Origin: Synechococcus sp. CC9311
Lineage (GTDB): Bacteria > Cyanobacteriota > Cyanobacteriia > PCC-6307 > Cyanobiaceae
Assembly: GCF_000014585.1 (NCBI RefSeq)
Contig: NC_008319.1
Location: 558,001-622,000, forward strand
DNA: 64,000 nt
Reading direction: 5' to 3'
Numbering within the stretch: position 1 is the stretch's first letter; every line of letters starts with the position of its first letter. A model generated the notes under the pieces. It was given only the letters and a program-made list of their open reading frames with translations. It did not search any database and had not been told where the DNA came from. The position numbers were made by a program, and so were the translations under genes. Positions 1 to 64,000 of the stretch are shown one piece after another.

Positions 1-438
1 TGCTCCAGCCTCCATCGCTTCTTGAACAACCTCTGGGGTTTCACGTGATAAGAAAATGAGAGCTTTGATGTCTGGGGATTGTCTTTTCGCTTTTTCTACC
101 AGTCTGATCCCGTATCCCCTTTCAAGGTCTTCACTTGTAATCAAGAGGTCTGGATTGCTCTCAAGTTGTATCTCCAGTGCCTCGTCTTCCGTTGTAGTGC
201 CACCGATCAACGATTGCAGGATTGGCTCAGCAAGGCTTACTGCGGTGAGCGTAAGCCTGTTTTTAGAGCAAACCAAGACTCTTTTGTTTGCCAGCATTTG
301 CTTGCATGCATCAACTGCCTTCTTTAATGCGCCCTCAGATGGGTTAAGCCTCAACTGTTTTTGTCTGTGAATAGATGAATGATGGTACCTGCGAATTGTC
401 CTTTTGCCAATCGTGACGATTTGATATTTATGCACCAT
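1..438 (-). CDS. Response regulator with atypical receiver domain (3' end outside window)
   Basis: The minus frame is open from an ATG at 438 to the window edge (146 codons). From about residue 52 it reads as a CheY-like receiver: a hydrophobic first strand (RVLVCSKN), a PDLLITSED stretch and an EAMEAGA stretch near the edge. A NarL/LuxR-type DNA-binding half probably follows outside the window, but I cannot see it. The position where receivers carry the phospho-accepting Asp is Ser (about residue 102), followed directly by Glu and Asp, so phosphorylation may be absent or shifted. The first 50 residues are basic and not receiver-like; the true start could be the internal Met at about residue 48. 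Confidence 0.7.
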   Translation of the reverse strand, partial: MVHKYQIVTIGKRTIRRYHHSSIHRQKQLRLNPSEGALKKAVDACKQMLANKRVLVCSKNRLTLTAVSLAEPILQSLIGGTTTEDEALEIQLESNPDLLITSEDLERGYGIRLVEKAKRQSPDIKALIFLSRETPEVVQEAMEAGA

Positions 439-764
439 CTGCTTCGTTTTTATCTATGGCTAACACTTCTATGGCTATGATTTGAAATAATCTTGTATCG
501 GCAAGGCTTCAATTGTGCTTCGGAGGCTTGAAGCTGTGCACTCAGTGTTATTGAAGTTGTGAATCAAATCGCCGAGGGGTGCTCGCTTCATTCTTTTGAG
601 ATTGATGTCTTGTTTAGCGAACCCTTCGTTCAGTATTGGAAGACGGCAGTTCTCATTGGCAGGCGAGTGGTTCTAGGAATTCGAGTGTGATACGTCGGGG
701 CCGTGAGGTTTGCGTCTTTCAGTGGAGTGGTCTGTCCTTCACGCTTCTGTCTGAGATCACTGCA
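439..764. other. Intergenic region, no gene seen
   Basis: This stretch lies upstream of the minus-strand response regulator and should hold its promoter. I see no convincing ORF, RNA or repeat. Confidence 0.4.
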
Positions 765-796
765 TAAAAAAGCTGCTCCGGTCAGAGAGCAGCTCT
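765..796 (-). terminator. Rho-independent terminator (minus strand)
   Basis: On the minus strand, AGCTGCTC and GAGCAGCT pair across a short loop and are followed by a run of six T. It could end transcription coming from mtnD or from the small ORF at 1040-1114. Confidence 0.6.
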
Positions 797-828
797 GAGC
801 ATGCGCCTAAGCTATCCAAACCAAGAGC

Positions 829-987
829 ATGAGCTACAAACAGCATCTCGAAGCGCAGTGCAAGAGGCCGTCAAATAAGCACTCTTTCGAAGTTCACTTG
901 TTGGTTGATGGCGTCACCAATGATGGGCCTTATGTGGCGGCTAGTCACCTTGTCCCATTCCATTTGGAGGGGCAGGCTGTGAACTGA
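829..987 (+). CDS. Small hypothetical protein, 52 aa
   Basis: An ATG at 829 opens 52 codons ending in TGA. The product is mixed hydrophilic and hydrophobic (SFEVHLLVDGVTNDGPYVAA) without low-complexity bias, which suggests real coding. I recognise no family. It lies alone between a minus-strand terminator and mtnD. The only support is the look of the peptide, so this is a tentative call. Confidence 0.35.
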   Translation: MSYKQHLEAQCKRPSNKHSFEVHLLVDGVTNDGPYVAASHLVPFHLEGQAVN

Positions 988-1039
988 ACGCTTGATTTCA
1001 AAGCTGAATATCAATAAGTGAAAAAATTTTGATGATTGA

Positions 1040-1114
1040 TTAGTTTTTGTCAGTCAATGACTTGGACATGGCAGCTGCAAGAGCAACGCAACCAGCAACG
1101 ATCAGATAGCCCAT
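1040..1114 (-). CDS. Possible single-span membrane microprotein, 24 aa
   Basis: An ATG at 1114 on the minus strand gives 24 residues: a hydrophobic Ala/Val/Leu segment (MGYLIVAGCVALAAAM) and a charged tail. The size and shape resemble the tiny membrane subunits common in cyanobacteria, but it matches none that I know (PetG, PetL, PetM, PetN, PsaM, Psb30). It lies downstream of mtnD on the same strand. Confidence 0.3.
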   Translation of the reverse strand: MGYLIVAGCVALAAAMSKSLTDKN

Positions 1115-1195
1115 GAGATTTGTTTGAAGGCCTACACATCATTTGATTTGGAGGTGCCTGCTGACTGTCTCCGATGAGACCGAATCCTCAATCGA

Positions 1196-1804
1196 TCAGC
1201 CCTGGGTTGTCTGTTTTCTTGCTTGATCAAGGCCTGGATAGTGATCGGCGATCGGATCATGGGTGAAAGACGCCGCCCATCCTCCTGAGTTTTTAAAAAA
1301 ACGAATCACGCAATAGTTCGGGTCGACGCCCATGTCGAACCAGTGCCGGGTTCCAGCTGGAATTGCGATCCAATCATTGGCTTCGCAGATCACTTGAAGC
1401 ACCTCATCCTTGATGTGAAGTGCAAAGAGCCCGCACCCTTCCACAAAAAAGCGCACTTCATCCTCTGCATGCTGGTGCTCTTGCCGAAATGTTTGGCGCA
1501 ACGTTGAGCCGCTGATCTGATCGCGCTCAACGCGCATCACATCCACAGTTTGGTAACCCTCGTTTTTTTGGACGGAAGCAATCAGCGATGCATAGGCCTC
1601 CAAAATCTGCTCTTGCATGGCCCCTTGCTCAAGCTTGGGCTTGCTTGGCCAACGCTGAAACTTGATGCCTCGCGTTTTGAGTTGTGCGCTGATTTGTTCA
1701 GCGTTGCTGGTGCTGAGAAGTGCCTCTGGTGCTGCAGCAACGGCTGAATCACGGTCTGCCTCAACACCCGCGCCCCGCGTTGCGTAAATCCTCAGCTCCG
1801 TCAT
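1196..1804 (-). CDS. mtnD: Acireductone dioxygenase (methionine salvage)
   Basis: A cupin-fold metal dioxygenase that oxidises the acireductone 1,2-dihydroxy-3-keto-5-methylthiopentene to the 2-keto precursor of methionine and formate, recycling methylthioadenosine sulfur. The metal-binding set is visible: HQHAEDE with H110, H112 and E116, and a later His in GTRHWFDMG (H154). This is the family pattern HxHx4E...H. The length (202 aa) is normal for bacterial ARD. Whether it uses Fe or Ni cannot be told. No other methionine-salvage gene is adjacent. Confidence 0.93.
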   Translation of the reverse strand: MTELRIYATRGAGVEADRDSAVAAAPEALLSTSNAEQISAQLKTRGIKFQRWPSKPKLEQGAMQEQILEAYASLIASVQKNEGYQTVDVMRVERDQISGSTLRQTFRQEHQHAEDEVRFFVEGCGLFALHIKDEVLQVICEANDWIAIPAGTRHWFDMGVDPNYCVIRFFKNSGGWAASFTHDPIADHYPGLDQARKQTTQG

Positions 1805-1855
1805 CAGCGCTGCGTTGTTTGAACTTCACTTCTCTAGCCCTGATGGGTCTCTGCC

Positions 1856-2656
1856 GTGGGGCTTGCTCCACCAGACGCTGTCATTGTTGACCTGTTGGTC
1901 GTGGATCCTGTGCCTCACGCTCTGCAATTGATCGGAGTGGGCCCTGGTGATCCAGAGCTTCTCACCATTGCTGCTGTTCGCGCGATTGAAACCGCTGATG
2001 TAGTGGCATATCCCGTCGCACGTGCCGATGCCGAGGGGATGGCTTGGACCATTGCTTCTCGCTGGACGCGATCTGGTCAGCGGCGATTGCCTCTGGTTTT
2101 TCCAATGGTGGCGGAAGCTGAGCCACGTTTGAAGGCTTGGCGGCATGCCGCTGATTCGCTGGCTTCCGAGCTGCGACGAGGTTTGTCGGTGGTTTTGCTT
2201 TGCGAAGGCGATACTTCTCTGTTTGCTTCGAGTAGCTATGTGCAGCTGGCGCTGCGCAAGCAGCACCCTGATCTCACGCTCAAGCTGATTCCAGGTATTC
2301 CTGCGGTTTGTGCCGCAGCCGCTGCTAGCGCAGAGATGGCGATGGATTGGCCCCTTGCCTTACAGCAAGACGGGGTGCTGATTCGTCCTTGCCCAGACCG
2401 TGAATCAGATCTGGAGCGATTGCTTGAATCAGCTGAGTCGAACTCCATGGTGTTGGCATTGATCAAGTTGGGTCAGAGATGGCCATGGGTTCGGGCCTGT
2501 CTGGAGAGGCGTCAGCTGCTTGAGGGCTCCCTCTTCGCGCAACGGGTGGGGTGGCCTGATCAGGTCTTGGCACGTGCCAACGAGATTCCCGCTGAGTCGA
2601 GACCCTATTTTTCATTGCTTCTCATTCGGCAGACTTGGCCTGGGGTATTGCCGTGA
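1856..2656 (+). CDS. cobI: Precorrin-2 C20-methyltransferase
   Basis: A SAM-dependent methyltransferase that methylates C20 of precorrin-2 in cobalamin synthesis. It shows the tetrapyrrole methylase signature LIGVGPGDPELLT near residue 24, a CEGDTSLFASSSY loop and the conserved LIPGIPAVCAAAAA stretch, and has the usual family length. The GTG at 1856 gives 266 aa; GTGs about 45-54 bases downstream would remove a non-conserved leader and are equally possible. The TGA stop overlaps the GTG of the next gene, so the two are probably translationally coupled. Confidence 0.9.
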   Translation: MGLAPPDAVIVDLLVVDPVPHALQLIGVGPGDPELLTIAAVRAIETADVVAYPVARADAEGMAWTIASRWTRSGQRRLPLVFPMVAEAEPRLKAWRHAADSLASELRRGLSVVLLCEGDTSLFASSSYVQLALRKQHPDLTLKLIPGIPAVCAAAAASAEMAMDWPLALQQDGVLIRPCPDRESDLERLLESAESNSMVLALIKLGQRWPWVRACLERRQLLEGSLFAQRVGWPDQVLARANEIPAESRPYFSLLLIRQTWPGVLP

Positions 2657-3279
2657 CAGAAAGCGCTTCGTTTCTCACCTCCTTGAATTGGCTCGGATTA
2701 ATTCACCCCGTCTTGATGATTTTGTTTGTCTATCCGGTGGTGGGTGCCACGATTCGGTTGGGGATCTTGGCGCGAGAGCGGCGGCTGGATCTCAATCCAA
2801 TTGCGCCAACGGTTCCGGTGGAACACGCCGATCATGGGCGTTGGGTGACCGGGGGGATGGTCTTGGCGGTGTTGGTGGCGTTGTTTCACAACGCAATGGC
2901 TGGAGGGATGCAGGGAGATCAGATGTTGGGTTTTTTGCTTGCTGTAGTTGGTGCTGCAGCGGCTTACGTAGCGTTGTTAGGAGCCAAAGGCGTCATCGCA
3001 AAGATGTTGTGGGCAGCAGCCTGTTGGTTCACTCTGATCCTGATTGCCTCACAGCCTGCCTTGCTCCAGTGGCGTCAGTCCTTCCCCACCGCGGTTTGGC
3101 AGTCGCATCTTTGGGGTGGTTCGGCTCTCATCGCCCTCATGTTGGCCGCCGTGGTGATACAGAAGCAGATTGCTGGTCGGCTCTGGATGCGAAGGCTGCA
3201 TGTGTCGATGAATGTTGTTGTTGCTTTGTTGCTAGCGACGCAGGCAATCACGGGGACGCGTGACTTATTCATGCGCTGA
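2653..3279 (+). CDS. DUF4079 family integral membrane protein
   Basis: A protein of 208 aa with about five hydrophobic helices. The N-terminal pattern WLGLIHPVLMILFVYPVVG and the conserved DHGRWVTGG loop match the cyanobacterial DUF4079 family, whose function is unknown. I place the start at the GTG that overlaps the cobI stop (GTGA); a start 18 bases earlier would add six residues. A second member lies at 51,730-52,446 with the same HP...VYP and D.GRW motifs. Its 3' end overlaps the convergent glycosyltransferase by about 15 bases. Confidence 0.8.
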   Translation: MTESASFLTSLNWLGLIHPVLMILFVYPVVGATIRLGILARERRLDLNPIAPTVPVEHADHGRWVTGGMVLAVLVALFHNAMAGGMQGDQMLGFLLAVVGAAAAYVALLGAKGVIAKMLWAAACWFTLILIASQPALLQWRQSFPTAVWQSHLWGGSALIALMLAAVVIQKQIAGRLWMRRLHVSMNVVVALLLATQAITGTRDLFMR

Positions 3280-5280
3280 AGTTTGGAGTGTGGGCGAGTG
3301 CTGCGGGATCAGGCTCGGGTTGAAGGGGCTGCGCTTTGGTGGTGCTATCAGTCGCCGGATTAGGGCAAGCAAGGCACGGCCTTCCTGAGGTGCCTGCCGG
3401 TCAACCCAGCATCCCGGCCGGCAAAACAGCCAGCGAATCAGGGCGTAGCGCTCCTGCCGCGGCATGTTTCCCCAGTGGAGAAGGGCTTCTGTCTTGGTTG
3501 TGTTCGTCAAAATCACTGGCAAAGCCGGCAGCTCTTGGCACCAGCGCAGCCTGGAACTGGCAACCCATGGCAGGGGCGAACGGGAGTAGGTGATCCTGGC
3601 TCCGCTTTCGCTTAAGGCCGTAATGCAGCAGGGGTAACGGTGCCCCCCGTCGTCTTCGATCCAGGCTTCTATCTTGAGCTTTTGCCACGGGGAGAGATCC
3701 TTCGCGGCAGGATCCCAGCAGGCACGAATCGCCACGATCAAACTGAGCAGATTGATCATTCCCCACACCAAGCCGACCGGCCGACCGGCAAGCACCTCTG
3801 CTGGCAGAGCGCTGGCGTTGGACAGCAGCCCGTAGAGGTTCACCAGATTGAACAACACGAGGGCCAAAAGTGGCAGCAGCAGCTCCACGCTGTAGCTACC
3901 GCGATCACGGCGCTGATGTTTGGGGGTCACCCGAAATCCACCGATGCGTCCAATCAGGTTGGCCAGCACGGTCATGGTGAGCGGAACGGTGAGCACCCAG
4001 CCAGTGAGTTCGCTCAAAAAAGCCGTTCGTGACCCACGGTTTAACCAGCTGAGGCTCAACACTTGCAAACTCCAAAGCGGTAGAAGCAAGGTCAATGCGG
4101 CTTGGCTGTTGAGCAAGATCGGGATGACGCCAAGAATGCCGTAGCTGAGTGGCATCAGCATCAGCACCAGCCTTGGCACGTTGTTGAACCAATGCATCAC
4201 GCCCTCGAGGTAAGCGATGCGTTGCCCAAGCGATAACCCTTTGCGACGCAAGGGGCCGCTGCTGAGCCTGAGGCTTTGCAAGGTGCCAGAGGCCCAGCGT
4301 TGGCGCTGGTGCACGAAATCAGCCATGGTTTCAGCTGCTAAACCAGCGCTGAGCTTTTCCTGGAGATAAAGCAGTCGCCAGTGCTGACGGGTCAGGCTGA
4401 TGCCTGTCACGAAATCCTCAGAGATGGCTTGTTCCACGAAGCCACCGATTTGGTTGAGTGCTTTCCGTTTCACCACAAACGACGTGCCTGCACACACCAC
4501 AGCCCCCCAGCCATCGCGGACCGGTTGAATCCAGCGGTAGAAACTTTCTTCATCAGATAGAAGCCAGTTCTCCATCCCCAGATTGCGCATCACCGGGTCG
4601 GCGTTGATGAAGGTTTGAGGGGTCTGAATGAGAGCAACCTCAGGTTCGAGAAGGAATCCAATGCTGCGATCAAGAAATGTGCGTTGGGGAATGAAGTCGG
4701 CGTCGAAGACGGCAACCAGCTCTCCTCGGCAATGGCGCAAACCATGGTTGAGATTGCCGGCCTTGGCATTGACGCGCTCCGGTCGGTGCAAGTAGCGGCA
4801 CCCCAGCTCGGAAGCGAGCGCTTTCACCTCATGACGACCGCTGTCGTCGAGAACCCACACCTTGGTGTGGGGATAGGACAAGTTTGTGCAGCCAATCAGG
4901 GCTCGTTCGAGAACCTTGATGGGCTCGCCGTAGGTGGGAACCAAGATGTCCACGTGTGGTTTCCAGCCGCTCTCAGACCAGCGCTTTTGTTGGTCATTGA
5001 TCTCGAAGCGGCGATCGGGGAACCTCCTCCAAGCGAGCCAGAGCGGTACCAAGCCAACGAGAAGCAACCAGGCTTCGGCGACCAAGAGCAGCACGCTGAG
5101 GGTGATCGATAAGCGGCTATCGAAGTTGAGGCTGGAGGTCACTCTCCAGATCAAATAGCGGAGGGTGAACAGGCTGATCAGCAGGATCAGGCTGCGGCGT
5201 CCCCAGATTGGGGTGTCTTGTTCGGGGCGACGGATCAGCCAGAGCGGCCAGATCAGTAACAGAAGCAACAACGCATTCAT
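3265..5280 (-). CDS. Cellulose-synthase-like glycosyltransferase 2 with degenerate PilZ tail
   Basis: An integral-membrane processive beta-glycosyltransferase of the BcsA type (671 aa). N-terminal membrane helices (about 1-85) are followed by a GT2 domain with DDSG (145-148), DAD (193-195), SED (287-289, in place of TED) and QRQRW (325-329), then more membrane helices (about 365-525) and a PilZ-like tail. The tail keeps ITALSESGARI, resembling D/NxSxxG, but has Ala at the acidic position and no upstream RxxxR, so c-di-GMP binding looks lost. No BcsB, BcsC, BcsZ or other exopolysaccharide gene is adjacent. Its ATG overlaps the dus stop (ATGA), indicating coupling. The product could be cellulose or another beta-glucan. 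Confidence 0.85.
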   Translation of the reverse strand: MNALLLLLLIWPLWLIRRPEQDTPIWGRRSLILLISLFTLRYLIWRVTSSLNFDSRLSITLSVLLLVAEAWLLLVGLVPLWLAWRRFPDRRFEINDQQKRWSESGWKPHVDILVPTYGEPIKVLERALIGCTNLSYPHTKVWVLDDSGRHEVKALASELGCRYLHRPERVNAKAGNLNHGLRHCRGELVAVFDADFIPQRTFLDRSIGFLLEPEVALIQTPQTFINADPVMRNLGMENWLLSDEESFYRWIQPVRDGWGAVVCAGTSFVVKRKALNQIGGFVEQAISEDFVTGISLTRQHWRLLYLQEKLSAGLAAETMADFVHQRQRWASGTLQSLRLSSGPLRRKGLSLGQRIAYLEGVMHWFNNVPRLVLMLMPLSYGILGVIPILLNSQAALTLLLPLWSLQVLSLSWLNRGSRTAFLSELTGWVLTVPLTMTVLANLIGRIGGFRVTPKHQRRDRGSYSVELLLPLLALVLFNLVNLYGLLSNASALPAEVLAGRPVGLVWGMINLLSLIVAIRACWDPAAKDLSPWQKLKIEAWIEDDGGHRYPCCITALSESGARITYSRSPLPWVASSRLRWCQELPALPVILTNTTKTEALLHWGNMPRQERYALIRWLFCRPGCWVDRQAPQEGRALLALIRRLIAPPKRSPFNPSLIPQHSPTLQTSAHE

Positions 5281-6272
5281 TCCATTCGCAGCATCTGTTG
5301 ATCGAGCAAATCAAGGGCCGCGGCAGGCGTGGGGGCCCGCATCAGCTGTTGCCGAAACTGGGATGCGCCGTGGAAGCCAGTGCAGGTCCAGCTCATGTGT
5401 TTCCGGGCAATCAAGAGTCCGTGATCTCCGCGTGCCTCGATCAGCGCCAGGAGTTGTTCCTTGGCGAGGGCTAAGCGCGCAAGCGGTTTGGGCGTGGCTG
5501 GAATCGGCCGATCACTGAGTGCGGCATCGATTTGGCCCACAAGCCAAGGGGCACCCATGCTTCCGCGACCCACCATCACGCCATCGGCGCCGGTGATACG
5601 CAAGCACCGCAGCGCTTCCTCAGGGCTGTTGACATCCCCATTGGCGATCACGGGAATGCTGAGGGCTGCTTTGACAGCAGCAATGGCATTCCAATCCGCA
5701 GTGCCGCTGAAGCGTTGCTCGCGCGTGCGCCCGTGGAGCGTCAGCATTCGCGCTCCTGCCTCCTCCAAGCGTCGGCACCAGTTCACGGCGGCCTGAGCCT
5801 TTACCGCATTGTGTTCACCACACCAGCCGAGACGGGTTTTCACCGTGACCGGAAGCCCTACTGCGGCTACCACGGTGTCGACAATTCTGCAGGCCAGATC
5901 CGGGTCGCGAATCAGCCCGCTGCCGCCTCCTTTTCGGGCGATTTTGCGTACAGGACAGCCCATATTGATGTCGATCAGAAAGGCTCCGGCATCGGCCGCA
6001 CGACGGGCTGCATCTGCCATCGCGTCGGGATGGTGATCAAACAACTGCACCCCGATGGGCCCTGTTTCTTCCTGCAGGCCGTCCATTTTTAGCCGTCCAT
6101 GTCCCAGCTCAAGGCTGGTGGCATTCACCATTTCGGTAAACAGCAATGCATCGGGAGCCCAGCGGCGCACCAGTTGCCTAAAAATCCGATCGCTGACGCC
6201 AGCCAGGGGGGATTGCAGTGCGCGGCATCTGAGTTGTCGCTCTAAGAGTCGACCCTGAATCTTCAGCAGCAT
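5277..6272 (-). CDS. dus: tRNA-dihydrouridine synthase
   Basis: An FMN- and NADPH-dependent enzyme that reduces uridines in tRNA. Family marks are FTEMVNA near the start, GVQLFDHHPDA, the INMGCPVRKIARKGGGSGL loop holding the catalytic Cys, and TLHGRTREQ and IANGDVNS further on. The length (331 aa) is typical. Subfamily (DusA or DusB) is not resolved. It is the first gene of a two-gene unit with the cellulose-synthase-like gene; the functions seem unrelated, so the link may be transcriptional only. Confidence 0.92.
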   Translation of the reverse strand: MLLKIQGRLLERQLRCRALQSPLAGVSDRIFRQLVRRWAPDALLFTEMVNATSLELGHGRLKMDGLQEETGPIGVQLFDHHPDAMADAARRAADAGAFLIDINMGCPVRKIARKGGGSGLIRDPDLACRIVDTVVAAVGLPVTVKTRLGWCGEHNAVKAQAAVNWCRRLEEAGARMLTLHGRTREQRFSGTADWNAIAAVKAALSIPVIANGDVNSPEEALRCLRITGADGVMVGRGSMGAPWLVGQIDAALSDRPIPATPKPLARLALAKEQLLALIEARGDHGLLIARKHMSWTCTGFHGASQFRQQLMRAPTPAAALDLLDQQMLRME

Positions 6273-6337
6273 GGCCAGAGGCCGAAGACCTGTTCATTCT
6301 GCTGGTCAGGCAGTTGGTTTGAGAGTTGGTCTGACCT

Positions 6338-6856
6338 TTGGACTTGTCAATGCAAGCCGATGGGGCGAAAGATGGAGGCCTTCGGTTTGCTCGCATGCCC
6401 CCGACGCATTGGCCGCTTAGCCGCTTGTTATTGAATCGAATCCTGGACGACCGAATTAGTGATCGCTTTGTGGCAGAGCGGGTTTGGGAGCGCTTGGGGT
6501 ACCAGCCGGATGGAGAGGGACTGATCTGGCTCGCTGGGGCTGAGACACCCTCGGCTTGGCGAGAGGCGTTCCCCCAGGCCCCCGAAGTGATCAGTATTCG
6601 CCCCGCCTCCGTGCAACTCACCCGCTCGATTCCACGCGAGCACAAACAGCTACTGAAAGAGCAGTTGAAGTTTGCCGGCTATCGAATCGGGGAGCTTTAC
6701 CCACGGCGAACGCGTCGGGCTACTGCCGTGAATTGGCTGCTGGCTTGGCTGGCATCCCATGAGCAAGTGCTGGAGGAGGAGGGCCCCTTGCCATTGCTGC
6801 TCGATCCGCCACTCAACCCAGTGAGCGGCCATCCAGGTGATCTTCCCGTGCGTTGA
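6338..6856 (+). CDS. DUF1823 family protein
   Basis: A protein of 172 aa. The central block ASVQLTRSIPREHKQLLKEQ and GELYPRRTRRATAVNWLLA are hallmarks of DUF1823, a conserved cyanobacterial and plastid family with no established function. It is soluble, with no signal peptide. The first 18 residues look unlike the family, so the start may be the ATG at about 6350 or the one at about 6392. It stands alone, divergent from dus. Confidence 0.85.
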   Translation: MDLSMQADGAKDGGLRFARMPPTHWPLSRLLLNRILDDRISDRFVAERVWERLGYQPDGEGLIWLAGAETPSAWREAFPQAPEVISIRPASVQLTRSIPREHKQLLKEQLKFAGYRIGELYPRRTRRATAVNWLLAWLASHEQVLEEEGPLPLLLDPPLNPVSGHPGDLPVR

Positions 6857-7088
6857 GACTTAGGTCTCGAGGCTTACAAGAGCCTGGCCAAATTGGCTGC
6901 ATTACGCGGATGCCTAGACGAATAGCAATTGTCCGTGGTGATAAATACTCATTGTTCAGCGAGCACAAAAAAGGAGGGCGTCTGAATCCCTCCCACACGG
7001 GACCTCCGTTCCACCGAAAGCTCCTCTTTACAAACTGTAATACATGCGGCTCTGGTGGCGAAGGGCGGTTCTCCTCCCTGTTGGTGGG
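6857..7088. other. Intergenic region with a minus-strand terminator
   Basis: No convincing ORF larger than 25 codons. The stretch ends a possible minus-strand transcript (see the terminator and small ORF listed separately). Confidence 0.4.
6967..6994 (-). terminator. Rho-independent terminator (minus strand)
   Basis: Read on the minus strand: GGGAGGG, a nine-base loop, then CCCTCC followed by six T. It lies over 300 bases past the stop of the L,D-transpeptidase, leaving room for a long 3' UTR, a small ORF or a small RNA between them. Confidence 0.65.
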
Positions 7089-7166
7089 TTAAGCGTTCTT
7101 GGCTTCGGGTTCCAGTGCGACCCGTTGCTCTGCCTGGGTGATCACGCAGTTTTGGGTCAAGTGCAT
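7089..7166 (-). CDS. Possible 25-aa peptide downstream of the L,D-transpeptidase
   Basis: An ATG at 7166 on the minus strand opens 25 codons (MHLTQNCVITQAEQ...) ending in TAA. It lies between the transpeptidase stop and a clear minus-strand terminator. No Shine-Dalgarno is evident and I recognise no family, so it may be chance. Confidence 0.2.
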   Translation of the reverse strand: MHLTQNCVITQAEQRVALEPEAKNA

Positions 7167-7215
7167 GCGTCGGTCAAGCGCTTCAATGCGTGCCGATTAA
7201 GGCTGATTCGGTTGT

Positions 7216-7256
7216 CCCTTTCAGTTCCCATCAAAGGTGGGGGAGGGCTGAAAGGG
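7216..7256. other. Inverted repeat, 9-bp stem
   Basis: CCCTTTCAG at 7216-7224 pairs perfectly with CTGAAAGGG at 7248-7256 across a 23-base loop. It lies in the untranslated stretch after the L,D-transpeptidase and has no T-run typical of a terminator. It may be part of a structured 3' UTR or small RNA. Confidence 0.4.
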
Positions 7257-7316
7257 TTGTTTGTCGGAGCCCTTGCTATGACTGAGTTTGTTCGGTTGGA
7301 TTGATGGGCTTGCCCC

Positions 7317-7700
7317 TCAGGCCTGGATGATGACCTTGGTGCCTTTGGGTGTGTTTTCGAACAGCCAGCGAGCTTGTTGGGTGGGCATGCGAACGCAACC
7401 GTGACTTCTGGGTACGCCAAAGGCCTGGCCGGCATCTTCTTGCCAAGGAGCAGCGTGCATGCAAATGGCCTCATTGGCAGTGATGCACATGGCGTAGGGC
7501 ACGCCAGGAGAGACATAGGTGCGCCCCCGCATCGTCACCGAGCGGTACTTCGTGAGCACGGAGGCATGCCCCGTGGGCGTGGGGGATGAGGCTTTGCCCG
7601 TGCTCACGGGAATCACCCGGACGGTTTGTGCTTGCTCGTTAAGCACTGTGAGGGTCTGATCGGAGAGATCGACCACGAGCGTTGCAATGAGCTCAAGCAT
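7317..7700 (-). CDS. L,D-transpeptidase, YkuD type
   Basis: A minimal YkuD domain of 127 aa. It shows the catalytic SHGCVRM motif (nucleophilic Cys) and the upstream CMHAAPW His. The family cross-links peptidoglycan stem peptides or attaches proteins to them by L,D bonds. The start VVDLSDQTLTV is the usual first strand of the domain. No signal peptide is visible, so export would need an unseen N-terminal extension or another route. Confidence 0.88.
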   Translation of the reverse strand: MLELIATLVVDLSDQTLTVLNEQAQTVRVIPVSTGKASSPTPTGHASVLTKYRSVTMRGRTYVSPGVPYAMCITANEAICMHAAPWQEDAGQAFGVPRSHGCVRMPTQQARWLFENTPKGTKVIIQA

Positions 7701-7833
7701 GATTGTGCCGCTGGCGTCGCTGTCATAGGCCTAGCTGTGTCGCATGCGTCTCATCCGTCTCGTTCTGAATGATTTCGCATTTCTGTGATGGGTCACCTCT
7801 GTACTGTCAAGAAAGTTTTTCCTGGCTCCCGTC

Positions 7834-9201
7834 TTGGCACGTCCGGTCGTCGCAATCATCGGGCGTCCCAACGTCGGCAAGTCCACCTTGGTGAACCGTC
7901 TCTGTAGAAGTCGTGAGGCCATCGTTCACGACCAGCCAGGTGTGACGCGAGATCGCACTTATCAAGACGGGTATTGGGGCGATCGAGAATTCAAGGTGGT
8001 GGACACCGGAGGCTTGGTGTTCGATGACGACAGTGAGTTCCTTCCTGAGATCCGGGAGCAGGCCAGCCTCGCTCTCGCTGAAGCCAGCGTGGCGTTGGTG
8101 ATTGTGGATGGTCAGCAGGGACTCACGGCTGCGGATGAATCGATCGCGGAATGGCTGCGTACGCAGAACTGCAAGACCTTGTTAGCGGTTAATAAGTGTG
8201 AGTCTCCCGAGCAGGGATTAGGCATGGCCGCGGAGTTTTGGCGGCTCGGTCTTGGTGAACCCCATCCGATTTCGGCGATCCATGGTGCTGGCACCGCTGA
8301 GCTGCTCGATCAGGTGCTCACCTTTCTTCCGCCCAAGGATGAGGAGAGTGATGAAGAGGAGCCAATTCAGCTTTCGATTATTGGCCGTCCCAATGTGGGG
8401 AAGTCCAGCTTGCTGAATTCCATCTGTGGTGAGACGCGGGCCATTGTGAGTCCGATTCGTGGCACCACCCGCGATACCATTGATACGCGCATTGAACGGG
8501 AAAATCGTCGCTGGCGATTGATTGACACTGCAGGAATACGCCGGCGTCGCAGCGTGAATTACGGCCCAGAATTTTTTGGGATTAACCGCAGTTTTAAAGC
8601 GATCGAACGCAGTGATGTCTGCGTTCTAGTGATCGATGCTCTCGATGGTGTGACCGAGCAGGATCAACGCTTGGCGGGACGGATCGAAGAGGACGGCCGA
8701 GCTTGCGTGGTTGTGGTGAATAAGTGGGATGCGGTGGAAAAAGACAGCCATACGATGACAGCGATGGAAAAGGAGCTGCGCGCCAAGCTCTATTTCCTGG
8801 ATTGGGCTCCAATGTTGTTCACCTCTGCGCTGACAGGGCAACGGGTCGACAGCATTTTCGCCTTGGCGGCTCTTGCTGTGGAACAGCACCGCCGCAGGGT
8901 GAGCACATCAGTTGTGAACGAAGTGCTTAAGGAAGCCCTCAGCTGGCGGAGTCCCCCCACCACCCGTGGAGGCCGGCAGGGCCGCTTGTATTACGGCACC
9001 CAGGTGGCGAGTCGTCCGCCCAGTTTCACCTTGTTCGTGAATGAGCCCAAGCTGTTTGGCGATACCTATCGCCGCTACGTGGAACGTCAAATCCGTGAAG
9101 GCCTCGGCTTTGACGGGACTCCAGTGAAGCTGTTCTGGCGAGGCAAGCAACAGCGGGATGCAGAGAAGGAGCTGGTCCGCCAGCAGAATCGCCAAGGCTG
9201 A
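7834..9201 (+). CDS. der: Ribosome biogenesis GTPase Der
   Basis: A tandem GTPase for 50S subunit assembly. Both G domains show their P-loops ([14 protein letters not shown] near residue 11 and [14 protein letters not shown] near residue 185), DTGG/DTAG switch II motifs and NKxD motifs (NKCE, slightly variant, and NKWD). The C-terminal KH-like domain follows. The length of 455 aa is standard. The start is TTG at 7834, supported because the family begins with [12 protein letters not shown] at exactly this point. The stop is six bases from the next start, so it probably shares a transcript with the EcfT-like gene. Confidence 0.95.
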
Positions 9202-9207
9202 TTCCCT

Positions 9208-10122
9208 ATGGACTGGTTGCGACAGATTCCGATCGGGCAGTATGTCGATGGCAGTGCTGGTTGGCTGCGTCTGCTCGATCCTCGTTTGAAGCTGGGCTGG
9301 GTTGTGATGTTTTTGCTGACCCCAGTGCTGGCGGGCCCTTTGTGGCGTCTCGGGCTCGTTCTGGCCTTGTTGGTGATCACCGCTCTGAGTGGGTTGCCGG
9401 CCAGGTTGTGGTGGCGCTCTCTACTTCTGGTGTTGTGTCTCGGTGTTGGCTTTGGCCTCCTGGCGATGTTTTTGCCAACGGGAGATCCAGCCGCCACGTT
9501 GGCGGTTCGGCCTGTCCAGGAGTTACAGGGTTTATCTCTGCAAACGTCCAGCTGGGAGTTGTTTCGCCTTGGTCCTGTCCAACTTGGGCCACTCAACCTG
9601 GGCCCGCTGTCCGTGGATCGGCGATCAGCTGAGCTTGGTCTGAATAGCGCCACGTTGATTGTCACCGTGGTGCACAGCGTGAATCTCATGCTGTTGTCCA
9701 CACCAAGCGAGGATCTGATGTGGGCCCTGAATTGGTTTTTGTTCCCCCTAACCAAACTTGGTTTACCAGTGGATCGTCTTTGCTTTCAGCTGCTGTTGGC
9801 GCTTCGTTTTCTGCCCTTGGTGCAAGAGGAACTGCAGAATCTGGTGCGCTCCGTGGCGAGTCGAGCGGTCAATCTCCGTCAGTTGGGCTTGAAGGCTTCC
9901 TTCGGATTGATCCTTTCGGTGGGGGAGCGACTTCTCGCCAATATTTTGTTGCGGGCTGAGCAAGGAGCTGATGCCTTGATTGCAAAGGGAGGGCGTTGGC
10001 TTCCTGCGGACTGCTTCCGCCCTGTTCAGAGCACGTCTGCCTTGGCTCGTGGTTTGAACCTGCTGTCATTTGTGGTCCTTCTCGCGGTAGTTGGATTGCG
10101 AGGCAAGTACGGTGCCTTTTAA
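9208..10122 (+). CDS. EcfT/CbiQ-family transmembrane protein
   Basis: A membrane protein of 304 aa with five to six helices. LLDPRLKLGWVVMF near the start and RFLPLVQEELQNLVRSVASRAV in the second half match the EcfT/CbiQ family, the membrane coupling subunit of energy-coupling-factor ABC importers. The Ala-x-x-x-Arg coupling-helix region includes ASRAV and RAEQGADAL. No ATPase (EcfA) or substrate-binding S component lies nearby, so its partners and substrate are unknown. It sits just after der and before pipX. Confidence 0.82.
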   Translation: MDWLRQIPIGQYVDGSAGWLRLLDPRLKLGWVVMFLLTPVLAGPLWRLGLVLALLVITALSGLPARLWWRSLLLVLCLGVGFGLLAMFLPTGDPAATLAVRPVQELQGLSLQTSSWELFRLGPVQLGPLNLGPLSVDRRSAELGLNSATLIVTVVHSVNLMLLSTPSEDLMWALNWFLFPLTKLGLPVDRLCFQLLLALRFLPLVQEELQNLVRSVASRAVNLRQLGLKASFGLILSVGERLLANILLRAEQGADALIAKGGRWLPADCFRPVQSTSALARGLNLLSFVVLLAVVGLRGKYGAF

Positions 10123-10140
10123 ATCTTGATGGACTGAGTT

Positions 10141-10407
10141 TTGGGAGCGGAGCGTTATCTCAATCACCCCACCTTCGGAATGCTTTATCAGGTTTCGACC
10201 GCGGGCGAAGGAAGGGATCTGTACGCCACTCTTTATGCCCAGCGCATGTTTTTCTTGGTGACGCTGCAACCCAGAGGGGCTCAGTTTGAGGTGATTCCAT
10301 ATCAGGACGCTCGGCATCATGCAGAGCTCCACCTGGCGCGCTGTCGCCGTGATCGCGCTGCTGACTTTGCCGATTGGAAGCAGCTGTTCGATCAAACCTT
10401 CATTTGA
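10141..10407 (+). CDS. pipX: PII-interacting coactivator PipX
   Basis: A small Tudor-like protein (88 aa) that binds either the PII signal protein GlnB or the nitrogen regulator NtcA, tuning nitrogen-responsive transcription to 2-oxoglutarate. The start (YLNHPTFGMLYQV), ATLYAQRMFFLVT and the C-terminal KQLFDQTFI follow the known PipX pattern at full length. The start codon is TTG or GTG-like at 10,141 after a short gap. The TGA overlaps the ATG of pipY (TGATG), matching the conserved cyanobacterial pair. Confidence 0.93.
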   Translation: MGAERYLNHPTFGMLYQVSTAGEGRDLYATLYAQRMFFLVTLQPRGAQFEVIPYQDARHHAELHLARCRRDRAADFADWKQLFDQTFI

Positions 10408-11081
10408 TGGCGTCCAGCAGCTCAGAATCTGAGACGATTCAGTCCCGTTGGCAGGCGATCCACGCAGAGTGTCCAGACTCTGTCAATCTGCTGGCTGTCA
10501 GCAAAGGCCATCCGGCCATGGCGGTGCGTGAGCTAGCCGCCTTGGGGCAGGTTGATTTTGGTGAGAGCAGGGTGCAGGAAGCACTCCCGAAACAACAGGA
10601 CTTGGAAGACCTCAGCAGCTTGCGTTGGCATTTCATTGGACGCCTGCAAGCCAACAAAGTTCGTGCAGTCGTGCGGGCTTTTCCCGTGATTCATTCGATC
10701 GACTCTCAGGGACTCGCAGAGCGCACTTCAAGAATTGCGGTGGAGGAGAACCGGATTCCAGAGGTGTTTTTTCAGGTCAAGCTTCGCGAAGACCCGGCGA
10801 AGGGTGGTTGGGAGCCAGATGCCTTGCGTGAGGTTTGGCCACAGTTGCAGTCGCTTCCAGGCTTGAAGCCCATTGGGCTGATGACGATGGCCCCACTTGG
10901 CTTGGGACTTGAAGATCGTCAGAGCCTCTTTCATGACTGCAGAACCCTCGCAGATGAGCTTGCTTTGTCTGAGTGCTCTATGGGGATGAGCGGAGACTGG
11001 AAGCAGGCTGCCAAGGCAGGTGCCACCTGGGTTCGCGTGGGTTCTGGATTGTTTGGGCCGAGGCCTGAACGCTTGGTTTGA
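10407..11081 (+). CDS. pipY: PLP homeostasis protein PipY (YggS/PLPBP family)
   Basis: A single-domain type III PLP-fold protein (224 aa) that manages free pyridoxal phosphate. The PLP-lysine segment is LLAVSKGHP, and the family marks FGESRVQEALPK, WHFIGRLQANKV, GLMTMAP and a C-terminal VRVGSGLFG are all present. The start used is the ATG overlapping the pipX stop. Coupling with pipX is a conserved arrangement and suggests joint nitrogen and amino-acid regulation. Confidence 0.93.
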   Translation: MASSSSESETIQSRWQAIHAECPDSVNLLAVSKGHPAMAVRELAALGQVDFGESRVQEALPKQQDLEDLSSLRWHFIGRLQANKVRAVVRAFPVIHSIDSQGLAERTSRIAVEENRIPEVFFQVKLREDPAKGGWEPDALREVWPQLQSLPGLKPIGLMTMAPLGLGLEDRQSLFHDCRTLADELALSECSMGMSGDWKQAAKAGATWVRVGSGLFGPRPERLV

Positions 11082-11188
11082 CCCCAACTCAGCAGGATCG
11101 CCTGTTGTGAAGATGATCAAATCGCCCAGTCACTCTTGCTCACAACTCTGTAGAGCGCTATTCAGGGTCAGGTTTGATTTAGTTTCCG

Positions 11189-11764
11189 GTGTCGCTGATT
11201 TCTCGTCTTCGTGCTGTCGTTGCGGGTGATGATTACCTTGACGGTGATTATGACGATCTCGATTACGACACTGGCGAGCAGGACGAAGTCGAAGAAGGTC
11301 CGTCCCACTCCATGTCGAGTGCTTTGGCAACTCTTGAGTCGGGCAATCCCTTTGACAGTGAGCCATCTTTCACTGGCTCCAATGTGATTGGGATGCCTGG
11401 TATCAGCACCGGAACGGCTGAGGTTTCCTTGATGGAACCCCGCAGTTTTGATGAAATGCCTGGAGCGATCCAAGCCCTGCGTGAGCGTAAAACGGTGATC
11501 CTCAATCTCACGATGATGGAGCCAGATCAAGCCCAACGCGCTGTGGACTTTGTGGCAGGTGGAACCTTTGCCATTGATGGTCATCAAGAGCGTGTGGGCG
11601 AAAGCATTTTTCTGTTCGCGCCCAGCTGCGTGACTGTTACCAACGCCACCCAGGACGAAGCCTCCGTTCCAACGCACGTTTCAAAGGACGTTGAGCAAGC
11701 GTCCTCCGAGGCCAGCATTGCTCCAACTCCCGCCTGGAGTGCAACAAGCGCCACCGCGCTTTGA
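11189..11764 (+). CDS. sepF: Cell division protein SepF
   Basis: A cytoplasmic FtsZ-binding protein that ties the Z ring to the membrane. The N terminus ([15 protein letters not shown], start GTG at 11,189) is the expected amphipathic membrane helix, followed by an acidic linker and the SepF core from about residue 80 ([50 protein letters not shown]). The length is 191 aa. It sits in the conserved order pipX-pipY-sepF-proC. Confidence 0.93.
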
Positions 11765-11771
11765 TCCATCA

Positions 11772-12602
11772 GTGCCGATTGCATTAGGTGTGATTGGTCT
11801 GGGCCGGATGGCTCAGGCCCTGGTGATTCCCTTGATTGAGCAGGAATTGATTTCTGCTGATGAGGTGATCGCGGTTGTGGGCCGAGAGCACTCTGTTGCA
11901 ACGGTGTCTGCGCGAGTGCCTTCTGGAGTGAAAGTTATAGCTGCCAGTGATTCCGCGGCAGAACACGCTTGGGCTGCGTCGGTTCAACTCTTGGCCGTCA
12001 AGCCTCAGATGCTTGATGGGGTCGCTGCCTCGGCTCCACCCCCAATCGAAACGCCTGCGTCGGGTTCAAGTCTTTTGCTTTCCGTGCTGGCTGGGGTTCC
12101 CCTGGCGCGGCTCCAAGCTCTATTTCCAGGCCGTATTTGTGTGCGCGCTGTTCCTAATACTCCCTGCCTGGTAGGTCAGGGACTCACCGGTCTGGCTTGG
12201 GGGGATGGCATCTCTGATCCACAGAAGCAGCAAGTGCGCTCCTTCTTTGAACCGGTGAGTGAGGTTCTCGAACTTCCCGAGGAACGGCTCGATGCTTTTC
12301 TTGCACTCACTTCGTCCGGTCCTGCCTATGTGGCCTTAATCGCGGAAGCGATGGCCGATGGTGCTGTTGCTATGGGAATGCCTCGGTCGCAGGCCCATCA
12401 TTTGGCGCATCGAACTCTCGCTGGGACCGCCGCCTTATTGCAGGAGCAGGAGCTGCATCCTGGCGAACTTAAAGATATGGTGGCGTCTCCAGGTGGAACC
12501 ACCATGGCGGCGTTGCGTCATCTCGAGAAATCGGGCTTGCGTTCGGCGTTGATTGAAGCCATCGTTGCCGCCACGCAACATGGACGGGGCATGGCGAATT
12601 AA
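11772..12602 (+). CDS. proC: Pyrroline-5-carboxylate reductase
   Basis: Catalyses the last step of proline synthesis using NAD(P)H. It has the Rossmann GVIGLGRMAQAL motif at the start, the family motif VRAVPNTPCLVGQGLTGL, and the C-terminal block ELKDMVASPGGTTMAALRHL. I chose the GTG at 11,772, just after the sepF stop, which gives 276 aa, the usual length. An in-frame start at 11,691 would overlap sepF by 74 bases and add a leader unlike the family. Confidence 0.93.
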   Translation: MPIALGVIGLGRMAQALVIPLIEQELISADEVIAVVGREHSVATVSARVPSGVKVIAASDSAAEHAWAASVQLLAVKPQMLDGVAASAPPPIETPASGSSLLLSVLAGVPLARLQALFPGRICVRAVPNTPCLVGQGLTGLAWGDGISDPQKQQVRSFFEPVSEVLELPEERLDAFLALTSSGPAYVALIAEAMADGAVAMGMPRSQAHHLAHRTLAGTAALLQEQELHPGELKDMVASPGGTTMAALRHLEKSGLRSALIEAIVAATQHGRGMAN

Positions 12603-13798
12603 GCCCTGGCTTCAGCGGCTAGTGGTTTCTGCTGGATCAGGGTGTCGTAAAGCGCTTCCAGAGCATCGATATTGGACACCATGCGGTAGCGCTCGATGAC
12701 CCGCTCACGCGCTCGCCGACCTAGCTCTTGTGTAAGCAGAGGTTGGTCACGCAGAACGGGCAGCAACGTGCGCAACTGGGTGGTGACCCCTTGAGTGCTG
12801 AGCACGATGCCGGCCCCACCGGCGAGGACTTCTCCATCAGCGCCAGCATCCGTGGCGACGCAGGCGCATTGGCAGGCCATGGCCTCGAGTAGGGCGATGG
12901 AGAGGCCCTCCACCAGTGATGGCAGCACAAACACCTCAGCGCACTGGAGCAGGGCGATGCGCGACTTGAGATTGGCTTCATAGCCCCACCACAACAAATC
13001 TCCGATTCCATTCCCATACACGTTTTGAAGCGAGCTGCGCAGGGGGCCGTCACCCACGATCACGAGTCGGCAGCCGGCTGGTTTGACCAGTCGCCAGGCG
13101 CGCAATAACGCTTCCACATTCTTCTCAGTTGCAATCCGTCCCATGTACAGAAAAATGCGCTGATCACCAAGCCGTGAGCGCACGTCATGGAGCTCCTTGC
13201 TGATCGAGTCGGGATGGCTTGGGGCAGGAGACCAGCGGTCGGGATCCACGCCATTGGGGATGACGGCAAGGCGACTTTCGTGAACCCCTAAACGGTTGAG
13301 CACTTCCGCCTGAAGATCGGAAAAGACGATTACGCAGTCATAGCGAGAGAGAGCAGGCGCATAGAGCTGGTAGCTGAGCTGTTGCGTGCCTGCTGTGAGG
13401 TTGCGCAAACCTGCATCAAACGGTGGATGAAAGGTTGCGACTAGGGGAATGCCTAACGGTTGGCAAAGCTCAGGAAGCCTGAAGTCAAGGGGGGAAAGGG
13501 TGAGGCTGGCATGCACAACATCGGGCTGCAGTCTCTCCAAGCACTCGCGCAATTCCCTCTGCGCCCTAGGGGAGGGAATGGTGTACACCTGAGACTTCAA
13601 CAGATAGGGCAGGCTCACGTCTGGATCGTTTGCCAGCAACGATGTGTTGCTGCTGCTGGGAGCGCCAGGGTTATCGAAATGGATGAAGCTGGTTTGATGG
13701 CCGCGTTTCTTTAGGGCCTCAGTGGTGCTCAGCCCGTAGGTGACATTGCCGCAGAACGGAGTTTTTTTGCCGAGCCAGGCAATGTGGGCCACTGGCAC
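12599..13798 (-). CDS. Family 4 glycosyltransferase
   Basis: A GT-B fold retaining glycosyltransferase of 399 aa. The C-terminal domain carries GRIATEKNVEALLRAW, VIVGDGPLRSSL and the EX7E motif in SLVEGLSIALLEAMAC, which bind the sugar nucleotide. The N-terminal half has GxxxYG-like and HVVHASL-like acceptor-side motifs. The substrate cannot be assigned; relatives act on lipids (as SqdX does) or cell-surface glycans. It overlaps the proC end by four bases, convergently, and shares direction with the MFS gene upstream. Confidence 0.85.
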   Translation of the reverse strand: MPVAHIAWLGKKTPFCGNVTYGLSTTEALKKRGHQTSFIHFDNPGAPSSSNTSLLANDPDVSLPYLLKSQVYTIPSPRAQRELRECLERLQPDVVHASLTLSPLDFRLPELCQPLGIPLVATFHPPFDAGLRNLTAGTQQLSYQLYAPALSRYDCVIVFSDLQAEVLNRLGVHESRLAVIPNGVDPDRWSPAPSHPDSISKELHDVRSRLGDQRIFLYMGRIATEKNVEALLRAWRLVKPAGCRLVIVGDGPLRSSLQNVYGNGIGDLLWWGYEANLKSRIALLQCAEVFVLPSLVEGLSIALLEAMACQCACVATDAGADGEVLAGGAGIVLSTQGVTTQLRTLLPVLRDQPLLTQELGRRARERVIERYRMVSNIDALEALYDTLIQQKPLAAEARA

Positions 13799-13820
13799 CG
13801 TCTCGAAGCCGAGTCTGAAG

Positions 13821-15239
13821 CTAGCAGCGCTCCCAAGGCCGCTCCCAAAGAGCGGCAGCTAAAGAAAGTGCCGCAAGCACCCAGAGCACAGGGATCAAGC
13901 CAATGCTGCTCACCAGGGCACCGGCGAGAACCAGGGGCAGGCTGAGAGCAATGTTGATCAGGTTGTTCTGAAGTCCGAAGACCCGACCTCGCTGAGATTC
14001 TGGGGTGTCCTCCTGAATCGTGGTCTGAGCAGGAATTGCCACGAGAGCGGCTCCAATTCCGAGGACGCCGCACAAGGTCAAGGTGATGCTGAGATTTCCG
14101 CGCAGTTGCCCGAGCATGACCAAACACCAGGTAATCGTGCCTAGTCCGGCTGCGGCGAGGCGTCGACGGCTAAAACGATGGCCCATTTGGGCCACCAACA
14201 CAGCGCCAATCGCCATCCCTAATCCGCTCATCGCCAGCAGGCTGCCGAAACCTGTTGGCCCCAGTCCTTGGATGGCAGACGCCAGGCTGATTGCCAGCAC
14301 ATAAAGCGCAGCTAGCAGGCTGTAAAGCACCACGAGATGCACCATGGCTCCGCGGACCGATGACTGCTCTCGAAGCACCTGTATTCCCGCCACGATTTCT
14401 TTCCAGACGGAATCACTGCTGTCCTTTCTCGGCGGTTCGCGCATCTGGATGGTGCTCAGACTGATGGCCGCCATGCCGTAACAGAACGGCAGAAGCAGAA
14501 ATTCGCCACCGTTGATGCCCACCGTTTGAAGCAGGTGGTTGAGTCCTCGCAGGATTGGATCGCCTAGGGCAAAGCCAACGATCGTGGCCCCCATGCTTGT
14601 GGCTTGATAGAGAGAGTTGGCGGCCAGCAGGTGTTCTCTCGGTACCAGCAGTGGGATTGTCGCCTGTTCAGCGGGGGCGAAAAACTGGGTCAGAACCGAC
14701 TCAAGAAAGGTCATCAGCAGCAGAGCCCAATAGCCCCAGCTCAGCCCAAACCAGTGGGGCCCAGGGATCAGGAACAGAGGGGTGCAAAGCACGAGCACTG
14801 CCCTCAGGCCATTGGAGGCCACCATCACTCTGCGTTTGGGCCAGCGGTCGACCCACACACCGGCAACAGAACCGAGCACCATCGCCGGGATGGTATTGGC
14901 GACATAAATTCCGGTGGCCAGCAATGTGATGCGCTGGGCGCGCGTCTCGAAATCCATGCGAATCGCAGAGGCGATTTCAGCAAGAGCGCCATTGCTGTCC
15001 GGTGTATTGGTCACCCAGTATTGGGCGATGAGATACACCATCAACACGATGTAGAACTTGTCCGCGAGTTGGGAGAAGATCTGTCCGACCCACAGGCGTC
15101 GGAAGCCATCGAGATGGATCACGGCCTGAAGGCCGCGGCGACCTTCAGGATTGGCGCTCGTGGGCAGGGCCGGGTCCGGGCTGTTTAGAGAAGGACCGCT
15201 CAAAATGTGTTCATTCGCGGAATCATGATCGCCCACCAC
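13821..15239 (-). CDS. MFS transporter
   Basis: A major facilitator protein of 472 aa with about 12 membrane helices. The N-terminal FRRLWVGQIFSQLADKFYIV and the loop between helices 2 and 3 (GSVAGVWVDRWPKRRVMVASN) match the DHA3-like drug/solute efflux group found in cyanobacteria. The substrate is unknown. A hydrophilic leader of about 45 residues precedes the first helix, so the real start may be downstream of the GTG used here. Confidence 0.85.
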   Translation of the reverse strand: MVGDHDSANEHILSGPSLNSPDPALPTSANPEGRRGLQAVIHLDGFRRLWVGQIFSQLADKFYIVLMVYLIAQYWVTNTPDSNGALAEIASAIRMDFETRAQRITLLATGIYVANTIPAMVLGSVAGVWVDRWPKRRVMVASNGLRAVLVLCTPLFLIPGPHWFGLSWGYWALLLMTFLESVLTQFFAPAEQATIPLLVPREHLLAANSLYQATSMGATIVGFALGDPILRGLNHLLQTVGINGGEFLLLPFCYGMAAISLSTIQMREPPRKDSSDSVWKEIVAGIQVLREQSSVRGAMVHLVVLYSLLAALYVLAISLASAIQGLGPTGFGSLLAMSGLGMAIGAVLVAQMGHRFSRRRLAAAGLGTITWCLVMLGQLRGNLSITLTLCGVLGIGAALVAIPAQTTIQEDTPESQRGRVFGLQNNLINIALSLPLVLAGALVSSIGLIPVLWVLAALSLAAALWERPWERC

Positions 15240-15275
15240 AGGCTTTAACGTGAAAACCCTCGTCTTGCTGGCTGG

Positions 15276-16091
15276 TTAAGCGTTAGCGACAGCCTCTCTC
15301 ACCATGGCAAATGAGCGGACGGGCCTTGGGAGATGCACGCGACACCAGCTCTCCAAAAGTGTAAAAAGCCTGAGCCAAACGGGTCGGGGCCCCATCAATC
15401 CACCGTCTTGACGTTCCGGCAGTTCAAGCCGTGTTAATCGCTGGAGCAGGGCGAGTTCGGAGGGGTTGATCTGGATAGCCGCTCCAGCTTGAGAACCGAT
15501 GGCCAGCCCTTCGTCGGCCAGCAGGCTGCAACGCCATTCCCAATTCCCGATCGGTGGAGACAGGGCGGCTCCACTGCGGCAACACGTTTGGAGAGGCAGG
15601 CCGTAGCCGCCGAGAGCGAGCAGATGAACACAGGCCTGAACAAGCGTTGCCAGGGTTCGATCGACACGCTCCCCTTCCGCACTTTTCATTTCAGACGAAC
15701 GCTGTTTCTGCGCCAGCAGCTCGAGCCGCTCAAGATGCATCAAAACCGCACTAAGCATTCCGGGTACTGGATCATCGCCAGCGACCAACGAGATCGAGAG
15801 CTCAGATAGGGCCTGGGCGGCTGCCAATGTTTCCAATCTCTGCCCCACGTTGCCGAAATTGTGTTGAACCCGAAGTTGGCGCACCCGCAGCAGCCCGCTG
15901 CGTCCTCCCACCTGCAGCTCCATGGTGGTGAGAGGCACCGCCGCCGCCAGGCTGCTGCGGGGTTTGCGTGCCCCTGGCACGGCCAGGCGAATCAGGCCAA
16001 CGTCATCACTGAGCAAGGTGAGCAGTCTGTCGTGCTCCCCGAGGGGGCCCACCTTTAACGCCAACCCTTCGATTCGCCGTTCCGGGCTCAT
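15276..16091 (-). CDS. recO: DNA repair protein RecO
   Basis: RecFOR-pathway protein that helps load RecA onto SSB-coated single-stranded DNA. The N-terminal OB fold reads RIEGLALKVGPLGEHDRLLTLL, followed by the GARKPRSSLAAAV segment; the zinc-binding Cys cluster of many RecO proteins is reduced here (CCRSG). The length is 271 aa from the ATG at 16,091, which overlaps the deoC stop (ATGA). A longer open frame upstream overlaps deoC and is rejected. Confidence 0.9.
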   Translation of the reverse strand: MSPERRIEGLALKVGPLGEHDRLLTLLSDDVGLIRLAVPGARKPRSSLAAAVPLTTMELQVGGRSGLLRVRQLRVQHNFGNVGQRLETLAAAQALSELSISLVAGDDPVPGMLSAVLMHLERLELLAQKQRSSEMKSAEGERVDRTLATLVQACVHLLALGGYGLPLQTCCRSGAALSPPIGNWEWRCSLLADEGLAIGSQAGAAIQINPSELALLQRLTRLELPERQDGGLMGPRPVWLRLFTLLESWCRVHLPRPVRSFAMVREAVANA

Positions 16092-16768
16092 TGCGGATGC
16101 CGGAGAGCCTGAATCAAAGCTGGGCCATGGCTGGTTCCTAGGGCGGTGGCGCCCTCTTCCATAAGGTCCAGCGCACTGTCCAACCGTTGTATGCCTCCGG
16201 CCGCCTTGATTGCGCAATTTCCCCTCGCAAGCTCTTTGAGCTTGCGCACCTGCAACGGAGTGGTGGCGGCTCCAAATCCGTTCCCCGCTTGCAGACACGA
16301 AGCACCCGCATCAATCGCAGCTTCTACGGCCAAGCTCAGTTGCTCTGGCTGCAATCGATTCACATCCAAAATCACTGTGACGGGTAGGCCGAGATCGCAG
16401 ATTTGCGCCAGTTCTTCCGCATAGGTTTCCGCTCGCCCAGCCGTGATGGCAGCAAGATTGGGCACCACATCGAGGGCGTCAGCTCCTCTGGCTGCGGCCC
16501 ATTCCGCTTGCGCCCGTTTGAGCTCCGCTGGAATCGTTCCGAAGGGGAAGTCCACAACAGCAAACAAGCGAAGACGTCCGCTTGGTCCGATGCGGTTTCT
16601 CACCGCTTCCAGGTGGCACAGGCTGGTGCATAGCCCCCCGAAGCCGAGCAGACGCCCGGCATCACAGAGGTTGTGCAGGGCCTCCTCTTCCAACAAAGGA
16701 TCTAAGACGGCTTGATGAATGAAAGGCGGGAGCTCCGGAAGCTCCCGCTGACGCGGCGACGCGGTCAT
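16088..16768 (-). CDS. deoC: Deoxyribose-phosphate aldolase
   Basis: A class I aldolase that splits 2-deoxyribose-5-phosphate to acetaldehyde and glyceraldehyde-3-phosphate in deoxynucleoside breakdown. Signs are DVVPNLAAI (a variant of DxVxN), VILDVNRL, QAGNGFGAATTPLQV and the Schiff-base segment AIKAAGGIQ (catalytic Lys). The length is 226 aa. Its stop overlaps the recO start, so the two are coupled. A 9-bp palindrome (GCGGGAGCT / AGCTCCCGC) lies within codons 7-14 and could fold near the ribosome-binding region. Confidence 0.92.
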   Translation of the reverse strand: MTASPRQRELPELPPFIHQAVLDPLLEEEALHNLCDAGRLLGFGGLCTSLCHLEAVRNRIGPSGRLRLFAVVDFPFGTIPAELKRAQAEWAAARGADALDVVPNLAAITAGRAETYAEELAQICDLGLPVTVILDVNRLQPEQLSLAVEAAIDAGASCLQAGNGFGAATTPLQVRKLKELARGNCAIKAAGGIQRLDSALDLMEEGATALGTSHGPALIQALRHPQ

Positions 16769-16790
16769 TGTTGTGGTGCAAGCACTGTCC

Positions 16791-17366
16791 TTAGTTCCGC
16801 GCTTGGATCACGCCAAATCCACCGTGATTGCGGTGATAAATCACCTGGAGCTCACCGCTTTCTTTGTCTCGAAACAGGTAGAAGTCGTGGTCGATCAGTT
16901 CCAGTTGATGGCGTGCCTCTTCAAGGCTCATCGCTGGCATGGCGAAATATTTGCGCCGAACGCCTGGGCTGGGGAGCTGCGCTTCTTTGCCTTCGAGCAG
17001 TGAGTCTTCTGTGGGCCGTTCCGTCAGGAGGACGTCATTCGCTGCTGTTGGGGTGGTCCGATGGCCATGGTCGCTGTGGCGTTCCTTGAACCGTCGCAGC
17101 TGGCGCGCCAACTTGCTTGCGACCAGATCGATGCTGGCGTAGAGGTTTTCGCTTCTCTCCTGGGCGCGGATCACCGTGCCATTGGCGAACACCGTGACTT
17201 CGGCAGTTTGTTGCGGAACCCGTGGATTTCGAGCAACTGACAGATGCACATCCGCTTCCTTGACGAGGTCGTCGAAGTGGTGGATGGCGCGTTCCAATTT
17301 TGTTTCGGTGTATTCCCGTAGTGCGGGCGTCACATCCAAATTGCGACCATGGATCAGAAGCTTCAT
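16791..17366 (-). CDS. hpf: Long-form ribosome hibernation promoting factor (LrtA type)
   Basis: Binds the 30S subunit and promotes inactive 100S dimers. The N-terminal S30AE domain (about 1-100) starts [19 protein letters not shown], and the C-terminal dimerisation domain (about 135-188) has [38 protein letters not shown] and a GGFGVI end. The 191-aa length is that of the long form. In cyanobacteria this gene is lrtA, known for light-repressed transcripts. It is divergent from lipB with almost no gap. Confidence 0.94.
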
Positions 17367-17377
17367 GGCGTTCCCCT

Positions 17378-18100
17378 TTGCCTGGTTCTACCGGCAACTT
17401 ACTAACTGCCTCTGACCCAGGAAAGCGGTCTGCGGCATTTCTTTTTGAGCCGGTTGCGCCTGTGCCGTTTTCCCAGGCCTGGGAGTGGCAACGGGGATGG
17501 CAGAAGTGCTTATTGGCTGAGGACGGCTCAGACAGGGAAGCGGTTTGGCTTCTTCAACATCCGTCTTGCTTCACCCTTGGTCGCGGAGCGACGGAAGATC
17601 ACTTGCGCTTTGATCCTAAGAATGCGCCAGCTCCCCTGTATCGCATCGACCGGGGAGGGGAGGTCACCCACCACGCCCCCGGGCAGTTGGTGGCTTATCC
17701 GGTGTTGGACCTTCGCCGGCGTGAACCAGACCTTCATTGGTACATGCGCCAGCTCGAACAGGTGGTGATCGATGTGTTGGCGGCATTGGATTTGAAGGGC
17801 CAACGCATCCCAGGCCTTACTGGTGTTTGGCTGGAGGGGCGAAAAGTGGCGGCTATCGGGGTGGGATGTCGTCGTTGGATCACTCAGCACGGCCTTGCTC
17901 TCAATGTGTCGTGCGCCATGGAAGGGTTTGCGCATGTTGTGCCATGTGGAATTTCTGATCGTCCTGTGGATCGTTTGCAGCGCTGGATTCCTGGCATCAC
18001 GCCTGCGGCTGTGCAGCCACTCCTGCGGGATGCACTGGCCCAGCGCCTTTCAATCAGCTGGTGCGACCTTGCTGGTCTTGATTCTGGGTGGTACTCCTAG
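17378..18100 (+). CDS. lipB: Octanoyltransferase LipB
   Basis: Transfers octanoyl from acyl carrier protein to lipoyl domains, the first step of lipoate attachment (the PDH E2 at 29,856 would be a client). Visible motifs are [19 protein letters not shown], the conserved Lys in [11 protein letters not shown] and the catalytic Cys in VVPCGIS. Length fits the family. I place the start at the TTG at 17,378 (240 aa), which avoids reading over the hpf start; the frame is open to 17,300. The N terminus is uncertain. Confidence 0.9.
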
Positions 18101-18121
18101 GCGCAAGCTGAAAACAACGTT

Positions 18122-20065
18122 GTGGGTTCGTTTGCACAGGCCAGCTGGCGACCAACGCCTTGGGAGTTGAAATCACTCGCCCGTCAGCAGCATGTGCAAG
18201 GCCTGGGGAGAGTGGATCAGCTCTGGCCCTGGCTTGAGCAACGTCATGGTGCGCTCATGGCTGTGGATGCTCCCCATGCGGCTCATCCGGAGCATTTCAC
18301 TTATCAGGAGTTGTCGCAACGGATCACGACAGCGGCTGCAGGGTTTCGTGCCTTGGGGATTCGTGAAGGCGATGTGGTGGGACTGTTTGCAGAAAACAGT
18401 CCCCGCTGGCTGATGGCAGATCAAGGTTTGATGCGCACAGGTGCGGCTGATGCGGTGCGTGGCTCCTCAGCCCCCGTAGAAGAGCTGCGTTACATCCTTG
18501 AAGACGCCAAGGCCGTGGCCCTGGTGGTGCAAAACGCGGATCTTTGGCAACGGCTCCAATTGCCTGCGCAGCTGCGCAGGCAGCTGCGCTTTGTCCTTCA
18601 GCTGGAGGGTGATGCTGTGGATTCAGACGTGATCTCTTGGGATGATCTTTTGGCGGCTGGCGCCGAGCAACAGGCTCCGGATCCAGATCTTGGTCGAGAT
18701 GCAGCCAGCGCTGCCAGCACCACAGCCACCATCCTTTACACCTCAGGCACCACCGGTCAGCCGAAGGGCGTTCCGCTCAGCCACGCCAACCTGCTGCATC
18801 AGATGCGCAGCTTGAGTTGCGTTGCTCGGCCAGAACCTGGCGCACCTGTGCTCAGCGTGTTGCCGATCTGGCATGCCTATGAACGCAGTGCGGAGTATTA
18901 CTTCTTCTCATGCGCCTGTTCGCAGAGCTACACCACGATCAAACAGCTCAAACGAGATCTGCCCAGGGTGAAGCCTGTGGTGATGGTCACGGTGCCGCGC
19001 CTGTGGGAGGCGGTGCAAGCCGGGTTTGAAGATGTCTTGAAAACATTCCCTGCATCCAGGCAGCGCCTTTTGCGCGCGGCACTCTCCAATAGCAGTGCCT
19101 ATTGCTTGGCCCGGCGTCAGCGTTGCAACCTGATGCTGATGCCCTTGGGTCGCCGTCAGCGCTTGATGGCGTGTCTGAAATCCGCCGGGCGCTGGCCAGC
19201 CCATGCCCTGGCATCCAAGCTGATCTGGCCAAAGCTGAGGTTGCAGCTCAGTGGGGGTCAGCTGCGCTTCCCCATCAATGGAGGAGCTGCGATCGCGCCT
19301 CATGTGGATTCCTTCTTTGAGGCGGTGGGTATCGAGTTGTTGGTGGGCTATGGCCTCACTGAAACCAGTCCGGTTGTGAGTTGCCGGCGTCCATGGCGCA
19401 ACATTCGTGGAAGTTCAGGGCAGCCAATGCCTCAGACCGAATTCATGATTGTGGATCCTGAATCCCGAGCTCCTCTCAGTTTTCGAGAACGTGGATTGGT
19501 GCTTGTGCGTGGACCTCAGGTCATGCAGGGATACTTGGGGAAACCTGAAGCCACTGCAAAAGTTCTGGATGTTGATGGATGGTTCGACACCGGTGATTTG
19601 GGAATGCTGCTTCCAGATGGTTCTGTGGTTTTAACGGGTAGAGCGAAAGACACCATTGTTTTAAGCAGCGGTGAAAATATTGAGCCAGGGCCTCTCGAAG
19701 CCCATCTGCTGATGAATCCAGTCGTTGAACAAGTCTTACTTGTTGGGCAAGACAAAAAGCAACTTGCTGCCTTGATAGTTCCGAATCAAGACGGTTTGAG
19801 GCAGTTTGCTGAAAACAAAGAAATCGAAAATATCGACTTGTTCTTGCCACTAAAAGACCAATTAAAGTTGTTAGATCTTCTAAAGAGAGATTTTAATTCT
19901 GATCTTCAATTGCGTTCGGGATCAAGGCCAGAAGAAAGGCTATGTGGTGTTGCATTTGTTGAACCTTTTACGATTGAAAATGGTTTGTTGACTCAAACAC
20001 TGAAGCAAAAAAGAAATGAGATTTGTGTCAGAGACGCGAATACTGTTGAGAGTATTTACAGTTAG
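18122..20065 (+). CDS. aas: AMP-forming acyl-ACP/acyl-CoA synthetase
   Basis: An adenylating enzyme that activates free fatty acids. In cyanobacteria this family (Synechocystis slr1609 type) acts as acyl-ACP synthetase and recycles membrane fatty acids. It has the P-loop TILYTSGTTGQPKGVPLSH, GYGLTETSPV and a WFDTGDLG motif, and 647 aa from a GTG start. The final 300 or so bases are clearly more AT-rich than the first two thirds and merge into the AT-rich island, suggesting recombination at the 3' end. The C-terminal Lys domain still looks intact. Confidence 0.88.
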   Translation: MGSFAQASWRPTPWELKSLARQQHVQGLGRVDQLWPWLEQRHGALMAVDAPHAAHPEHFTYQELSQRITTAAAGFRALGIREGDVVGLFAENSPRWLMADQGLMRTGAADAVRGSSAPVEELRYILEDAKAVALVVQNADLWQRLQLPAQLRRQLRFVLQLEGDAVDSDVISWDDLLAAGAEQQAPDPDLGRDAASAASTTATILYTSGTTGQPKGVPLSHANLLHQMRSLSCVARPEPGAPVLSVLPIWHAYERSAEYYFFSCACSQSYTTIKQLKRDLPRVKPVVMVTVPRLWEAVQAGFEDVLKTFPASRQRLLRAALSNSSAYCLARRQRCNLMLMPLGRRQRLMACLKSAGRWPAHALASKLIWPKLRLQLSGGQLRFPINGGAAIAPHVDSFFEAVGIELLVGYGLTETSPVVSCRRPWRNIRGSSGQPMPQTEFMIVDPESRAPLSFRERGLVLVRGPQVMQGYLGKPEATAKVLDVDGWFDTGDLGMLLPDGSVVLTGRAKDTIVLSSGENIEPGPLEAHLLMNPVVEQVLLVGQDKKQLAALIVPNQDGLRQFAENKEIENIDLFLPLKDQLKLLDLLKRDFNSDLQLRSGSRPEERLCGVAFVEPFTIENGLLTQTLKQKRNEICVRDANTVESIYS

Positions 20066-20127
20066 CAGCTAAGGCTTCTCTTTGGTCAATTGATGATTCG
20101 GTCAGAATGATTGAATCGTTTTTTGAC

Positions 20128-20658
20128 TTAGAAGTCGAAATTACCGCTGAACCCTGATCCTGATGAAAATGCTGCCGAGTTGGATGTAGTACTAAAGTCT
20201 TCAATGGTCTCAATAAAAGTTTCCTCTACTGTCTTTTGATGCATATTGACATTTTGTTCGTTAATGGTCATTGTTGCTGTCATCGCAAAACCATCTTCAG
20301 TGATTATTTCGCTATTTGTCATTCCAGCAAGTTCGCCTTCTTTGGTGATTCCTAGCTTCAGCTTTTCCTCTGAAGTAGTGTCTCCTGGACGCACTTGTTC
20401 AAGATTTTGAATCATCAATTCGGTGACTGGAGCTTCAATGCCTTCATCTGACATCGTAAAAGTCACGACTTGGCTGTCCATTTGGCCATCCATCTCCATG
20501 ATTCTATCATTCTTGTTGGTTATATGTTCTCTGCCGTTAGATACTCTATTTTGTCCTGACATATTGCTTCTGCTAAGCATTCTCATCTGAGCAGGGGCCG
20601 AAAGAGGCGATGCAAGAATAATCACAAGACTAAGAAAAGCTAGACTGAAAGGATTCAT
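20128..20658 (-). CDS. Exported Met-rich protein, cassette A
   Basis: A protein of 176 aa with a signal peptide (hydrophobic core LAFLSLVIILASPLSAPA, likely cut after PAQ). The mature part is hydrophilic, cysteine-free and Met-rich (13 Met), with short Ser-rich stretches and an end rich in Ser, Gly and Phe (GFSGNFDF). It is clearly related to the protein at 21,762-22,298: both have E-LMIQ/LQ-xEQ, a GxxxNSEI/L-x-x-E/D block and a F/IxxTATMT motif. No known family. It is the last gene of a three-gene minus-strand cassette. Confidence 0.7.
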   Translation of the reverse strand: MNPFSLAFLSLVIILASPLSAPAQMRMLSRSNMSGQNRVSNGREHITNKNDRIMEMDGQMDSQVVTFTMSDEGIEAPVTELMIQNLEQVRPGDTTSEEKLKLGITKEGELAGMTNSEIITEDGFAMTATMTINEQNVNMHQKTVEETFIETIEDFSTTSNSAAFSSGSGFSGNFDF

Positions 20659-20722
20659 TTTTTTGGTGGCGAGTGGATTTCTTTGTGCAAAATGTTGATC
20701 GCTAGGATTAATTTTTCAGTTT

Positions 20723-20878
20723 TTATTTGTCCACCTCTTTCGAGATAATGCTGACAATGTAGTCTTTCATGCTCTGATCAGCATTAAGAGCATGAACCTT
20801 AATGCTTTTGTGAACATCTTTTGAAACTAGGATCGAGAGTCGCTTTAGATCGTCAGGGGTGTTATGCATTTGATTCAT
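20723..20878 (-). CDS. Small ribbon-helix-helix protein 1, cassette A
   Basis: ATG at 20,878 gives 51 codons ending TAA. The pattern is a short strand (RLSILVSKDVH) followed by two helices (KSIKVHALNAD, then QSMKDYIVSIISKEV), the layout of Arc/MetJ/ParD-type RHH DNA-binding proteins. It is close to the copy in cassette B, sharing SIK..ALNADQSMKDYI. It sits between two exported-protein genes on the same strand, so it probably regulates the cassette. No toxin partner is adjacent. Confidence 0.72.
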   Translation of the reverse strand: MNQMHNTPDDLKRLSILVSKDVHKSIKVHALNADQSMKDYIVSIISKEVDK

Positions 20879-20913
20879 TGATTTGATAAAAGAAAAGGTT
20901 TAAGGTTTTAGGC

Positions 20914-21537
20914 TTAGTCATTAGTTAGTATGCTGCTGAGATTGGAATTTGATGTGCTCCCAACATTCCACATTGTTTTGCAGTGATTGTAAAGACCAGG
21001 CAGTGATGATTTTAGGCTTGTGAGTGCAATTTCTCCTTTTGTAGCAATTACTTTGGCCTCAACGCATTTCTTGAGAATGCCAGACTCCGTGGTCATCATT
21101 GTTTGCTTCGCCTGATTTTTCATTGCTGAAATACAACTGGAGACCTGTGGTCCGAAAGGCATCTGGAATCCAATTGTTCCCTGTGGCATCCAGTCTTTAT
21201 CTCGAGTGTTATCACCGAAAGTTCCAAAATATTGATTGTCGTATGGCAGTACTCCTACGTTTGCAAAGAAGCTAGGTGATTGGCAGCTAATGGCTCTTGA
21301 GCCCACGGTCATCTCTCCGAGCTCTCCTTGTGCTGGGTTGATTTGGTAGTTGTAGATTCCTCCACCAATTGACTCAGACCGTGATTGGTTTTGTTGGGAA
21401 TTAGTCGGCATCGCGACCGCGCTATTACCATTCTCCTGTGTTGTTTGTGCATAACCGGCTACAGCCGTCGCTGAGGAAAGGATTAGAAATCCGGCTATAG
21501 TTGCGAACCGATTCATGGATGATGAAGTTGTTTTCAT
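20914..21537 (-). CDS. Exported 207-aa protein, cassette A
   Basis: A 207-residue protein with a signal peptide (hydrophobic core FATIAGFLILSSATAVAGYAQ). The mature region has five Cys that could pair (for example ISCQSPSFF, SSCISAM, KKCVEAK, NHCKTMW) and a stretch NQYFGTFGDNTRDKDWMPQG. I recognise no family. Bases 20,960-21,458 are identical, except one substitution, to 22,637-23,135 in cassette B, while the signal peptide and the last residues differ. First gene of the cassette; a candidate operator lies about 50 bases upstream of its ATG. Confidence 0.75.
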   Translation of the reverse strand: MKTTSSSMNRFATIAGFLILSSATAVAGYAQTTQENGNSAVAMPTNSQQNQSRSESIGGGIYNYQINPAQGELGEMTVGSRAISCQSPSFFANVGVLPYDNQYFGTFGDNTRDKDWMPQGTIGFQMPFGPQVSSCISAMKNQAKQTMMTTESGILKKCVEAKVIATKGEIALTSLKSSLPGLYNHCKTMWNVGSTSNSNLSSILTND

Positions 21538-21586
21538 GTCTTTAGTATGTCTATGTCAGTTGTACTGAATGTACTCTTTTACAGGG

Positions 21587-21602
21587 ATGCACCATTGCAC
21601 AT
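21587..21602. promoter_or_regulatory. Candidate regulator site upstream of cassette A
   Basis: ATGCACCATTGCACAT lies 50-65 bases upstream of the 207-aa gene start. It carries two TGCAC units. A related but more symmetrical site precedes the other cassette at 23,272-23,287, in otherwise diverged sequence. The cassette RHH proteins are the natural candidates to bind here; that is inference. Confidence 0.3.
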
Positions 21603-21625
21603 TCCTTCTTTACCCTGTTACAGTC

Positions 21626-21692
21626 GTTTTCGAATACAACAAATAAGGGGAAACTATTAAAGCAGTGCCCCTTATTTATTGTATTCGAAAAC
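21626..21692 (-). terminator. 25-bp inverted repeat, probable terminator of cassette B
   Basis: Bases 21,626-21,650 and 21,668-21,692 are inverted repeats matching at 24 of 25 positions, with a 17-base loop. The G/C-rich inner end (AAGGGG / CCCCTT) is followed by AT-rich arms. It lies about 70 bases after the stop of the 21,762-22,298 gene and upstream of the cassette A promoter, so it probably separates the two cassettes. Confidence 0.5.
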
Positions 21693-21761
21693 AAAGGATG
21701 CATTGAAAAACTCCAGCGCATCCTCTTTTTGGTAACTTTGTTGTCTGAATAGGTTCAGACT

Positions 21762-22298
21762 TTACATATCGAAGGAGCTGACGAACCCTGTTTCTGTAAC
21801 CCATGCCTCTGTTTTTGTTGTAGTTTCATAGTCTTCAACTCTTTCGATGTTTGTTACTTCGTTTTCATCCGTCCACATGTCTGCCATGCTCTCACTCATC
21901 GTCATTGTTGCTGTTATGGAGAAGTTTTCGTCAGCAACTAGTTCACTATTTAAAAGTCCATCGAGTATGTTCTCTTCCGATACCCCCATAGATAGTTGCT
22001 CCATTACCGCCATGTCTTCCGATCTCATTTGCTCCATGCTTTGCAGCATTAATTCACTTGTGGTTCCTTCCATTCCTTGTCCAGACATTGTCATAGACAT
22101 TGTCTGATTACCCATTACTCCCTCCATCTGTGAAGATCTACTGCTGCTTTGTTTTACTATTTCTGTTCCTTTTGAAGTTCGCATGATTTCGCTATCACTA
22201 CCACTTGAGATCGAAGTTGTTTTCATTTGGGCGAAAGATGAGAGTGGAGTCGCTAGAACAAGAAGGATGCCGAAGGGAAGAAGCTTAGAGGAATACAT
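21762..22298 (-). CDS. Exported Met-rich protein, cassette B
   Basis: A protein of 178 aa with a signal peptide (LPFGILLVLATPLSSFAQ). The mature part has no Cys and is strikingly rich in Met (20 in the whole protein), often spaced as MxM or MxxM (SMTMSGQGM, TMTMSESMADM). Such spacing in exported proteins can bind Cu(I) or Ag(I), but no metal function is shown. It is a paralog of the cassette A protein at 20,128, with moderate divergence and the same order of blocks, ending GFVSSFDM. Last gene of cassette B. Confidence 0.72.
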   Translation of the reverse strand: MYSSKLLPFGILLVLATPLSSFAQMKTTSISSGSDSEIMRTSKGTEIVKQSSSRSSQMEGVMGNQTMSMTMSGQGMEGTTSELMLQSMEQMRSEDMAVMEQLSMGVSEENILDGLLNSELVADENFSITATMTMSESMADMWTDENEVTNIERVEDYETTTKTEAWVTETGFVSSFDM

Positions 22299-22347
22299 AA
22301 TGATTGGTGAAATTAAATGAGATTTGCTAGACGTTTTTAGAATACAG

Positions 22348-22518
22348 TTATTCCTTTAACGCTTGCTTATTGACATGGCTCATGATTAGATTGATGATGT
22401 AGTCTTTCATGCTTTGGTCGGCATTTAGGGCGTTCATTTTAATGCTCCTATGTATTTCTTTGGTGACAAGAATTGAAATCCTCTTCTGATCTCGTGGATT
22501 TTCGTAGTATGCATTCAT
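22348..22518 (-). CDS. Small ribbon-helix-helix protein 2, cassette B
   Basis: ATG at 22,518 gives 56 codons. The strand RISILVTKEIH and helices SIKMNALNADQ and SMKDYIINLI mirror RHH protein 1 (about two thirds identical over the core). It lies between the 207-aa and Met-rich exported proteins exactly as in cassette A, so a whole three-gene block was duplicated. The best inference is a dimeric autoregulator of the cassette. Confidence 0.72.
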   Translation of the reverse strand: MNAYYENPRDQKRISILVTKEIHRSIKMNALNADQSMKDYIINLIMSHVNKQALKE

Positions 22519-22590
22519 GATTTGTCTGCCGGGTTAGATGTGTGCTAAGGTTTTGAAAATTGACTGGATTTGTCCTGGAAAACAAAATAT

Positions 22591-23214
22591 TTAATTGCTA
22601 TTTGTTGCACTCCCAATATTTGACTGTGAGGTGGTTCCAACATTCCACATTGTTTTGCAGTGATTGTAAAGACCAGGCAGTGATGATTTTAGGCTTGTGA
22701 GTGCAATTTCTCCTTTTGTAGCAATTACTTTGGCCTCAACGCATTTCTTGAGAATGCCAGACTCCGTGGTCATCATTGTTTGCTTCGCCTGATTTTTCAT
22801 TGCTGAAATACAACTGGAGACCTGTGGTCCGAAAGGCATCTGGAATCCAATTGTTCCCTGTGGCATCCAGTCTTTATCTCGAGTGTTATCACCGAAAGTT
22901 CCAAAATATTGATTGTCGTATGGCAGTACTCCTACGTTTGCAAAGAAGCTAGGTGATTGGCAGCTAATGGCTCTTGAGCCCACGGTCATCTCTCCGAGCT
23001 CTCCTTGTGCTGGGTTGATTTGGTAGTTGTAGATTCCTCCACCAATTGACTCAGACCGTGATTGGTTTTGTTGGGAATTAGTCGGCATCGCGACCGCGCT
23101 ATTACCATTCTCCTGTGTAGTTTGTGCATAACCGGATAACGTTGTAGCTGAGGAAAGGATGAAAAATCCTGCGAATGTTGCTAAACGATTCATGGGTGAT
23201 GGCGTGAATTCCAT
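22591..23214 (-). CDS. Exported 207-aa protein, cassette B
   Basis: A near copy of the 20,914 gene. The first 28 or so residues (signal peptide core LATFAGFFILSSATTLSGYAQ) and the last dozen differ, but residues from TTQENG to TMWNVG are the same. The mature domain has the same five Cys. Family unknown. The sharp edges of identity, next to diverged RHH and Met-rich genes, show later homogenisation of this gene only. Confidence 0.75.
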   Translation of the reverse strand: MEFTPSPMNRLATFAGFFILSSATTLSGYAQTTQENGNSAVAMPTNSQQNQSRSESIGGGIYNYQINPAQGELGEMTVGSRAISCQSPSFFANVGVLPYDNQYFGTFGDNTRDKDWMPQGTIGFQMPFGPQVSSCISAMKNQAKQTMMTTESGILKKCVEAKVIATKGEIALTSLKSSLPGLYNHCKTMWNVGTTSQSNIGSATNSN

Positions 23215-23271
23215 GTCTTTAGTGTGTCTAATCAGGAGATACTTGACGTACCCTTTCGCAGTGATGCGTCA

Positions 23272-23287
23272 ATGCACATTGGTGCAT
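23272..23287. promoter_or_regulatory. Palindromic candidate operator upstream of cassette B
   Basis: ATGCACATTGGTGCAT is a perfect 6-bp-arm palindrome around ATTG, 58-73 bases upstream of the cassette B first ATG. Cassette A has a related TGCAC-containing site at the equivalent place. RHH dimers commonly bind such short repeats. Confidence 0.35.
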
Positions 23288-23303
23288 ATACTTCTTTGGG
23301 AGA

Positions 23304-23360
23304 TAATTATTTAGCAATAAAAAGCACCGCCAAGCGGTGCTTTTTATTGCTAAATAATTA
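23304..23360 (-). terminator. Perfect 27-bp hairpin, bidirectional-type terminator
   Basis: Bases 23,304-23,330 and 23,334-23,360 are perfect inverted repeats with only a three-base loop (CAA). The core GCACCGC/GCGGTGC is flanked by A- and T-runs on either side, so each strand reads as a G/C stem followed by TTTTT. It lies directly after the stop of RHH protein 3 and upstream of the cassette B promoter. The unusual length could also mark a cruciform or a recombination remnant. Confidence 0.7.
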
Positions 23361-23376
23361 ATGTATTTCAAATCCT

Positions 23377-23568
23377 CTAGCTTTGTCCCTGATGGTTTAA
23401 AAGATCAGGATGTAGTATATATTTTTCGATTAAGACCGTCACGATTTCTGTGATGCTCTTGTCTTCGCTTAGTGCCTTTAGCTTTAGGCTCTTATGGGTT
23501 GTATTTGACAGTAATACAGAAAGCTTTTTTTGCTCTGTGGCATTGAGTTGGCTGTTCATTTGTTTCAA
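23377..23568 (-). CDS. Ribbon-helix-helix protein 3
   Basis: A protein of 63 aa. The strand KKLSVLLSNTTHKSLKLKAL and the helix SITEIVTVLIEKYIL follow the same RHH pattern as proteins 1 and 2, but the sequence is well diverged. It is encoded just downstream of RHH protein 4 on the same strand with a 27-base gap, so the two are probably co-transcribed and end at the 27-bp hairpin. Confidence 0.65.
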   Translation of the reverse strand: MKQMNSQLNATEQKKLSVLLSNTTHKSLKLKALSEDKSITEIVTVLIEKYILHPDLLNHQGQS

Positions 23569-23595
23569 GTGTTTTGTTTGAATTTGTTTTTGCAG

Positions 23596-23832
23596 TTAAA
23601 CGATGCTTACTGATTGTGAATTGAATCGATATGTATTTAATTGGGAGTTTATCTGGGGTGAAGAATCATTTTCGAATATAATTTTGTGCTCACTTTCAAG
23701 GAACTCATGCAAAGCACTAATCACCAGTGAGACCATCGTTTCCTCTCTCTCATTGGCAAGCTTTTTGATCTTCTCGTGAAGTCCACGAGAAACTTCAAGA
23801 GATACCCTTTTTTTTGCTTTGCAGTTGTTCAT
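23596..23832 (-). CDS. Ribbon-helix-helix protein 4
   Basis: A protein of 78 aa with an N-terminal RHH module: KKRVSLEVSRGLHEKIKKLA then ETMVSLVISALHEFLES. The tail (about residues 52-78) is hydrophilic and unrelated to the other members. It belongs to the generic CopG/ParD-like group. No toxin ORF is next to it, which argues against a simple toxin-antitoxin pair. Confidence 0.68.
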   Translation of the reverse strand: MNNCKAKKRVSLEVSRGLHEKIKKLANEREETMVSLVISALHEFLESEHKIIFENDSSPQINSQLNTYRFNSQSVSIV

Positions 23833-24461
23833 GTTTCGTGCAAAAGAAATGATCGTGATTCCGAGTATTGATTTGAGTTTGGCCTATTTCCCAAGACTCT
23901 CATTGGACGATGGCTTAGGTGTCCTTAGAATGCCTTCAAGGTGGTTTAGTTGCATTCATACGGTTCTCATGGACTACTCATTAACCATATAGACACATTT
24001 GGGTTTTAAGAGCGCTTTGCGCTTTGCGGACAAGATGCTTTCTCGAACCCTCTTTGCGTCTCCAACACAAAGGCCTGCGCTTATTAGACAACGGCCTTGC
24101 TGCAAGAGGGAGTTCTTTTTGTTGGACCTTATAACCAATCTTGGATCAATCTACCTGCCTCTTAATATTTAATTTATTTTTTTTGTTAGGTTTTTTGTTT
24201 CCAAGGAGTTCTGAGATGACTCAAAAGCGCATTTCTAAATCTCAACTTTTTATTTTCTCTTAGATCTGGCGATGGTCAAGGGCGTAGTATTCTGTGATTC
24301 ATTTTTCTTGACAATTAAAGCCTGGATTTTTTGTGTCCAGTTTTTTGCTTGGTTCAAGTTTTTTGATAGCTTTTATCGAAATCGATGCTGTTGAGAATTT
24401 AGAGCAATTAAAGAGATTTTAATTTCATGACTACAGCAATCTTTTCTTCTGAGTTTAAAGG
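23833..24461. other. AT-rich intergenic region, no gene seen
   Basis: About 630 bases with no convincing ORF in either direction. It lies between two RHH genes and is T-rich towards the right. It contains imperfect short inverted segments around GGCC, but nothing I can name. It may hold the promoter of RHH protein 4. Confidence 0.4.
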
Positions 24462-24872
24462 TCAAGACAAGCGTTTTCTCAAAGCTTCTGCTTTGAGAGT
24501 CATTTGCTCGTCATTTCTTATGAATTGTTTAAGTGCTTCAACTACAATTGAGTTTAATGTATCATCTTGTTCAAGAGCTAAGATTTTAAGAGTTTTATGC
24601 ATGTCACTACTTATTTCTAAAGACAGGCTTTTTGTGTATTGGCTTTTTTGCCTTTTTCTCATTATTTCTTCTTCTACGATAGGAGCTTCTGATGCATTTT
24701 CATCAACAACTAATTGGTTCATTTTTATCGCTTCTTTTTGCATATATTCAGGATACACTTCTGCTTGTTTCGTTTGATTAAAGGGATTCTCAGGCTTTGT
24801 TCTTGGTTTTTCCACGCTGAATACTCTCACGTCTCGTTCACGATGCCATGAAGTTCCCAGTCTTGCAACCAT
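24462..24872 (-). CDS. Ribbon-helix-helix protein 5 with long N-terminal extension
   Basis: A protein of 136 aa. Residues 1-80 are polar and probably disordered. The C-terminal part is an RHH module: KSLSLEISSDMHKTLKILAL then TLNSIVVEALKQFIRN. A disordered N-terminal arm plus RHH resembles ParG-type partition regulators, but no ParF/ParA ATPase is nearby. The true start may be one of the internal Met codons (for example the one in EYMQKEAIKMNQL). Confidence 0.6.
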   Translation of the reverse strand: MVARLGTSWHRERDVRVFSVEKPRTKPENPFNQTKQAEVYPEYMQKEAIKMNQLVVDENASEAPIVEEEIMRKRQKSQYTKSLSLEISSDMHKTLKILALEQDDTLNSIVVEALKQFIRNDEQMTLKAEALRKRLS

Positions 24873-25588
24873 CTTGACTGCTCATGAATTTTTTTTGCAG
24901 GCGTTTTTGAAATATGATGATTCGTTGCCTCTTCTAGATACTGTCTGATTTGCTAGCCCTGATGCTAGTGCCTCTTGAATGATTTATTATACTCAGAGCT
25001 TGCAAATTGCTTGCTATTTACTTTTTTTGTTATTATTTTGCATTATTTGTGTGTTTTTCGCGCTTTATTGGTCGCTTAGTTTTTTGTTTTTGCTTGCAAA
25101 GCTCTGCAGTGTTCTTATTGCGCTCAGCTTTGCCCGTCTCTGGGGTTCGAATGTCTATGAGAACTACGTTTTCACTGCTGGTTTTATGGAAAAATTGGAT
25201 TAGTTTCTTTTTTTTTGTATTTGTTGCCCCTTTGTTTTCTGCTATTTTGGCTTGTTTGTCTTTTCTGTTGGCTGATTTTCTCGTATTCATCCTTTTCCTT
25301 GTGCATTAAGAGCATTGTCAACACTTTCGCTCCTCGCCCTCCGCTATTTGAGTATCGGTTCGTTTAATTCATTCATCGAGAGATTTTTGCGACAGCTTTG
25401 TTTTGCCCGGGTTTTTCGTTTTTAGTTGTTCAAGATAGACTTTAGTTGTTTGAACAGTCTTTTATAGCGCTCTTTTCGCTGTTTTTTCTTGGTATTGATT
25501 TCCTTCTAGGCAAGTTCTGTATATTCTTGATGTGTCTTCGTTTGATTCTTTTTGTTCTAGCCTTTCGAGATTAACTTTGATTGATTGG
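24873..25588. other. Very T-rich stretch, no supported gene
   Basis: Open frames of 74 and 100 codons exist on the plus strand, but their products are almost entirely Phe, Leu and Cys, as expected from a poly-T-rich stretch, and overlap each other. I regard them as chance. No RNA gene or repeat recognised. Confidence 0.4.
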
Positions 25589-25595
25589 CATAAAA

Positions 25596-25623
25596 AAAGG
25601 GGGAAGGCATGCCTTCCCCCTTT
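25596..25623 (-). terminator. Palindromic terminator, copy 1
   Basis: AAAGGGGGAAGGCA is followed directly by its exact complement, giving a 28-base palindrome with an A-run on the left that reads as a T-run on the minus strand. It lies about 50 bases after the stop of the 25,672-26,475 gene. Confidence 0.75.
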
Positions 25624-25671
25624 GACTTTGATTGTTCCCCTTGTTAACTATGCCGGAAGACTAATCGTTGA

Positions 25672-26475
25672 TTAGTTCCAGTCAGTGTTGGTGAAGGAGC
25701 TGCTTTCGAAGCCTCTGCTGGTTGACGTGGCTGAGGTCCAGGCATCGACAGAGGTGTGCGTATCACCAGTTTCTGTGAGTGAACCGAGGTAGCCGTTGCC
25801 GTAGTTGTCGATAGAACCTGAAGCAGCGCCATTGAGGAAGTGCTCTGAGCCACCCCCTTCAAATACGATGTTGGAATCATCGTAGCCGCCGTTGAGATAC
25901 CCTTCTGCTTCCGCATAACCACCGTGGCCATGAAGTGAGGAACGCTCACCTCCAGCTTCACCGGCAAAAGCGACATCGCCTTCTGTATTGACAGCGGTGA
26001 TTTCAGGAGTTGCCTCTTGTGGAGGAACTATGCAGCCACGACGTCCGCACAAAAAGCCATCTTTTGCTTCTTGGCCTGGAGTGTATTCCGTGGTGACGGT
26101 TACATCGCCTTCTGCTTCACCATCGATGTATCCTTCTGCTGCATGGCGGCTAACACGTCCATAACCACCTTCTACCTCTGCATCGATATTGGCTGCAGCA
26201 TTTCCGGTGGTTTGATCGTATCCGTAACCACCACCGCGATGTCCAAAGGTGGCATTTTCAGCAGAAAAATCGACGCTAACTCCGTGGTTGTAGCCACCTA
26301 CGTGCATATCAGCCGTTCTGTGAATGCTGCTATCGACGGAGACCTGTGTCAAAGAAGATGAGGTGCCGGTGGCGCGCATGGCGCTAGAGCCTGTTTGGTT
26401 ACCAATGTTTCCGGCCATTGCGGCAGATGGAATTAGGAGACCAGCTGCACCGAGAAGACCAATTAGTTTTTTCAT
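25672..26475 (-). CDS. Exported glycine-rich protein, copy 1
   Basis: A protein of 267 aa with a classic signal peptide (MKKLIGLLGAAGLLIPSAAMA). The mature chain is rich in Gly, Ser, Thr, Glu and Ala with many aromatic-glycine steps (GHRGGGYGYDQ, GHGGYAEAEGYLNGGYDD) and alternating short polar strands. It has one Cys pair (FLCGRRGCIVPP). The look is of a beta-rich extracellular, possibly fibre-forming protein, but I match no family. It is almost identical to the protein at 26,836-27,639; differences cluster at about residues 42-60. It ends SSFTNTDWN. Confidence 0.75.
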   Translation of the reverse strand: MKKLIGLLGAAGLLIPSAAMAGNIGNQTGSSAMRATGTSSSLTQVSVDSSIHRTADMHVGGYNHGVSVDFSAENATFGHRGGGYGYDQTTGNAAANIDAEVEGGYGRVSRHAAEGYIDGEAEGDVTVTTEYTPGQEAKDGFLCGRRGCIVPPQEATPEITAVNTEGDVAFAGEAGGERSSLHGHGGYAEAEGYLNGGYDDSNIVFEGGGSEHFLNGAASGSIDNYGNGYLGSLTETGDTHTSVDAWTSATSTSRGFESSSFTNTDWN

Positions 26476-26759
26476 AATGGGATCAGAGAGTGAGAGTTGT
26501 CTGCGATCCAGACATTTAAGTTCTAAAGGGTTTTGTTTGTTTAGGCCTCTTGTTTCTAGTTTTCCGCTATTGAGGCTTGGAGCAAATGCGGGATTTGTAT
26601 TGATCTGTGAGCGGTGATCTGTGGATCGTTGTTGATTTTGTGGGCTTTCTTGTGCTCTATTAGATTTTCAGCTTTGTTCTGACGCTATATCTGGGTCGTG
26701 CAGGCGGATTGTTCTCTTCCCGTATGTTGTTTGATTTTCTTTGATCGAATGCCATAAAA

Positions 26760-26787
26760 AAAGGGGGAAGGCATGCCTTCCCCCTTT
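26760..26787 (-). terminator. Palindromic terminator, copy 2
   Basis: Identical to the 28-base palindrome at 25,596-25,623, at the end of the second 267-aa gene. Each duplicate therefore has its own terminator, so the two genes are probably transcribed separately. Confidence 0.75.
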
Positions 26788-26835
26788 GACTTTGATTGTT
26801 CCTCTTGTTAACTATGCCGGAAGACTAATCGTTGA

Positions 26836-27639
26836 TTAGTTCCAGTCAGTGTTGGTGAAGGAGCTGCTTTCGAAGCCTCTGCTGGTTGACGTGGCTGAGG
26901 TCCAGGCATCGACAGAGGTGTGCGTATCACCAGTTTCTGTGAGTGAACCGAGGTAGCCGTTGCCGTAGTTGTCGATAGAACCTGAAGCAGCGCCATTGAG
27001 GAAGTGCTCTGAGCCACCCCCTTCAAATACGATGTTGGAATCATCGTAGCCGCCGTTGAGATACCCTTCTGCTTCCGCATAACCACCGTGGCCATGAAGT
27101 GAGGAACGCTCACCTCCAGCTTCACCGGCAAAAGCGACATCGCCTTCTGTATTGACAGCGGTGATTTCAGGAGTTGCCTCTTGTGGAGGAACTATGCAGC
27201 CACGACGTCCGCACAAAAAGCCATCTTTTGCTTCTTGGCCTGGAGTGTATTCCGTGGTGACGGTTACATCGCCTTCTGCTTCACCATCGATGTATCCTTC
27301 TGCTGCATGGCGGCTAACACGTCCATAACCACCTTCTACCTCTGCATCGATATTGGCTGCAGCATTTCCGGTGGTTTGATCGTATCCGTAACCACCACCG
27401 CGATGTCCAAAGGTGGCATTTTCAGCAGAAAAATCGACGCTAACTCCGTGGTTGTAGCCAGCCACATAGATATGGTTGTTCCGGTGGATATTGCTATCGA
27501 CGGAGACCTCTGTATAAGACGATGAGGTGCCGGTGGCGCGCATGGCGCTAGAGCCTGTTTGGTTACCAATGTTTCCGGCCATTGCGGCAGATGGAATTAG
27601 GAGACCAGCTGCACCGAGAAGACCAATTAGTTTTTTCAT
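26836..27639 (-). CDS. Exported glycine-rich protein, copy 2
   Basis: A 267-aa duplicate of the preceding gene with an identical signal peptide and an identical chain from about residue 61 to the end. In the patch around residues 42-60 it has SYTEVSVDSNIHRNNHIYVAG where copy 1 has a different set, with mostly amino-acid-changing substitutions. Function unknown; likely extracellular or outer-membrane associated. Confidence 0.75.
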   Translation of the reverse strand: MKKLIGLLGAAGLLIPSAAMAGNIGNQTGSSAMRATGTSSSYTEVSVDSNIHRNNHIYVAGYNHGVSVDFSAENATFGHRGGGYGYDQTTGNAAANIDAEVEGGYGRVSRHAAEGYIDGEAEGDVTVTTEYTPGQEAKDGFLCGRRGCIVPPQEATPEITAVNTEGDVAFAGEAGGERSSLHGHGGYAEAEGYLNGGYDDSNIVFEGGGSEHFLNGAASGSIDNYGNGYLGSLTETGDTHTSVDAWTSATSTSRGFESSSFTNTDWN

Positions 27640-27690
27640 AATGGGATCAGAGAGTGAGAGTTGTCTGCGGTCCAGACATTTAGGTTCTAA

Positions 27691-28066
27691 TTGCAGTTGT
27701 GCTGATTAGGCCTGACTTTCACAGGTCTGCGGGGTTATACGTTTTTGGCTAAAACTGTTAAGCTTACAAAGTGTTTTTCGCATTTTGCATAAAGGTGCTT
27801 TGCATAAGGCTCCCCTTTACGACCTTTCCTCTTGTGGGTGTTTGGGTTGTCTCGAGAATTCGCCGTCTCCCTTGTTGGTGTTGAAATCTGGCTTTAGTGA
27901 TTTGGAAACACATGAATGCTTATGGGTAAAAGCATTCATGTACTTTTAGCATTTAAATGTAAATGTATATTTGCTCTAATCCGCAATCTCTTTTGGCCTC
28001 ATTCGCTTAATTGCCGCAAATGCGCTAAAATCGAGTGATAAGTACAGAATTTTTTAATACGTAAAA
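27691..28066. other. AT-rich intergenic region with one strong hairpin
   Basis: No convincing ORF. It separates the minus-strand duplicate from a plus-strand gene, so it should hold two divergent promoters. It also contains the 12-bp inverted repeat at 27,910-27,941. Confidence 0.4.
27910..27941. other. Perfect 12-bp inverted repeat
   Basis: ACATGAATGCTT and AAGCATTCATGT flank an eight-base loop (ATGGGTAA). It lies between divergent genes, so an operator is at least as likely as a terminator; a short T-stretch (ACTTTTAGC) follows on the plus strand. Confidence 0.45.
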
Positions 28067-28705
28067 ATGAAAAACCAGCTTTTCGCGGGCATTAGTCTTT
28101 TTATCGCCACATCGACCTTCGGTGTTGCTTCGAGTCTGGGCCTAACGGTTCGTGCTCAATTTATTAATAACAATGCTGCGGTTTCTATCCCGGTTAATAC
28201 TCGGCTGGATGTTTCCAGTCCAGATGAATTATTACGCCTGCCAGCTTCGATCCCTGTCGACGACTCGTTTCAGGAAGTTGATACTGGGAATGCTGGCACG
28301 TATACATTCATCAACGCGCCAAGTCGTTTGCGCTATCGCTTTAGTGGCCGCTACAACGGATACGGAAATAGACCCAAGCCATCTCTCTATGAGTCGTATA
28401 CTCAGCAGTTAAATGTAAGTGATGCAAGAAGGCTCTGCCGATCAGTTGCTAAGCGGAATCTGCCAGGATTGAAGGGTGAGTTTCTGGAGTTGGGGTCTCA
28501 GGATGACCGTAGGCATAATTTGTTGGTTGGTTGTAGTCAGAGATATCAGCTTGTTGGCTCCCCATCCTTCATCCAGGCTGAGACTTTTTCGTTTGTAAGT
28601 AGTGATGAATTCAACTTCACTACCGCCACCATGCTTCCAATTGATGAAGGAGAGTTTGAGAATTTTGAATTGCCTTGGGATGGAGATTTTGATGTCTATT
28701 ACTGA
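28067..28705 (+). CDS. Exported hypothetical protein, 212 aa
   Basis: A signal peptide (LFAGISLFIATSTFGVASSLG) precedes a mature chain with two Cys (RRLCRSV and LVGCSQR) and an acidic, aromatic C terminus (ELPWDGDFDVYY). I know no family. The ATG at 28,067 follows an AT-rich promoter-like stretch. It is the only plus-strand exported gene in the island, and its acidic aromatic end resembles those of its island neighbours. Confidence 0.65.
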   Translation: MKNQLFAGISLFIATSTFGVASSLGLTVRAQFINNNAAVSIPVNTRLDVSSPDELLRLPASIPVDDSFQEVDTGNAGTYTFINAPSRLRYRFSGRYNGYGNRPKPSLYESYTQQLNVSDARRLCRSVAKRNLPGLKGEFLELGSQDDRRHNLLVGCSQRYQLVGSPSFIQAETFSFVSSDEFNFTTATMLPIDEGEFENFELPWDGDFDVYY

Positions 28706-28778
28706 TGGCTGATCTGTTTGGTTTCTGCTGTGTGTCAGGTGCCTTTTGATGGCGAATTCATTCTCCTTGATTCAGGGA

Positions 28779-29213
28779 TTAGAAATCATCGTCTGCAAAG
28801 GTTGAGTCAGCATCTTCTCCTTTGACGCATTCTCCAGTGCCAGCGCTACCAGCGCCATCGCGTAAATACCACTCTCTATGAATAATCAAAGAATTTAGAT
28901 TAATCGTAAGTTTTTTCCCTGGCTGCCTGGGCGTGAGCGTTAGTCTGCTTCCACTCTGTAGTGAAGTGAAAAATACTGGTGCTCCGTCGTTGATTTGACC
29001 CACTGCCAAGCTGGACCCTGGGGAAAACATGAGAGAGATCCATTTCCCTTGTCCGTATTGGCAATCAAGGTATTGCTTGTCATCACCTTTCTTGTTCCCG
29101 AAGTTATCTTCTTCCTGACTTTGGGAGGCTGCTTGATTGAACGCACTTGCTGTAAATAGCAATGTACAGGCTAAAAGTAAATGGCTTAGTTTCACAACCT
29201 GCTTCATTTGCAT
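28779..29213 (-). CDS. Exported hypothetical protein, 144 aa
   Basis: A signal peptide (LSHLLLACTLLFTASAFNQAA) is followed by an acidic linker (EEDNFGNKKGDDKQ) and a compact domain with two Cys (YLDCQYG and TGECVKG) and many short strands, suggesting a small disulfide-stabilised beta domain. The end is acidic (DSTFADDDF). Convergent with the 28,067 gene. Function unknown. Confidence 0.62.
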   Translation of the reverse strand: MQMKQVVKLSHLLLACTLLFTASAFNQAASQSQEEDNFGNKKGDDKQYLDCQYGQGKWISLMFSPGSSLAVGQINDGAPVFFTSLQSGSRLTLTPRQPGKKLTINLNSLIIHREWYLRDGAGSAGTGECVKGEDADSTFADDDF

Positions 29214-29367
29214 TGGATGCCCTGCTCTGAAGTTTTAGCAATTGGCGATCCCATCGCTTCGATCTTGCATGTTCACGCAATTGCGTCTTGATTGCTTTGT
29301 TCTTGAGATGTCCAGGGCTTCGGTTTCGCTTAGGTATTATTACTGGCAGTAAAGTTGCGATTTTTAA

Positions 29368-29811
29368 ATGTCTGAACATTCTTCACTGACCATCAAGCGT
29401 TCTATCACCATTCGTGCAGTGGTGACTCCGGCCTGGAAGGAGGAGGCTGAACGCGAATTGAGCAATGGAATCGCGACGACTGATCAGCAGCTTTCGCAGT
29501 TAGAGCAAGAGGGCCAGGAGGTGGTTGATCAAGTTCGTCGTCAGAGTGCAAATCCGCTCGATCCCAGGGTTCAGGATCAGGTGGCTCAGGTTCAGCAGCA
29601 AGTTGCGGCGAAACGCTCTGAATTAGAAGAACAAAAGCGAAATCTATTGCAGCAACAGGCTCAAGTGCGTGAGCTTGAGATGGATCAGATTGTGGAACAG
29701 GGACAACTCGATAGCTTCTGTGACATTCAAGTCGGCGACAATTTAGTCAGCAAGATGCAAGTTTCTGTCGTTGTGCGGGATGGCGTGATCGAGTCGATCG
29801 AACAGGGCTGA
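29368..29811 (+). CDS. YlqD family protein
   Basis: A protein of 147 aa. An N-terminal strand segment (SLTIKRSITIRAVVTPAWKEEAERE) leads into a long coiled coil (about 45-115, rich in Gln and Glu) and a C-terminal strand (GDNLVSKMQVSVVVRDGVI). This pattern matches the YlqD family of cyanobacteria and firmicutes, whose role is unknown. It precedes the PDH E2 gene by 44 bases on the same strand and marks the return to normal base composition after the island. Confidence 0.75.
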   Translation: MSEHSSLTIKRSITIRAVVTPAWKEEAERELSNGIATTDQQLSQLEQEGQEVVDQVRRQSANPLDPRVQDQVAQVQQQVAAKRSELEEQKRNLLQQQAQVRELEMDQIVEQGQLDSFCDIQVGDNLVSKMQVSVVVRDGVIESIEQG

Positions 29812-29855
29812 TCCGAGCCGTAAAATTTATTTGATTAGCTCGTCTGGAGACGGTT

Positions 29856-31172
29856 TTGGCAACCCACGACATTTTTATGCCTGCCCTCAGCTCCACCATG
29901 ACGGAGGGCAAAATCGTGGAGTGGCTCAAGCAGCCTGGAGACAAGGTGGCTCGAGGCGAATCCGTTCTCGTTGTTGAGTCCGACAAAGCCGACATGGATG
30001 TGGAGTCCTTTCAGGAGGGCTACCTGGCTGCAGTGTTGATGCCTGCGGGTAGCACTGCACCTGTGGGTGAAACGATTGGCCTGATCGTTGAGACGGAAGC
30101 TGAGATCGCTGATGTGAAGGCCAAAGCTCCTTCTTCAGCTCCGGCCGCTCCAGCTGCAGCCGCCCCCCCTGCGGCTCCAGCGCCCCCCACTCCCGTTTCA
30201 GCTCCTGCTGCCGTTTCAGCTCCAGCTCCCGTCACAGCTCCGGTGGCTGCATCTGTCAGCAACGGACGCTTGATCGTCAGTCCCCGCGCCCGCAAGCTTG
30301 CCTCCCAAATGGGTGTAGACCTTGCTGGTCTGCGCGGTACTGGCCCCAATGGCCGGATTCAGGCGGAAGACGTTGAAAAGGCAGCCGGACGTCCTGTGAC
30401 CCCACCACGGGTAGGTGAAGGGACTTCAGCCGCTGCCGTTGTTGGTGACACAGTCTCGGCTTCACCGTCGGCTCCTTCGGGCAACAGTTTTGGCGCCCCA
30501 GGCGACACCGTGGCCTTCAACACCCTGCAGGCGGCGGTGAACCGCAACATGGAAGCCAGTCTTGCGGTGCCTTGTTTCCGTGTTGGATACACGATCACTA
30601 CCGACAAGCTCGATGCCTTTTACAAGCAGGTAAAACTCAAAGGCGTCACGATGACGGCCCTTCTGGCCAAAGCTGTGGCCGTTACTTTGGCTCGCCATCC
30701 CCAGGTGAATGCCGCAACCACGGCTTCTGGCATGAGCTACCCCGCTGAGGTGAATGTGGCTGTTGCTGTGGCGATGGAAGACGGAGGCTTGATTACGCCG
30801 GTATTGCGCAATGCCGATCGCACCGATCTATATGAGTTGTCGCGTCAGTGGGGGGATTTGGTGAAGCGTTCTCGCAGTAAGCAACTGCAGCCTGAGGAAT
30901 ACAGCACCGGCACCTTCACCCTCTCCAACCTTGGAATGTTCGGAGTGGATCGATTTGATGCCATTCTGCCCCCAGGCACCGGCGCAATCCTGGCGGTTGC
31001 GGCGTCTCGTCCCACCGTGGTGGCAGGCAAAGACGGATCCATCGCCGTGAAGCGTCAGATGCAGGTGAATCTCACCGCTGATCACCGCGTGATTTATGGC
31101 GCCGATGGTGCTGCCTTCCTCAAGGATCTTGCGGAACTGATCGACACGCGTCCGGAGAGTTTGGCTCTGTAA
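29856..31172 (+). CDS. pdhC: Pyruvate dehydrogenase E2 (dihydrolipoamide acetyltransferase)
   Basis: The acetyl-transferring core of the pyruvate dehydrogenase complex (438 aa). It has one lipoyl domain (about 1-80, with the lipoyl Lys in VESDKADMDVES), a Pro/Ala linker, a peripheral-subunit-binding domain (VSPRARKLASQMGVDL...GRIQAEDV) and a catalytic domain ending in LTADHRVIYGADGAAF. The HRVIYG motif has Tyr where most E2 enzymes have Asp, the known cyanobacterial/plastid variant. The start is TTG at 29,856. LipB at 17,378 belongs to its modification pathway. Confidence 0.93.
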   Translation: MATHDIFMPALSSTMTEGKIVEWLKQPGDKVARGESVLVVESDKADMDVESFQEGYLAAVLMPAGSTAPVGETIGLIVETEAEIADVKAKAPSSAPAAPAAAAPPAAPAPPTPVSAPAAVSAPAPVTAPVAASVSNGRLIVSPRARKLASQMGVDLAGLRGTGPNGRIQAEDVEKAAGRPVTPPRVGEGTSAAAVVGDTVSASPSAPSGNSFGAPGDTVAFNTLQAAVNRNMEASLAVPCFRVGYTITTDKLDAFYKQVKLKGVTMTALLAKAVAVTLARHPQVNAATTASGMSYPAEVNVAVAVAMEDGGLITPVLRNADRTDLYELSRQWGDLVKRSRSKQLQPEEYSTGTFTLSNLGMFGVDRFDAILPPGTGAILAVAASRPTVVAGKDGSIAVKRQMQVNLTADHRVIYGADGAAFLKDLAELIDTRPESLAL

Positions 31173-31181
31173 ATCACAGCT

Positions 31182-33104
31182 GTGTTTGCTGCTTCATTGT
31201 TTTCACGCCTGATCGGACGAGCGTTGCCTCGTGCTCAAGCAGCCCGGGAGCGACTGCCCAACCTGCAGGCTCTGCCGATCCTGTCGTCGGATGCACTCTC
31301 CTCCGTGGCGTACGCGACAGAGGCGTCCCTGGGTGTGCTGATCCTGGCGGGTAGTTCGGCCCTCAAGCAATCGCTCCCCATCACCCTGGCGATCATTGCT
31401 TTGATCGTGATTGTGGTGCTGTCCTATCGGCAGGCGATCTCCGCTTATCCCAATGGCGGCGGCTCTTATGTAGTGGCTCGTGAAAACTTGGGACGCAACA
31501 TCAGCCTTGTAGCCGCGGCAGCCCTTTTGATCGACTACACCCTCACTGCTGCCGTGAGCTTGATGGCTGGAACTCAGGCCCTGTCGTCTTTGCTGCCCTC
31601 ATTGCTTCCCCATGAGCTGTCGTTGTCACTTCTGCTGTTGGCCCTGGTGGGTTGGGCCAACCTGCGCGGCATTCGTGAGGCGGGCCGGATTTTTGCCATT
31701 CCCACCTATGTCTTTGTGGTGATGATCCTGCTGCTCACCCTTGTTGGGCTAACTGATCTCAGCTTTCAACATGGCTGGACCCCTGAGCCACCTCCTTTAG
31801 AGGCCGCTTTGCAGCCCTTAGGGCTGTTTTTGATCTTGCGGGCTTTTAGTTCTGGTTGTTCAGCGATGACAGGCATTGAGGCCATTTCCACTGGCGTGCA
31901 GGTGTTTCGTGAACCCGCGGCGCGCAATGCTCGCGTGACGCTGCTCGTGATGGGTGGTTTGCTTGCGTCGATGCTCCTAGCCGTGACTGGCTTGGGGTTC
32001 ATGTACGGCATTGCGCCGGATTCGCAAGTCACCGTTTTGGCTCAGATCGGCATTCGGGTGTTTGGCAGCGGCAGCATCTTGTTTTGGCTGCTGCAACTCT
32101 CCACCCTGCTGATTCTGGTGTTGGCCGCCAACACGGCTTTTGCTGGGTTTCCTTTATTAGCGGCGATGCTTGCCGAAGACCGTTGCCTGCCACCGCAGAT
32201 GCGTTGGTTGGGAGATCGCTTGGTGTATCAGAACGGCATTGGCGTGTTGCTGGCGGTGTCGGCGTTGATCATTTGGATCTGCCACGGAGACACCACCGTG
32301 GCGGTCAATTTGTATGCATTGGGTGTGTTTACGGCGTTCACGTTGTCTCAGCTGGGATTGGTGCTGCACTGGTTTCGGATGCGTGGACCGGGTTGGCAGG
32401 GACGGATGGCGCTGAATGCTTTGGGTGCCCTCTCCACGTTCGTGGTGTTGTTGGTGATCATCGTGAGCAAGTTCACGGAAGGCGCCTGGTCGGTGGTGAT
32501 TGCTCTGCCTCTCGTGGTGTGGGGGCTCGCCTTGATTCGCCGGCGCTCACGGGAGGTACTGGCTTTACTGGCGCCTGACCCGCGCATGGAGCCTCTTTTT
32601 TTAGAGCCGAAGGCATCGTTGCCACGCCATCACGCCATCGTTTGGCTTGGTGGTTTCAACCAGCCGTCCTTTGAAGCCGTCCGTTACGCCTGTTCCATCG
32701 CCGACAAGGTGACGGCTGTGATGGTGTTGTCTGATCAACAGGATGCTGATCAGATCGGTGCCGAATGGGATCGCTGCGCTGGAACGCAAACCGGCGCCTT
32801 GGATTTCCAATGTCTTGAGAGTCCGTTCAGCTCGCTTCTGCAGCCCTTTTGTGATTTTGTTGTTGAGCAGGAGCGGAATCATCCTGAGCTCTGTACGACG
32901 GTGGTGATGCCAGTGGTCGTGCCAAGGGATCGATTGGATCAAACCCTTCTGAATCAGCGGGCCTTGAATTTGTTTACCGCTCTCTCTGCCGGTAAGAGTC
33001 GCGTCTTTTCGATTGTGCGCTTCTACATTTCGCCTGCCGGGAAGAAAGACAACGCTGCCTTGGCAGCATGCCCTGATGTTGTGGTGAAGCCAGATGATGC
33101 CTGA
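31182..33104 (+). CDS. APC-superfamily amino acid permease with cytoplasmic tail
   Basis: A protein of 640 aa: about 12 membrane helices in the first 460 residues and a cytoplasmic C-terminal domain of about 170. [20 protein letters not shown] and the unwound-helix motif [18 protein letters not shown] mark the APC superfamily (amino acid or K+/polyamine-type transporters). The GTG start lies nine bases after the E2 stop. The stop overlaps the queA ATG by 11 bases, so pdhC, this gene and queA may be one transcript. The substrate is unknown. Confidence 0.85.
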
Positions 33105-34206
33105 CTCACGCGATCTCCAGCTCAGTTCGTATGACTACGTTCTGCCGGAAGACAGAATTGCGCAGGCGCCGGTTGAGCCGCGGCACGATGCACGTCTGCT
33201 GGTGGTGCCCCCTGCAGAGCGCTCTTTGTCTGAGCTGAGGCACCAACGCGTCTGGGACTGGCAGCAGGAGTTGCAACCCGGCGATCTTTTGGTGGTGAAT
33301 GACACCCGCGTCCTTAAGGCGCGTCTGCGGGTGCGGCGCAGTGGCGGAGGTTTGGGTGAATTGCTCGTGCTCGAGCCCCGTGGCGAGGGGCGGTGGTTGT
33401 GTTTGGCGAGGCCTGCTAAGCGCATGCGGCCTGGTGATCAGCTTTGGCTCGAGGCATTGGAGCAAGAACCGCTCTCCCTAGCTGTGCTGGCAAATGACGC
33501 TGCCAGCGGCGGCCGGATCGTGCAGTTTCCTCCGGATTGCGTGGATGCGCTTTCGCTGGAAGGACTGTTGGAGCGTTACGGAGAAGTGCCGCTTCCGCCT
33601 TACATCACAAGGCATGACAGCTCGGATCAAGAGCGCTATCAAACCCGTTACGCCACACGTCCAGGAGCGGTTGCTGCTCCAACGGCGGGACTGCATCTCA
33701 GCGATGCCTTGCTCGCAGCGATTGCTGAGCGGGGTGTTGCCTTGGCCCATGTCACGCTGCACGTTGGCTTGGGTACCTTTCGCCCCGTGGAAACAGAGGA
33801 TCTGAGCGATCTCACCCTGCACAGTGAATGGGTGGAGGTGCGCGCTGAGGTAGTAGAGGCGGTGTTGGCCTGTAGGGCTCGAGGCGGCCGGGTGATTGCA
33901 GTGGGGACAACGAGCGTGCGCGCACTGGAAGCCGCAGCGGCGGGAGGTGGGGGTTTGCAGCCGTTGAAGGGGCCTGTGGATCTCGTGATTCAGCCCGGCT
34001 ATCGCTTCCAGGTGGTGCAGGGTTTGCTCACCAATTTTCATCTCCCCAAGAGCTCCCTGTTGCTTTTGGTGAGCGCCTTGATCGGTCGCGACCAGCTGCT
34101 CCAGATCTACAACGCAGCGATCGAGGAGATGTATCGCTTCTATTCCTATGGCGATGCGATGTGGATTGCTCCCGAGGCGGTGCTGTTCGACGCGCGACCT
34201 GAATGA
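33094..34206 (+). CDS. queA: S-adenosylmethionine:tRNA ribosyltransferase-isomerase
   Basis: Builds epoxyqueuosine in tRNA by moving the ribosyl part of SAM to preQ1 (370 aa). Typical blocks are [67 protein letters not shown] and [16 protein letters not shown]. The start overlaps the end of the APC permease gene. Confidence 0.95.
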
Positions 34207-34232
34207 ACACACTGACGGGGTCGCATGAAAAA

Positions 34233-34254
34233 GCCCCGTGCTCAGACGGGGCGC
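34233..34254 (-). terminator. Rho-independent terminator of cysK
   Basis: On the minus strand GCCCCGT, a six-base loop and ACGGGGC are followed by TTTTT, about 45 bases after the cysK stop. Between them a 15-base unit (AAGGTGTTGATCAGA) is repeated twice. Confidence 0.8.
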
Positions 34255-34296
34255 TACAACGCTTATTCGCGAAGGTGTTGATCAGAAAGGTGTTGA

Positions 34297-35283
34297 TCAG
34301 ACAGGAACGGGCTGTTCGATGATGCCTGTTGGCACGTCCGCAAACATCACTGAGGACAGATAACGCTCGGCGAGGTCAGGCAGAACCACCACGATTGTTT
34401 TGCCAGCAAATTCATCCTGTTGGGCAAGGCGAATGGCCGCTGCGGTTGCTGCTCCACAAGAAATCCCTACTAAGAGGCCTTCCTCCTGGGCCAGACGTAG
34501 GGCCATTTCAATCGACTCCTCATTGGTGACTTGCTCAACGCGATCGACCACAGAGAGGTCGAGGTTGTTCGGAATGAAGCCAGCACCGATGCCTTGAATC
34601 TTGTGTGGGCCTGGCTTGAGCGCTTCACCATTCATGGTTTGGGTGATCACAGGGCTGTGGCTTGGCTCAACGGCTACCGAGGTGATGGCCTTACCTTTTT
34701 CCTGCTTGATGTAACGCGATACACCGGTAATGGTTCCACCGGTGCCAACGCCGGCGACGAGCACATCGATCGCCCCATCGCAGTCATCCCAGATCTCAGG
34801 ACCTGTTGTCTTTTCGTGGATCTCTGGATTGGCGGGATTGTCGAACTGTCCAGGCATGAAGTACTTGGAAGGATCACTATCTGCAATTTCCTTGGCCTTA
34901 GCGATGGCGCCAGGCATGCCCTTGGCGGCTTCCGTCAGGATCAGTTCAGCGCCAAGCACGGCCATCACCCGTCGACGTTCGATCGACATCGATTCCGGCA
35001 TCGTGAGGATCAGCTTGTAACCACGAGCCGCGGCAGTGAAGGCCAGGGCAATGCCTGTATTGCCTGAGGTGGGCTCCACGATGGTTTTCCCTTCGGAGAG
35101 AACACCACGCTTTTCAGCGTCCCAAATCATGTTGGCGCCGATCCTGCACTTCACGCTGTAAGCAGGGTTGCGACCTTCGATTTTGGCCAAAACGGTGGCC
35201 TTGCAACCCTTGGTGACGTGGTTGAGGCGAACGAGCGGGGTGTTGCCGATGGCTTGGCTGTTATCGGCGTAGACGCGAGACAT
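34297..35283 (-). CDS. cysK: Cysteine synthase A
   Basis: O-acetylserine sulfhydrylase, the last step of cysteine synthesis (328 aa). The PLP Lys lies in [11 protein letters not shown], the substrate loop is [12 protein letters not shown], the phosphate loop [10 protein letters not shown], and GISCGAA follows. The start chosen is the ATG at 35,283 ([20 protein letters not shown]), since the 15 residues upstream are not family-like. It is near two PLP transsulfuration genes, though a barrel protein gene on the other strand intervenes. Confidence 0.94.
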
Positions 35284-35414
35284 GAGGCTGGAATTATTTT
35301 CTAGAAATTTAATTGCCAGCATTGGCACTTCATTCCAGCTTCAGGCCTTATTAAGACTTCGATGTCTGTTGATGTGGTTTTGACTGTGCCGACCCGATCA
35401 TTTTTTGGTTTCCA

Positions 35415-36212
35415 ATGAACACTTTTTACGCGTCCTTTTTGGCTTTCGCTTCGGTCGCTTTCTCATCGGTCGCTGTCTCACCTGCTGCTGTTTTGGCAGA
35501 GTCTGAAGAGCAGGCGCGTGGCCCCTACCTCCGCTTGGGTGCAGGCGTGCAATGGCCGGAGACGAGTGCGCTAAAGGATCAAAGGTGTTCAAGTACCTCA
35601 CCGCCTGCCTTGTTTGGATGTGGGCCAGGCGATGACGGACGAAGCCTTGGTGCCTATGGCGGTTTTGATCAGGCCCCAGTTGTGGATGCGGCTATCGGGT
35701 ATCGCTGGACGTCATGGCTGCGGACGGAAGCTTTGCTCAACTGGTCGCCCCAGCTCAACGTATCCGCTCAAAGCAATTTCCTGGGAGCAGGCCCAAATCA
35801 GCCTGTTCGTTCGTCTGGGAATGGGTTAGCTGGATTTGGAGTGCTGTATGTGGATGGACCTTCCATTGCAACGGTCCGTCCATTTATCGGTGCTGGTCTT
35901 GGTGCTGCTCGGACGTCTCTTGCTGATGTCACCTATCGATTTCCAGCGATTTCCAGTGATGCAGTCACGGTGACCTCTGGAGGGAGATCAACGTCATTCG
36001 CCTATTTGCTCACGGCTGGTGTGAGCATCCCTGTCAGCGAGAAGCTTGACCTTGATCTGGCCTATCGCTGGACCGATCTTGGAACGGTTAAAACCAACGC
36101 AGGATCGGCCAAAATTGTGCGGCCTGCAGGCCGATCCAATCTCGAGATTGCAGGCACAGAGATTGATCTTCAATCTCAAGCTGTTCTGGCCAGTTTGCGT
36201 TTTCGCTTTTAA
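35415..36212 (+). CDS. Outer-membrane beta-barrel protein
   Basis: A protein of 265 aa with a signal peptide (AFASVAFSSVAVSPAAVLA) followed by about eight amphipathic strands, with repeated GYRWTSWLRTEALLNW, RPFIGAGLGAARTSL and LDLDLAYRWTDLG. It ends in an aromatic residue preceded by alternating residues (LASLRFRF), the outer-membrane insertion signal. It resembles the OmpA/OmpW-like eight-stranded surface proteins; the function is unknown. Confidence 0.78.
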   Translation: MNTFYASFLAFASVAFSSVAVSPAAVLAESEEQARGPYLRLGAGVQWPETSALKDQRCSSTSPPALFGCGPGDDGRSLGAYGGFDQAPVVDAAIGYRWTSWLRTEALLNWSPQLNVSAQSNFLGAGPNQPVRSSGNGLAGFGVLYVDGPSIATVRPFIGAGLGAARTSLADVTYRFPAISSDAVTVTSGGRSTSFAYLLTAGVSIPVSEKLDLDLAYRWTDLGTVKTNAGSAKIVRPAGRSNLEIAGTEIDLQSQAVLASLRFRF

Positions 36213-37702
36213 AGCATTGAATTAGAGAGGGCTCGCTCAAACCTTTGCCATAGCTCCTCAGGTTGTTCGAGTCCGACCGAGACGCGAAGGAGGTGGGCGG
36301 ACACGCCGCAGGCCTTGGCCCAAGGCAGTTCGTTGTAGTGAGCCAAAAGCACGTAGGGGCATACCAAGGTGAATGGTGTGCCAAGACTTGGCCCCTTGCA
36401 GACCGACAACCCGTCGTAGACGGCTTGGGCTTGATCGATACCGCCCTTGACCTCAAACGAAAGTAGGCAGCCATGTCCGGCGCCGGGGCGCAAGAGGCTG
36501 CGGAAATTGGCGCATTGATCGGGGTAATACACCCGAGCCACTTCCGAGTGGTTGCTGAGCTTCGCGGCCAGGGCCTGGGCATGGCGATTCAGTTGGGGAA
36601 CGCGTGCCTGGACATCGCGGCTTCCTTGTTCCAAGGCCATCGCATCGGCATCGCCAAGGCCGGTGAACCCTGCTGCTGAGTGTTGATTCTGAAAGGTTTG
36701 CTCCCAGCGAGAGTTCGGGCTCACAACCAGTGCTCCCGCCAACACATCACCACGACCGGCAAAACTTTTGGTGAGAGAACTGAAGATCAGGTCTGCATAA
36801 GGCAGGGGATCGATGTTTAAGCAAGAGCCGATCGTGTCGTCTGCGATCACCGGAATCCCTCGGACGTGAGCCAAGCGGGCGAGGGTGGGGAGATCCACGC
36901 ACTGAAGCAGTGGATTGCTTGGTAGTTCCACAATCACCGCAGCTGGATCAATGCGATCAAGAGCGGCTTCCATGGCTGCGTTGCTGCTGTCGAGCAGTAG
37001 TTCGCTTCCGGCAAATACCACCTGAGGCAGCTTCAGCACATCCACGTAAGGGAAGCCGATTTGCAGGGTGGGGCGTCCTGGCCGCATCGTGGTGATCCAT
37101 TGCAGAGCCGTGTGTAGAGCAGCCATCCCTGAGGGGTGCAGGCTCAACCGCTGGGTGTCACATCCATAGATGGCGGCCAGTCGCTCGATCACGAGGGCCT
37201 TGGCCTGAATAGCGGCCCCTGCCGCTGGTGCTGCTTCCTTGCTCAAGCTGATCGCGGCCCTTCGCGATGAGGCGCCTAAACCAGCGTGTTGCCAGAACGC
37301 CTTGGCATGGGGGCTTGCTTCGGCGTCAGCAATCAATACGGCGAGTCCGAGCTGATCAACGATTTGGGTGGAAGCTCTCGGAGCTTGCCGAAGGCAATGG
37401 TGTTGGGCGAGCTGAGCGGCTGCCCCGTTGGGGTAGGGCCAAGCACTGGATCCAGGGGAGTCCATCCCGGTAGGCCGCATCGCTAATGCTTTTTGAGCAA
37501 CCTCTGCGGCTAGTGGATGGAGACCAAAGCGTGGATACAACGCTCGCAATTGCGACCGGCACTGCGGATCGTTGTCTTCGTAGGCGATGACATCGCTCCA
37601 GCGCGGTAGGGCGACGGACACGGCATGGATCCCGTCAGGTAAGGGATGGCCAAGGTCCTTGCCTTGCCAGCATGGGTTGCGCAGGAGATCGCGGGAACTC
37701 AC
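36209..37702 (-). CDS. PLP-dependent transsulfuration enzyme with N-terminal extension
   Basis: A Cys/Met-metabolism fold-type I enzyme of 497 aa. The PLP Lys lies in FSSLTKSFAGRGDVLAG, with SNPLLQCVDLPTLARLAH and VIADDTIGS before it. The first 150 residues are an extension not found in typical cystathionine gamma-synthases; it carries no motif I know. It may be a cystathionine synthase or lyase. Its ATG region overlaps the stop of the next gene upstream by four bases, so the two form an operon. Confidence 0.82.
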   Translation of the reverse strand: MSSRDLLRNPCWQGKDLGHPLPDGIHAVSVALPRWSDVIAYEDNDPQCRSQLRALYPRFGLHPLAAEVAQKALAMRPTGMDSPGSSAWPYPNGAAAQLAQHHCLRQAPRASTQIVDQLGLAVLIADAEASPHAKAFWQHAGLGASSRRAAISLSKEAAPAAGAAIQAKALVIERLAAIYGCDTQRLSLHPSGMAALHTALQWITTMRPGRPTLQIGFPYVDVLKLPQVVFAGSELLLDSSNAAMEAALDRIDPAAVIVELPSNPLLQCVDLPTLARLAHVRGIPVIADDTIGSCLNIDPLPYADLIFSSLTKSFAGRGDVLAGALVVSPNSRWEQTFQNQHSAAGFTGLGDADAMALEQGSRDVQARVPQLNRHAQALAAKLSNHSEVARVYYPDQCANFRSLLRPGAGHGCLLSFEVKGGIDQAQAVYDGLSVCKGPSLGTPFTLVCPYVLLAHYNELPWAKACGVSAHLLRVSVGLEQPEELWQRFERALSNSML

Positions 37703-38856
37703 GGAAGCAGGGTGAGCGCGTGATCAAGATCGATCAACAGGTCACTGATGTCTTCGCAGCCAAGGGATAGACGAATCAGTCCGTCGCTGATTCCTAGGGC
37801 TGCTTTGATCTCGGAAGAAACGGCGGCGTGGGTCATGGTGGCTGGATGGCAGATCAAGCTCTCAACTCCGCCAAGGCTTTCGGCCATCGTGAACCAACGC
37901 AGGGCTTTGCATATGGCATAGACCTGTTCACGGTTCGCATTTAATCCAATCGTCACGATCGCTCCACCTCCGTTCATTTGGCGCAAGGCCACAGCCCTCT
38001 GCGGATGATCGTCTCGCCCGGGGTAGCGCACCCAAGACACAGCGGGATGGGATGCCAAGTGATCCGCCACCGCAGCCGCATTCGCCATCTGTTGGTTCAG
38101 GCGCAGGGGCAGCGTTTTGATGCCCCGGGTGATCAGCCAACAGTCGAAGGGTGAGGGCATCAGCCCCAATGCTTTTTGGGCAAACACCATTTTTTGATGC
38201 CAGCTGGGATTATCGGTGCAAACCACACCACCGAGGGCATCCGAATGCCCGTTGATGTATTTCGTGGTGCTGGTGAGTGAGAGGGTGGCGCCGAGTGCCA
38301 AAGGGCGTTGAACCAAGGCGGTGGCGAACGTGTTGTCCACGACGACGGGCACGCCGGCGGCGCTTGCTGCGCTGCAGACCGCATCGAGGTCAATCACCTT
38401 GAGCAGTGGGTTGGTGGGACTCTCCAGCCAGACCATCGCCGGCCGCTGCTTCTCGATGCGGGCTACAGCATTGGGAGTGGTGAAATCAACCCATTCGGTG
38501 CGCACCCCGAACTTGGCAAACACTTGCTCGAACAAGCGCACGGTGCAGCCGTAGAGGTTCTCTTCGCAGAGCACCAGATCTCCCTGGCTCAGGGTGGAGA
38601 CAATCGCGGTAATCGCGCTTACTCCCGAACCAAACACCGTGGCGTGGCTGCACGCCTCAACAGAGGCCAAAACGCCCTCAAGGATGCGGAAATTGGGGTT
38701 GCCAGAGCGGGTGTAATCGAATCCGCCCGGGTTGCCATGCTCAAAGGTGGATGTGGCGTAGATGGGTGGCATCACCGTGCCGGTTTCGCTGGCGAAGCTT
38801 TCGCCATGGTGAATGGCCCGGGTGGCTGTCGCCGGTTCTGGGACAGGACGCTGCAA
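37699..38856 (-). CDS. metB: Cystathionine gamma-synthase/lyase family enzyme
   Basis: A Cys/Met-metabolism PLP enzyme of 385 aa. It has ATSTFEHGNPGGFDYTRSGNPNFRILE, SPTNPLLKVIDL, VVDNTFATALVQRPL, the PLP Lys in TSTTKYINGHSD, and a C-terminal MAESLGGVESLICHPATMTHA. These are general family marks and do not alone separate gamma-synthase (methionine synthesis) from gamma-lyase (cysteine synthesis). It leads a two-gene operon with the 497-aa relative. Confidence 0.88.
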   Translation of the reverse strand: MQRPVPEPATATRAIHHGESFASETGTVMPPIYATSTFEHGNPGGFDYTRSGNPNFRILEGVLASVEACSHATVFGSGVSAITAIVSTLSQGDLVLCEENLYGCTVRLFEQVFAKFGVRTEWVDFTTPNAVARIEKQRPAMVWLESPTNPLLKVIDLDAVCSAASAAGVPVVVDNTFATALVQRPLALGATLSLTSTTKYINGHSDALGGVVCTDNPSWHQKMVFAQKALGLMPSPFDCWLITRGIKTLPLRLNQQMANAAAVADHLASHPAVSWVRYPGRDDHPQRAVALRQMNGGGAIVTIGLNANREQVYAICKALRWFTMAESLGGVESLICHPATMTHAAVSSEIKAALGISDGLIRLSLGCEDISDLLIDLDHALTLLP

Positions 38857-39172
38857 GGCGTTGATGCGATCTAACCGAAGGTTATTAAACGGTCTGTTGT
38901 TAAGGGTGCTTGTTGGCCTTCAATGTGAGGCATAGCAGGGTTCAGAGCGCGCAATGGCTGTTTTGGTTTTTAAGATTTCATAGGTGGTTGTGTTTCTTGC
39001 CGTGTCGGCTTGAACGATCGTTTACTGCTTGATTGATCGCTTCCCCGAGGAGTGATCAGCCCCAGCGTTGATGGAACGGCGTTGAATCGAGATTGGCTTT
39101 CAAAAATGCGGGGCCTCGGTTGTGCAATTCGGCTTATGTCGTCTTAGCGTTTAGAAGATTTTGTGATGTGTC
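38857..39172. other. Intergenic region, no gene seen
   Basis: About 315 bases between divergent genes. It should carry the promoter of the transsulfuration operon. I see no recognisable riboswitch, RNA or repeat. Confidence 0.4.
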
Positions 39173-39430
39173 ATGAAGGAAAGCCAGCTTCAGCAAAGCG
39201 ATAAGGATGAATGGAGAGATCATGTTCTCCAAGAAATTGTTGAGTTTTTAAGTAAGAATAAAGAAGAGATCCATGGGCGTTACCTTGAACAAAGATGCGG
39301 CCAGCTTCCGCGAGATTTCATTGAAGAGAAGGGCTTGATGGATTTCGAATTGGCGATCACATTTTTGGAAGATAAGCCTAAGGGTATGGGGTTGGGTCTT
39401 GGCTTTTTCAAGGCAACTCTTATTCGCTAA
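39173..39430 (+). CDS. Small hypothetical protein, 85 aa
   Basis: A charged soluble protein, mostly helical at the start (QQSDKDEWRDHVLQEIVEFL) with two Cys-free halves joined around RYLEQRCGQLPRDF. No signal peptide or membrane segment. I recognise no family. It is the first of a run of small lineage-specific genes. Confidence 0.6.
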   Translation: MKESQLQQSDKDEWRDHVLQEIVEFLSKNKEEIHGRYLEQRCGQLPRDFIEEKGLMDFELAITFLEDKPKGMGLGLGFFKATLIR

Positions 39431-39471
39431 ATTGGAGAGGATTCTTCTGATGAGTTCGACCTATGGGAGCA

Positions 39472-39936
39472 TCAAGTTTCTTGCTTGGCCTCGCATCCGA
39501 TTGAGTGGCATACAGCAGATTTAAACTGGTAAAATTGATTCATGATAAGTTGTTCTTCGATCTCATCATCCGCAATTAACGGAATAGTATGAATAATGAG
39601 CAAAGGGACTGGCCTGGAAAAATCTTTGCTTCCACATAAATACGTCTTTGCTCCCAGCAAAAGTTTGCTGATTCTTTTGATGACAAGCTTGCAACTGTTC
39701 CGATCTTCAAATAAGATCTGCGCTTTAAATTGAATGTCGATTTCGTGGTCCTCGTGGTTGCTTTCGTGATTTAGGTTTCTCCACACTCCTTCAATCATCC
39801 ACCACATTCCGCCGTTGTGCACCCAAACTGTCGCTAACTCTGGTGGGCTTGCTTTGAAGATATTGAGTTGACAATTGAAGGCGTTGTCTTTGAAGATCTT
39901 GTAAATCTTTCTGCTTGTAAGCTCATTCGCTTGCAC
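39472..39936 (-). CDS. Hypothetical protein, 154 aa
   Basis: A soluble protein with no signal peptide. It contains an aromatic block (VWVHNGGMWWMIEGVWRNLN) and a segment of alternating strands (EIDIQFKAQILFEDRNSC). The family is unknown. The base composition is AT-rich like the surrounding small genes. Confidence 0.55.
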   Translation of the reverse strand: MQANELTSRKIYKIFKDNAFNCQLNIFKASPPELATVWVHNGGMWWMIEGVWRNLNHESNHEDHEIDIQFKAQILFEDRNSCKLVIKRISKLLLGAKTYLCGSKDFSRPVPLLIIHTIPLIADDEIEEQLIMNQFYQFKSAVCHSIGCEAKQET

Positions 39937-40108
39937 GAGTTGACCGTCAATGCACGGTTATTATCATCAGCTCTGATACAGTTGCTCATTCTTACAGATG
40001 AGGCATGAGCGCGTTCATTTAATACTAGATGAATGCAAATATCATCTGTCTGTATAACTGGTTACGAGGTTTTGGCGGGAAGAGGGTGATTATCTAAAGC
40101 CCTCTATT

Positions 40109-40393
40109 TTGTTGTCAATGAGTATGGGTTGCTTCGCCGATGTTGGTGTGGAGGGTTGGTTGACCGATCGCTGTGGTTACTGGGCAATGCGCTTTCATAG
40201 GGATGAGCAGTCTGATGAGAATGATCCTCGTATTTTTGTGGATTATGGAAGGGGGATGCCGAACGGACAGTCCGCCTTTTTGAAGAGCAGAAAACATCTG
40301 CCACGAAAGGATGCAGAGACGCAATGGAATCGATTGATTGAAATCGGTTGGACGCAGGTTCCACCTGTTTGGGGTCAAGGTATTGAGCCATAA
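40109..40393 (+). CDS. DUF1651 family protein
   Basis: A small protein (94 aa) with the picocyanobacterial DUF1651 pattern: GWLTDRCGYWAMRFHRDE, DPRIFVDYGRGMPNG, KSRKHLPRKDAETQW and GWTQVPPVW. The function is unknown; the family is multicopy in marine Synechococcus. The start may be one of the Met codons a few residues in (40,118 or 40,124). Confidence 0.78.
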   Translation: MLSMSMGCFADVGVEGWLTDRCGYWAMRFHRDEQSDENDPRIFVDYGRGMPNGQSAFLKSRKHLPRKDAETQWNRLIEIGWTQVPPVWGQGIEP

Positions 40394-40415
40394 ATCAGGC
40401 TTGTGTTATTACTGC

Positions 40416-40817
40416 CTAAGATCCCAAGCCGATAAATAGTTCTTGATGCACAACATAGGTGTAGTACAAGGTTGTGCCAGCATTGGGTGAAAGTTCGATA
40501 CCATCACTGTTAAAGGCGATATTGCAAATCAAGTTTCCTTTCCAGGCAATCTTGTCTTGACTTTGTTCTGCTGACCATCTCATTGCAGCGTTGAAATGAT
40601 CAGGAATGACGGCTCCAATCTTTTCGCAGATGTCTGAAAGCCTGCAGAGGGCAGGGGGTTTAGCGGGTAGGGATAAGCCTTTCCTTAGTATCAATTCGTC
40701 TATTACTCCTGTATATCTCACGAATTCGATGAAATCTTCTTCCTCTGTTGTCAGTGAGGCGTTGGATAACGCTTGATCAAAGAGAGCGGCTGTTAGGACT
40801 GGCCTAGATTGAATCAT
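40416..40817 (-). CDS. Hypothetical protein, 133 aa
   Basis: A soluble protein with an acidic helical start (TTEEEDFIEFVRYTGVIDEL) and a strand-rich end (CNIAFNSDGIELSPNAGTTL). No family known and no export signal. Convergent with the DUF1651 gene. Confidence 0.5.
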   Translation of the reverse strand: MIQSRPVLTAALFDQALSNASLTTEEEDFIEFVRYTGVIDELILRKGLSLPAKPPALCRLSDICEKIGAVIPDHFNAAMRWSAEQSQDKIAWKGNLICNIAFNSDGIELSPNAGTTLYYTYVVHQELFIGLGS

Positions 40818-41058
40818 TCCGTTGTTTAAATGATTTGCTGTTATGCATTGATTATAGCCATCACCCTATAGGGCTTAAATGTCAATTGTTTCGTATTTAA
40901 ACGACCTCCTTGGGGTAATTAGCTTGAAGAACTGATAGGTGAACCTAATCTATTGTTCCGCTCGTTGGTTCTATCTAGTTGTTCTGTGCAAAGGGTTGTG
41001 TGTCGTTGATTGCACGATCAGTCATTGTTTGCCACAGTGCTTGGAAAGGGTCAACTCC

Positions 41059-41220
41059 ATGGGTCTGAGGAAATCACTCAAAAAAGCCGTGGTTTATTTG
41101 CTTGGTGTTGTCGATGAGTACTGGGCTATGCGAGAGCCTAGTCAATATGGAGAAAAGGATCCAGAATGCTCGATCTCTGCTGAGAATCAGGCCTGTACGA
41201 GCAAAAGTGTTTCCCAATGA
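41059..41220 (+). CDS. Small hypothetical protein, 53 aa
   Basis: From the ATG at 41,059: GLRKSLKKAVVYLLGVVDEYWAMREPSQYG then a polar Cys-containing tail. The frame is open 120 bases further upstream, but that part reads like noncoding sequence, so the internal Met is preferred. The family is unknown. Confidence 0.42.
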   Translation: MGLRKSLKKAVVYLLGVVDEYWAMREPSQYGEKDPECSISAENQACTSKSVSQ

Positions 41221-41325
41221 AAGCATCCATAATGGATGAATTGAAATGGTTGTGGCAAGAATAATTGAGATTGTTGAAGGGGCTTGTTGGGGAGCGTTAT
41301 AGTTCTATTGTGTTGAGAATTTCTT

Positions 41326-41589
41326 TTGAATCAAGCTAGTATCCGCCGTTTTATATTTACTTTAATCACCGGTTATTTGGCGATTTTTGGCATTCAGCAG
41401 ATTCCTTATGAATTTCCAAATCAATGGGCTGTATTGATTCCGGTTTTGATTGTTGTTTACATCATCACTGTATGGCTTGACGGAGTCTTTTTTAAGGATG
41501 ATGAACCTCTCGAAAAGCATCCTGCTGATCTAAAAAAGGCAAAGACCAAGAAGTCTTCGAAAAAAGCGAATGGATTCGGAGATTCTTAG
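41326..41589 (+). CDS. Small two-span membrane protein with Lys-rich tail, 87 aa
   Basis: Two hydrophobic spans (FIFTLITGYLAIFGIQ and WAVLIPVLIVVYIITVWLDG) are followed by a lysine-rich cytoplasmic tail (KKAKTKKSSKKANGF). The start is TTG. No family recognised; it may be a small membrane-organising or nucleic-acid-contacting protein, but there is no direct evidence. Confidence 0.55.
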   Translation: MNQASIRRFIFTLITGYLAIFGIQQIPYEFPNQWAVLIPVLIVVYIITVWLDGVFFKDDEPLEKHPADLKKAKTKKSSKKANGFGDS

Positions 41590-41689
41590 GAACTTTTCGC
41601 TTTGCTCTTTGCCTGCTGAAGAGGACTTGTCGCTTTTATAGCATTCATGCTTGAACGATTTAATGGACTTTTACTGTCAATCTTGGCAT

Positions 41690-41727
41690 AAAAAATCCTG
41701 CTGGCTTGATGTCCAAGGCCAACAGGA
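41690..41727 (-). terminator. Rho-independent terminator of rpsD
   Basis: On the minus strand TCCTGTTGGC pairs with GCCAGCAGGA (one G-U) across a 12-base loop and is followed by at least five T. It lies about 50 bases after the rpsD stop. Confidence 0.8.
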
Positions 41728-41775
41728 ATTGAAATGGAAAGAAAACAGTCCCAGATCGAAATCCGGGATTGAACA

Positions 41776-42384
41776 TCAGACCTTTCTGGAGTAGTACTCC
41801 ACAACCAGGAGTTCGTTGATCTCAAGGGCTACCCATTCGCGTTCAGCACGGCCAATCACTTTGGCGCTGAGCTTGGGTTTGTCGAGCTCAAGGTGAGGAG
41901 GCACGTTGGCCAGTCCTGGGAATTGAAGATTCGCTTCGGCAAGCAGTTTGCTGCACTTGCGTTCGCGTATAGCGATCACATCACCAGCCTTGCACTGATA
42001 ACTGGCGATGTCGGTGACCCGTCCATTCACGGTGACGTGGCCATGGTTCACCAGCTGGCGGGCGCCTGGCACGGTTGGACCAAATCCAATGCGGAAGCAA
42101 ACATTGTCGAGACGATTCTCGAGCAGTTTGAGCAGGTTGGTTCCTGTTGAACCTTCCTGAGCACGCGCTTTCTTCACGTAGCGCACGAGTTGACGTTCAG
42201 AAACGCCGTAGTTGAAGCGAAGCTTTTGCTTTTCTTCTAAGCGGATTGCGTATTCGGAGCGCTTGCGACGGGCTTGGCCGTGCTGACCGGGTGGATAGGA
42301 CCGTTTTGCGGCCTTCCGGGTGAGACCTGGAAGGTCTCCCAAGCGCCGCGTGATCCTCAGGCGAGGGCCGCGGTATCTGGACAT
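41776..42384 (-). CDS. rpsD: 30S ribosomal protein S4
   Basis: A primary 16S-rRNA-binding protein of the small subunit. From the ATG at 42,384 it begins [20 protein letters not shown] and carries the S4 RNA-binding domain ([12 protein letters not shown]...[19 protein letters not shown]), with 202 aa in all, the normal cyanobacterial length. A start 48 bases earlier adds residues unlike S4. It is monocistronic and divergent from yidD. Confidence 0.97.
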
Positions 42385-42463
42385 AGGAAAGAAGGGATGA
42401 ATTGGGTTCGCGCTCAAGCGAGAATCCGCCATGCTGGGTTTGTGGCCCGCACCGTGGAATCAC

Positions 42464-42730
42464 ATGCACGAATCAACCATCCTATCTGCCGGCAGCACCA
42501 ATCCTTTCAATCGAATTGTCAGTGCGGTGATGCTTGCGCTGATCGAGTTGTATCGCCGTTGGATTTCCCCCTTGATCGGCCCTCGCTGTCGGTTCATTCC
42601 AACCTGCAGTGCTTACGGTATCGAGGCGATTCAGCGCCATGGCCCTTGGCGTGGTGGTTGGTTAACCCTGCGTCGTTTGCTGCGCTGTCATCCCTTTACC
42701 CCCTGCGGCTGTGACCCCGTCCCCGATTGA
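42464..42730 (+). CDS. yidD: Membrane protein insertion efficiency factor YidD
   Basis: A small protein (88 aa from the ATG at 42,464) that helps YidC-dependent insertion. It has the invariant [30 protein letters not shown] and [12 protein letters not shown] blocks. The three Cys groups are all present. Its end overlaps the next gene by 20 bases. Confidence 0.93.
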
Positions 42731-43019
42731 TTCACGGCGATTAATTCTCTACAGCAGGGCTGGTTGTTGCCTCTGTGAGGGGCTCGAACAGCGTTTGCGA
42801 GATCTCAACCTTGAACACGACATCGATCCTCTGACACTCGTTGTGGTGGACATTGACGCTCCCGACTGTGCAGCGTCTCTGCGAGCGCGTTTTGACCTTG
42901 AGGTTCCAGTTTTAGTCCTAGGAGATACGGAGCTTCCGCGCGTGTCTCCCAGGCTGAGTGGGGATGGATTACGCAATTGGTTGCAGCGGGTTTGCGCCAC
43001 TGCGGCAGGTTCGGATTAG
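42711..43019 (+). CDS. Glutaredoxin-like thiol protein
   Basis: A short thioredoxin-fold protein (102 aa) with an active-site-like [11 protein letters not shown] and the cis-Pro segment EVPVLVLGD. It belongs to the glutaredoxin-like (DUF836-type) group, with substrate unknown. The start is GTG, inside the end of yidD. Its end lies 25 bases before murE, so these three are probably co-transcribed. Confidence 0.82.
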
Positions 43020-43044
43020 AAAACCCATCTGTGGTGACCCAGCG

Positions 43045-44556
43045 ATGACCCAGAGACTCCACGCCCTGCTTCATTCGGTGGGTTTGCCTGTGCCCCAGGG
43101 GTTGTCTGATGCAGTGATCGAATCGATCACCTGTGATTCCCGTTGCGTTGGCCCTGGGAGTGTGTTTATCGGTCTTCCTGGCGGGCGTGTGGATGGAGGA
43201 AGCTTTTGGCCCAAGGCCCTTGTTGATGGGGCTTCCGCGGTCTTGATTGGCTCTGCGGCAGCAGCAACTCTGCCCCCTGAGCAAAGCGATGCGGTGCTGG
43301 TGGTGCCTGATCCGGTTGCTCGCTGGGCCGGTGAGTTGGCGGCAGCTTTTTGGAATCACCCAAGTGAGCGCATCGGGTTGATTGGGGTCACTGGCACCAA
43401 TGGCAAAACCACTACCACCCATCTGATTGAACATTTGAGTTCGGCCTGTGGACGTCCTTCTGCTCTGTTTGGAACCCTTCTCAATCGCTGGCCTGGCCAC
43501 AGCGTTACGGCGACACACACCACAGCCGTCGCGGATCGGCTGCAAGCTCAGCTCGCTGAGGCCTATGCCGCTGGAGCTCAGTTAACGGCCATGGAGGTGA
43601 GCTCCCATGCACTTGATCAGCATCGGGTGGCTGGATGTCGTTTTTCCGGCGCTGTGTTTACCAATCTCACGCAGGACCATCTCGATTACCACGAGACGAT
43701 GGCGTCTTATTTCGAAGCCAAAGCTCGGCTTTTTGCACCACCTCTTGTGGCTGATCAGGGGGCTCAGTTTGTGGTCAATATTGATGATCCTTGGGGGAAA
43801 CACTTAGCGGAGCGGTTGGGCGATCGCTGTTGGCGGAGTTCGTTATCTGAGGGTTCAGCGCATGCAGAACTGACCATGTCTGATTTGGTGATGGGCTCTT
43901 CTGGGGTCGAAGGCCGCCTGTTGAGTCCTTTGGGTGAGGGATCCTTCCAATCGCCTCTGCTAGGTCGCTTCAATGTGATGAACCTGTTGCAGGCGGTTGG
44001 AGTCTTGCTTCAGCAGGGTCTCCCTTTGGAGGCGCTTCTCGAAGCCATCAGTACATTCAGGGGCGTTCCTGGTCGGATGGAACGGGTGGTTGTGGACGGA
44101 AAGGGGGGAGAGCTGCCCACTGTCTTGGTGGATTACGCCCACACTCCAGATGGCTTAAGCAGCGCACTCAACGCCTGTCGGCCCTTTGCAGATGGCAAGC
44201 TGATTTGTGTGTTTGGCTGTGGTGGTGATAGAGATCGTGGCAAGCGTTCGCAGATGGCTGCGATTGCGGCAGAGCTTGCTGATGCTGTGGTGGTGACCTC
44301 TGATAATCCACGCACAGAAGATCCTCAACAAATCCTGAATGATGTTGTTGAGGGAATTCCTAGCGGCACTGCGTTAACGGTGATGCTCGACCGTGCTGAA
44401 GCCATTGCTGGTGCGATTAAGGATGCTGGCTCTCACGATCTTGTCCTCATTGCCGGTAAAGGTCATGAGGATTATCAAATTCTGGGGACCCAGAAAGTTC
44501 ATTTTGATGACCGCGAACAAGCTCTAAAAGCACTGCAAGACAAGCTGATTTTTTAA
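43045..44556 (+). CDS. murE: UDP-MurNAc-tripeptide ligase (meso-diaminopimelate adding)
   Basis: An ATP-dependent Mur ligase in cytoplasmic peptidoglycan synthesis (503 aa from the ATG at 43,045). It shows the P-loop [28 protein letters not shown], the carbamoyl-Lys region and the DNPRTEDP motif, which marks specificity for meso-diaminopimelate over lysine. A longer frame starting at 42,958 overlaps the glutaredoxin gene and is not family-like. Confidence 0.95.
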
Positions 44557-44560
44557 AGAC

Positions 44561-45706
44561 TTAACTTGGATAGTAGTAAAAAGCTGCTCCAAAAATTGCG
44601 AACATTCCTAAAAGGAGAACACCTTCAAGCCAATTGGATTTGGCATCCATATTGACCAGATTCACAATTAAGACACTAAAGATGAGGGCTATGACTTCAA
44701 ATGCTGTGAAGTCAAGATTCATGGGCTGGCCGATGAGAGATCCGATAATGATCAGTGCTGGGGCGATGAGTAGGGCAACGAGCAAGCTGGAACCCATTGC
44801 CAACGAGATTGGTAGATCCATCTGATCTTTCCAGGCACCTTTTACAGCAGGCACATACTCGGAAAAGCCTCCAATGATCGGAATAATGATGATTCCGGTA
44901 AATAAGGCGCTAAACCCAAGCTGCTCTGTTGCAGGCTCTAAAAAGTGAACAAAGCTTTCAGACTGATAGGCTAAAAGTGAAGTGCAAAGGATTAATTGTA
45001 CGATCCAGGGCAATAGATTTATGCTTTTTGCCGCTTCTTGCGGTAGCTCAGTCGCATCGTTTTTAATATGTTGGGGGTCAAAGAGATGGCTGTGAGTTGC
45101 AAGAGAAAAGATTAAAGTTAAGACGTAAATAGCGATGAGAATCACCGCAACGGTCATTGATAAACCGTGAATTGCAACGGGATCATCAATCCCTGATGTA
45201 CTAATGAGGGACGCAGGTAGGGCCATCGCCATGACAGCTAATGTCATGGCCGCTCCGTTGGTGCGAACCATGGTTTCTTGAAAACTTTGTTCGCTATATT
45301 TCAATCCTCCAACAAGCATTGCTACGCCTGTAACAAGTAGCAGATCCGAAAGAATTGCTCCGGTGATACTTGCTTTGACGACATCAATGAGGCCAAGTCT
45401 TAGGGCCGATAGGGCAATGATAAATTCCGCAAAATTCCCAAAGACGGCAGTGCAGATTGCTCCAATGGTTGGCCCACTATGCTCTGCAATTTCTTCAGTT
45501 GCATCACTTAGTAGCAGCGCAATAGGAATGATGCCTGTGGCTGAAACAATGAAACAAATGAGAGTCGGCCATTCCTGCATTGAGGCCAACTGTGTAAGCC
45601 CCAACATTGTGAGGGCTGGAATGAATTTCCAACGCCCGGAGTCTACGAAGGAGGAAGTGAGGCTTTTCGGTATGGGGTCGTCGGTTTGGTTAACGTTTGA
45701 GTGCAT
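44561..45706 (-). CDS. Ca2+/H+ antiporter (CaCA/CAX family), variant motifs
   Basis: An integral membrane antiporter of 381 aa with about 11 helices and two inverted alpha repeats. The first repeat reads VFGNFAEFIIALSALRLG and SITGAILSDLLLVTG; the second GGFSEYVPAVKGAWK and SLAMGSSLLVALLIAP. In typical CAX proteins the second repeat has Asn before the Glu and Gln after GSS; here they are Gly-Phe-Ser and Leu, so ion choice or stoichiometry may differ. It is 45 bases downstream of the ligand-binding protein gene on the same strand. Confidence 0.82.
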   Translation of the reverse strand: MHSNVNQTDDPIPKSLTSSFVDSGRWKFIPALTMLGLTQLASMQEWPTLICFIVSATGIIPIALLLSDATEEIAEHSGPTIGAICTAVFGNFAEFIIALSALRLGLIDVVKASITGAILSDLLLVTGVAMLVGGLKYSEQSFQETMVRTNGAAMTLAVMAMALPASLISTSGIDDPVAIHGLSMTVAVILIAIYVLTLIFSLATHSHLFDPQHIKNDATELPQEAAKSINLLPWIVQLILCTSLLAYQSESFVHFLEPATEQLGFSALFTGIIIIPIIGGFSEYVPAVKGAWKDQMDLPISLAMGSSLLVALLIAPALIIIGSLIGQPMNLDFTAFEVIALIFSVLIVNLVNMDAKSNWLEGVLLLGMFAIFGAAFYYYPS

Positions 45707-45751
45707 GTATCGTTTGGAATAATTGGGTTGGGATTTTTGTTAAGGTTAAAT

Positions 45752-46960
45752 TTATGGCTCCCATTGTTGTGCCCCAAAAAATGTGAGCTCAACGTAGTCG
45801 CTTGCCTGCTTATTGTTGCTTGATAAGTCTAACTGAAATCCTCCTAAATCTACTTTTTTGATCGACTTCAGGCTTTTGATTAGGCTCTCTTTTGTAAGTG
45901 GCCCTTGAACCTTCTTGATGCCTTCGGTGATTAATCTAGCAGCCATAAATCCTTCCAAGCTTGTGAAACCAAATCGAGCTGAAGAATTATTCACGCGCAT
46001 GAGCCGTTGATAGTCTGCGACCACTGGAATCCAGCGATCCCAAGGAAAGGGAACCACTTGGCTCACCCCAATGCCATTGGCAAGCCCTACAGGCAATGAT
46101 TGTTCCAGGGCTCTGGTGCCAACAAAAGACACATTCATGATCTGAGCATTAACATCCCTTTTCAGTAACTCTCTGCTTAACGCTGCCGAGCTCACGTACG
46201 TTGAGATGATGATAATGGCGTTTGGTTGGCTGGATATCAGCACTTGAAGTGCTGATTGGATTTTGGCAGAGTTCCTTTGAACGGTTGCGGTCGCAATTGG
46301 CTTCAGGCCATGCTTTTTCAGGGCTGATTCTGCAGACTTCAGGCCATCTTTCCCAAAGGCATCATCCTGATAAATGATTGCTATTTTTTGTCGTGCATTA
46401 CGAACAAGACTGTCAACAATTTTATCTATTTCCATCTGATAGCTGGCTCTTAAGTTCACTACCATTTTTAATTTTTCATCACGCAGGATTGAGGCACCTG
46501 TTAGAGGGGCGATGAGGGGAACTTTTCTTTCTTCAATGAATGGAAGTATTTCTTTCGTTGTGGGTGTGCCTACATAGCCAAAGAGAGCAAGAAGGTTGGG
46601 TTTCTCGAGCAGTGTTTTGGTATTGCTGATGGTCAGTTCAGGCTCATACTGGTCGTCAAGGCTGATCAAACGTATTTTTTTTCCGTTGATTCCTCCCTGT
46701 CGATTCACTTCGTTAAACCATGCTTGGGCGCCGGCCTGATATTTTTTTCCTATTTGAGCCGAAGGTCCGCTCAGTGGTAAGGATTGGCCTAGGAGGATCG
46801 TATTCTTGCTATCAGAGGTAATTTGGGTGTCTTTTTGTTGGGCTGATGTGGCAGCTATCGATAGACTAAGCCCAAATGTTATGAGGGTACTTCGACGAAG
46901 AATTGTTGCTATGAGCTTAACTGGTAAAACGCTTTTGTGATTTGCTGCTCTTTTTTTCAT
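45752..46960 (-). CDS. Periplasmic ligand-binding protein (type I, branched-chain-amino-acid-like)
   Basis: A Peripla_BP type I protein (402 aa from the ATG at 46,960). A signal peptide (STLITFGLSLSIAATSAQ) precedes ILLGQSLPLSGPSAQIGKKYQAG, the LivJ-type start, and AGVGG-like INGKKIRLISLDDQY, FGYVGTPTT, IIYQDDAFGKDGL and SLEGFMAARLI. No ABC permease or ATPase gene is adjacent, so it is an orphan receptor. Its start codon overlaps that of the ion channel gene on the other strand. A start at 47,035 is possible but would reach into the channel gene. Ligand unknown. Confidence 0.85.
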   Translation of the reverse strand: MKKRAANHKSVLPVKLIATILRRSTLITFGLSLSIAATSAQQKDTQITSDSKNTILLGQSLPLSGPSAQIGKKYQAGAQAWFNEVNRQGGINGKKIRLISLDDQYEPELTISNTKTLLEKPNLLALFGYVGTPTTKEILPFIEERKVPLIAPLTGASILRDEKLKMVVNLRASYQMEIDKIVDSLVRNARQKIAIIYQDDAFGKDGLKSAESALKKHGLKPIATATVQRNSAKIQSALQVLISSQPNAIIIISTYVSSAALSRELLKRDVNAQIMNVSFVGTRALEQSLPVGLANGIGVSQVVPFPWDRWIPVVADYQRLMRVNNSSARFGFTSLEGFMAARLITEGIKKVQGPLTKESLIKSLKSIKKVDLGGFQLDLSSNNKQASDYVELTFFGAQQWEP

Positions 46961-48197
46961 GACGAAGGTTCGAAGACGGAGAAAGTGGAACATCTTGGCG
47001 ATCGCGTCAGTTGTTCTGGCAGCCTTGCTTTCCATTATTGGAGTAACTAGTCTAAATGTTGATCAAGTGCCAGGCCGTGATTCCCTGCGTCTTTCTTCAG
47101 CTTCTCGGGCATTAACCACATCAGCGGATCGTCTCCCTCGCGATGGCTGGAGTTCACAGAGAGGAGAGTCGTTAAGCGGTAGTGAAATTCAAGCTGATAT
47201 TGAAGCACTCGATGATGCGAAATACCATGTGAAGATTGGAGTGTATTCAAATAGTACCTACGATCTTGACTTAAGTATTCCTAGTTTCTCCTCCAATGGC
47301 TACGTGTGGATGCGCTGGAAGCAGCCTCTCCAGGATTACTTAGAGGCTAATAATACAGATTTGCAAGAGCACATTTCATTGCTTAATGCGTTGTTGTCTG
47401 ATGCGGATCCTGTGTTGCATCCTGTGCAGGATAAGCCAGCAGTCTTGTCTGATGGTACGTATTACCAGCTTTATACTTATGTTGGTCGATTTTATATTGA
47501 TAGTGCAACTTTTAAGAGGTTCCCGTTCCTCACTATTAGTTTGCCGATCGCGATTGAAGCTGATGATGTCGCGGGAGGGCTTGGCTATACGAAGCTGCGT
47601 TTTGAGCCTGATATTCGAAATAGTGGGATGGGCCTTTATGCGGGAACAGGAATTATTGGTTGGTTGAATCGTGGTTGGTCGATTGCTGAGTATCGCCATA
47701 ATTATGCAACCAATTTTGGTCTTGGTGGGTTGGACCGGGATTACAGTCTCATTGTCTATGACATCACTTTCGGAACTTCGTCGTGGTCCTCTTTTTGGCG
47801 CTTGATGTTGCCTTTGTTGGTTGTGATGGTGATGGTACTTCTTGTCTTCAAAATCCGCCCTGATGAGCAAGATGCTCGAGCAGGAATTCCTGTCACTGTG
47901 TTGTTGACGTTGGTGTTCTTGCAGCAGGTGTATCGAGGTGAACTCCCTGATCTTCCTTTTCTTACTTTCCTCGATCTGGTTTACGTGATTGCTTACGTCA
48001 TCACATTATTTGCATTTGTGTTGTTGGTTTGGATTGGACGCCGTTATGCCGATATGGAGAGAATGCCCCTTGGAGAGGCACGCGATAATCTCTCCAAACG
48101 ACTTGAACTTCTCGATGAGGTCTGGCCTCTTTCAATGGTGTTGTTTTGTTCTGTTGCTGTTGTGACGGCCTGGGTCTTGATCCCTCCAGGCTCTTAA
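46959..48197 (+). CDS. Pentameric ligand-gated ion channel (Cys-loop type, prokaryotic)
   Basis: A 412-aa member of the Cys-loop receptor superfamily. Residues 11-31 are a signal-anchor-like span. The extracellular beta domain (about 88-275) shows GYVWMRWKQP (115-123) and the loop RFYIDSATFKRFPFLTISL with the conserved FPF but no Cys, as in bacterial members. Four C-terminal spans follow: M1 (about 279-298, with conserved LMLP), M2 (306-326, AGIPVTVLLTLVFLQQVY), the M2-M3 link ELPDLPFLTFLD matching the LPxLPxxT pattern of ELIC and GLIC, M3 (338-359) and M4 (388-408), joined by a short loop. Ligand and ion choice are unknown. Confidence 0.88.
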   Translation: MTKVRRRRKWNILAIASVVLAALLSIIGVTSLNVDQVPGRDSLRLSSASRALTTSADRLPRDGWSSQRGESLSGSEIQADIEALDDAKYHVKIGVYSNSTYDLDLSIPSFSSNGYVWMRWKQPLQDYLEANNTDLQEHISLLNALLSDADPVLHPVQDKPAVLSDGTYYQLYTYVGRFYIDSATFKRFPFLTISLPIAIEADDVAGGLGYTKLRFEPDIRNSGMGLYAGTGIIGWLNRGWSIAEYRHNYATNFGLGGLDRDYSLIVYDITFGTSSWSSFWRLMLPLLVVMVMVLLVFKIRPDEQDARAGIPVTVLLTLVFLQQVYRGELPDLPFLTFLDLVYVIAYVITLFAFVLLVWIGRRYADMERMPLGEARDNLSKRLELLDEVWPLSMVLFCSVAVVTAWVLIPPGS

Positions 48198-49426
48198 TGA
48201 TTCGGGGATAGTAGTTGTTCAAGAGCATCCACGAATCGGCTGATCTCGTTTGGTTTGGTGGTGATGTGCGTACAAGCTCTTAGGCAGATGGGTTCTTCTA
48301 GGTTGCGGATCCAGATTCCGCTTCTCCCGAGGATTTGTACGACTTCAGCAGGACTTTGCCCTGATGGATCGTTGATTTGGAAGCTCACCAAACCTGCTGG
48401 CGGTTCCCCCTTGAGCAAAGGAGTGGTTCCTGGAAGCTCCTTGAGTTGCCTCCACAGTTCACTGCTAACGGATTGGATGGTTTGGAGGCGCTCTTGCTCA
48501 TTGCCCTCGTTGGCCAATAAGCGCAACGATTGACGAAGCCCTGCCATCAGTGGCACGCAGCTCGTTGCAATCTCAAAGCGTCGGCTGTCGTGGTGAAACG
48601 GTTCTGGATCATCGATGACGGCGCGCGTTTCATCGCGCAGGCTGCGCCAGCCAATGAGCGTTGGATTGGCTTGATTGAGGATTCTTTCTGATAAGGCCAC
48701 GCCTCCTAGTCCCTCGGGTCCGCAGGCCCATTTGTGCCCAGTAAATGCATAAATATCAGCGGCCTGCGCTGCTGCTTCAACAGGAATTTGCCCCATGCTT
48801 TGGGCTGCATCCACGAGCAGAAATGGTTGCTGAGCATGCTGACGAAGATGGTCTGCGACCGCAGGGATTGGCATTAGCTGTCCGGTGTTCCAGAGCAGAT
48901 GGGACAGCACCACTACTTTGGTACGTGGCATTAAGGAGTCTTCCAAGGCTTGAAGGACGCCAGCGTCGGTTTCGTGTTGTGCCTCACGTCCTTGTCTGAA
49001 TTGTTGAACAGGGAGGTTGTCGACTTCCAGATGCTCTCGTCTGGCAAGTTCATGGCATGCGGCGACGACTCCCGGGTGCTCGCAATCACTGATTAAAAGA
49101 CGATCACCTGCTTTGAGGGGCAGTCCCCAAAGGGGAAGAACGCAACCGCTGGTGACGTTTTCGGTGAGTGCGAGGCGATGGGGTGCCACACCACACATGC
49201 GACCAAGTAACGCACGTGTTTTGTTTGTTTCCGCACTGATATACGGCCATACATCCGTGGTGAAGGGGCCCAGTTCTTGGATGCGCTGCCAACTTGTGGT
49301 CATGGCCTCTAGCGAAGGCGTTGGCAACGGGCCCTGACCGCCGTAGTTGAAGTAGACCTTGTTGCCCAGTGCTGGACAGAGATCGCGGAGGGTACTGCTG
49401 TTTGCGGGGGGCAAGCCGTTGGTCAA
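48194..49426 (-). CDS. Class V aminotransferase-fold enzyme (cysteine/cystine lyase-like)
   Basis: A fold-type I PLP enzyme of 410 aa. The PLP Lys lies in FTGHKWACGPEGLGG, with LLVDAAQSMGQIPVEA and VVLSHLLWNTGQLMPI before it. This set best fits the cyanobacterial C-DES cysteine/cystine lyase group or a related IscS-like enzyme; kynureninase or isopenicillin epimerase relatives are possible. It lacks the mobile Cys loop of true IscS. It overlaps the ion channel gene end by four bases, convergently. Confidence 0.82.
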   Translation of the reverse strand: MTNGLPPANSSTLRDLCPALGNKVYFNYGGQGPLPTPSLEAMTTSWQRIQELGPFTTDVWPYISAETNKTRALLGRMCGVAPHRLALTENVTSGCVLPLWGLPLKAGDRLLISDCEHPGVVAACHELARREHLEVDNLPVQQFRQGREAQHETDAGVLQALEDSLMPRTKVVVLSHLLWNTGQLMPIPAVADHLRQHAQQPFLLVDAAQSMGQIPVEAAAQAADIYAFTGHKWACGPEGLGGVALSERILNQANPTLIGWRSLRDETRAVIDDPEPFHHDSRRFEIATSCVPLMAGLRQSLRLLANEGNEQERLQTIQSVSSELWRQLKELPGTTPLLKGEPPAGLVSFQINDPSGQSPAEVVQILGRSGIWIRNLEEPICLRACTHITTKPNEISRFVDALEQLLSPNH

Positions 49427-49826
49427 GGTGGTCTTCCGAAAGGTTCCTGACTACATCGTCAAAGCACGGGCCAGCTACCAGCTGCAGCGTGGTGTGCCCT
49501 GCGATTGTCAGTCTCACGTTGGCAAGAAACAGTGGAAAGAGCCAGGTGGCACAACGCTGAAAGAGGCGCATGCCCGGGGCCTGCGCAAGAGGGTGAGGGA
49601 TGAGAAGGGGCTCTGTTCAAACTCAGTGGCAGTCCTGGCTTGGTTGTGGATCACCCTCCAGCCTTTGATTCGCTGTCGTATGGCTGACATTGCCGGCCGG
49701 AAATCTGATCACATCCATGACGACTCTCTATTGATTGAGGATCACAGTGCATCCAGTGCCACTAGCCGTGATGGAGGAGTTGATTGGACTCGTTTTGTGA
49801 AGAAGATTGCTTTTCTTGCACAATAA
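49425..49826 (+). pseudogene. Remnant of a tyrosine recombinase N-terminal region
   Basis: The frame reads VPDYIVKARASYQLQRGVP then KKQWKEPGGTTLKEAHARG, which matches the N-terminal module (DUF6538-like) of phage-type integrases: a strand with RGVP, then GxTxLxEA. After about 75 residues the similarity stops and no catalytic Arg or Tyr region follows in any frame I could read. The start of the frame reaches into the aminotransferase gene on the other strand. Confidence 0.4.
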
Positions 49827-50077
49827 ATTGAATTTTATTTGTTCTTTTAGTGATCGAAAAGTTGTCGCCTCAATGATCGATCAAGTTGTCAAAATCTTAT
49901 TCTTGATTCCTGTCTTTTGCGTGGCCAAGTGATCCATGATGAGTTCAGATTGTTGAGTCATAGTCTGCGTATCATGATCATATTCTGCTTGCCGTTTGTC
50001 GCCTAGTACAGCTGCTACGACTCTTGTATCAATGCTGAGCCAGAATGACCTGGCAGGTCATTTCATTGCCATTCCTG

Positions 50078-50587
50078 ATGCCATCCAAGCCCCGGAACCG
50101 AGTTGGCGAGGTGTACGGAAAGCTCACGGTCATCCGTGCCTCAGAGCGTCGCACCAAAAGCGGAAATGCCTATTGGTGGTGTCGATGCTCTTGTGGTCAG
50201 GATCGTGAGGTTCCAGGCGACAAGCTTTCGCACAACGCAGCTCGTAAAAAGCCCATAGTGACGGCCTGTTTTGATTGTTCTCGAGAATTTCAGGTTGAAG
50301 GTGTCTGCGCCAAAAATGACCGGGAAGAGCGTCAACGACGCATCGATGCCCAGGAGCGTCGATCTCTACTGAAAGGCGTTGTTCCTGATGGATGGCTCAC
50401 TTTGCCCCTTACTGATGCTCATGCCAGGGAGCTGGGGCAGGTGTTGTTTTTTCGTGGCACGGTATGTCTGAGAGGGCACCTTGCGCCTTATCGAATTAAT
50501 GGGGGGTGTCTGACCTGTTCTGGGCAAAAGCCTTCTGCTCTGAATCATGCTCCGACGGCCTCGGCTGAGGTTGCTCATGATGCATGA
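50078..50587 (+). CDS. Phage-like zinc-binding protein
   Basis: A protein of 169 aa. An N-terminal segment (RVGEVYGKLTVIRASERRTK) and YWWCRCSCGQDREVPGDKL with CxxCSRE form one probable zinc ribbon; a C-terminal C-x3-H...C-x2-C (CLRGHLAPYRINGGCLTC) forms another. The first module resembles the DNA-recognition part of phage HNH endonucleases and the second typical phage zinc fingers. No catalytic HNH motif is seen. It lies next to the integrase remnant, consistent with a mobile origin. Confidence 0.6.
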   Translation: MPSKPRNRVGEVYGKLTVIRASERRTKSGNAYWWCRCSCGQDREVPGDKLSHNAARKKPIVTACFDCSREFQVEGVCAKNDREERQRRIDAQERRSLLKGVVPDGWLTLPLTDAHARELGQVLFFRGTVCLRGHLAPYRINGGCLTCSGQKPSALNHAPTASAEVAHDA

Positions 50588-51127
50588 ACTCGTTTCTTCC
50601 CAATGCCCTGATCTTGTCAATGGGGGTTTTTAGTGGCTGCTAACCAAGCTCTCCCATTGATCGGGATGATCGCAGTGCTGCCAAAAAAGAGATGTTTTTT
50701 GAATCGTTCACTGGTTCAGGCCTAAGAATCCATCAATGTTTTCCAAGCCTTCAAGGTCAATGTGCATGTCTTGCAGAGGGTCTGCGAAAGAATGTCGCTT
50801 GAGGGAAAGGGCTTCAAGTCAATGAAACAAGGGCTTTGTGGAAGCAGATTTTTTATGCGACTTCAACGTCATTAATCTCGTTTGTCATCATTGATGACCA
50901 TTCTGTCGATTCTTCGAATTGTCTAGAAGCCTCTGACTGTCAGCTCACAAAAGCTTCCTTTTGGTCAGAGCTCCTGAAAGACCTCCACCATCAGTATGTA
51001 TGGCGAGGTTGGTTTGGGGGCCAGGAGGACGGCTCAAGATCATCTGGGCTGAAGGCATAAGGGCCGTAATTGATACAGGCAAGAACGTGAAGCGTTACTA
51101 GGATGATCAAAACAGAGCTAGGTCCGT
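50588..51127. other. Intergenic region, no supported gene
   Basis: Only short frames occur, including a 29-codon one at about 50,735 and a 74-codon one at 50,836; none looks convincingly coding. The stretch is part of a decayed patch between the integrase remnant and the DUF4079 gene. Confidence 0.4.
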
Positions 51128-51394
51128 ATGCAGGCATTGATGATTCTGGCCCTCGTGTTGGTAAATCTTGCCTTGATCGTCCACCTGACGGAAAAAGTTT
51201 TTGGCTTTTGGAAGAAATGGAAAAACCACAAGCTTTTAGTCAACAACCATCCCGAGATGAATGCAGTCGATCCAGATCAGGGGCTTATGGCATTTGAAAG
51301 CGATGACCTAACCCGCGCCTTTGTGTTGGATAACGATGAGCCAGGGGCAAGCGAGCCGTTCTTGGTCAGCGGTGATCAGGAATCAGAGGATTGA
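51128..51394 (+). CDS. Small membrane-anchored hypothetical protein, 88 aa
   Basis: An N-terminal span (MQALMILALVLVNLALIV) is followed by a basic stretch (FWKKWKNHK) and an acidic soluble tail. Topology predicts a cytoplasmic tail. Family unknown. Confidence 0.55.
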   Translation: MQALMILALVLVNLALIVHLTEKVFGFWKKWKNHKLLVNNHPEMNAVDPDQGLMAFESDDLTRAFVLDNDEPGASEPFLVSGDQESED

Positions 51395-51729
51395 TCAGAT
51401 CCAGCGTCTGAGTTGCAAAGCTTTCCAGCTGGTTCTTGGTTAAACCGGCTTGCTAATTTGAACTTGAACCACTTTCATTTTAAAGTAGTTTTTATTTGTG
51501 GTTTATACATGATTGAGTCAATCTTTAAGCCTCTATAAGGTATTTCTATTCAGGCCTTTTGAAATTATTGTTGACAATGCTGCTGTTGTTTTCATTGTTT
51601 CACGTAGGTGCTGAGCTTTCTAAACCTTTTGTTGGCACGATTGAGTGCTCAATCGCAACAATGATGAAGCGTATCTTGGGTGGCCTCCGCATTTTTCGCA
51701 TCATGGCTACGTTTTGAGTTGATGCTTAC
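51395..51729. other. Intergenic region, no gene seen
   Basis: An AT-rich stretch before the second DUF4079 gene, probably holding its promoter. No RNA or repeat recognised. Confidence 0.4.
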
Positions 51730-52446
51730 TTGGGCATGGCCGCCGTTGATTGGTTGTGGATCTTGCATCCTTTCCTTGCAGTCGTGTTGGTCTATCCGTT
51801 GATTGGCGTCGTGGTGCGCTTGGCAGTCCAGACGCGTGCACGTCGGCTCCAGAACCAGAAACTCCCCGCCACGGTGGGGCGTGATCACAGCGATCTGGGG
51901 CGTTGGCTCGCAGCCGCGGTGGTGGTGGTGGTTTTGATTGCGCTCTCTGTTGTGATTGGCACGAAGGCTCCGCTTGCTCAGTTTGAAGGAGGCCTTACGC
52001 GTGCAATTCAGCTGTTGCTTGTGTTGTGTGGAACGATCGTGAGCCTCCTCGCCCTTTGGCGTTGCAAGAGGCCTGGATTGAGGTTGGCTTTTTCTCTAAT
52101 CACCTGGGCCGGAGTGTTGGGGCTTGGTGCCCAACCGGAGGTTTGGAGGCTTTCGGATAACCCCTTGACGCCTGGGTTTTGGCAGTCTCATTACTGGGCT
52201 GGCGTTGGGGTGACGGGCTTGATGTTGTTTTCTCTGGGAGCTCGCATCGAGATCCTGCGTGACATTCGCATCCGTCGTTTGCATGTCACAGCCAACGTGC
52301 TTGCGGCCTTGTTGTTTTTGACGCAAGGCCTCACAGGAGCCCGAGACCTTCTTGAGATTCCCCTCAGTTGGCAGAAATCCACGATCTATGCCTGTGACTT
52401 CAATGCCAAGACCTGTCCTTCACTGGATCCGAATGCACAGTCTTGA
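51730..52446 (+). CDS. DUF4079 family integral membrane protein, second copy
   Basis: A protein of 238 aa with about five spans. WLWILHPFLAVVLVYPLIG, DHSDLGRWLAA, GFWQSHYWAGVG and RRLHVTANVLAALLFLTQGLTG match the protein at 2,653-3,279 (whose end reads RRLHVSMNVVVALLLATQAITG). It carries an extra C-terminal tail (ACDFNAKTCPSLDP) with two Cys. The function is unknown. It is followed 28 bases later by an esterase gene on the same strand. Confidence 0.8.
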   Translation: MGMAAVDWLWILHPFLAVVLVYPLIGVVVRLAVQTRARRLQNQKLPATVGRDHSDLGRWLAAAVVVVVLIALSVVIGTKAPLAQFEGGLTRAIQLLLVLCGTIVSLLALWRCKRPGLRLAFSLITWAGVLGLGAQPEVWRLSDNPLTPGFWQSHYWAGVGVTGLMLFSLGARIEILRDIRIRRLHVTANVLAALLFLTQGLTGARDLLEIPLSWQKSTIYACDFNAKTCPSLDPNAQS

Positions 52447-52473
52447 CTGATCCCTCTGGCTAAAGAGAGAGGG

Positions 52474-53430
52474 TTGCGGCTTCAACCCATGGACTCTGCA
52501 GAGTTGAAGGCACTGTTTTTACAACGTGTCAGCTTGGGGGGAAATGAGCTTGAGGCGATGTCGCAAGCTTTTTCTGCTCTCTATCGAAGCTTTCAGACGG
52601 ATGTTGTAACGCGTGTTCGTTGTTCTCCTGTTGAGGACACGCTCTACACCTGGATTGATCCTCCCTCTGGCCGTAGCAACTTTGTAAGTTTGTTTTTCCA
52701 TGGTGGGGGCTACACCATGGGGTCTACTGACGATCACTTGCAACTCATTGCCTCACTTGTGGAGGATTCTGGTGTCAGTGTTCTCGGAGTTGATTATCGT
52801 TTGTGCCCGAATAATTGTTTTCCTGCACCACTTGATGATGCAGAAGAGGCTTATCGCTGGTTGTTAGCGCAGGGCTATCGATCTGAGGCCATCGCTGTTG
52901 CGGGAATTTCCGCTGGCGCAACATTAGTGACGCAATTACTGCATCGTTGTCAGAGCAAGAGCTTGCCGATGCCTTCGCTGGCATTGGTGATGGCAGGGGT
53001 GATGGACTTTAGTTATGGAAGGGAGTCTGTTGTTTTTAATGCCAGCGATGATCTTGTGTCGTTGCAGCGACTCCAGGCCATCTCTTCCCATTATCTGCCA
53101 GATGATGGTTCGTTTGATGCCCGAGATGTTTTTTGCATGCAGCAGGATTACAACTCCTTTCCCCGTACATTGTTTCAGGTTGGTGATCGTGAAGTACTGC
53201 TCAGTGATGCCATCGCTTGTTTTTCAACTTTGAAAACAGCAGGACACGATGTGGCTTTGCACGTGGTGCCTGGAATGATTCATTGTGGGCAGCTATTTTC
53301 ACGTGACTTTTTGCCTGGCCAACGCGCTACGGCTGAGGCAGCCCTCTTCCTACGCGAAGGATTCGCTGCCATTCATGCTTCCTCAGTGAGTGGCATGGGT
53401 GAGAGCAAGAAGCAGAAGACTGGTCATTGA
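52474..53430 (+). CDS. Alpha/beta hydrolase, HSL-type esterase
   Basis: A protein of 318 aa. It has the oxyanion motif FHGGGYTMGS, the nucleophile elbow GISAG (Ser), and later an Asp and His (GMIHCGQ). This is the hormone-sensitive-lipase-like esterase family; the substrate is not predictable. Its last 16 codons overlap the convergent ZIP-like gene. Confidence 0.85.
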   Translation: MRLQPMDSAELKALFLQRVSLGGNELEAMSQAFSALYRSFQTDVVTRVRCSPVEDTLYTWIDPPSGRSNFVSLFFHGGGYTMGSTDDHLQLIASLVEDSGVSVLGVDYRLCPNNCFPAPLDDAEEAYRWLLAQGYRSEAIAVAGISAGATLVTQLLHRCQSKSLPMPSLALVMAGVMDFSYGRESVVFNASDDLVSLQRLQAISSHYLPDDGSFDARDVFCMQQDYNSFPRTLFQVGDREVLLSDAIACFSTLKTAGHDVALHVVPGMIHCGQLFSRDFLPGQRATAEAALFLREGFAAIHASSVSGMGESKKQKTGH

Positions 53431-54129
53431 TACGGTTCCAGCCACAAACCAGCCAAGGCGCGTGCGATTCACTGCCGGGAGCTCTTCTCGGAACACGGCG
53501 ATCAGCAGTCCCCCTCCAATAAATGCCGTTGCGATGGCGAGATGGAGGTCGGCCACTGGGTGGAAGAGTGCTGCATGCAACAGGCCCAGGACCAGGGCTG
53601 CGGTTCCGAACCAGCGAGTACGTGTCCGGAAGGTGGCGGGATGACGGGCGGCCATGGTCCGATCGGCTAGGAGAACATGGGCGCAGATGGCAATGGTGAA
53701 CAACACTCCGTAGGCCAACCCGGTGCTGATCAGGGATGGAAGGGAATAGGCGTAGAGGTAGCTGATCGCTGCGAAATTGAGAGTGTGCAGTGAGCTTGCA
53801 ACCCTTCCAGCCTGTCGCTCATGGGTGGCAAGCACGTCAAGGCTGTACGTCAGCATGATTCCCACGAGGGCGATGAGAAATAGCAACGCTTCTGTGATCG
53901 GGGTAGGGGCAAAGGTTTTCATCCCAGGGGCTTCCGAGATGGCTTGGCCATGACTGGCAAGCTCTGGCAATAAGTGCACAAAGACGTAGGCCATTCCTGC
54001 CCCGCCTCCAAAAGAAGCCCAACGCACCTGTTCGCGATCAGGTTGAGTTGCCATCTTGCTTGCGAGCCAATGAGCACTGGCGATCGCCATCACGCAAATA
54101 ATTGAAGAGATCCAGAGCACTGCTGCCAA
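53383..54129 (-). CDS. Membrane protein with ZIP-transporter-like features
   Basis: A protein of 248 aa with about eight spans. FGGGAGMAYVFVHLLPEL and ATAFIGGGLLIAVFREELP recall helix 4 and helix 8 regions of ZIP metal transporters, where His/Glu bind metal. The His-rich loop of true ZIPs is absent. It may be a ZIP-derived protein of other function. Start could be an internal Met after the first span. Confidence 0.5.
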   Translation of the reverse strand: MAAVLWISSIICVMAIASAHWLASKMATQPDREQVRWASFGGGAGMAYVFVHLLPELASHGQAISEAPGMKTFAPTPITEALLFLIALVGIMLTYSLDVLATHERQAGRVASSLHTLNFAAISYLYAYSLPSLISTGLAYGVLFTIAICAHVLLADRTMAARHPATFRTRTRWFGTAALVLGLLHAALFHPVADLHLAIATAFIGGGLLIAVFREELPAVNRTRLGWFVAGTVSMTSLLLLALTHATH

Positions 54130-54375
54130 CGCCTAAAGACTGTTTCAGTGTGGCCTCTTTTCTGAAGCCAAACATTCTTCATGTTGTTGTTGACTCATCG
54201 CGTTAAATTGCGGCATCGAGTAATTGGTTGTTGACGTTTTAATCGGTGGTAATTTGGCTTTTGCGATCAGTAATGTTTTGAATTATGAGGTCAATGTGAA
54301 CTCGGGCACAGGTCGTAGATCTTGTTGCCCCGTCCATGAGCAAAGAGTCAAGTATTTGATCGGAATAGTGCAGTT

Positions 54376-55230
54376 TCAGTGGCCAATTTGTTGCTGCAGG
54401 TTCTCAATTAAAGCCTGGATAGCTGGCTCGTTGGTGTGTTGCGCCAGGACTATCAGGTGTTCGGTGTAGGTGTAGGGCTCGAAGTGTTCATGCACCTTGT
54501 TTGCGATAGGCTGAGCGATTCGCATTTCCGGTGTGAGATAAGCGATTAAAAAGCTTTCACCTGAATGCCTTGATGGCCGAAGATCAGTGCTGTCCTCTCG
54601 GCTGAGATTGCTGGTCATGAGCAACTGATCAAACCACTGTTTGGAGCGGTCGCAACAACTGGCAGGCAGGAAGGGCATCAGTTTCAGCTCCAGATTGCCG
54701 TTCTCCAGGCTCCATTGGAAGCCATCTTCGAGGTCGCCTTGGCTCTCTTTTGTGCGATGCAGCAGCGTGAGGTTAATCGGGCGTTTTTGAAGTTCAAGGA
54801 TGAAGAGATCGTCGCGATCGTCAGGTATCTGCGTTGGTGTGGCCAGGCAAGCATCCAGAACGTGCTCTCTGACTAGAGTGATCGGATCTGTGCAGCTGAA
54901 ATCTGCTCGCGGTGAGTTCATTTTCCAGCCCTTGGGAAGAACGATGCCAGGGCCTTGCTGAAGCCAGAAGGGAGCCTGAAGTCGTAGGCCTCGCTCGAGT
55001 TTGAGTCTCGCCATTTGGTGAACCTGCCGCTCCAGATCCAGAAGTAGGAGCTCCCCCGAAACCAAAAGTTCAGAATTGCTGCGTTTCAGATCGATCCCGA
55101 ATCGTTTGAGGACTTTTTGGTTCCGTCGGGAAATGGTGCTTTGGCTAGTGAAATCAAAATCACCCGCTAGATCGGTGGATCCAAGCCACAGAGTCAGATC
55201 GAGGGCTGTGAGTTGTTCCTCGGTAACCAT
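54376..55230 (-). CDS. Probable helix-turn-helix regulator, 284 aa
   Basis: The N-terminal 80 residues resemble a LysR-like winged helix (DFTSQSTISRRNQKVLKRFGI, ELLVSGELLLLDLERQVHQ), though the first helix is unusual. The rest (about 85-284) has no LysR effector domain signature I can recognise; it has charged strands and two Cys. I call it a putative DNA-binding protein of a picocyanobacterial family. Confidence 0.55.
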   Translation of the reverse strand: MVTEEQLTALDLTLWLGSTDLAGDFDFTSQSTISRRNQKVLKRFGIDLKRSNSELLVSGELLLLDLERQVHQMARLKLERGLRLQAPFWLQQGPGIVLPKGWKMNSPRADFSCTDPITLVREHVLDACLATPTQIPDDRDDLFILELQKRPINLTLLHRTKESQGDLEDGFQWSLENGNLELKLMPFLPASCCDRSKQWFDQLLMTSNLSREDSTDLRPSRHSGESFLIAYLTPEMRIAQPIANKVHEHFEPYTYTEHLIVLAQHTNEPAIQALIENLQQQIGH

Positions 55231-55300
55231 GCAGCCCTGATTGCTAAATCAAGTTTATCTGTTATTTAATACACATCTGCTCATCAGCAAATATATATTT

Positions 55301-55336
55301 ATTAATAAATATCTGTTCATTAATAAATATCTGTTC
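55301..55336. repeat. 18-bp tandem repeat, two perfect copies
   Basis: ATTAATAAATATCTGTTC occurs twice in direct tandem, with a degenerate third unit just to the left (CATCTGCTCATCAGCAAAT). The right copy reaches into the stop codon of the NFU gene. Confidence 0.8.
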
Positions 55337-55580
55337 ATAGAACCTGAACGACTTCGCTCACCTCGGGAATCGATTCGCGCATCTTGCGTTCAATCCCCAT
55401 CTTTAAAGTCATGGTGCTGCTGGGGCAGCTTCCGCAAGCGCCCTGCAGGCGAACTTTTACGACCGGTCCATCGATTTCTACAACTTCTACATTGCCACCG
55501 TCGGCCATTAAGAAGGGTCGTAGTTCATCAAGCACTTTTTCCACGTTCTCGTTTGTGAGGGCCATGGTCTCGGTGCTCAT
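55335..55580 (-). CDS. nfu: NFU-type iron-sulfur scaffold protein
   Basis: A C-terminal-NifU-like protein (81 aa) that carries and delivers Fe-S clusters. It has [16 protein letters not shown] and the cluster-binding CGSCPSS (CxxC). The start used is the ATG at 55,580, preferred over an upstream one adding 15 residues. It is divergent from mqo. In cyanobacteria this small NFU serves photosystem I cluster assembly, which is knowledge of the family and not shown here. Confidence 0.92.
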
Positions 55581-55664
55581 CGCTCGAACTTCGAATTGAA
55601 GCGATTGTAGGCATTTTGCCGACACTCGGCCTCATAGCCTGTCGACAGCAGATCTGTTCGCCCC

Positions 55665-57134
55665 TTGGACCGCTACGACGTTGTGCTCGTGGGTGCTGGG
55701 ATCATGAGCGCCACCCTTGCAACTCTCCTTCATGAACTCGATCCAGAGTTGCAGTTGTTGGTTGTTGAACGTTTAGAAGCACCAGCTTTAGAAAGCAGCG
55801 CTGCGGGAAATAACGCTGGCACGGGCCATGCCGCCAACTGTGAGCTCAATTACACGCCTCTTCAGGCTGACGGCACGATTTCAACCGAAAAGCCGCTGGC
55901 GATTAATGCGAGTTTTGAAAGCAGCCTCGAGTTTTGGGCGACTCTGTCTGAGCGGGGTCGATTAGATCCGTCTTGTTTCATCCACCGTGTGCCTCACATC
56001 AGTTTTGTGTGGGGTGAGGGAGATGTGGCCTACCTGCGCCAGCGCTATGAGCAGTTGAAGTCACTGCCTGCGTTTGCGGCCATGGATTGGAGCCGCGACG
56101 AGGCTGAGCTGGCGTCGTGGATTCCGCTCGTGATGGCTGGGCGTGATCCTCAAATCGCGGTTGCTGCAACCAGGATTGAACGCGGCACAGACGTGGATTT
56201 CGGGGCTTTGTCTCGCTCCCTGTTTGTTCCCTTGCAAGCGTCGGGGGCCCTTGATCTGGTGTTCGGGACCTCGGTCTCTGATCTCAATCGCCAAGCAGAG
56301 GGGTGGGAGCTGCAATTGCGCGGCCCCTCTGGACGCCGCGTCGTGATGACGCCGTTTGTGTTCCTTGGAGCTGGTGGTGGTGCCCTACCCCTCCTTCAGC
56401 GTTCGGGGATTCCTGAAGCGACTGCTTATGCCGGCTTCCCTGTGAGCGGTCAATGGCTGGTGTGCAATGACCCGGATTTATCGGAGCATCACTTCGCCAA
56501 GGTGTACGGCAAAGCCAAGGTGGGGGCTCCGCCGATGTCAGTGCCCCACCTCGACTCCCGCTGGATTGATGGCCGGCGGTCCCTGTTGTTTGGGCCTTAT
56601 GCCGGGTTTAGCAGCAAGTTTTTGAAGCAGGGGTCCTTGCTGGATCTTCCTCGTTCTGTGCGCTCCTCCAACCTGTTGCCCATGCTTCAAGTTGGGGTGA
56701 ACAACATTCCGCTGGTTCGTTATCTCGTGAATCAACTGCGCCAGAGCAGTGAGGAGCGAATGGAGGCGTTAAAAGCTTTTCTTCCCACCGCTCGCACGGA
56801 AGATTGGACCTTGTCGGTGGCTGGTCAGCGCGTACAGATCATCAAACGCACCTCGGCTGGGGGGCGTTTGCAATTGGGTACCGAAGTGGTGTCAGCCGCT
56901 GATGGGTCGTTGGCTGCACTGCTGGGAGCGTCTCCTGGCGCCAGCACTTCCGTTGAGATCATGTTGGAAATTCTTCAGCGCTGTTTTCCTGATCGCTTGG
57001 CCTCGGAGACGTGGCAGCAGCGCTTGCAAGCGTTATTGCCGAGCTATGGGCAAGATCTCAATGCGAATGGAGAGCTCCTTCAGCGCAGCCGAGATCGCAG
57101 TGATGCACTACTTGGGTTGCAGATTGCGCGCTAA
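55665..57134 (+). CDS. mqo: Malate:quinone oxidoreductase
   Basis: An FAD-dependent, membrane-associated enzyme that oxidises malate to oxaloacetate and reduces quinone (489 aa). It has the dinucleotide-binding [17 protein letters not shown], the [23 protein letters not shown] block, [14 protein letters not shown] and [23 protein letters not shown]. The start is TTG at 55,665. Confidence 0.95.
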
Positions 57135-58271
57135 TTAGGCATAGGCGCGCCCTTGTTGATCGGCGGCTTTGAGAGCGCAGTCCACGGCAGCGGCGCTGAC
57201 TTCAAAGGGTTCGTTGTGGATGGTTTCTCCAGGCATCACTGCACGTTCAGCAATGGTTTGAATGTCTTTGTCGCTATCGGCGTTGACTCCCAATTGGGCC
57301 AAGGTGGTGGGAAGCCCCACGCTTCTGCAGTACTCAAAAATTTCGCAAATTTCGGATTGAGGTTGTCCTTCGAGAACCAACTGGGTGTGGAGGCCCATGG
57401 CCACCTTCTCTCCATGGAGCATGCGGTGACTGCCGGCAATCATGCTGAAGCCGTTGGCAACCGCATGCGCAGCAGCAAGTCCGCCGTTTTCAAAGCCAAG
57501 ACCTGAAAGCAGGTTGTTGGCTTCAACGATGCGTTCCAGTGCTGGGGTCGCAACACCTGCATCCACTGCGGCACAAGCGGCAGGACCGTCGGTTAGCAGG
57601 ATCTCGTGGCAAAGCTTTGCCAGGGCTGTTCCCGATGTCGTGGGCTTGCCCCCTAACTGATTGTTCACGTGGCTCTGGCGCACCGTTCTGGCTTCAAACC
57701 AGGTGGCAAGTGCATCGCCAAGGCCGGCCACGAGCTGTCGTTTAGGAGCCTGCGCGATCACTGTGGTGTCGACGAGCACCAACGCAGGATGGCGGGTATA
57801 GAAGCGATAACTCAGCATCTCCCCTTGCTCCGTGTACAGCACTGAAAGTGCACTGCAAGGGGAATCTGTGCTTGCCAGGGTGGGGGTGATCACCACGGGA
57901 AGTTCCAGCTCGTTCGCGACGGCGCGCGCGGTGTCGGATGCTTTGCCACCACCGGCGCCCACAACTGCTGTGAACGTATGGGTTTTGGCAAGTTCAACAA
58001 GACGATCAATTTCCGCTTCGCTGGATTCCCCTCCAAAGGTTTCAATCACAGGGGTGAGGCCAAGGGGCGGGAGCTCTGCTTGCCAGATGCGGGCTAGGCA
58101 GCGCTGTGCTGTACCGCCAGCAATGAACAACACAGAATCGGCCAGCCCCAATCGTTTTAACTCTCGACCGAGTTCATGCGTTGCCCCTGGACCTTGCACG
58201 TAGCGACCAGGGGACGCCAGCACGGCTAGCGGACGCTGATGAATGCAGCCTTGTTCCAGTGGGTAGGCCAT
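57135..58271 (-). CDS. gldA: Iron-containing glycerol dehydrogenase family enzyme
   Basis: A group III metal-dependent alcohol dehydrogenase (378 aa from the ATG at 58,271). It has VGAGGGKASDTARAVA for NAD binding, TPTLASTDSPCSALSV, and metal ligands in GLGDALATWFEA and the GSHRMLHGEKVAMG loop. It may act on glycerol or a similar diol; glycerol-1-phosphate dehydrogenases are related. The reading frame extends 33 bases upstream. Confidence 0.88.
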   Translation of the reverse strand: MAYPLEQGCIHQRPLAVLASPGRYVQGPGATHELGRELKRLGLADSVLFIAGGTAQRCLARIWQAELPPLGLTPVIETFGGESSEAEIDRLVELAKTHTFTAVVGAGGGKASDTARAVANELELPVVITPTLASTDSPCSALSVLYTEQGEMLSYRFYTRHPALVLVDTTVIAQAPKRQLVAGLGDALATWFEARTVRQSHVNNQLGGKPTTSGTALAKLCHEILLTDGPAACAAVDAGVATPALERIVEANNLLSGLGFENGGLAAAHAVANGFSMIAGSHRMLHGEKVAMGLHTQLVLEGQPQSEICEIFEYCRSVGLPTTLAQLGVNADSDKDIQTIAERAVMPGETIHNEPFEVSAAAVDCALKAADQQGRAYA

Positions 58272-58318
58272 GGGAGCTGGGAGTACCTCCCTCCCGATAG
58301 CCAATGTTCGTGCAGTCG

Positions 58319-58645
58319 TCAGATTGCTTCTGGGTTTGGATCGGGTCGATCGAGTGCGTCACGGCAGCTTTTCGATTCGATCGCATTGTTTTGGCTGAGG
58401 CAATGAGCCGCCCACTGCTTCTTTGTCATGCATTGAGGTGCTATCGCCATGCAAACCATTCCTTTGTGATCCTCAGGAACAAACTGGGTGGTCTGCTCTT
58501 TGAGGGGTGTCCCATCCTTTAGCTGCTGGGGTTGGTGCAGCTCACATGAAAAAGCTGATGTTGCGAAAGGTGCCGCCATGGTCAGGGATGCGGCCACGCT
58601 CAGGGCAGGTTTGATCCATCCAAGGGGGATGTGCGGGAGATCCAT
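58319..58645 (-). CDS. Exported Cys-rich hypothetical protein, 108 aa
   Basis: From the ATG at 58,645: a signal peptide (PALSVAASLTMAAPFATSAFS) then a mature part with five Cys (SCELHQ, VCMAIAPQC, HCLSQ, SCRDAL), suggesting disulfides. The longer upstream frame overlaps the SMR gene and is not protein-like. The family is unknown. It lies directly downstream of the SMR gene, eight bases after its stop. Confidence 0.6.
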   Translation of the reverse strand: MDLPHIPLGWIKPALSVAASLTMAAPFATSAFSCELHQPQQLKDGTPLKEQTTQFVPEDHKGMVCMAIAPQCMTKKQWAAHCLSQNNAIESKSCRDALDRPDPNPEAI

Positions 58646-58653
58646 TGCTGTGT

Positions 58654-58983
58654 TCAGGGATGCTTGCCAGTGAGATTCACGATGATCACCCCAGCTGTGA
58701 TTGTGGCGATTCCCACTAGCTGACCTGGGGAGGGAACTTGCTTGTAGGCAAGCAAGCCAACCAGCACGATGGCGATGATCCCGATTCCACTCCATAGGGC
58801 GTAGGTGATGCCGAGAGGAATGGTCTGCACCACTCGAGAGAGCAACAGCATCGAGGTGGAGTAAGCGGCCAGCACAACGAGTGTGGGAATTGGCCTGCTG
58901 AAACCCTCAGAGAGTTTGAGGCAGGAGGTTCCAATCACTTCGGAACCGATCGCCAGCATTAACAGAATCCAGGGTGCGGGCAT
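58654..58983 (-). CDS. Small multidrug resistance (SMR) efflux protein
   Basis: A four-span protein of 109 aa. ILLMLAIGSEVIGTSCLKLSEGF holds the conserved membrane Glu that couples drug and proton exchange, and TYALWSGIGIIAIVLVG is the second hallmark. It is close to EmrE/QacE; such pumps often export quaternary amines or guanidine-like compounds. Confidence 0.9.
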   Translation of the reverse strand: MPAPWILLMLAIGSEVIGTSCLKLSEGFSRPIPTLVVLAAYSTSMLLLSRVVQTIPLGITYALWSGIGIIAIVLVGLLAYKQVPSPGQLVGIATITAGVIIVNLTGKHP

Positions 58984-59072
58984 GAAGCGTTTCTCTCATC
59001 GAATTGGTGGCGGCTCCTTAGGATTGGCGTACTGCCTACATCAGAAGCCCGAGCCGGGATTTCGCTAACCGC

Positions 59073-60887
59073 ATGACCGACGCTCCCGTCAAAAGGATTC
59101 GCAACTTTTGCATCATTGCCCATATCGACCACGGCAAGTCGACGTTGGCTGACCGTTTGCTGCAAGACACCGGAACTGTGGCTAATCGGGACATGCAAGA
59201 GCAGTTCCTAGACAACATGGAGCTGGAGAGGGAACGGGGGATCACGATCAAGCTCCAAGCCGCACGCATGAAGTACAAGGCGGCGGATGGTGAGGAGTAC
59301 GTGCTCAATCTCATCGACACACCAGGCCATGTGGACTTCTCCTACGAGGTGAGCCGGAGCCTTCAGGCCTGTGAAGGGGCCTTGCTCGTTGTGGATGCAA
59401 GCCAAGGGGTGGAGGCTCAGACCCTGGCCAATGTGTACATGGCACTGGAGAACGATCTCGAGATCATTCCTGTGCTCAACAAGATTGATTTGCCGGGTGC
59501 AGATCCCGATCGCATCAAGGAGGAGATAGAGGCGATCATCGGTTTGGATTGCTCCAATGCGATTCCTTGCTCTGCCAAAACAGGCCTAGGCGTTCCAGAA
59601 ATTCTTCAATCAGTCGTGGACCGCGTTCCACCGCCTGCCGACACGGTGAAAGAGCCCACTAAAGCTCTGATCTTTGATTCCTATTACGACCCTTACCGCG
59701 GAGTGATTGTTTACTTCCGTGTGATGAGCGGAAGCATTAGTCGCAAAGACAAAGTGTTGTTGATGGCGAGCAACAAAACCTATGAACTCGATGAGGTCGG
59801 GATCATGGCTCCGGATGAGAAAAAGGTGGACGAGCTCCATGCCGGAGAGGTGGGTTATCTCGCGGCATCGATCAAGGCCGTGGCTGATGCTCGGGTGGGA
59901 GACACAATTACCTTGCTGAATGAGCCAGCTGATGCACCGCTGCCTGGATATGCGGAAGCCAAGCCGATGGTGTTTTGCGGCTTGTTCCCCACGGAAGCTG
60001 ATCAATACCCGGATTTACGGGAAGCCCTGCACAAATTGCAGCTCTCTGATGCAGCGCTGAAGTTTGAACCTGAAACCAGCAGTGCGATGGGTTTTGGCTT
60101 CCGTTGTGGATTCCTCGGCCTGTTGCACATGGAGATTGTGCAAGAACGCTTGGAACGTGAATACAACTTGGATCTGATAGTTACCGCTCCATCAGTGATT
60201 TATAACGTTAATTTGACCAATGGTGAGCAAATTTTGGTGGATAATCCGGCCACACTTCCGGATCCTCAGCAGCGTGAATCCATTGAGGAGCCGTATGTGC
60301 GTATGGAGATCTATGCCCCTAATGATTTTAATGGAGCGTTAATGGGCTTATGCCAAGAGCGTAGGGGTGAGTATCTCGATATGAAATACATCACGAAGGA
60401 ACGTGTGACCTTGATTTATGAATTGCCCTTAGCGGAAGTGGTAACTGATTTCTTCGATCAAATGAAGACTCGTACCCAGGGATACGCCTCGATGGAGTAC
60501 CACCTGATTGGATATCGCAAGAATGAACTTGTGCGCTTAGATGTGTTGATTAATGCTGAAAGAGCCGATCCCCTCACGACGATCGTGCACCGCGATAAGG
60601 CCTACAACGTGGGCAAGGGCTTAGTTGAAAAGCTCAAGGAATTGATTCCTCGCCAGCAATTTAAAATCCCCTTGCAGGCTTCCATCGGTAGCCGAATCAT
60701 TGCGAGTACGAGTATTAGTGCGATTCGTAAGGATGTGTTGGCCAAGTGCTATGGCGGTGACATTTCGCGCAAGAAGAAACTTTTGAAGAAGCAGGCGAAG
60801 GGTAAGAAAAGGATGAAAGCAATGGGCAAGGTGGATGTGCCGCAGGAGGCCTTCATGGCTGTTCTGAAATTAAATCAAACCCCTTGA
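59073..60887 (+). CDS. lepA: Elongation factor 4 (LepA)
   Basis: A ribosomal back-translocase/GTPase (604 aa). It shows the G1 [36 protein letters not shown] and the C-terminal LepA-specific region ending in [20 protein letters not shown]. It follows the SMR gene divergently. Confidence 0.96.
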
Positions 60888-60892
60888 AATGT

Positions 60893-62479
60893 TTATTGTT
60901 GGGCCACTGTGATGTAGTTCTTGTCAATCATTAAGTAGTCTCCAGTGCTGCGATTGGCTAAATCTTTCATCCAGTTTGAGTTTAAGCCAAGTGCGGTTGT
61001 ATTGATAGTTATTTTTTTGCCGCGTTGATCGTTTTTTGAAATGTAATGGTCAACAGTTGAACTGAATTCATCGTTTGTCCATTGCCGACCTTGATGGTTG
61101 GTATTCGGCTCTCCATCGGAGAGGAAATAAAGCGTATCGGTCTCTTCATCATTGAGTGCTGTATCTAATCCATCCCATGGAATGGTGCCGCCCCAGCGTG
61201 TAACGCTTCCATCGTTTAGTGAATGTACAAAAGAAATCGCTGATTGACGTGTTTCAGAATCGTCTAAGGAGATAAGGCCGTCGACAGAAGGCTTCCATCT
61301 CCTGTGGTTGAGATATCCTCTCGAGCTAAAAGATTCAATGTTGATCTTGGTGTTATCAGGTAAACCATTGATGATCATGACTAATTCATTTTGAAGAGAT
61401 TCCATCCGTGTTAGTGCACAGATTTTTCGAGTTGAGATATAGCGGTTGCCGTTCCAATATGTGCGTCGTTGGCCGCGGCCACTGCCCCAAAGAATGCAGG
61501 CACTCATGGATCCTGATCCATCGAGTAAAAAGCGCACACGATTTGAACTAATGTTGCGGAAGAACGCTCCATTTAGGAGTGCTCCTTGCTCGTTGGAGCT
61601 TGCATCTTCGATTTTAGATGCGCGAGAATACATCGCGAAATGAAGGTCGTGTCGGCTAACACTGCGCAAGCCATTTTTGATTTCTAGATAACTTGGATTT
61701 TGTTCTTCTTCGGTTTTTGGACTCACAATTTTTATGAGTTTGCGAGCAGAATCGGTTTCAATGGCGAAGGCGGGTTCCTTTGCAACTCGAGCTGGTGTAC
61801 GTTCGCCGTGGTTCGCAATGACTGCAAAATCTAAATCAAGTTGTTTGACGATGTCATTCAGAGACTTTTCGGTTCCATCGGGATTCACTTGGGAATTACA
61901 AGTGTCTGGGTTGCCCTGACATGGCATCACACCGATATCTTGGAGAATAGGTGCGATATACGTCTCAGCCACTTCGCCGTAGCGTCCATCCATGGTGAGC
62001 GGTGCTCCACAGCGTTCAAGGGCGTAGCCGTTGCCACGGGCACTGGTGCTCAGTCCATAAATCACTGGCCTGTCAAGCTCAGCCATGCGAATGCCGAAGG
62101 CAGGTTGGAAAGCGCGTTTCCTATCAATGGCAATCGCTTCACATTCCTGGATCGAGGACGAATATTGTTGATGATTTAAATCTGTATGGGCTAGCTCAGC
62201 TTTCGGCGTGTCTTTTGTCTTGATCAACAAGTGCAAGCCCCGTTGAACTTCTGATCCCATCAAGCGCAAGCCACCTGAGGCGTTCTGGCGAAGAGATGTT
62301 TTTTCTCCCGTATGGCTGATGATGGACCCGGTTGTCGACAATGCAGCAGCTGAGGCGCTCACGAGAACAGCACTCGCACCAAGCGAGATCACGGCTTCGG
62401 CCATGCCGAATCCGTTTGGACTCCTACGAGCTTTTCGTGCTGCGGTCAATCTTTGAGCAAGGGGCTTGCGCGAAAGCAT
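60893..62479 (-). CDS. Type IV prepilin-like protein carrying a von Willebrand A domain
   Basis: A 528-aa protein from the ATG at 62,479 (a TTG at 62,530 is also open). The N terminus is a 23-residue basic leader ending in G, then FGMAEAVISLGASAVLVSAS: a class III prepilin cleavage site with Glu at +5 and a hydrophobic helix. About 300 residues later a vWA-like domain begins with RVRFLLDGSGSMSACIL (a DxSxS-type MIDAS), with later TRWGGTIPWDGL and YFLSDGEPN. It is probably a minor pilin bearing an adhesive tip domain. Part of a minor-pilin operon. Confidence 0.7.
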   Translation of the reverse strand: MLSRKPLAQRLTAARKARRSPNGFGMAEAVISLGASAVLVSASAAALSTTGSIISHTGEKTSLRQNASGGLRLMGSEVQRGLHLLIKTKDTPKAELAHTDLNHQQYSSSIQECEAIAIDRKRAFQPAFGIRMAELDRPVIYGLSTSARGNGYALERCGAPLTMDGRYGEVAETYIAPILQDIGVMPCQGNPDTCNSQVNPDGTEKSLNDIVKQLDLDFAVIANHGERTPARVAKEPAFAIETDSARKLIKIVSPKTEEEQNPSYLEIKNGLRSVSRHDLHFAMYSRASKIEDASSNEQGALLNGAFFRNISSNRVRFLLDGSGSMSACILWGSGRGQRRTYWNGNRYISTRKICALTRMESLQNELVMIINGLPDNTKINIESFSSRGYLNHRRWKPSVDGLISLDDSETRQSAISFVHSLNDGSVTRWGGTIPWDGLDTALNDEETDTLYFLSDGEPNTNHQGRQWTNDEFSSTVDHYISKNDQRGKKITINTTALGLNSNWMKDLANRSTGDYLMIDKNYITVAQQ

Positions 62480-62607
62480 GAGACGAGTTATGCGCAAAGA
62501 CGACAATCCATTGATAGACGCGTTGCGCAAATGCGGCGATGAACAACCAGCTTTTTTGTGCCACTTTCATGGCTGTCATCTGTGCTCAGGTCTATATGCC
62601 TGAGGCG

Positions 62608-62826
62608 TTAGCTCCCAATTGCCTCTACCGAGTAGCCGTTGCCATTTATCTGTAGGCATTGCGTCAGGCGTCCTGGGCCAGACTCGCTTTGAAGCTTTCC
62701 TTGCACGTTTAGAAGGGTATTCGGCTAGCTGCTATTGGGTTGTTGGCGCTCTAATCCCATCGTTGATGAGGGAAGAGGCCGAATTATTTCAAGTGATCCA
62801 GGGTTGTGGTGCCTGCTCTTTTGTGG
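62608..62826 (-). pseudogene. Decayed duplicate of the adjacent minor-pilin gene
   Basis: The minus strand carries fragments matching the neighbouring pilin (62,827-63,399): an MGLERQQPNSS fragment ending at a stop, then a CLQINGNGY block before a TAA at 62,608 (functional copy: CLHMNGNGY). About 60 central codons of the original are missing and stop codons break the frame. Confidence 0.6.
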
Positions 62827-63399
62827 TTACCCCCATTTGGGTTGGCATGTTTGCGTCGATTGGTTCCAGTTGCCTCGTATCAAGTAGCCATTGCCATTCA
62901 TGTGTAGGCATCGCACCAACAGGTTTGGGTCAGAATCGCTTTGGATCGATTTCAGTAGAAGCGTGAGCGTCTGAGGAGTGGCACTTGTCCCCGGTGGACT
63001 GATGCAAAATTTCGATTCCAGAGATCGTGCTTGCACTGTTTTACTCATGCGACTTCCCTCTAAATTCATGACCCTCAGACGGCTAGAAGGATCTTCTTCG
63101 CTGCAATGATTCAGAGGTTCGGCTTGGCTTCCATCAGGTTGTTGCCGCTCTAATCCCATTGATGATGGAGGCGCCCAATTGTTTGCCTCAAAGCAAATGC
63201 AGTGTGAGAGGCGCTCTTCACGCAAGCGCGTGCGCAGATTAAAAAGGCCTACTTCGACGAGACGCGAGTACTGGTCAACTTCTCCCTGAAGACGTTGACG
63301 ACGAAATGTCGGTAGCATCCAGCTTGCTGTGAGCGCTGCAATCGTCGCGATCACGAGAACCTCCAGCATTGTGAAGCCACCCGACCTTATGCCTCTCAT
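62827..63399 (-). CDS. Minor prepilin (GspH/FimT-like)
   Basis: A protein of 190 aa from the ATG at 63,399, whose start overlaps the stop of the upstream pilin (ATGA). It has the prepilin signature MRGIRSGGFTMLEVLVIATIAALTA (cleavage before Phe, Glu at +5). The rest is a soluble globular part with several Cys (CICFEANN, LNHCSEED, KFCISPP, VRCLHMN, TCQPKWG). Unit with the other two pilin-like genes on this strand. Confidence 0.82.
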   Translation of the reverse strand: MRGIRSGGFTMLEVLVIATIAALTASWMLPTFRRQRLQGEVDQYSRLVEVGLFNLRTRLREERLSHCICFEANNWAPPSSMGLERQQPDGSQAEPLNHCSEEDPSSRLRVMNLEGSRMSKTVQARSLESKFCISPPGTSATPQTLTLLLKSIQSDSDPNLLVRCLHMNGNGYLIRGNWNQSTQTCQPKWG

Positions 63400-63866
63400 C
63401 GACAACGGGGAGCAAAGGTTGGATGAAGTTCAACCATTCTCTGTTCTGTGGAGATGGTTTGCTCTGGTGCTTGGAATTGATAAGCGACTTCAATGACATC
63501 CCACCCCTCTCCTAGAGAGGTGATCGTGAATGTGCGTTCGGCCATGGCTGGTCGTGGAACATGCTGAGTGGCGCCAGCCTGATTAATTCGGGAAATTAAA
63601 TAGGCTTCTGGTGCCGAGCACGCTCGCTCTCGATCGAGGGGTGGGATGGATTCCAGGGTGAGACGACTATTCGCTTGCTGAATGAGTTGCATATTGCTGT
63701 TGATCTCTGCTTCGATACGACTTCGCTGTTGTTCGATGCTGGTTCTGGTGAGTGCAGAGATTGAGACTCTGCTGATGCCGATCATCACCCCTGCCAGGAT
63801 TAGGGCTCCGATTAGCACCTCTAGGAGGGTAAATCCTTCGCAGGAGTTGCTGCATTGATTTCGCAT
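63396..63866 (-). CDS. Minor prepilin (PilV/PilW-like)
   Basis: A protein of 156 aa from the ATG at 63,866. EGFTLLEVLIGALILAGVMIGIS is a standard prepilin leader/helix with Glu at +5. The mature domain (NSNMQLIQQANSRLTLES...) has one Cys in ERACSAPE and an end in HPTFAPRCR. The longer frame upstream (to 63,962) runs through the end of the partial gene at the window edge and is not preferred. Confidence 0.82.
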   Translation of the reverse strand: MRNQCSNSCEGFTLLEVLIGALILAGVMIGISRVSISALTRTSIEQQRSRIEAEINSNMQLIQQANSRLTLESIPPLDRERACSAPEAYLISRINQAGATQHVPRPAMAERTFTITSLGEGWDVIEVAYQFQAPEQTISTEQRMVELHPTFAPRCR

Positions 63867-63868
63867 AA

Positions 63869-64000
63869 CTACCACTGACGGAATGTGTCGATCCCAGTGC
63901 CAAGAATCCCCCGGTTGATGGTGCGTCCAATGCCAGTGAAACCACTGTTCTTCCACTCCCATAGTTCACCTGCTTGCATGCTGAGGTGTTGATTGCTGCC
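63869..64000 (-). CDS. C-terminal end of an upstream pilus-operon gene (truncated by window)
   Basis: Forty-three codons, open to the edge, ending in TAG at 63,869, two bases before the next prepilin ATG. The residues (ELWEWKNSGFTGIGRTIN) give no firm family; context suggests another minor pilin or pilus assembly protein. Confidence 0.55.
   Translation of the reverse strand, partial: GSNQHLSMQAGELWEWKNSGFTGIGRTINRGILGTGIDTFRQW

Follow-up and report, generated by a model that had tools for sequence, protein, structure and literature searches.

In the marine cyanobacterium Synechococcus sp. CC9311, an exported solute-binding protein (SBP) and a pentameric ligand-gated ion channel (pLGIC) encoded beside it probably form a two-part chemical-sensing channel, since other bacteria make both parts as one fused protein. 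The gene pair lies in a window of 64,000 nucleotides, i.e., the whole stretch of DNA analysed here, within a genome of 2,606,748 bp that consists of a single contig (Table 1). An initial annotation had joined channel, SBP and a neighbouring Ca2+/H+ antiporter (CAX) into one signalling module. Strong support for the SBP-channel pairing now comes from three ways of arranging the genes, from two lineages of SBP and from homologues in Pseudomonadota that are fused, and it is this part of the proposal that we develop in the following.

Table 1. Features of the SBP-channel locus (positions in the window)
Feature	Position	Strand	Basis
CAX-type Ca2+/H+ antiporter gene	44561..45706	-	TIGR00378 match, synteny, deletion scars
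Type I SBP, exported, orphan, tail GAQQWEP (most likely start)	45752..46960	-	Peripla_BP_6, AlphaFold2 model
CATG, head-to-head overlapping start codons of SBP (-) and channel (+)	46958..46961		direct reading
pLGIC subunit, 412 aa	46959..48197	+	sequence matches, AlphaFold2, Foldseek, structural re-alignment, conserved residues

The locus and its encoded proteins

All three reading frames lie where the initial annotation had placed them, with 45 bases between the SBP and CAX genes and with the SBP and channel genes in divergent orientation. As first listed, the SBP frame (45752-47035, minus strand, 427 aa) overlaps the channel frame by 77 bases. Its first 25 codons are only channel coding sequence read on the opposite strand; Met26 of this frame (position 46960, 402-aa product), rather than 47035, is therefore the likeliest SBP start, and with it even the start codons of SBP and channel would overlap as CATG. 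The same overlap is found in six relatives (G014, G030, G013, G026, G009 and G029). Matches to promoter consensus sequences in the SBP/channel region were no commoner than in shuffled sequence.

The channel comprises an N-terminal signal or anchor helix, a conserved N-terminal extension (about residues 33-85), a beta-sandwich extracellular domain and the segments M1-M4, and the motifs by which it had first been recognized are present in the translation. Judged by sequence profiles themselves, the match is weak. The foreseen check against the animal-type families gave a score below the Pfam cut-off for Neur_chan_memb (E 0.0012, 19.5 bits against a gathering score of 28.1) and no match to Neur_chan_LBD in the Pfam profile search, while LGIC_1 matched with E 8.6e-7 and the best PDB sequence match was a GLIC/GlyR chimera (E 3e-5). 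The predicted fold settles what these profile scores could not. In Foldseek, an AlphaFold2 model of the subunit built from a family alignment of 48 homologues (pLDDT 80.8, pTM 0.75) found pLGICs throughout its best 50 matches, led by GLIC (E 2e-18), and structural re-alignment (VIA) of model residues 85-409 with GLIC gave Z 23.0 over 285 residues. At the level of the model, membership of the pLGIC superfamily, and with it the earlier assignment to the Cys-loop type, is thus confirmed. Reaching a profile threshold is not among the properties that make a protein a member of this superfamily, and the evidence of the modelled fold overrides the sub-threshold score, which arises because the channel is too divergent for an animal-trained profile.

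Several functionally placed residues are conserved as well. The Pro-loop proline P189 at the beta6-beta7 tip is invariant (48/48 homologues), and numbering of M2 by sequence alignment to the PDB match (0' = R307) assigns D305 to -2', R307 to 0', P311 to 4' and L316 to 9'. Among the 48 homologues, position -2' is acidic in 39 and 0' is Arg in 45, with Pro at 4' and Leu at 9' in 42 each. By analogy to GLIC, whose acidic -2' ring it resembles, this ring suggests cation selectivity. A phage origin of the channel was rejected, as no match was found among 50,697 phage records.

The SBP matches Peripla_BP_6 far above threshold (E 1.6e-49, 169.9 bits, cut-off 31.7), and its AlphaFold2 model, with 4kv7 (Foldseek E 5e-32) and 3lop as best PDB matches, has the two-lobed fold of a type I solute-binding protein. 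In the alignment, Gly180 and Ser303 stand at the positions of LivJ Thr102 and Glu226, which we take to bind the alpha-amino group of the ligand; a standard branched-chain amino acid is thereby made slightly less likely as ligand of the SBP. Peripla_BP_6 matches three proteins of the genome, i.e., UrtA (2527609-2528790) and two channel-paired SBPs. A genome-wide search for a dedicated permease of the matching type (BPD_transp_2) for the latter returned none: the only two such permeases, UrtBC (2525326-2527456), directly adjoin UrtA. The SBP is therefore without a dedicated ABC transporter and lacks the cognate permease of an ABC importer SBP, which for this permease type extends the earlier remark that no ABC transporter genes lie nearby to the whole genome.

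Recurrence of the SBP-channel pairing

Among 149 genomes of relatives, all 21 SBPs of the type found here (A/B type) adjoin a channel-type gene: 13 are divergent from a pLGIC gene (group A, 13 genomes), 6 are convergent with one (group B, 6 genomes) and 2 lie beside a bestrophin-like gene. Tandem pairs make up group C (10 genomes), in which the channel stop codon overlaps the SBP start (ATGA) in 10/10 cases. The host itself has a second channel, a paralogue of 40% identity, which stands beside an SBP in convergent orientation. Throughout this survey, no A/B-type SBP occurred in a genome devoid of pLGIC genes; UrtA, by contrast, is widespread. Consistently, an independent SBP-profile scan of 84,980 GTDB species genomes yielded 16 cyanobacterial loci (WH7803 among those named), each adjoining a pLGIC gene, and 64 proteobacterial loci, none with a pLGIC nearby. 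For the proteobacterial homologues (39-45% identical), neither profiles nor clustering revealed a shared partner gene, and a channel link of the entire SBP family was therefore rejected.

The pair was found at several unrelated chromosomal sites. Distances among channels and among SBPs are correlated (Mantel r 0.91, 0.995 and 0.92), as is expected from vertical descent too, and divergent genes whose start codons overlap will in part stay adjacent by that very arrangement. The genomes of G008, G012, G027 and G076 each have a group-A channel but no A/B-type SBP. Since these four channels nest inside group A, the channel can persist without the SBP, which is dispensable at least sometimes.

Two conserved elements mark the partners. 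A WxP tail closes the C-terminus of all 18 aligned group A/B SBPs and of the 15 full-length SBPs of the species scan (15/15); it was found in none of 70 proteobacterial ORFs and in neither of the two bestrophin-paired SBPs. Plain inheritance within the A+B SBP clade may account for this tail. The N-terminal extension, around R[DE]xL[RQ]L[ST]S, is common to group A/B channels and missing from those of group C.

Group C draws on a second SBP lineage. Its SBPs cluster with UrtA (support 100/99; row U_L135 of the SBP tree, a wrong-frame ORF, was disregarded) and are full Peripla_BP_5 proteins (E 3e-124), and a separate UrtA, about 46% identical to the group-C SBP, is kept in several of these genomes. 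The group-C channels form a clade of their own (support 100/100). Because SBPs and channels of this group each form separate lineages, the association of a type I SBP with a channel looks, on the basis of these trees, to have formed at least twice or to have swapped one partner. Moreover, behind each of the two A/B-like SBPs located away from a pLGIC (G009:C2:91354 and G080:C3:67214) lies a bestrophin-like gene matching PF14023 (E 1e-16 and 2e-25). Among the 149 relatives, it is confined to these two, and no further case was matched when 292 cyanobacterial genomes sampled from the phylum were searched.

The architecture of fused PBP-I-pLGIC proteins was first described in proteobacteria by Tasneem, Iyer, Jakobsson and Aravind in 2005 (PMC549065). 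In our survey of 398 Pseudomonadota genomes, 30 of which had an LGIC_1 match, an N-terminal Peripla_BP_6 domain followed by a pLGIC in one protein was found at 20/30 sampled loci, 19 being called by the cyanobacterial SBP and channel profiles and the twentieth by Pfam. In these fusions, the C-terminus of the SBP domain runs into the ligand domain of the channel, and the ends that meet there are those which carry the WxP tail and the N-terminal extension, both conserved, in the split pair. The host presents both domains not in one polypeptide, but in separate divergent ORFs. No report of a two-gene SBP-pLGIC pairing was found in the open-access literature, which misses many subscription papers.

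A split receptor and its alternatives

We consider it fairly likely that SBP and channel are two halves of one receptor, namely a split SBP-gated cation channel that would represent the divided form of the fusion proteins of Pseudomonadota. For this receptor, we infer physical docking, gating by the SBP, cation selectivity and a physiological output as follows. A small solute would be bound in the periplasm by the secreted SBP, which, loaded or empty, could dock onto the extracellular face of the channel pentamer. The docking elements would probably be the WxP tail and the N-terminal extension, as the same two ends are covalently joined in the fusions. Docking would then open or close a probably cation-selective channel, thereby turning the availability of a nutrient or metabolite into membrane depolarisation or a Na+/Ca2+ signal.

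An alternative option, which we regard as unlikely, is that the SBP merely raises the local ligand concentration and that the ligand binds to the channel's own orthosteric site, without gating by docking. Such a role was proposed for bacterial channels (Tasneem et al., PMC549065), and it could account for the pairing with different SBP lineages as well as for the survival of SBP-less channels; however, contact is suggested both by the fusions, in which the SBP is covalently joined just ahead of the channel ligand domain, and by a tail specific to channel-paired SBPs. Orphan SBPs that share permeases are known, which is a precedent for an SBP that serves uptake through the UrtBCDE permease and stands beside the channel for historical reasons. 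A UrtBC-type permease pair is indeed present in the host genome, and for orphan urtA genes of picocyanobacteria the use of different ABC machinery has been suggested (PMC8786288). Yet the pairing recurs in three arrangements and with two SBP lineages, and the A/B-type SBP is absent from channel-less genomes despite the wide distribution of UrtA, which renders orphan uptake improbable. Least credible to us is a pair without functional contact, held together only by its overlapping start codons and spread by horizontal transfer: the CATG overlap and the different genomic sites of the pair would fit, but the convergent pairs of group B, the tandem pairs of group C and the fusions are all free of this start-codon constraint.

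With regard to the antiporter, its identity as proposed is borne out by an equivalog match to TIGR00378 (E 8e-98, 327.8 bits, cut-off 211.15). In a three-gene signalling module, it would reset the Ca2+ that enters through the channel. In support of this, CAX is co-directional with the SBP at a short gap in 7 species of one Synechococcus clade, its ortholog was found within the genus at the pair locus only, and it is truncated by a 79-bp deletion in G020, a draft assembly, where the pair is lost. However, these 7 species share a single syntenic block (murE-CAX-SBP/channel-aminotransferase), so that one ancestral locus explains all CAX occurrences. The expectation that the neighbourhood is conserved in relatives therefore held for the SBP-channel pair and failed for CAX, which stands beside the pair at 7/13 group-A loci and at none of group B or C; the six other group-A pairs (G034, G090, G053, G080, G074 and G073) are sited elsewhere. 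G007 and G020 have lost SBP and channel together by near-identical deletions (window-equivalent 45.86 to 48.1 kb) that spared the flanks, and CAX has outlived the pair intact in G007. On this synteny and these deletion scars, CAX was rejected as a general third component, and the module itself appears distinctly unlikely. Restricted to one clade and surviving deletion of the pair, CAX is at most an accessory neighbour, possibly co-expressed with the pair, and doubtful as a defining part.

Beyond the split receptor of this locus, it is conceivable, though we put it forward only tentatively, that a general bacterial class exists in which an SBP gates a channel in trans. Picocyanobacteria would then have combined SBPs of two lineages, LivJ-like and UrtA-like, independently with two channel types, the pLGIC and the putative bestrophin-like one, and Pseudomonadota would have SBP and channel fused. 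If true, Synechococcus would use its orphan UrtA proteins for sensing urea-like compounds and not for import. The SBP-channel pair would also resemble, on the bacterial side, animal glutamate receptors, whose ligand domains are similar to binding proteins. For abundant phototrophs of the ocean, it points to a partner of their orphan SBPs. Unicellular pLGICs had, as of 2016, no known biological role (PMC4795631); in cultured marine cyanobacteria, a dedicated SBP that can be separated genetically from its channel makes such a role testable.

Relation to known systems

The pair shares its two domain families, a type I periplasmic-binding domain and a pLGIC core, with the published PBP-I-pLGIC fusions (PMC549065), but in the host these are split over two adjacent genes. 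In the same study, cyanobacterial pLGICs were given a simple, animal-like architecture, and the stand-alone neighbours described were PBP-II and not type I proteins (PMC549065). While the fusion architecture is known, its split form is extended here by the UrtA-type pair and the bestrophin-like pair.

With GLIC, the proton-gated channel of Gloeobacter violaceus, the host channel has the predicted fold (Z 23), the Pro-loop and the acidic -2' ring in common. It differs by its low identity (18%), by Leu at 9' and 11' (His at 11' in GLIC) and Pro at 4', and by the N-terminal extension and the paired SBP. DeCLIC likewise combines a prokaryotic pLGIC with a periplasmic accessory module, but there the module is a fused N-terminal domain unrelated to the SBP type (PMC12664993).

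The SBPs themselves resemble LivJ/UrtA proteins of HAAT ABC transporters in fold and family (Peripla_BP_6 for A/B, UrtA-like for C), but, when paired with a channel, have no cognate permease beside them, and those of the A/B type carry the Gly and Ser substitutions at the LivJ ligand positions. The orphan urtA genes of marine Synechococcus (PMC8786288) possibly correspond to the group-C SBPs; their partner was left open in that study, whereas the group-C SBP genes overlap a pLGIC gene.

Loss and clustering of SBP–channel pairs

Group-A channels (the group that includes the divergent pairs of a type I solute-binding protein, SBP, and a pentameric ligand-gated ion channel, pLGIC) at L053, L055, L056 and L042 belong to genomes devoid of any window-type SBP and are nested among SBP-paired channels, reflecting secondary SBP loss. 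The scars in two genomes without SBP and channel at the Ca2+/H+ antiporter (CAX) locus are near-identical, and the final codons of both SBP and channel remain there, flanked by CAX and the aminotransferase gene. Group-A and group-C (tandem, with UrtA-like SBP) pairs lie within about 5 kb of one another at L039 (G009) and at L037 (G029, which features an additional channel fragment), constituting a small SBP–channel island.

Coordinates of features at the extracted loci and in the window
Feature	Locus (genome)	Position
Deletion scar, CAX–aminotransferase gene	L045 (G007)	6700-7000
Deletion scar, CAX–aminotransferase gene	L153 (G020)	3100-3200
Group-A and group-C pairs, ~5 kb or less apart	L039 (G009)	5846-13201
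Window-family SBP, then bestrophin-like (PF14023) gene	L151 (G009:C2)	3533-6500
Window-family SBP, then bestrophin-like (PF14023) gene	L152 (G080:C3)	4357-6402
DUF4079 membrane-protein gene, 3.5 kb from SBP/pLGIC pair	window	51730-52446
Second DUF4079 gene, convergent, adjoining group-C pair	L067	4287-5054

Further gene neighbourhoods

The two SBP–bestrophin-like arrangements represent a possible channel operon; in G009, a PBP_like_2 protein gene is likewise found downstream of the SBP. Two pLGIC genes adjoin each other at L250 (one with and one without a fused SBP domain), L269 and L071, and such side-by-side genes could encode heteromeric bacterial channels. The proximity of DUF4079 genes to SBP–channel pairs may be due to chance. 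Several group-C genomes harbor an ORF similar in size and position to the L067 gene.

Group-C pairs and orphan urtA genes

In 10 Synechococcus genomes (L037, L038, L039, L040, L041, L065-L069), the genes for pLGIC and UrtA-like SBP are joined by an ATGA overlap, and this channel may be the partner of the “orphan urtA” genes described earlier (PMC8786288).
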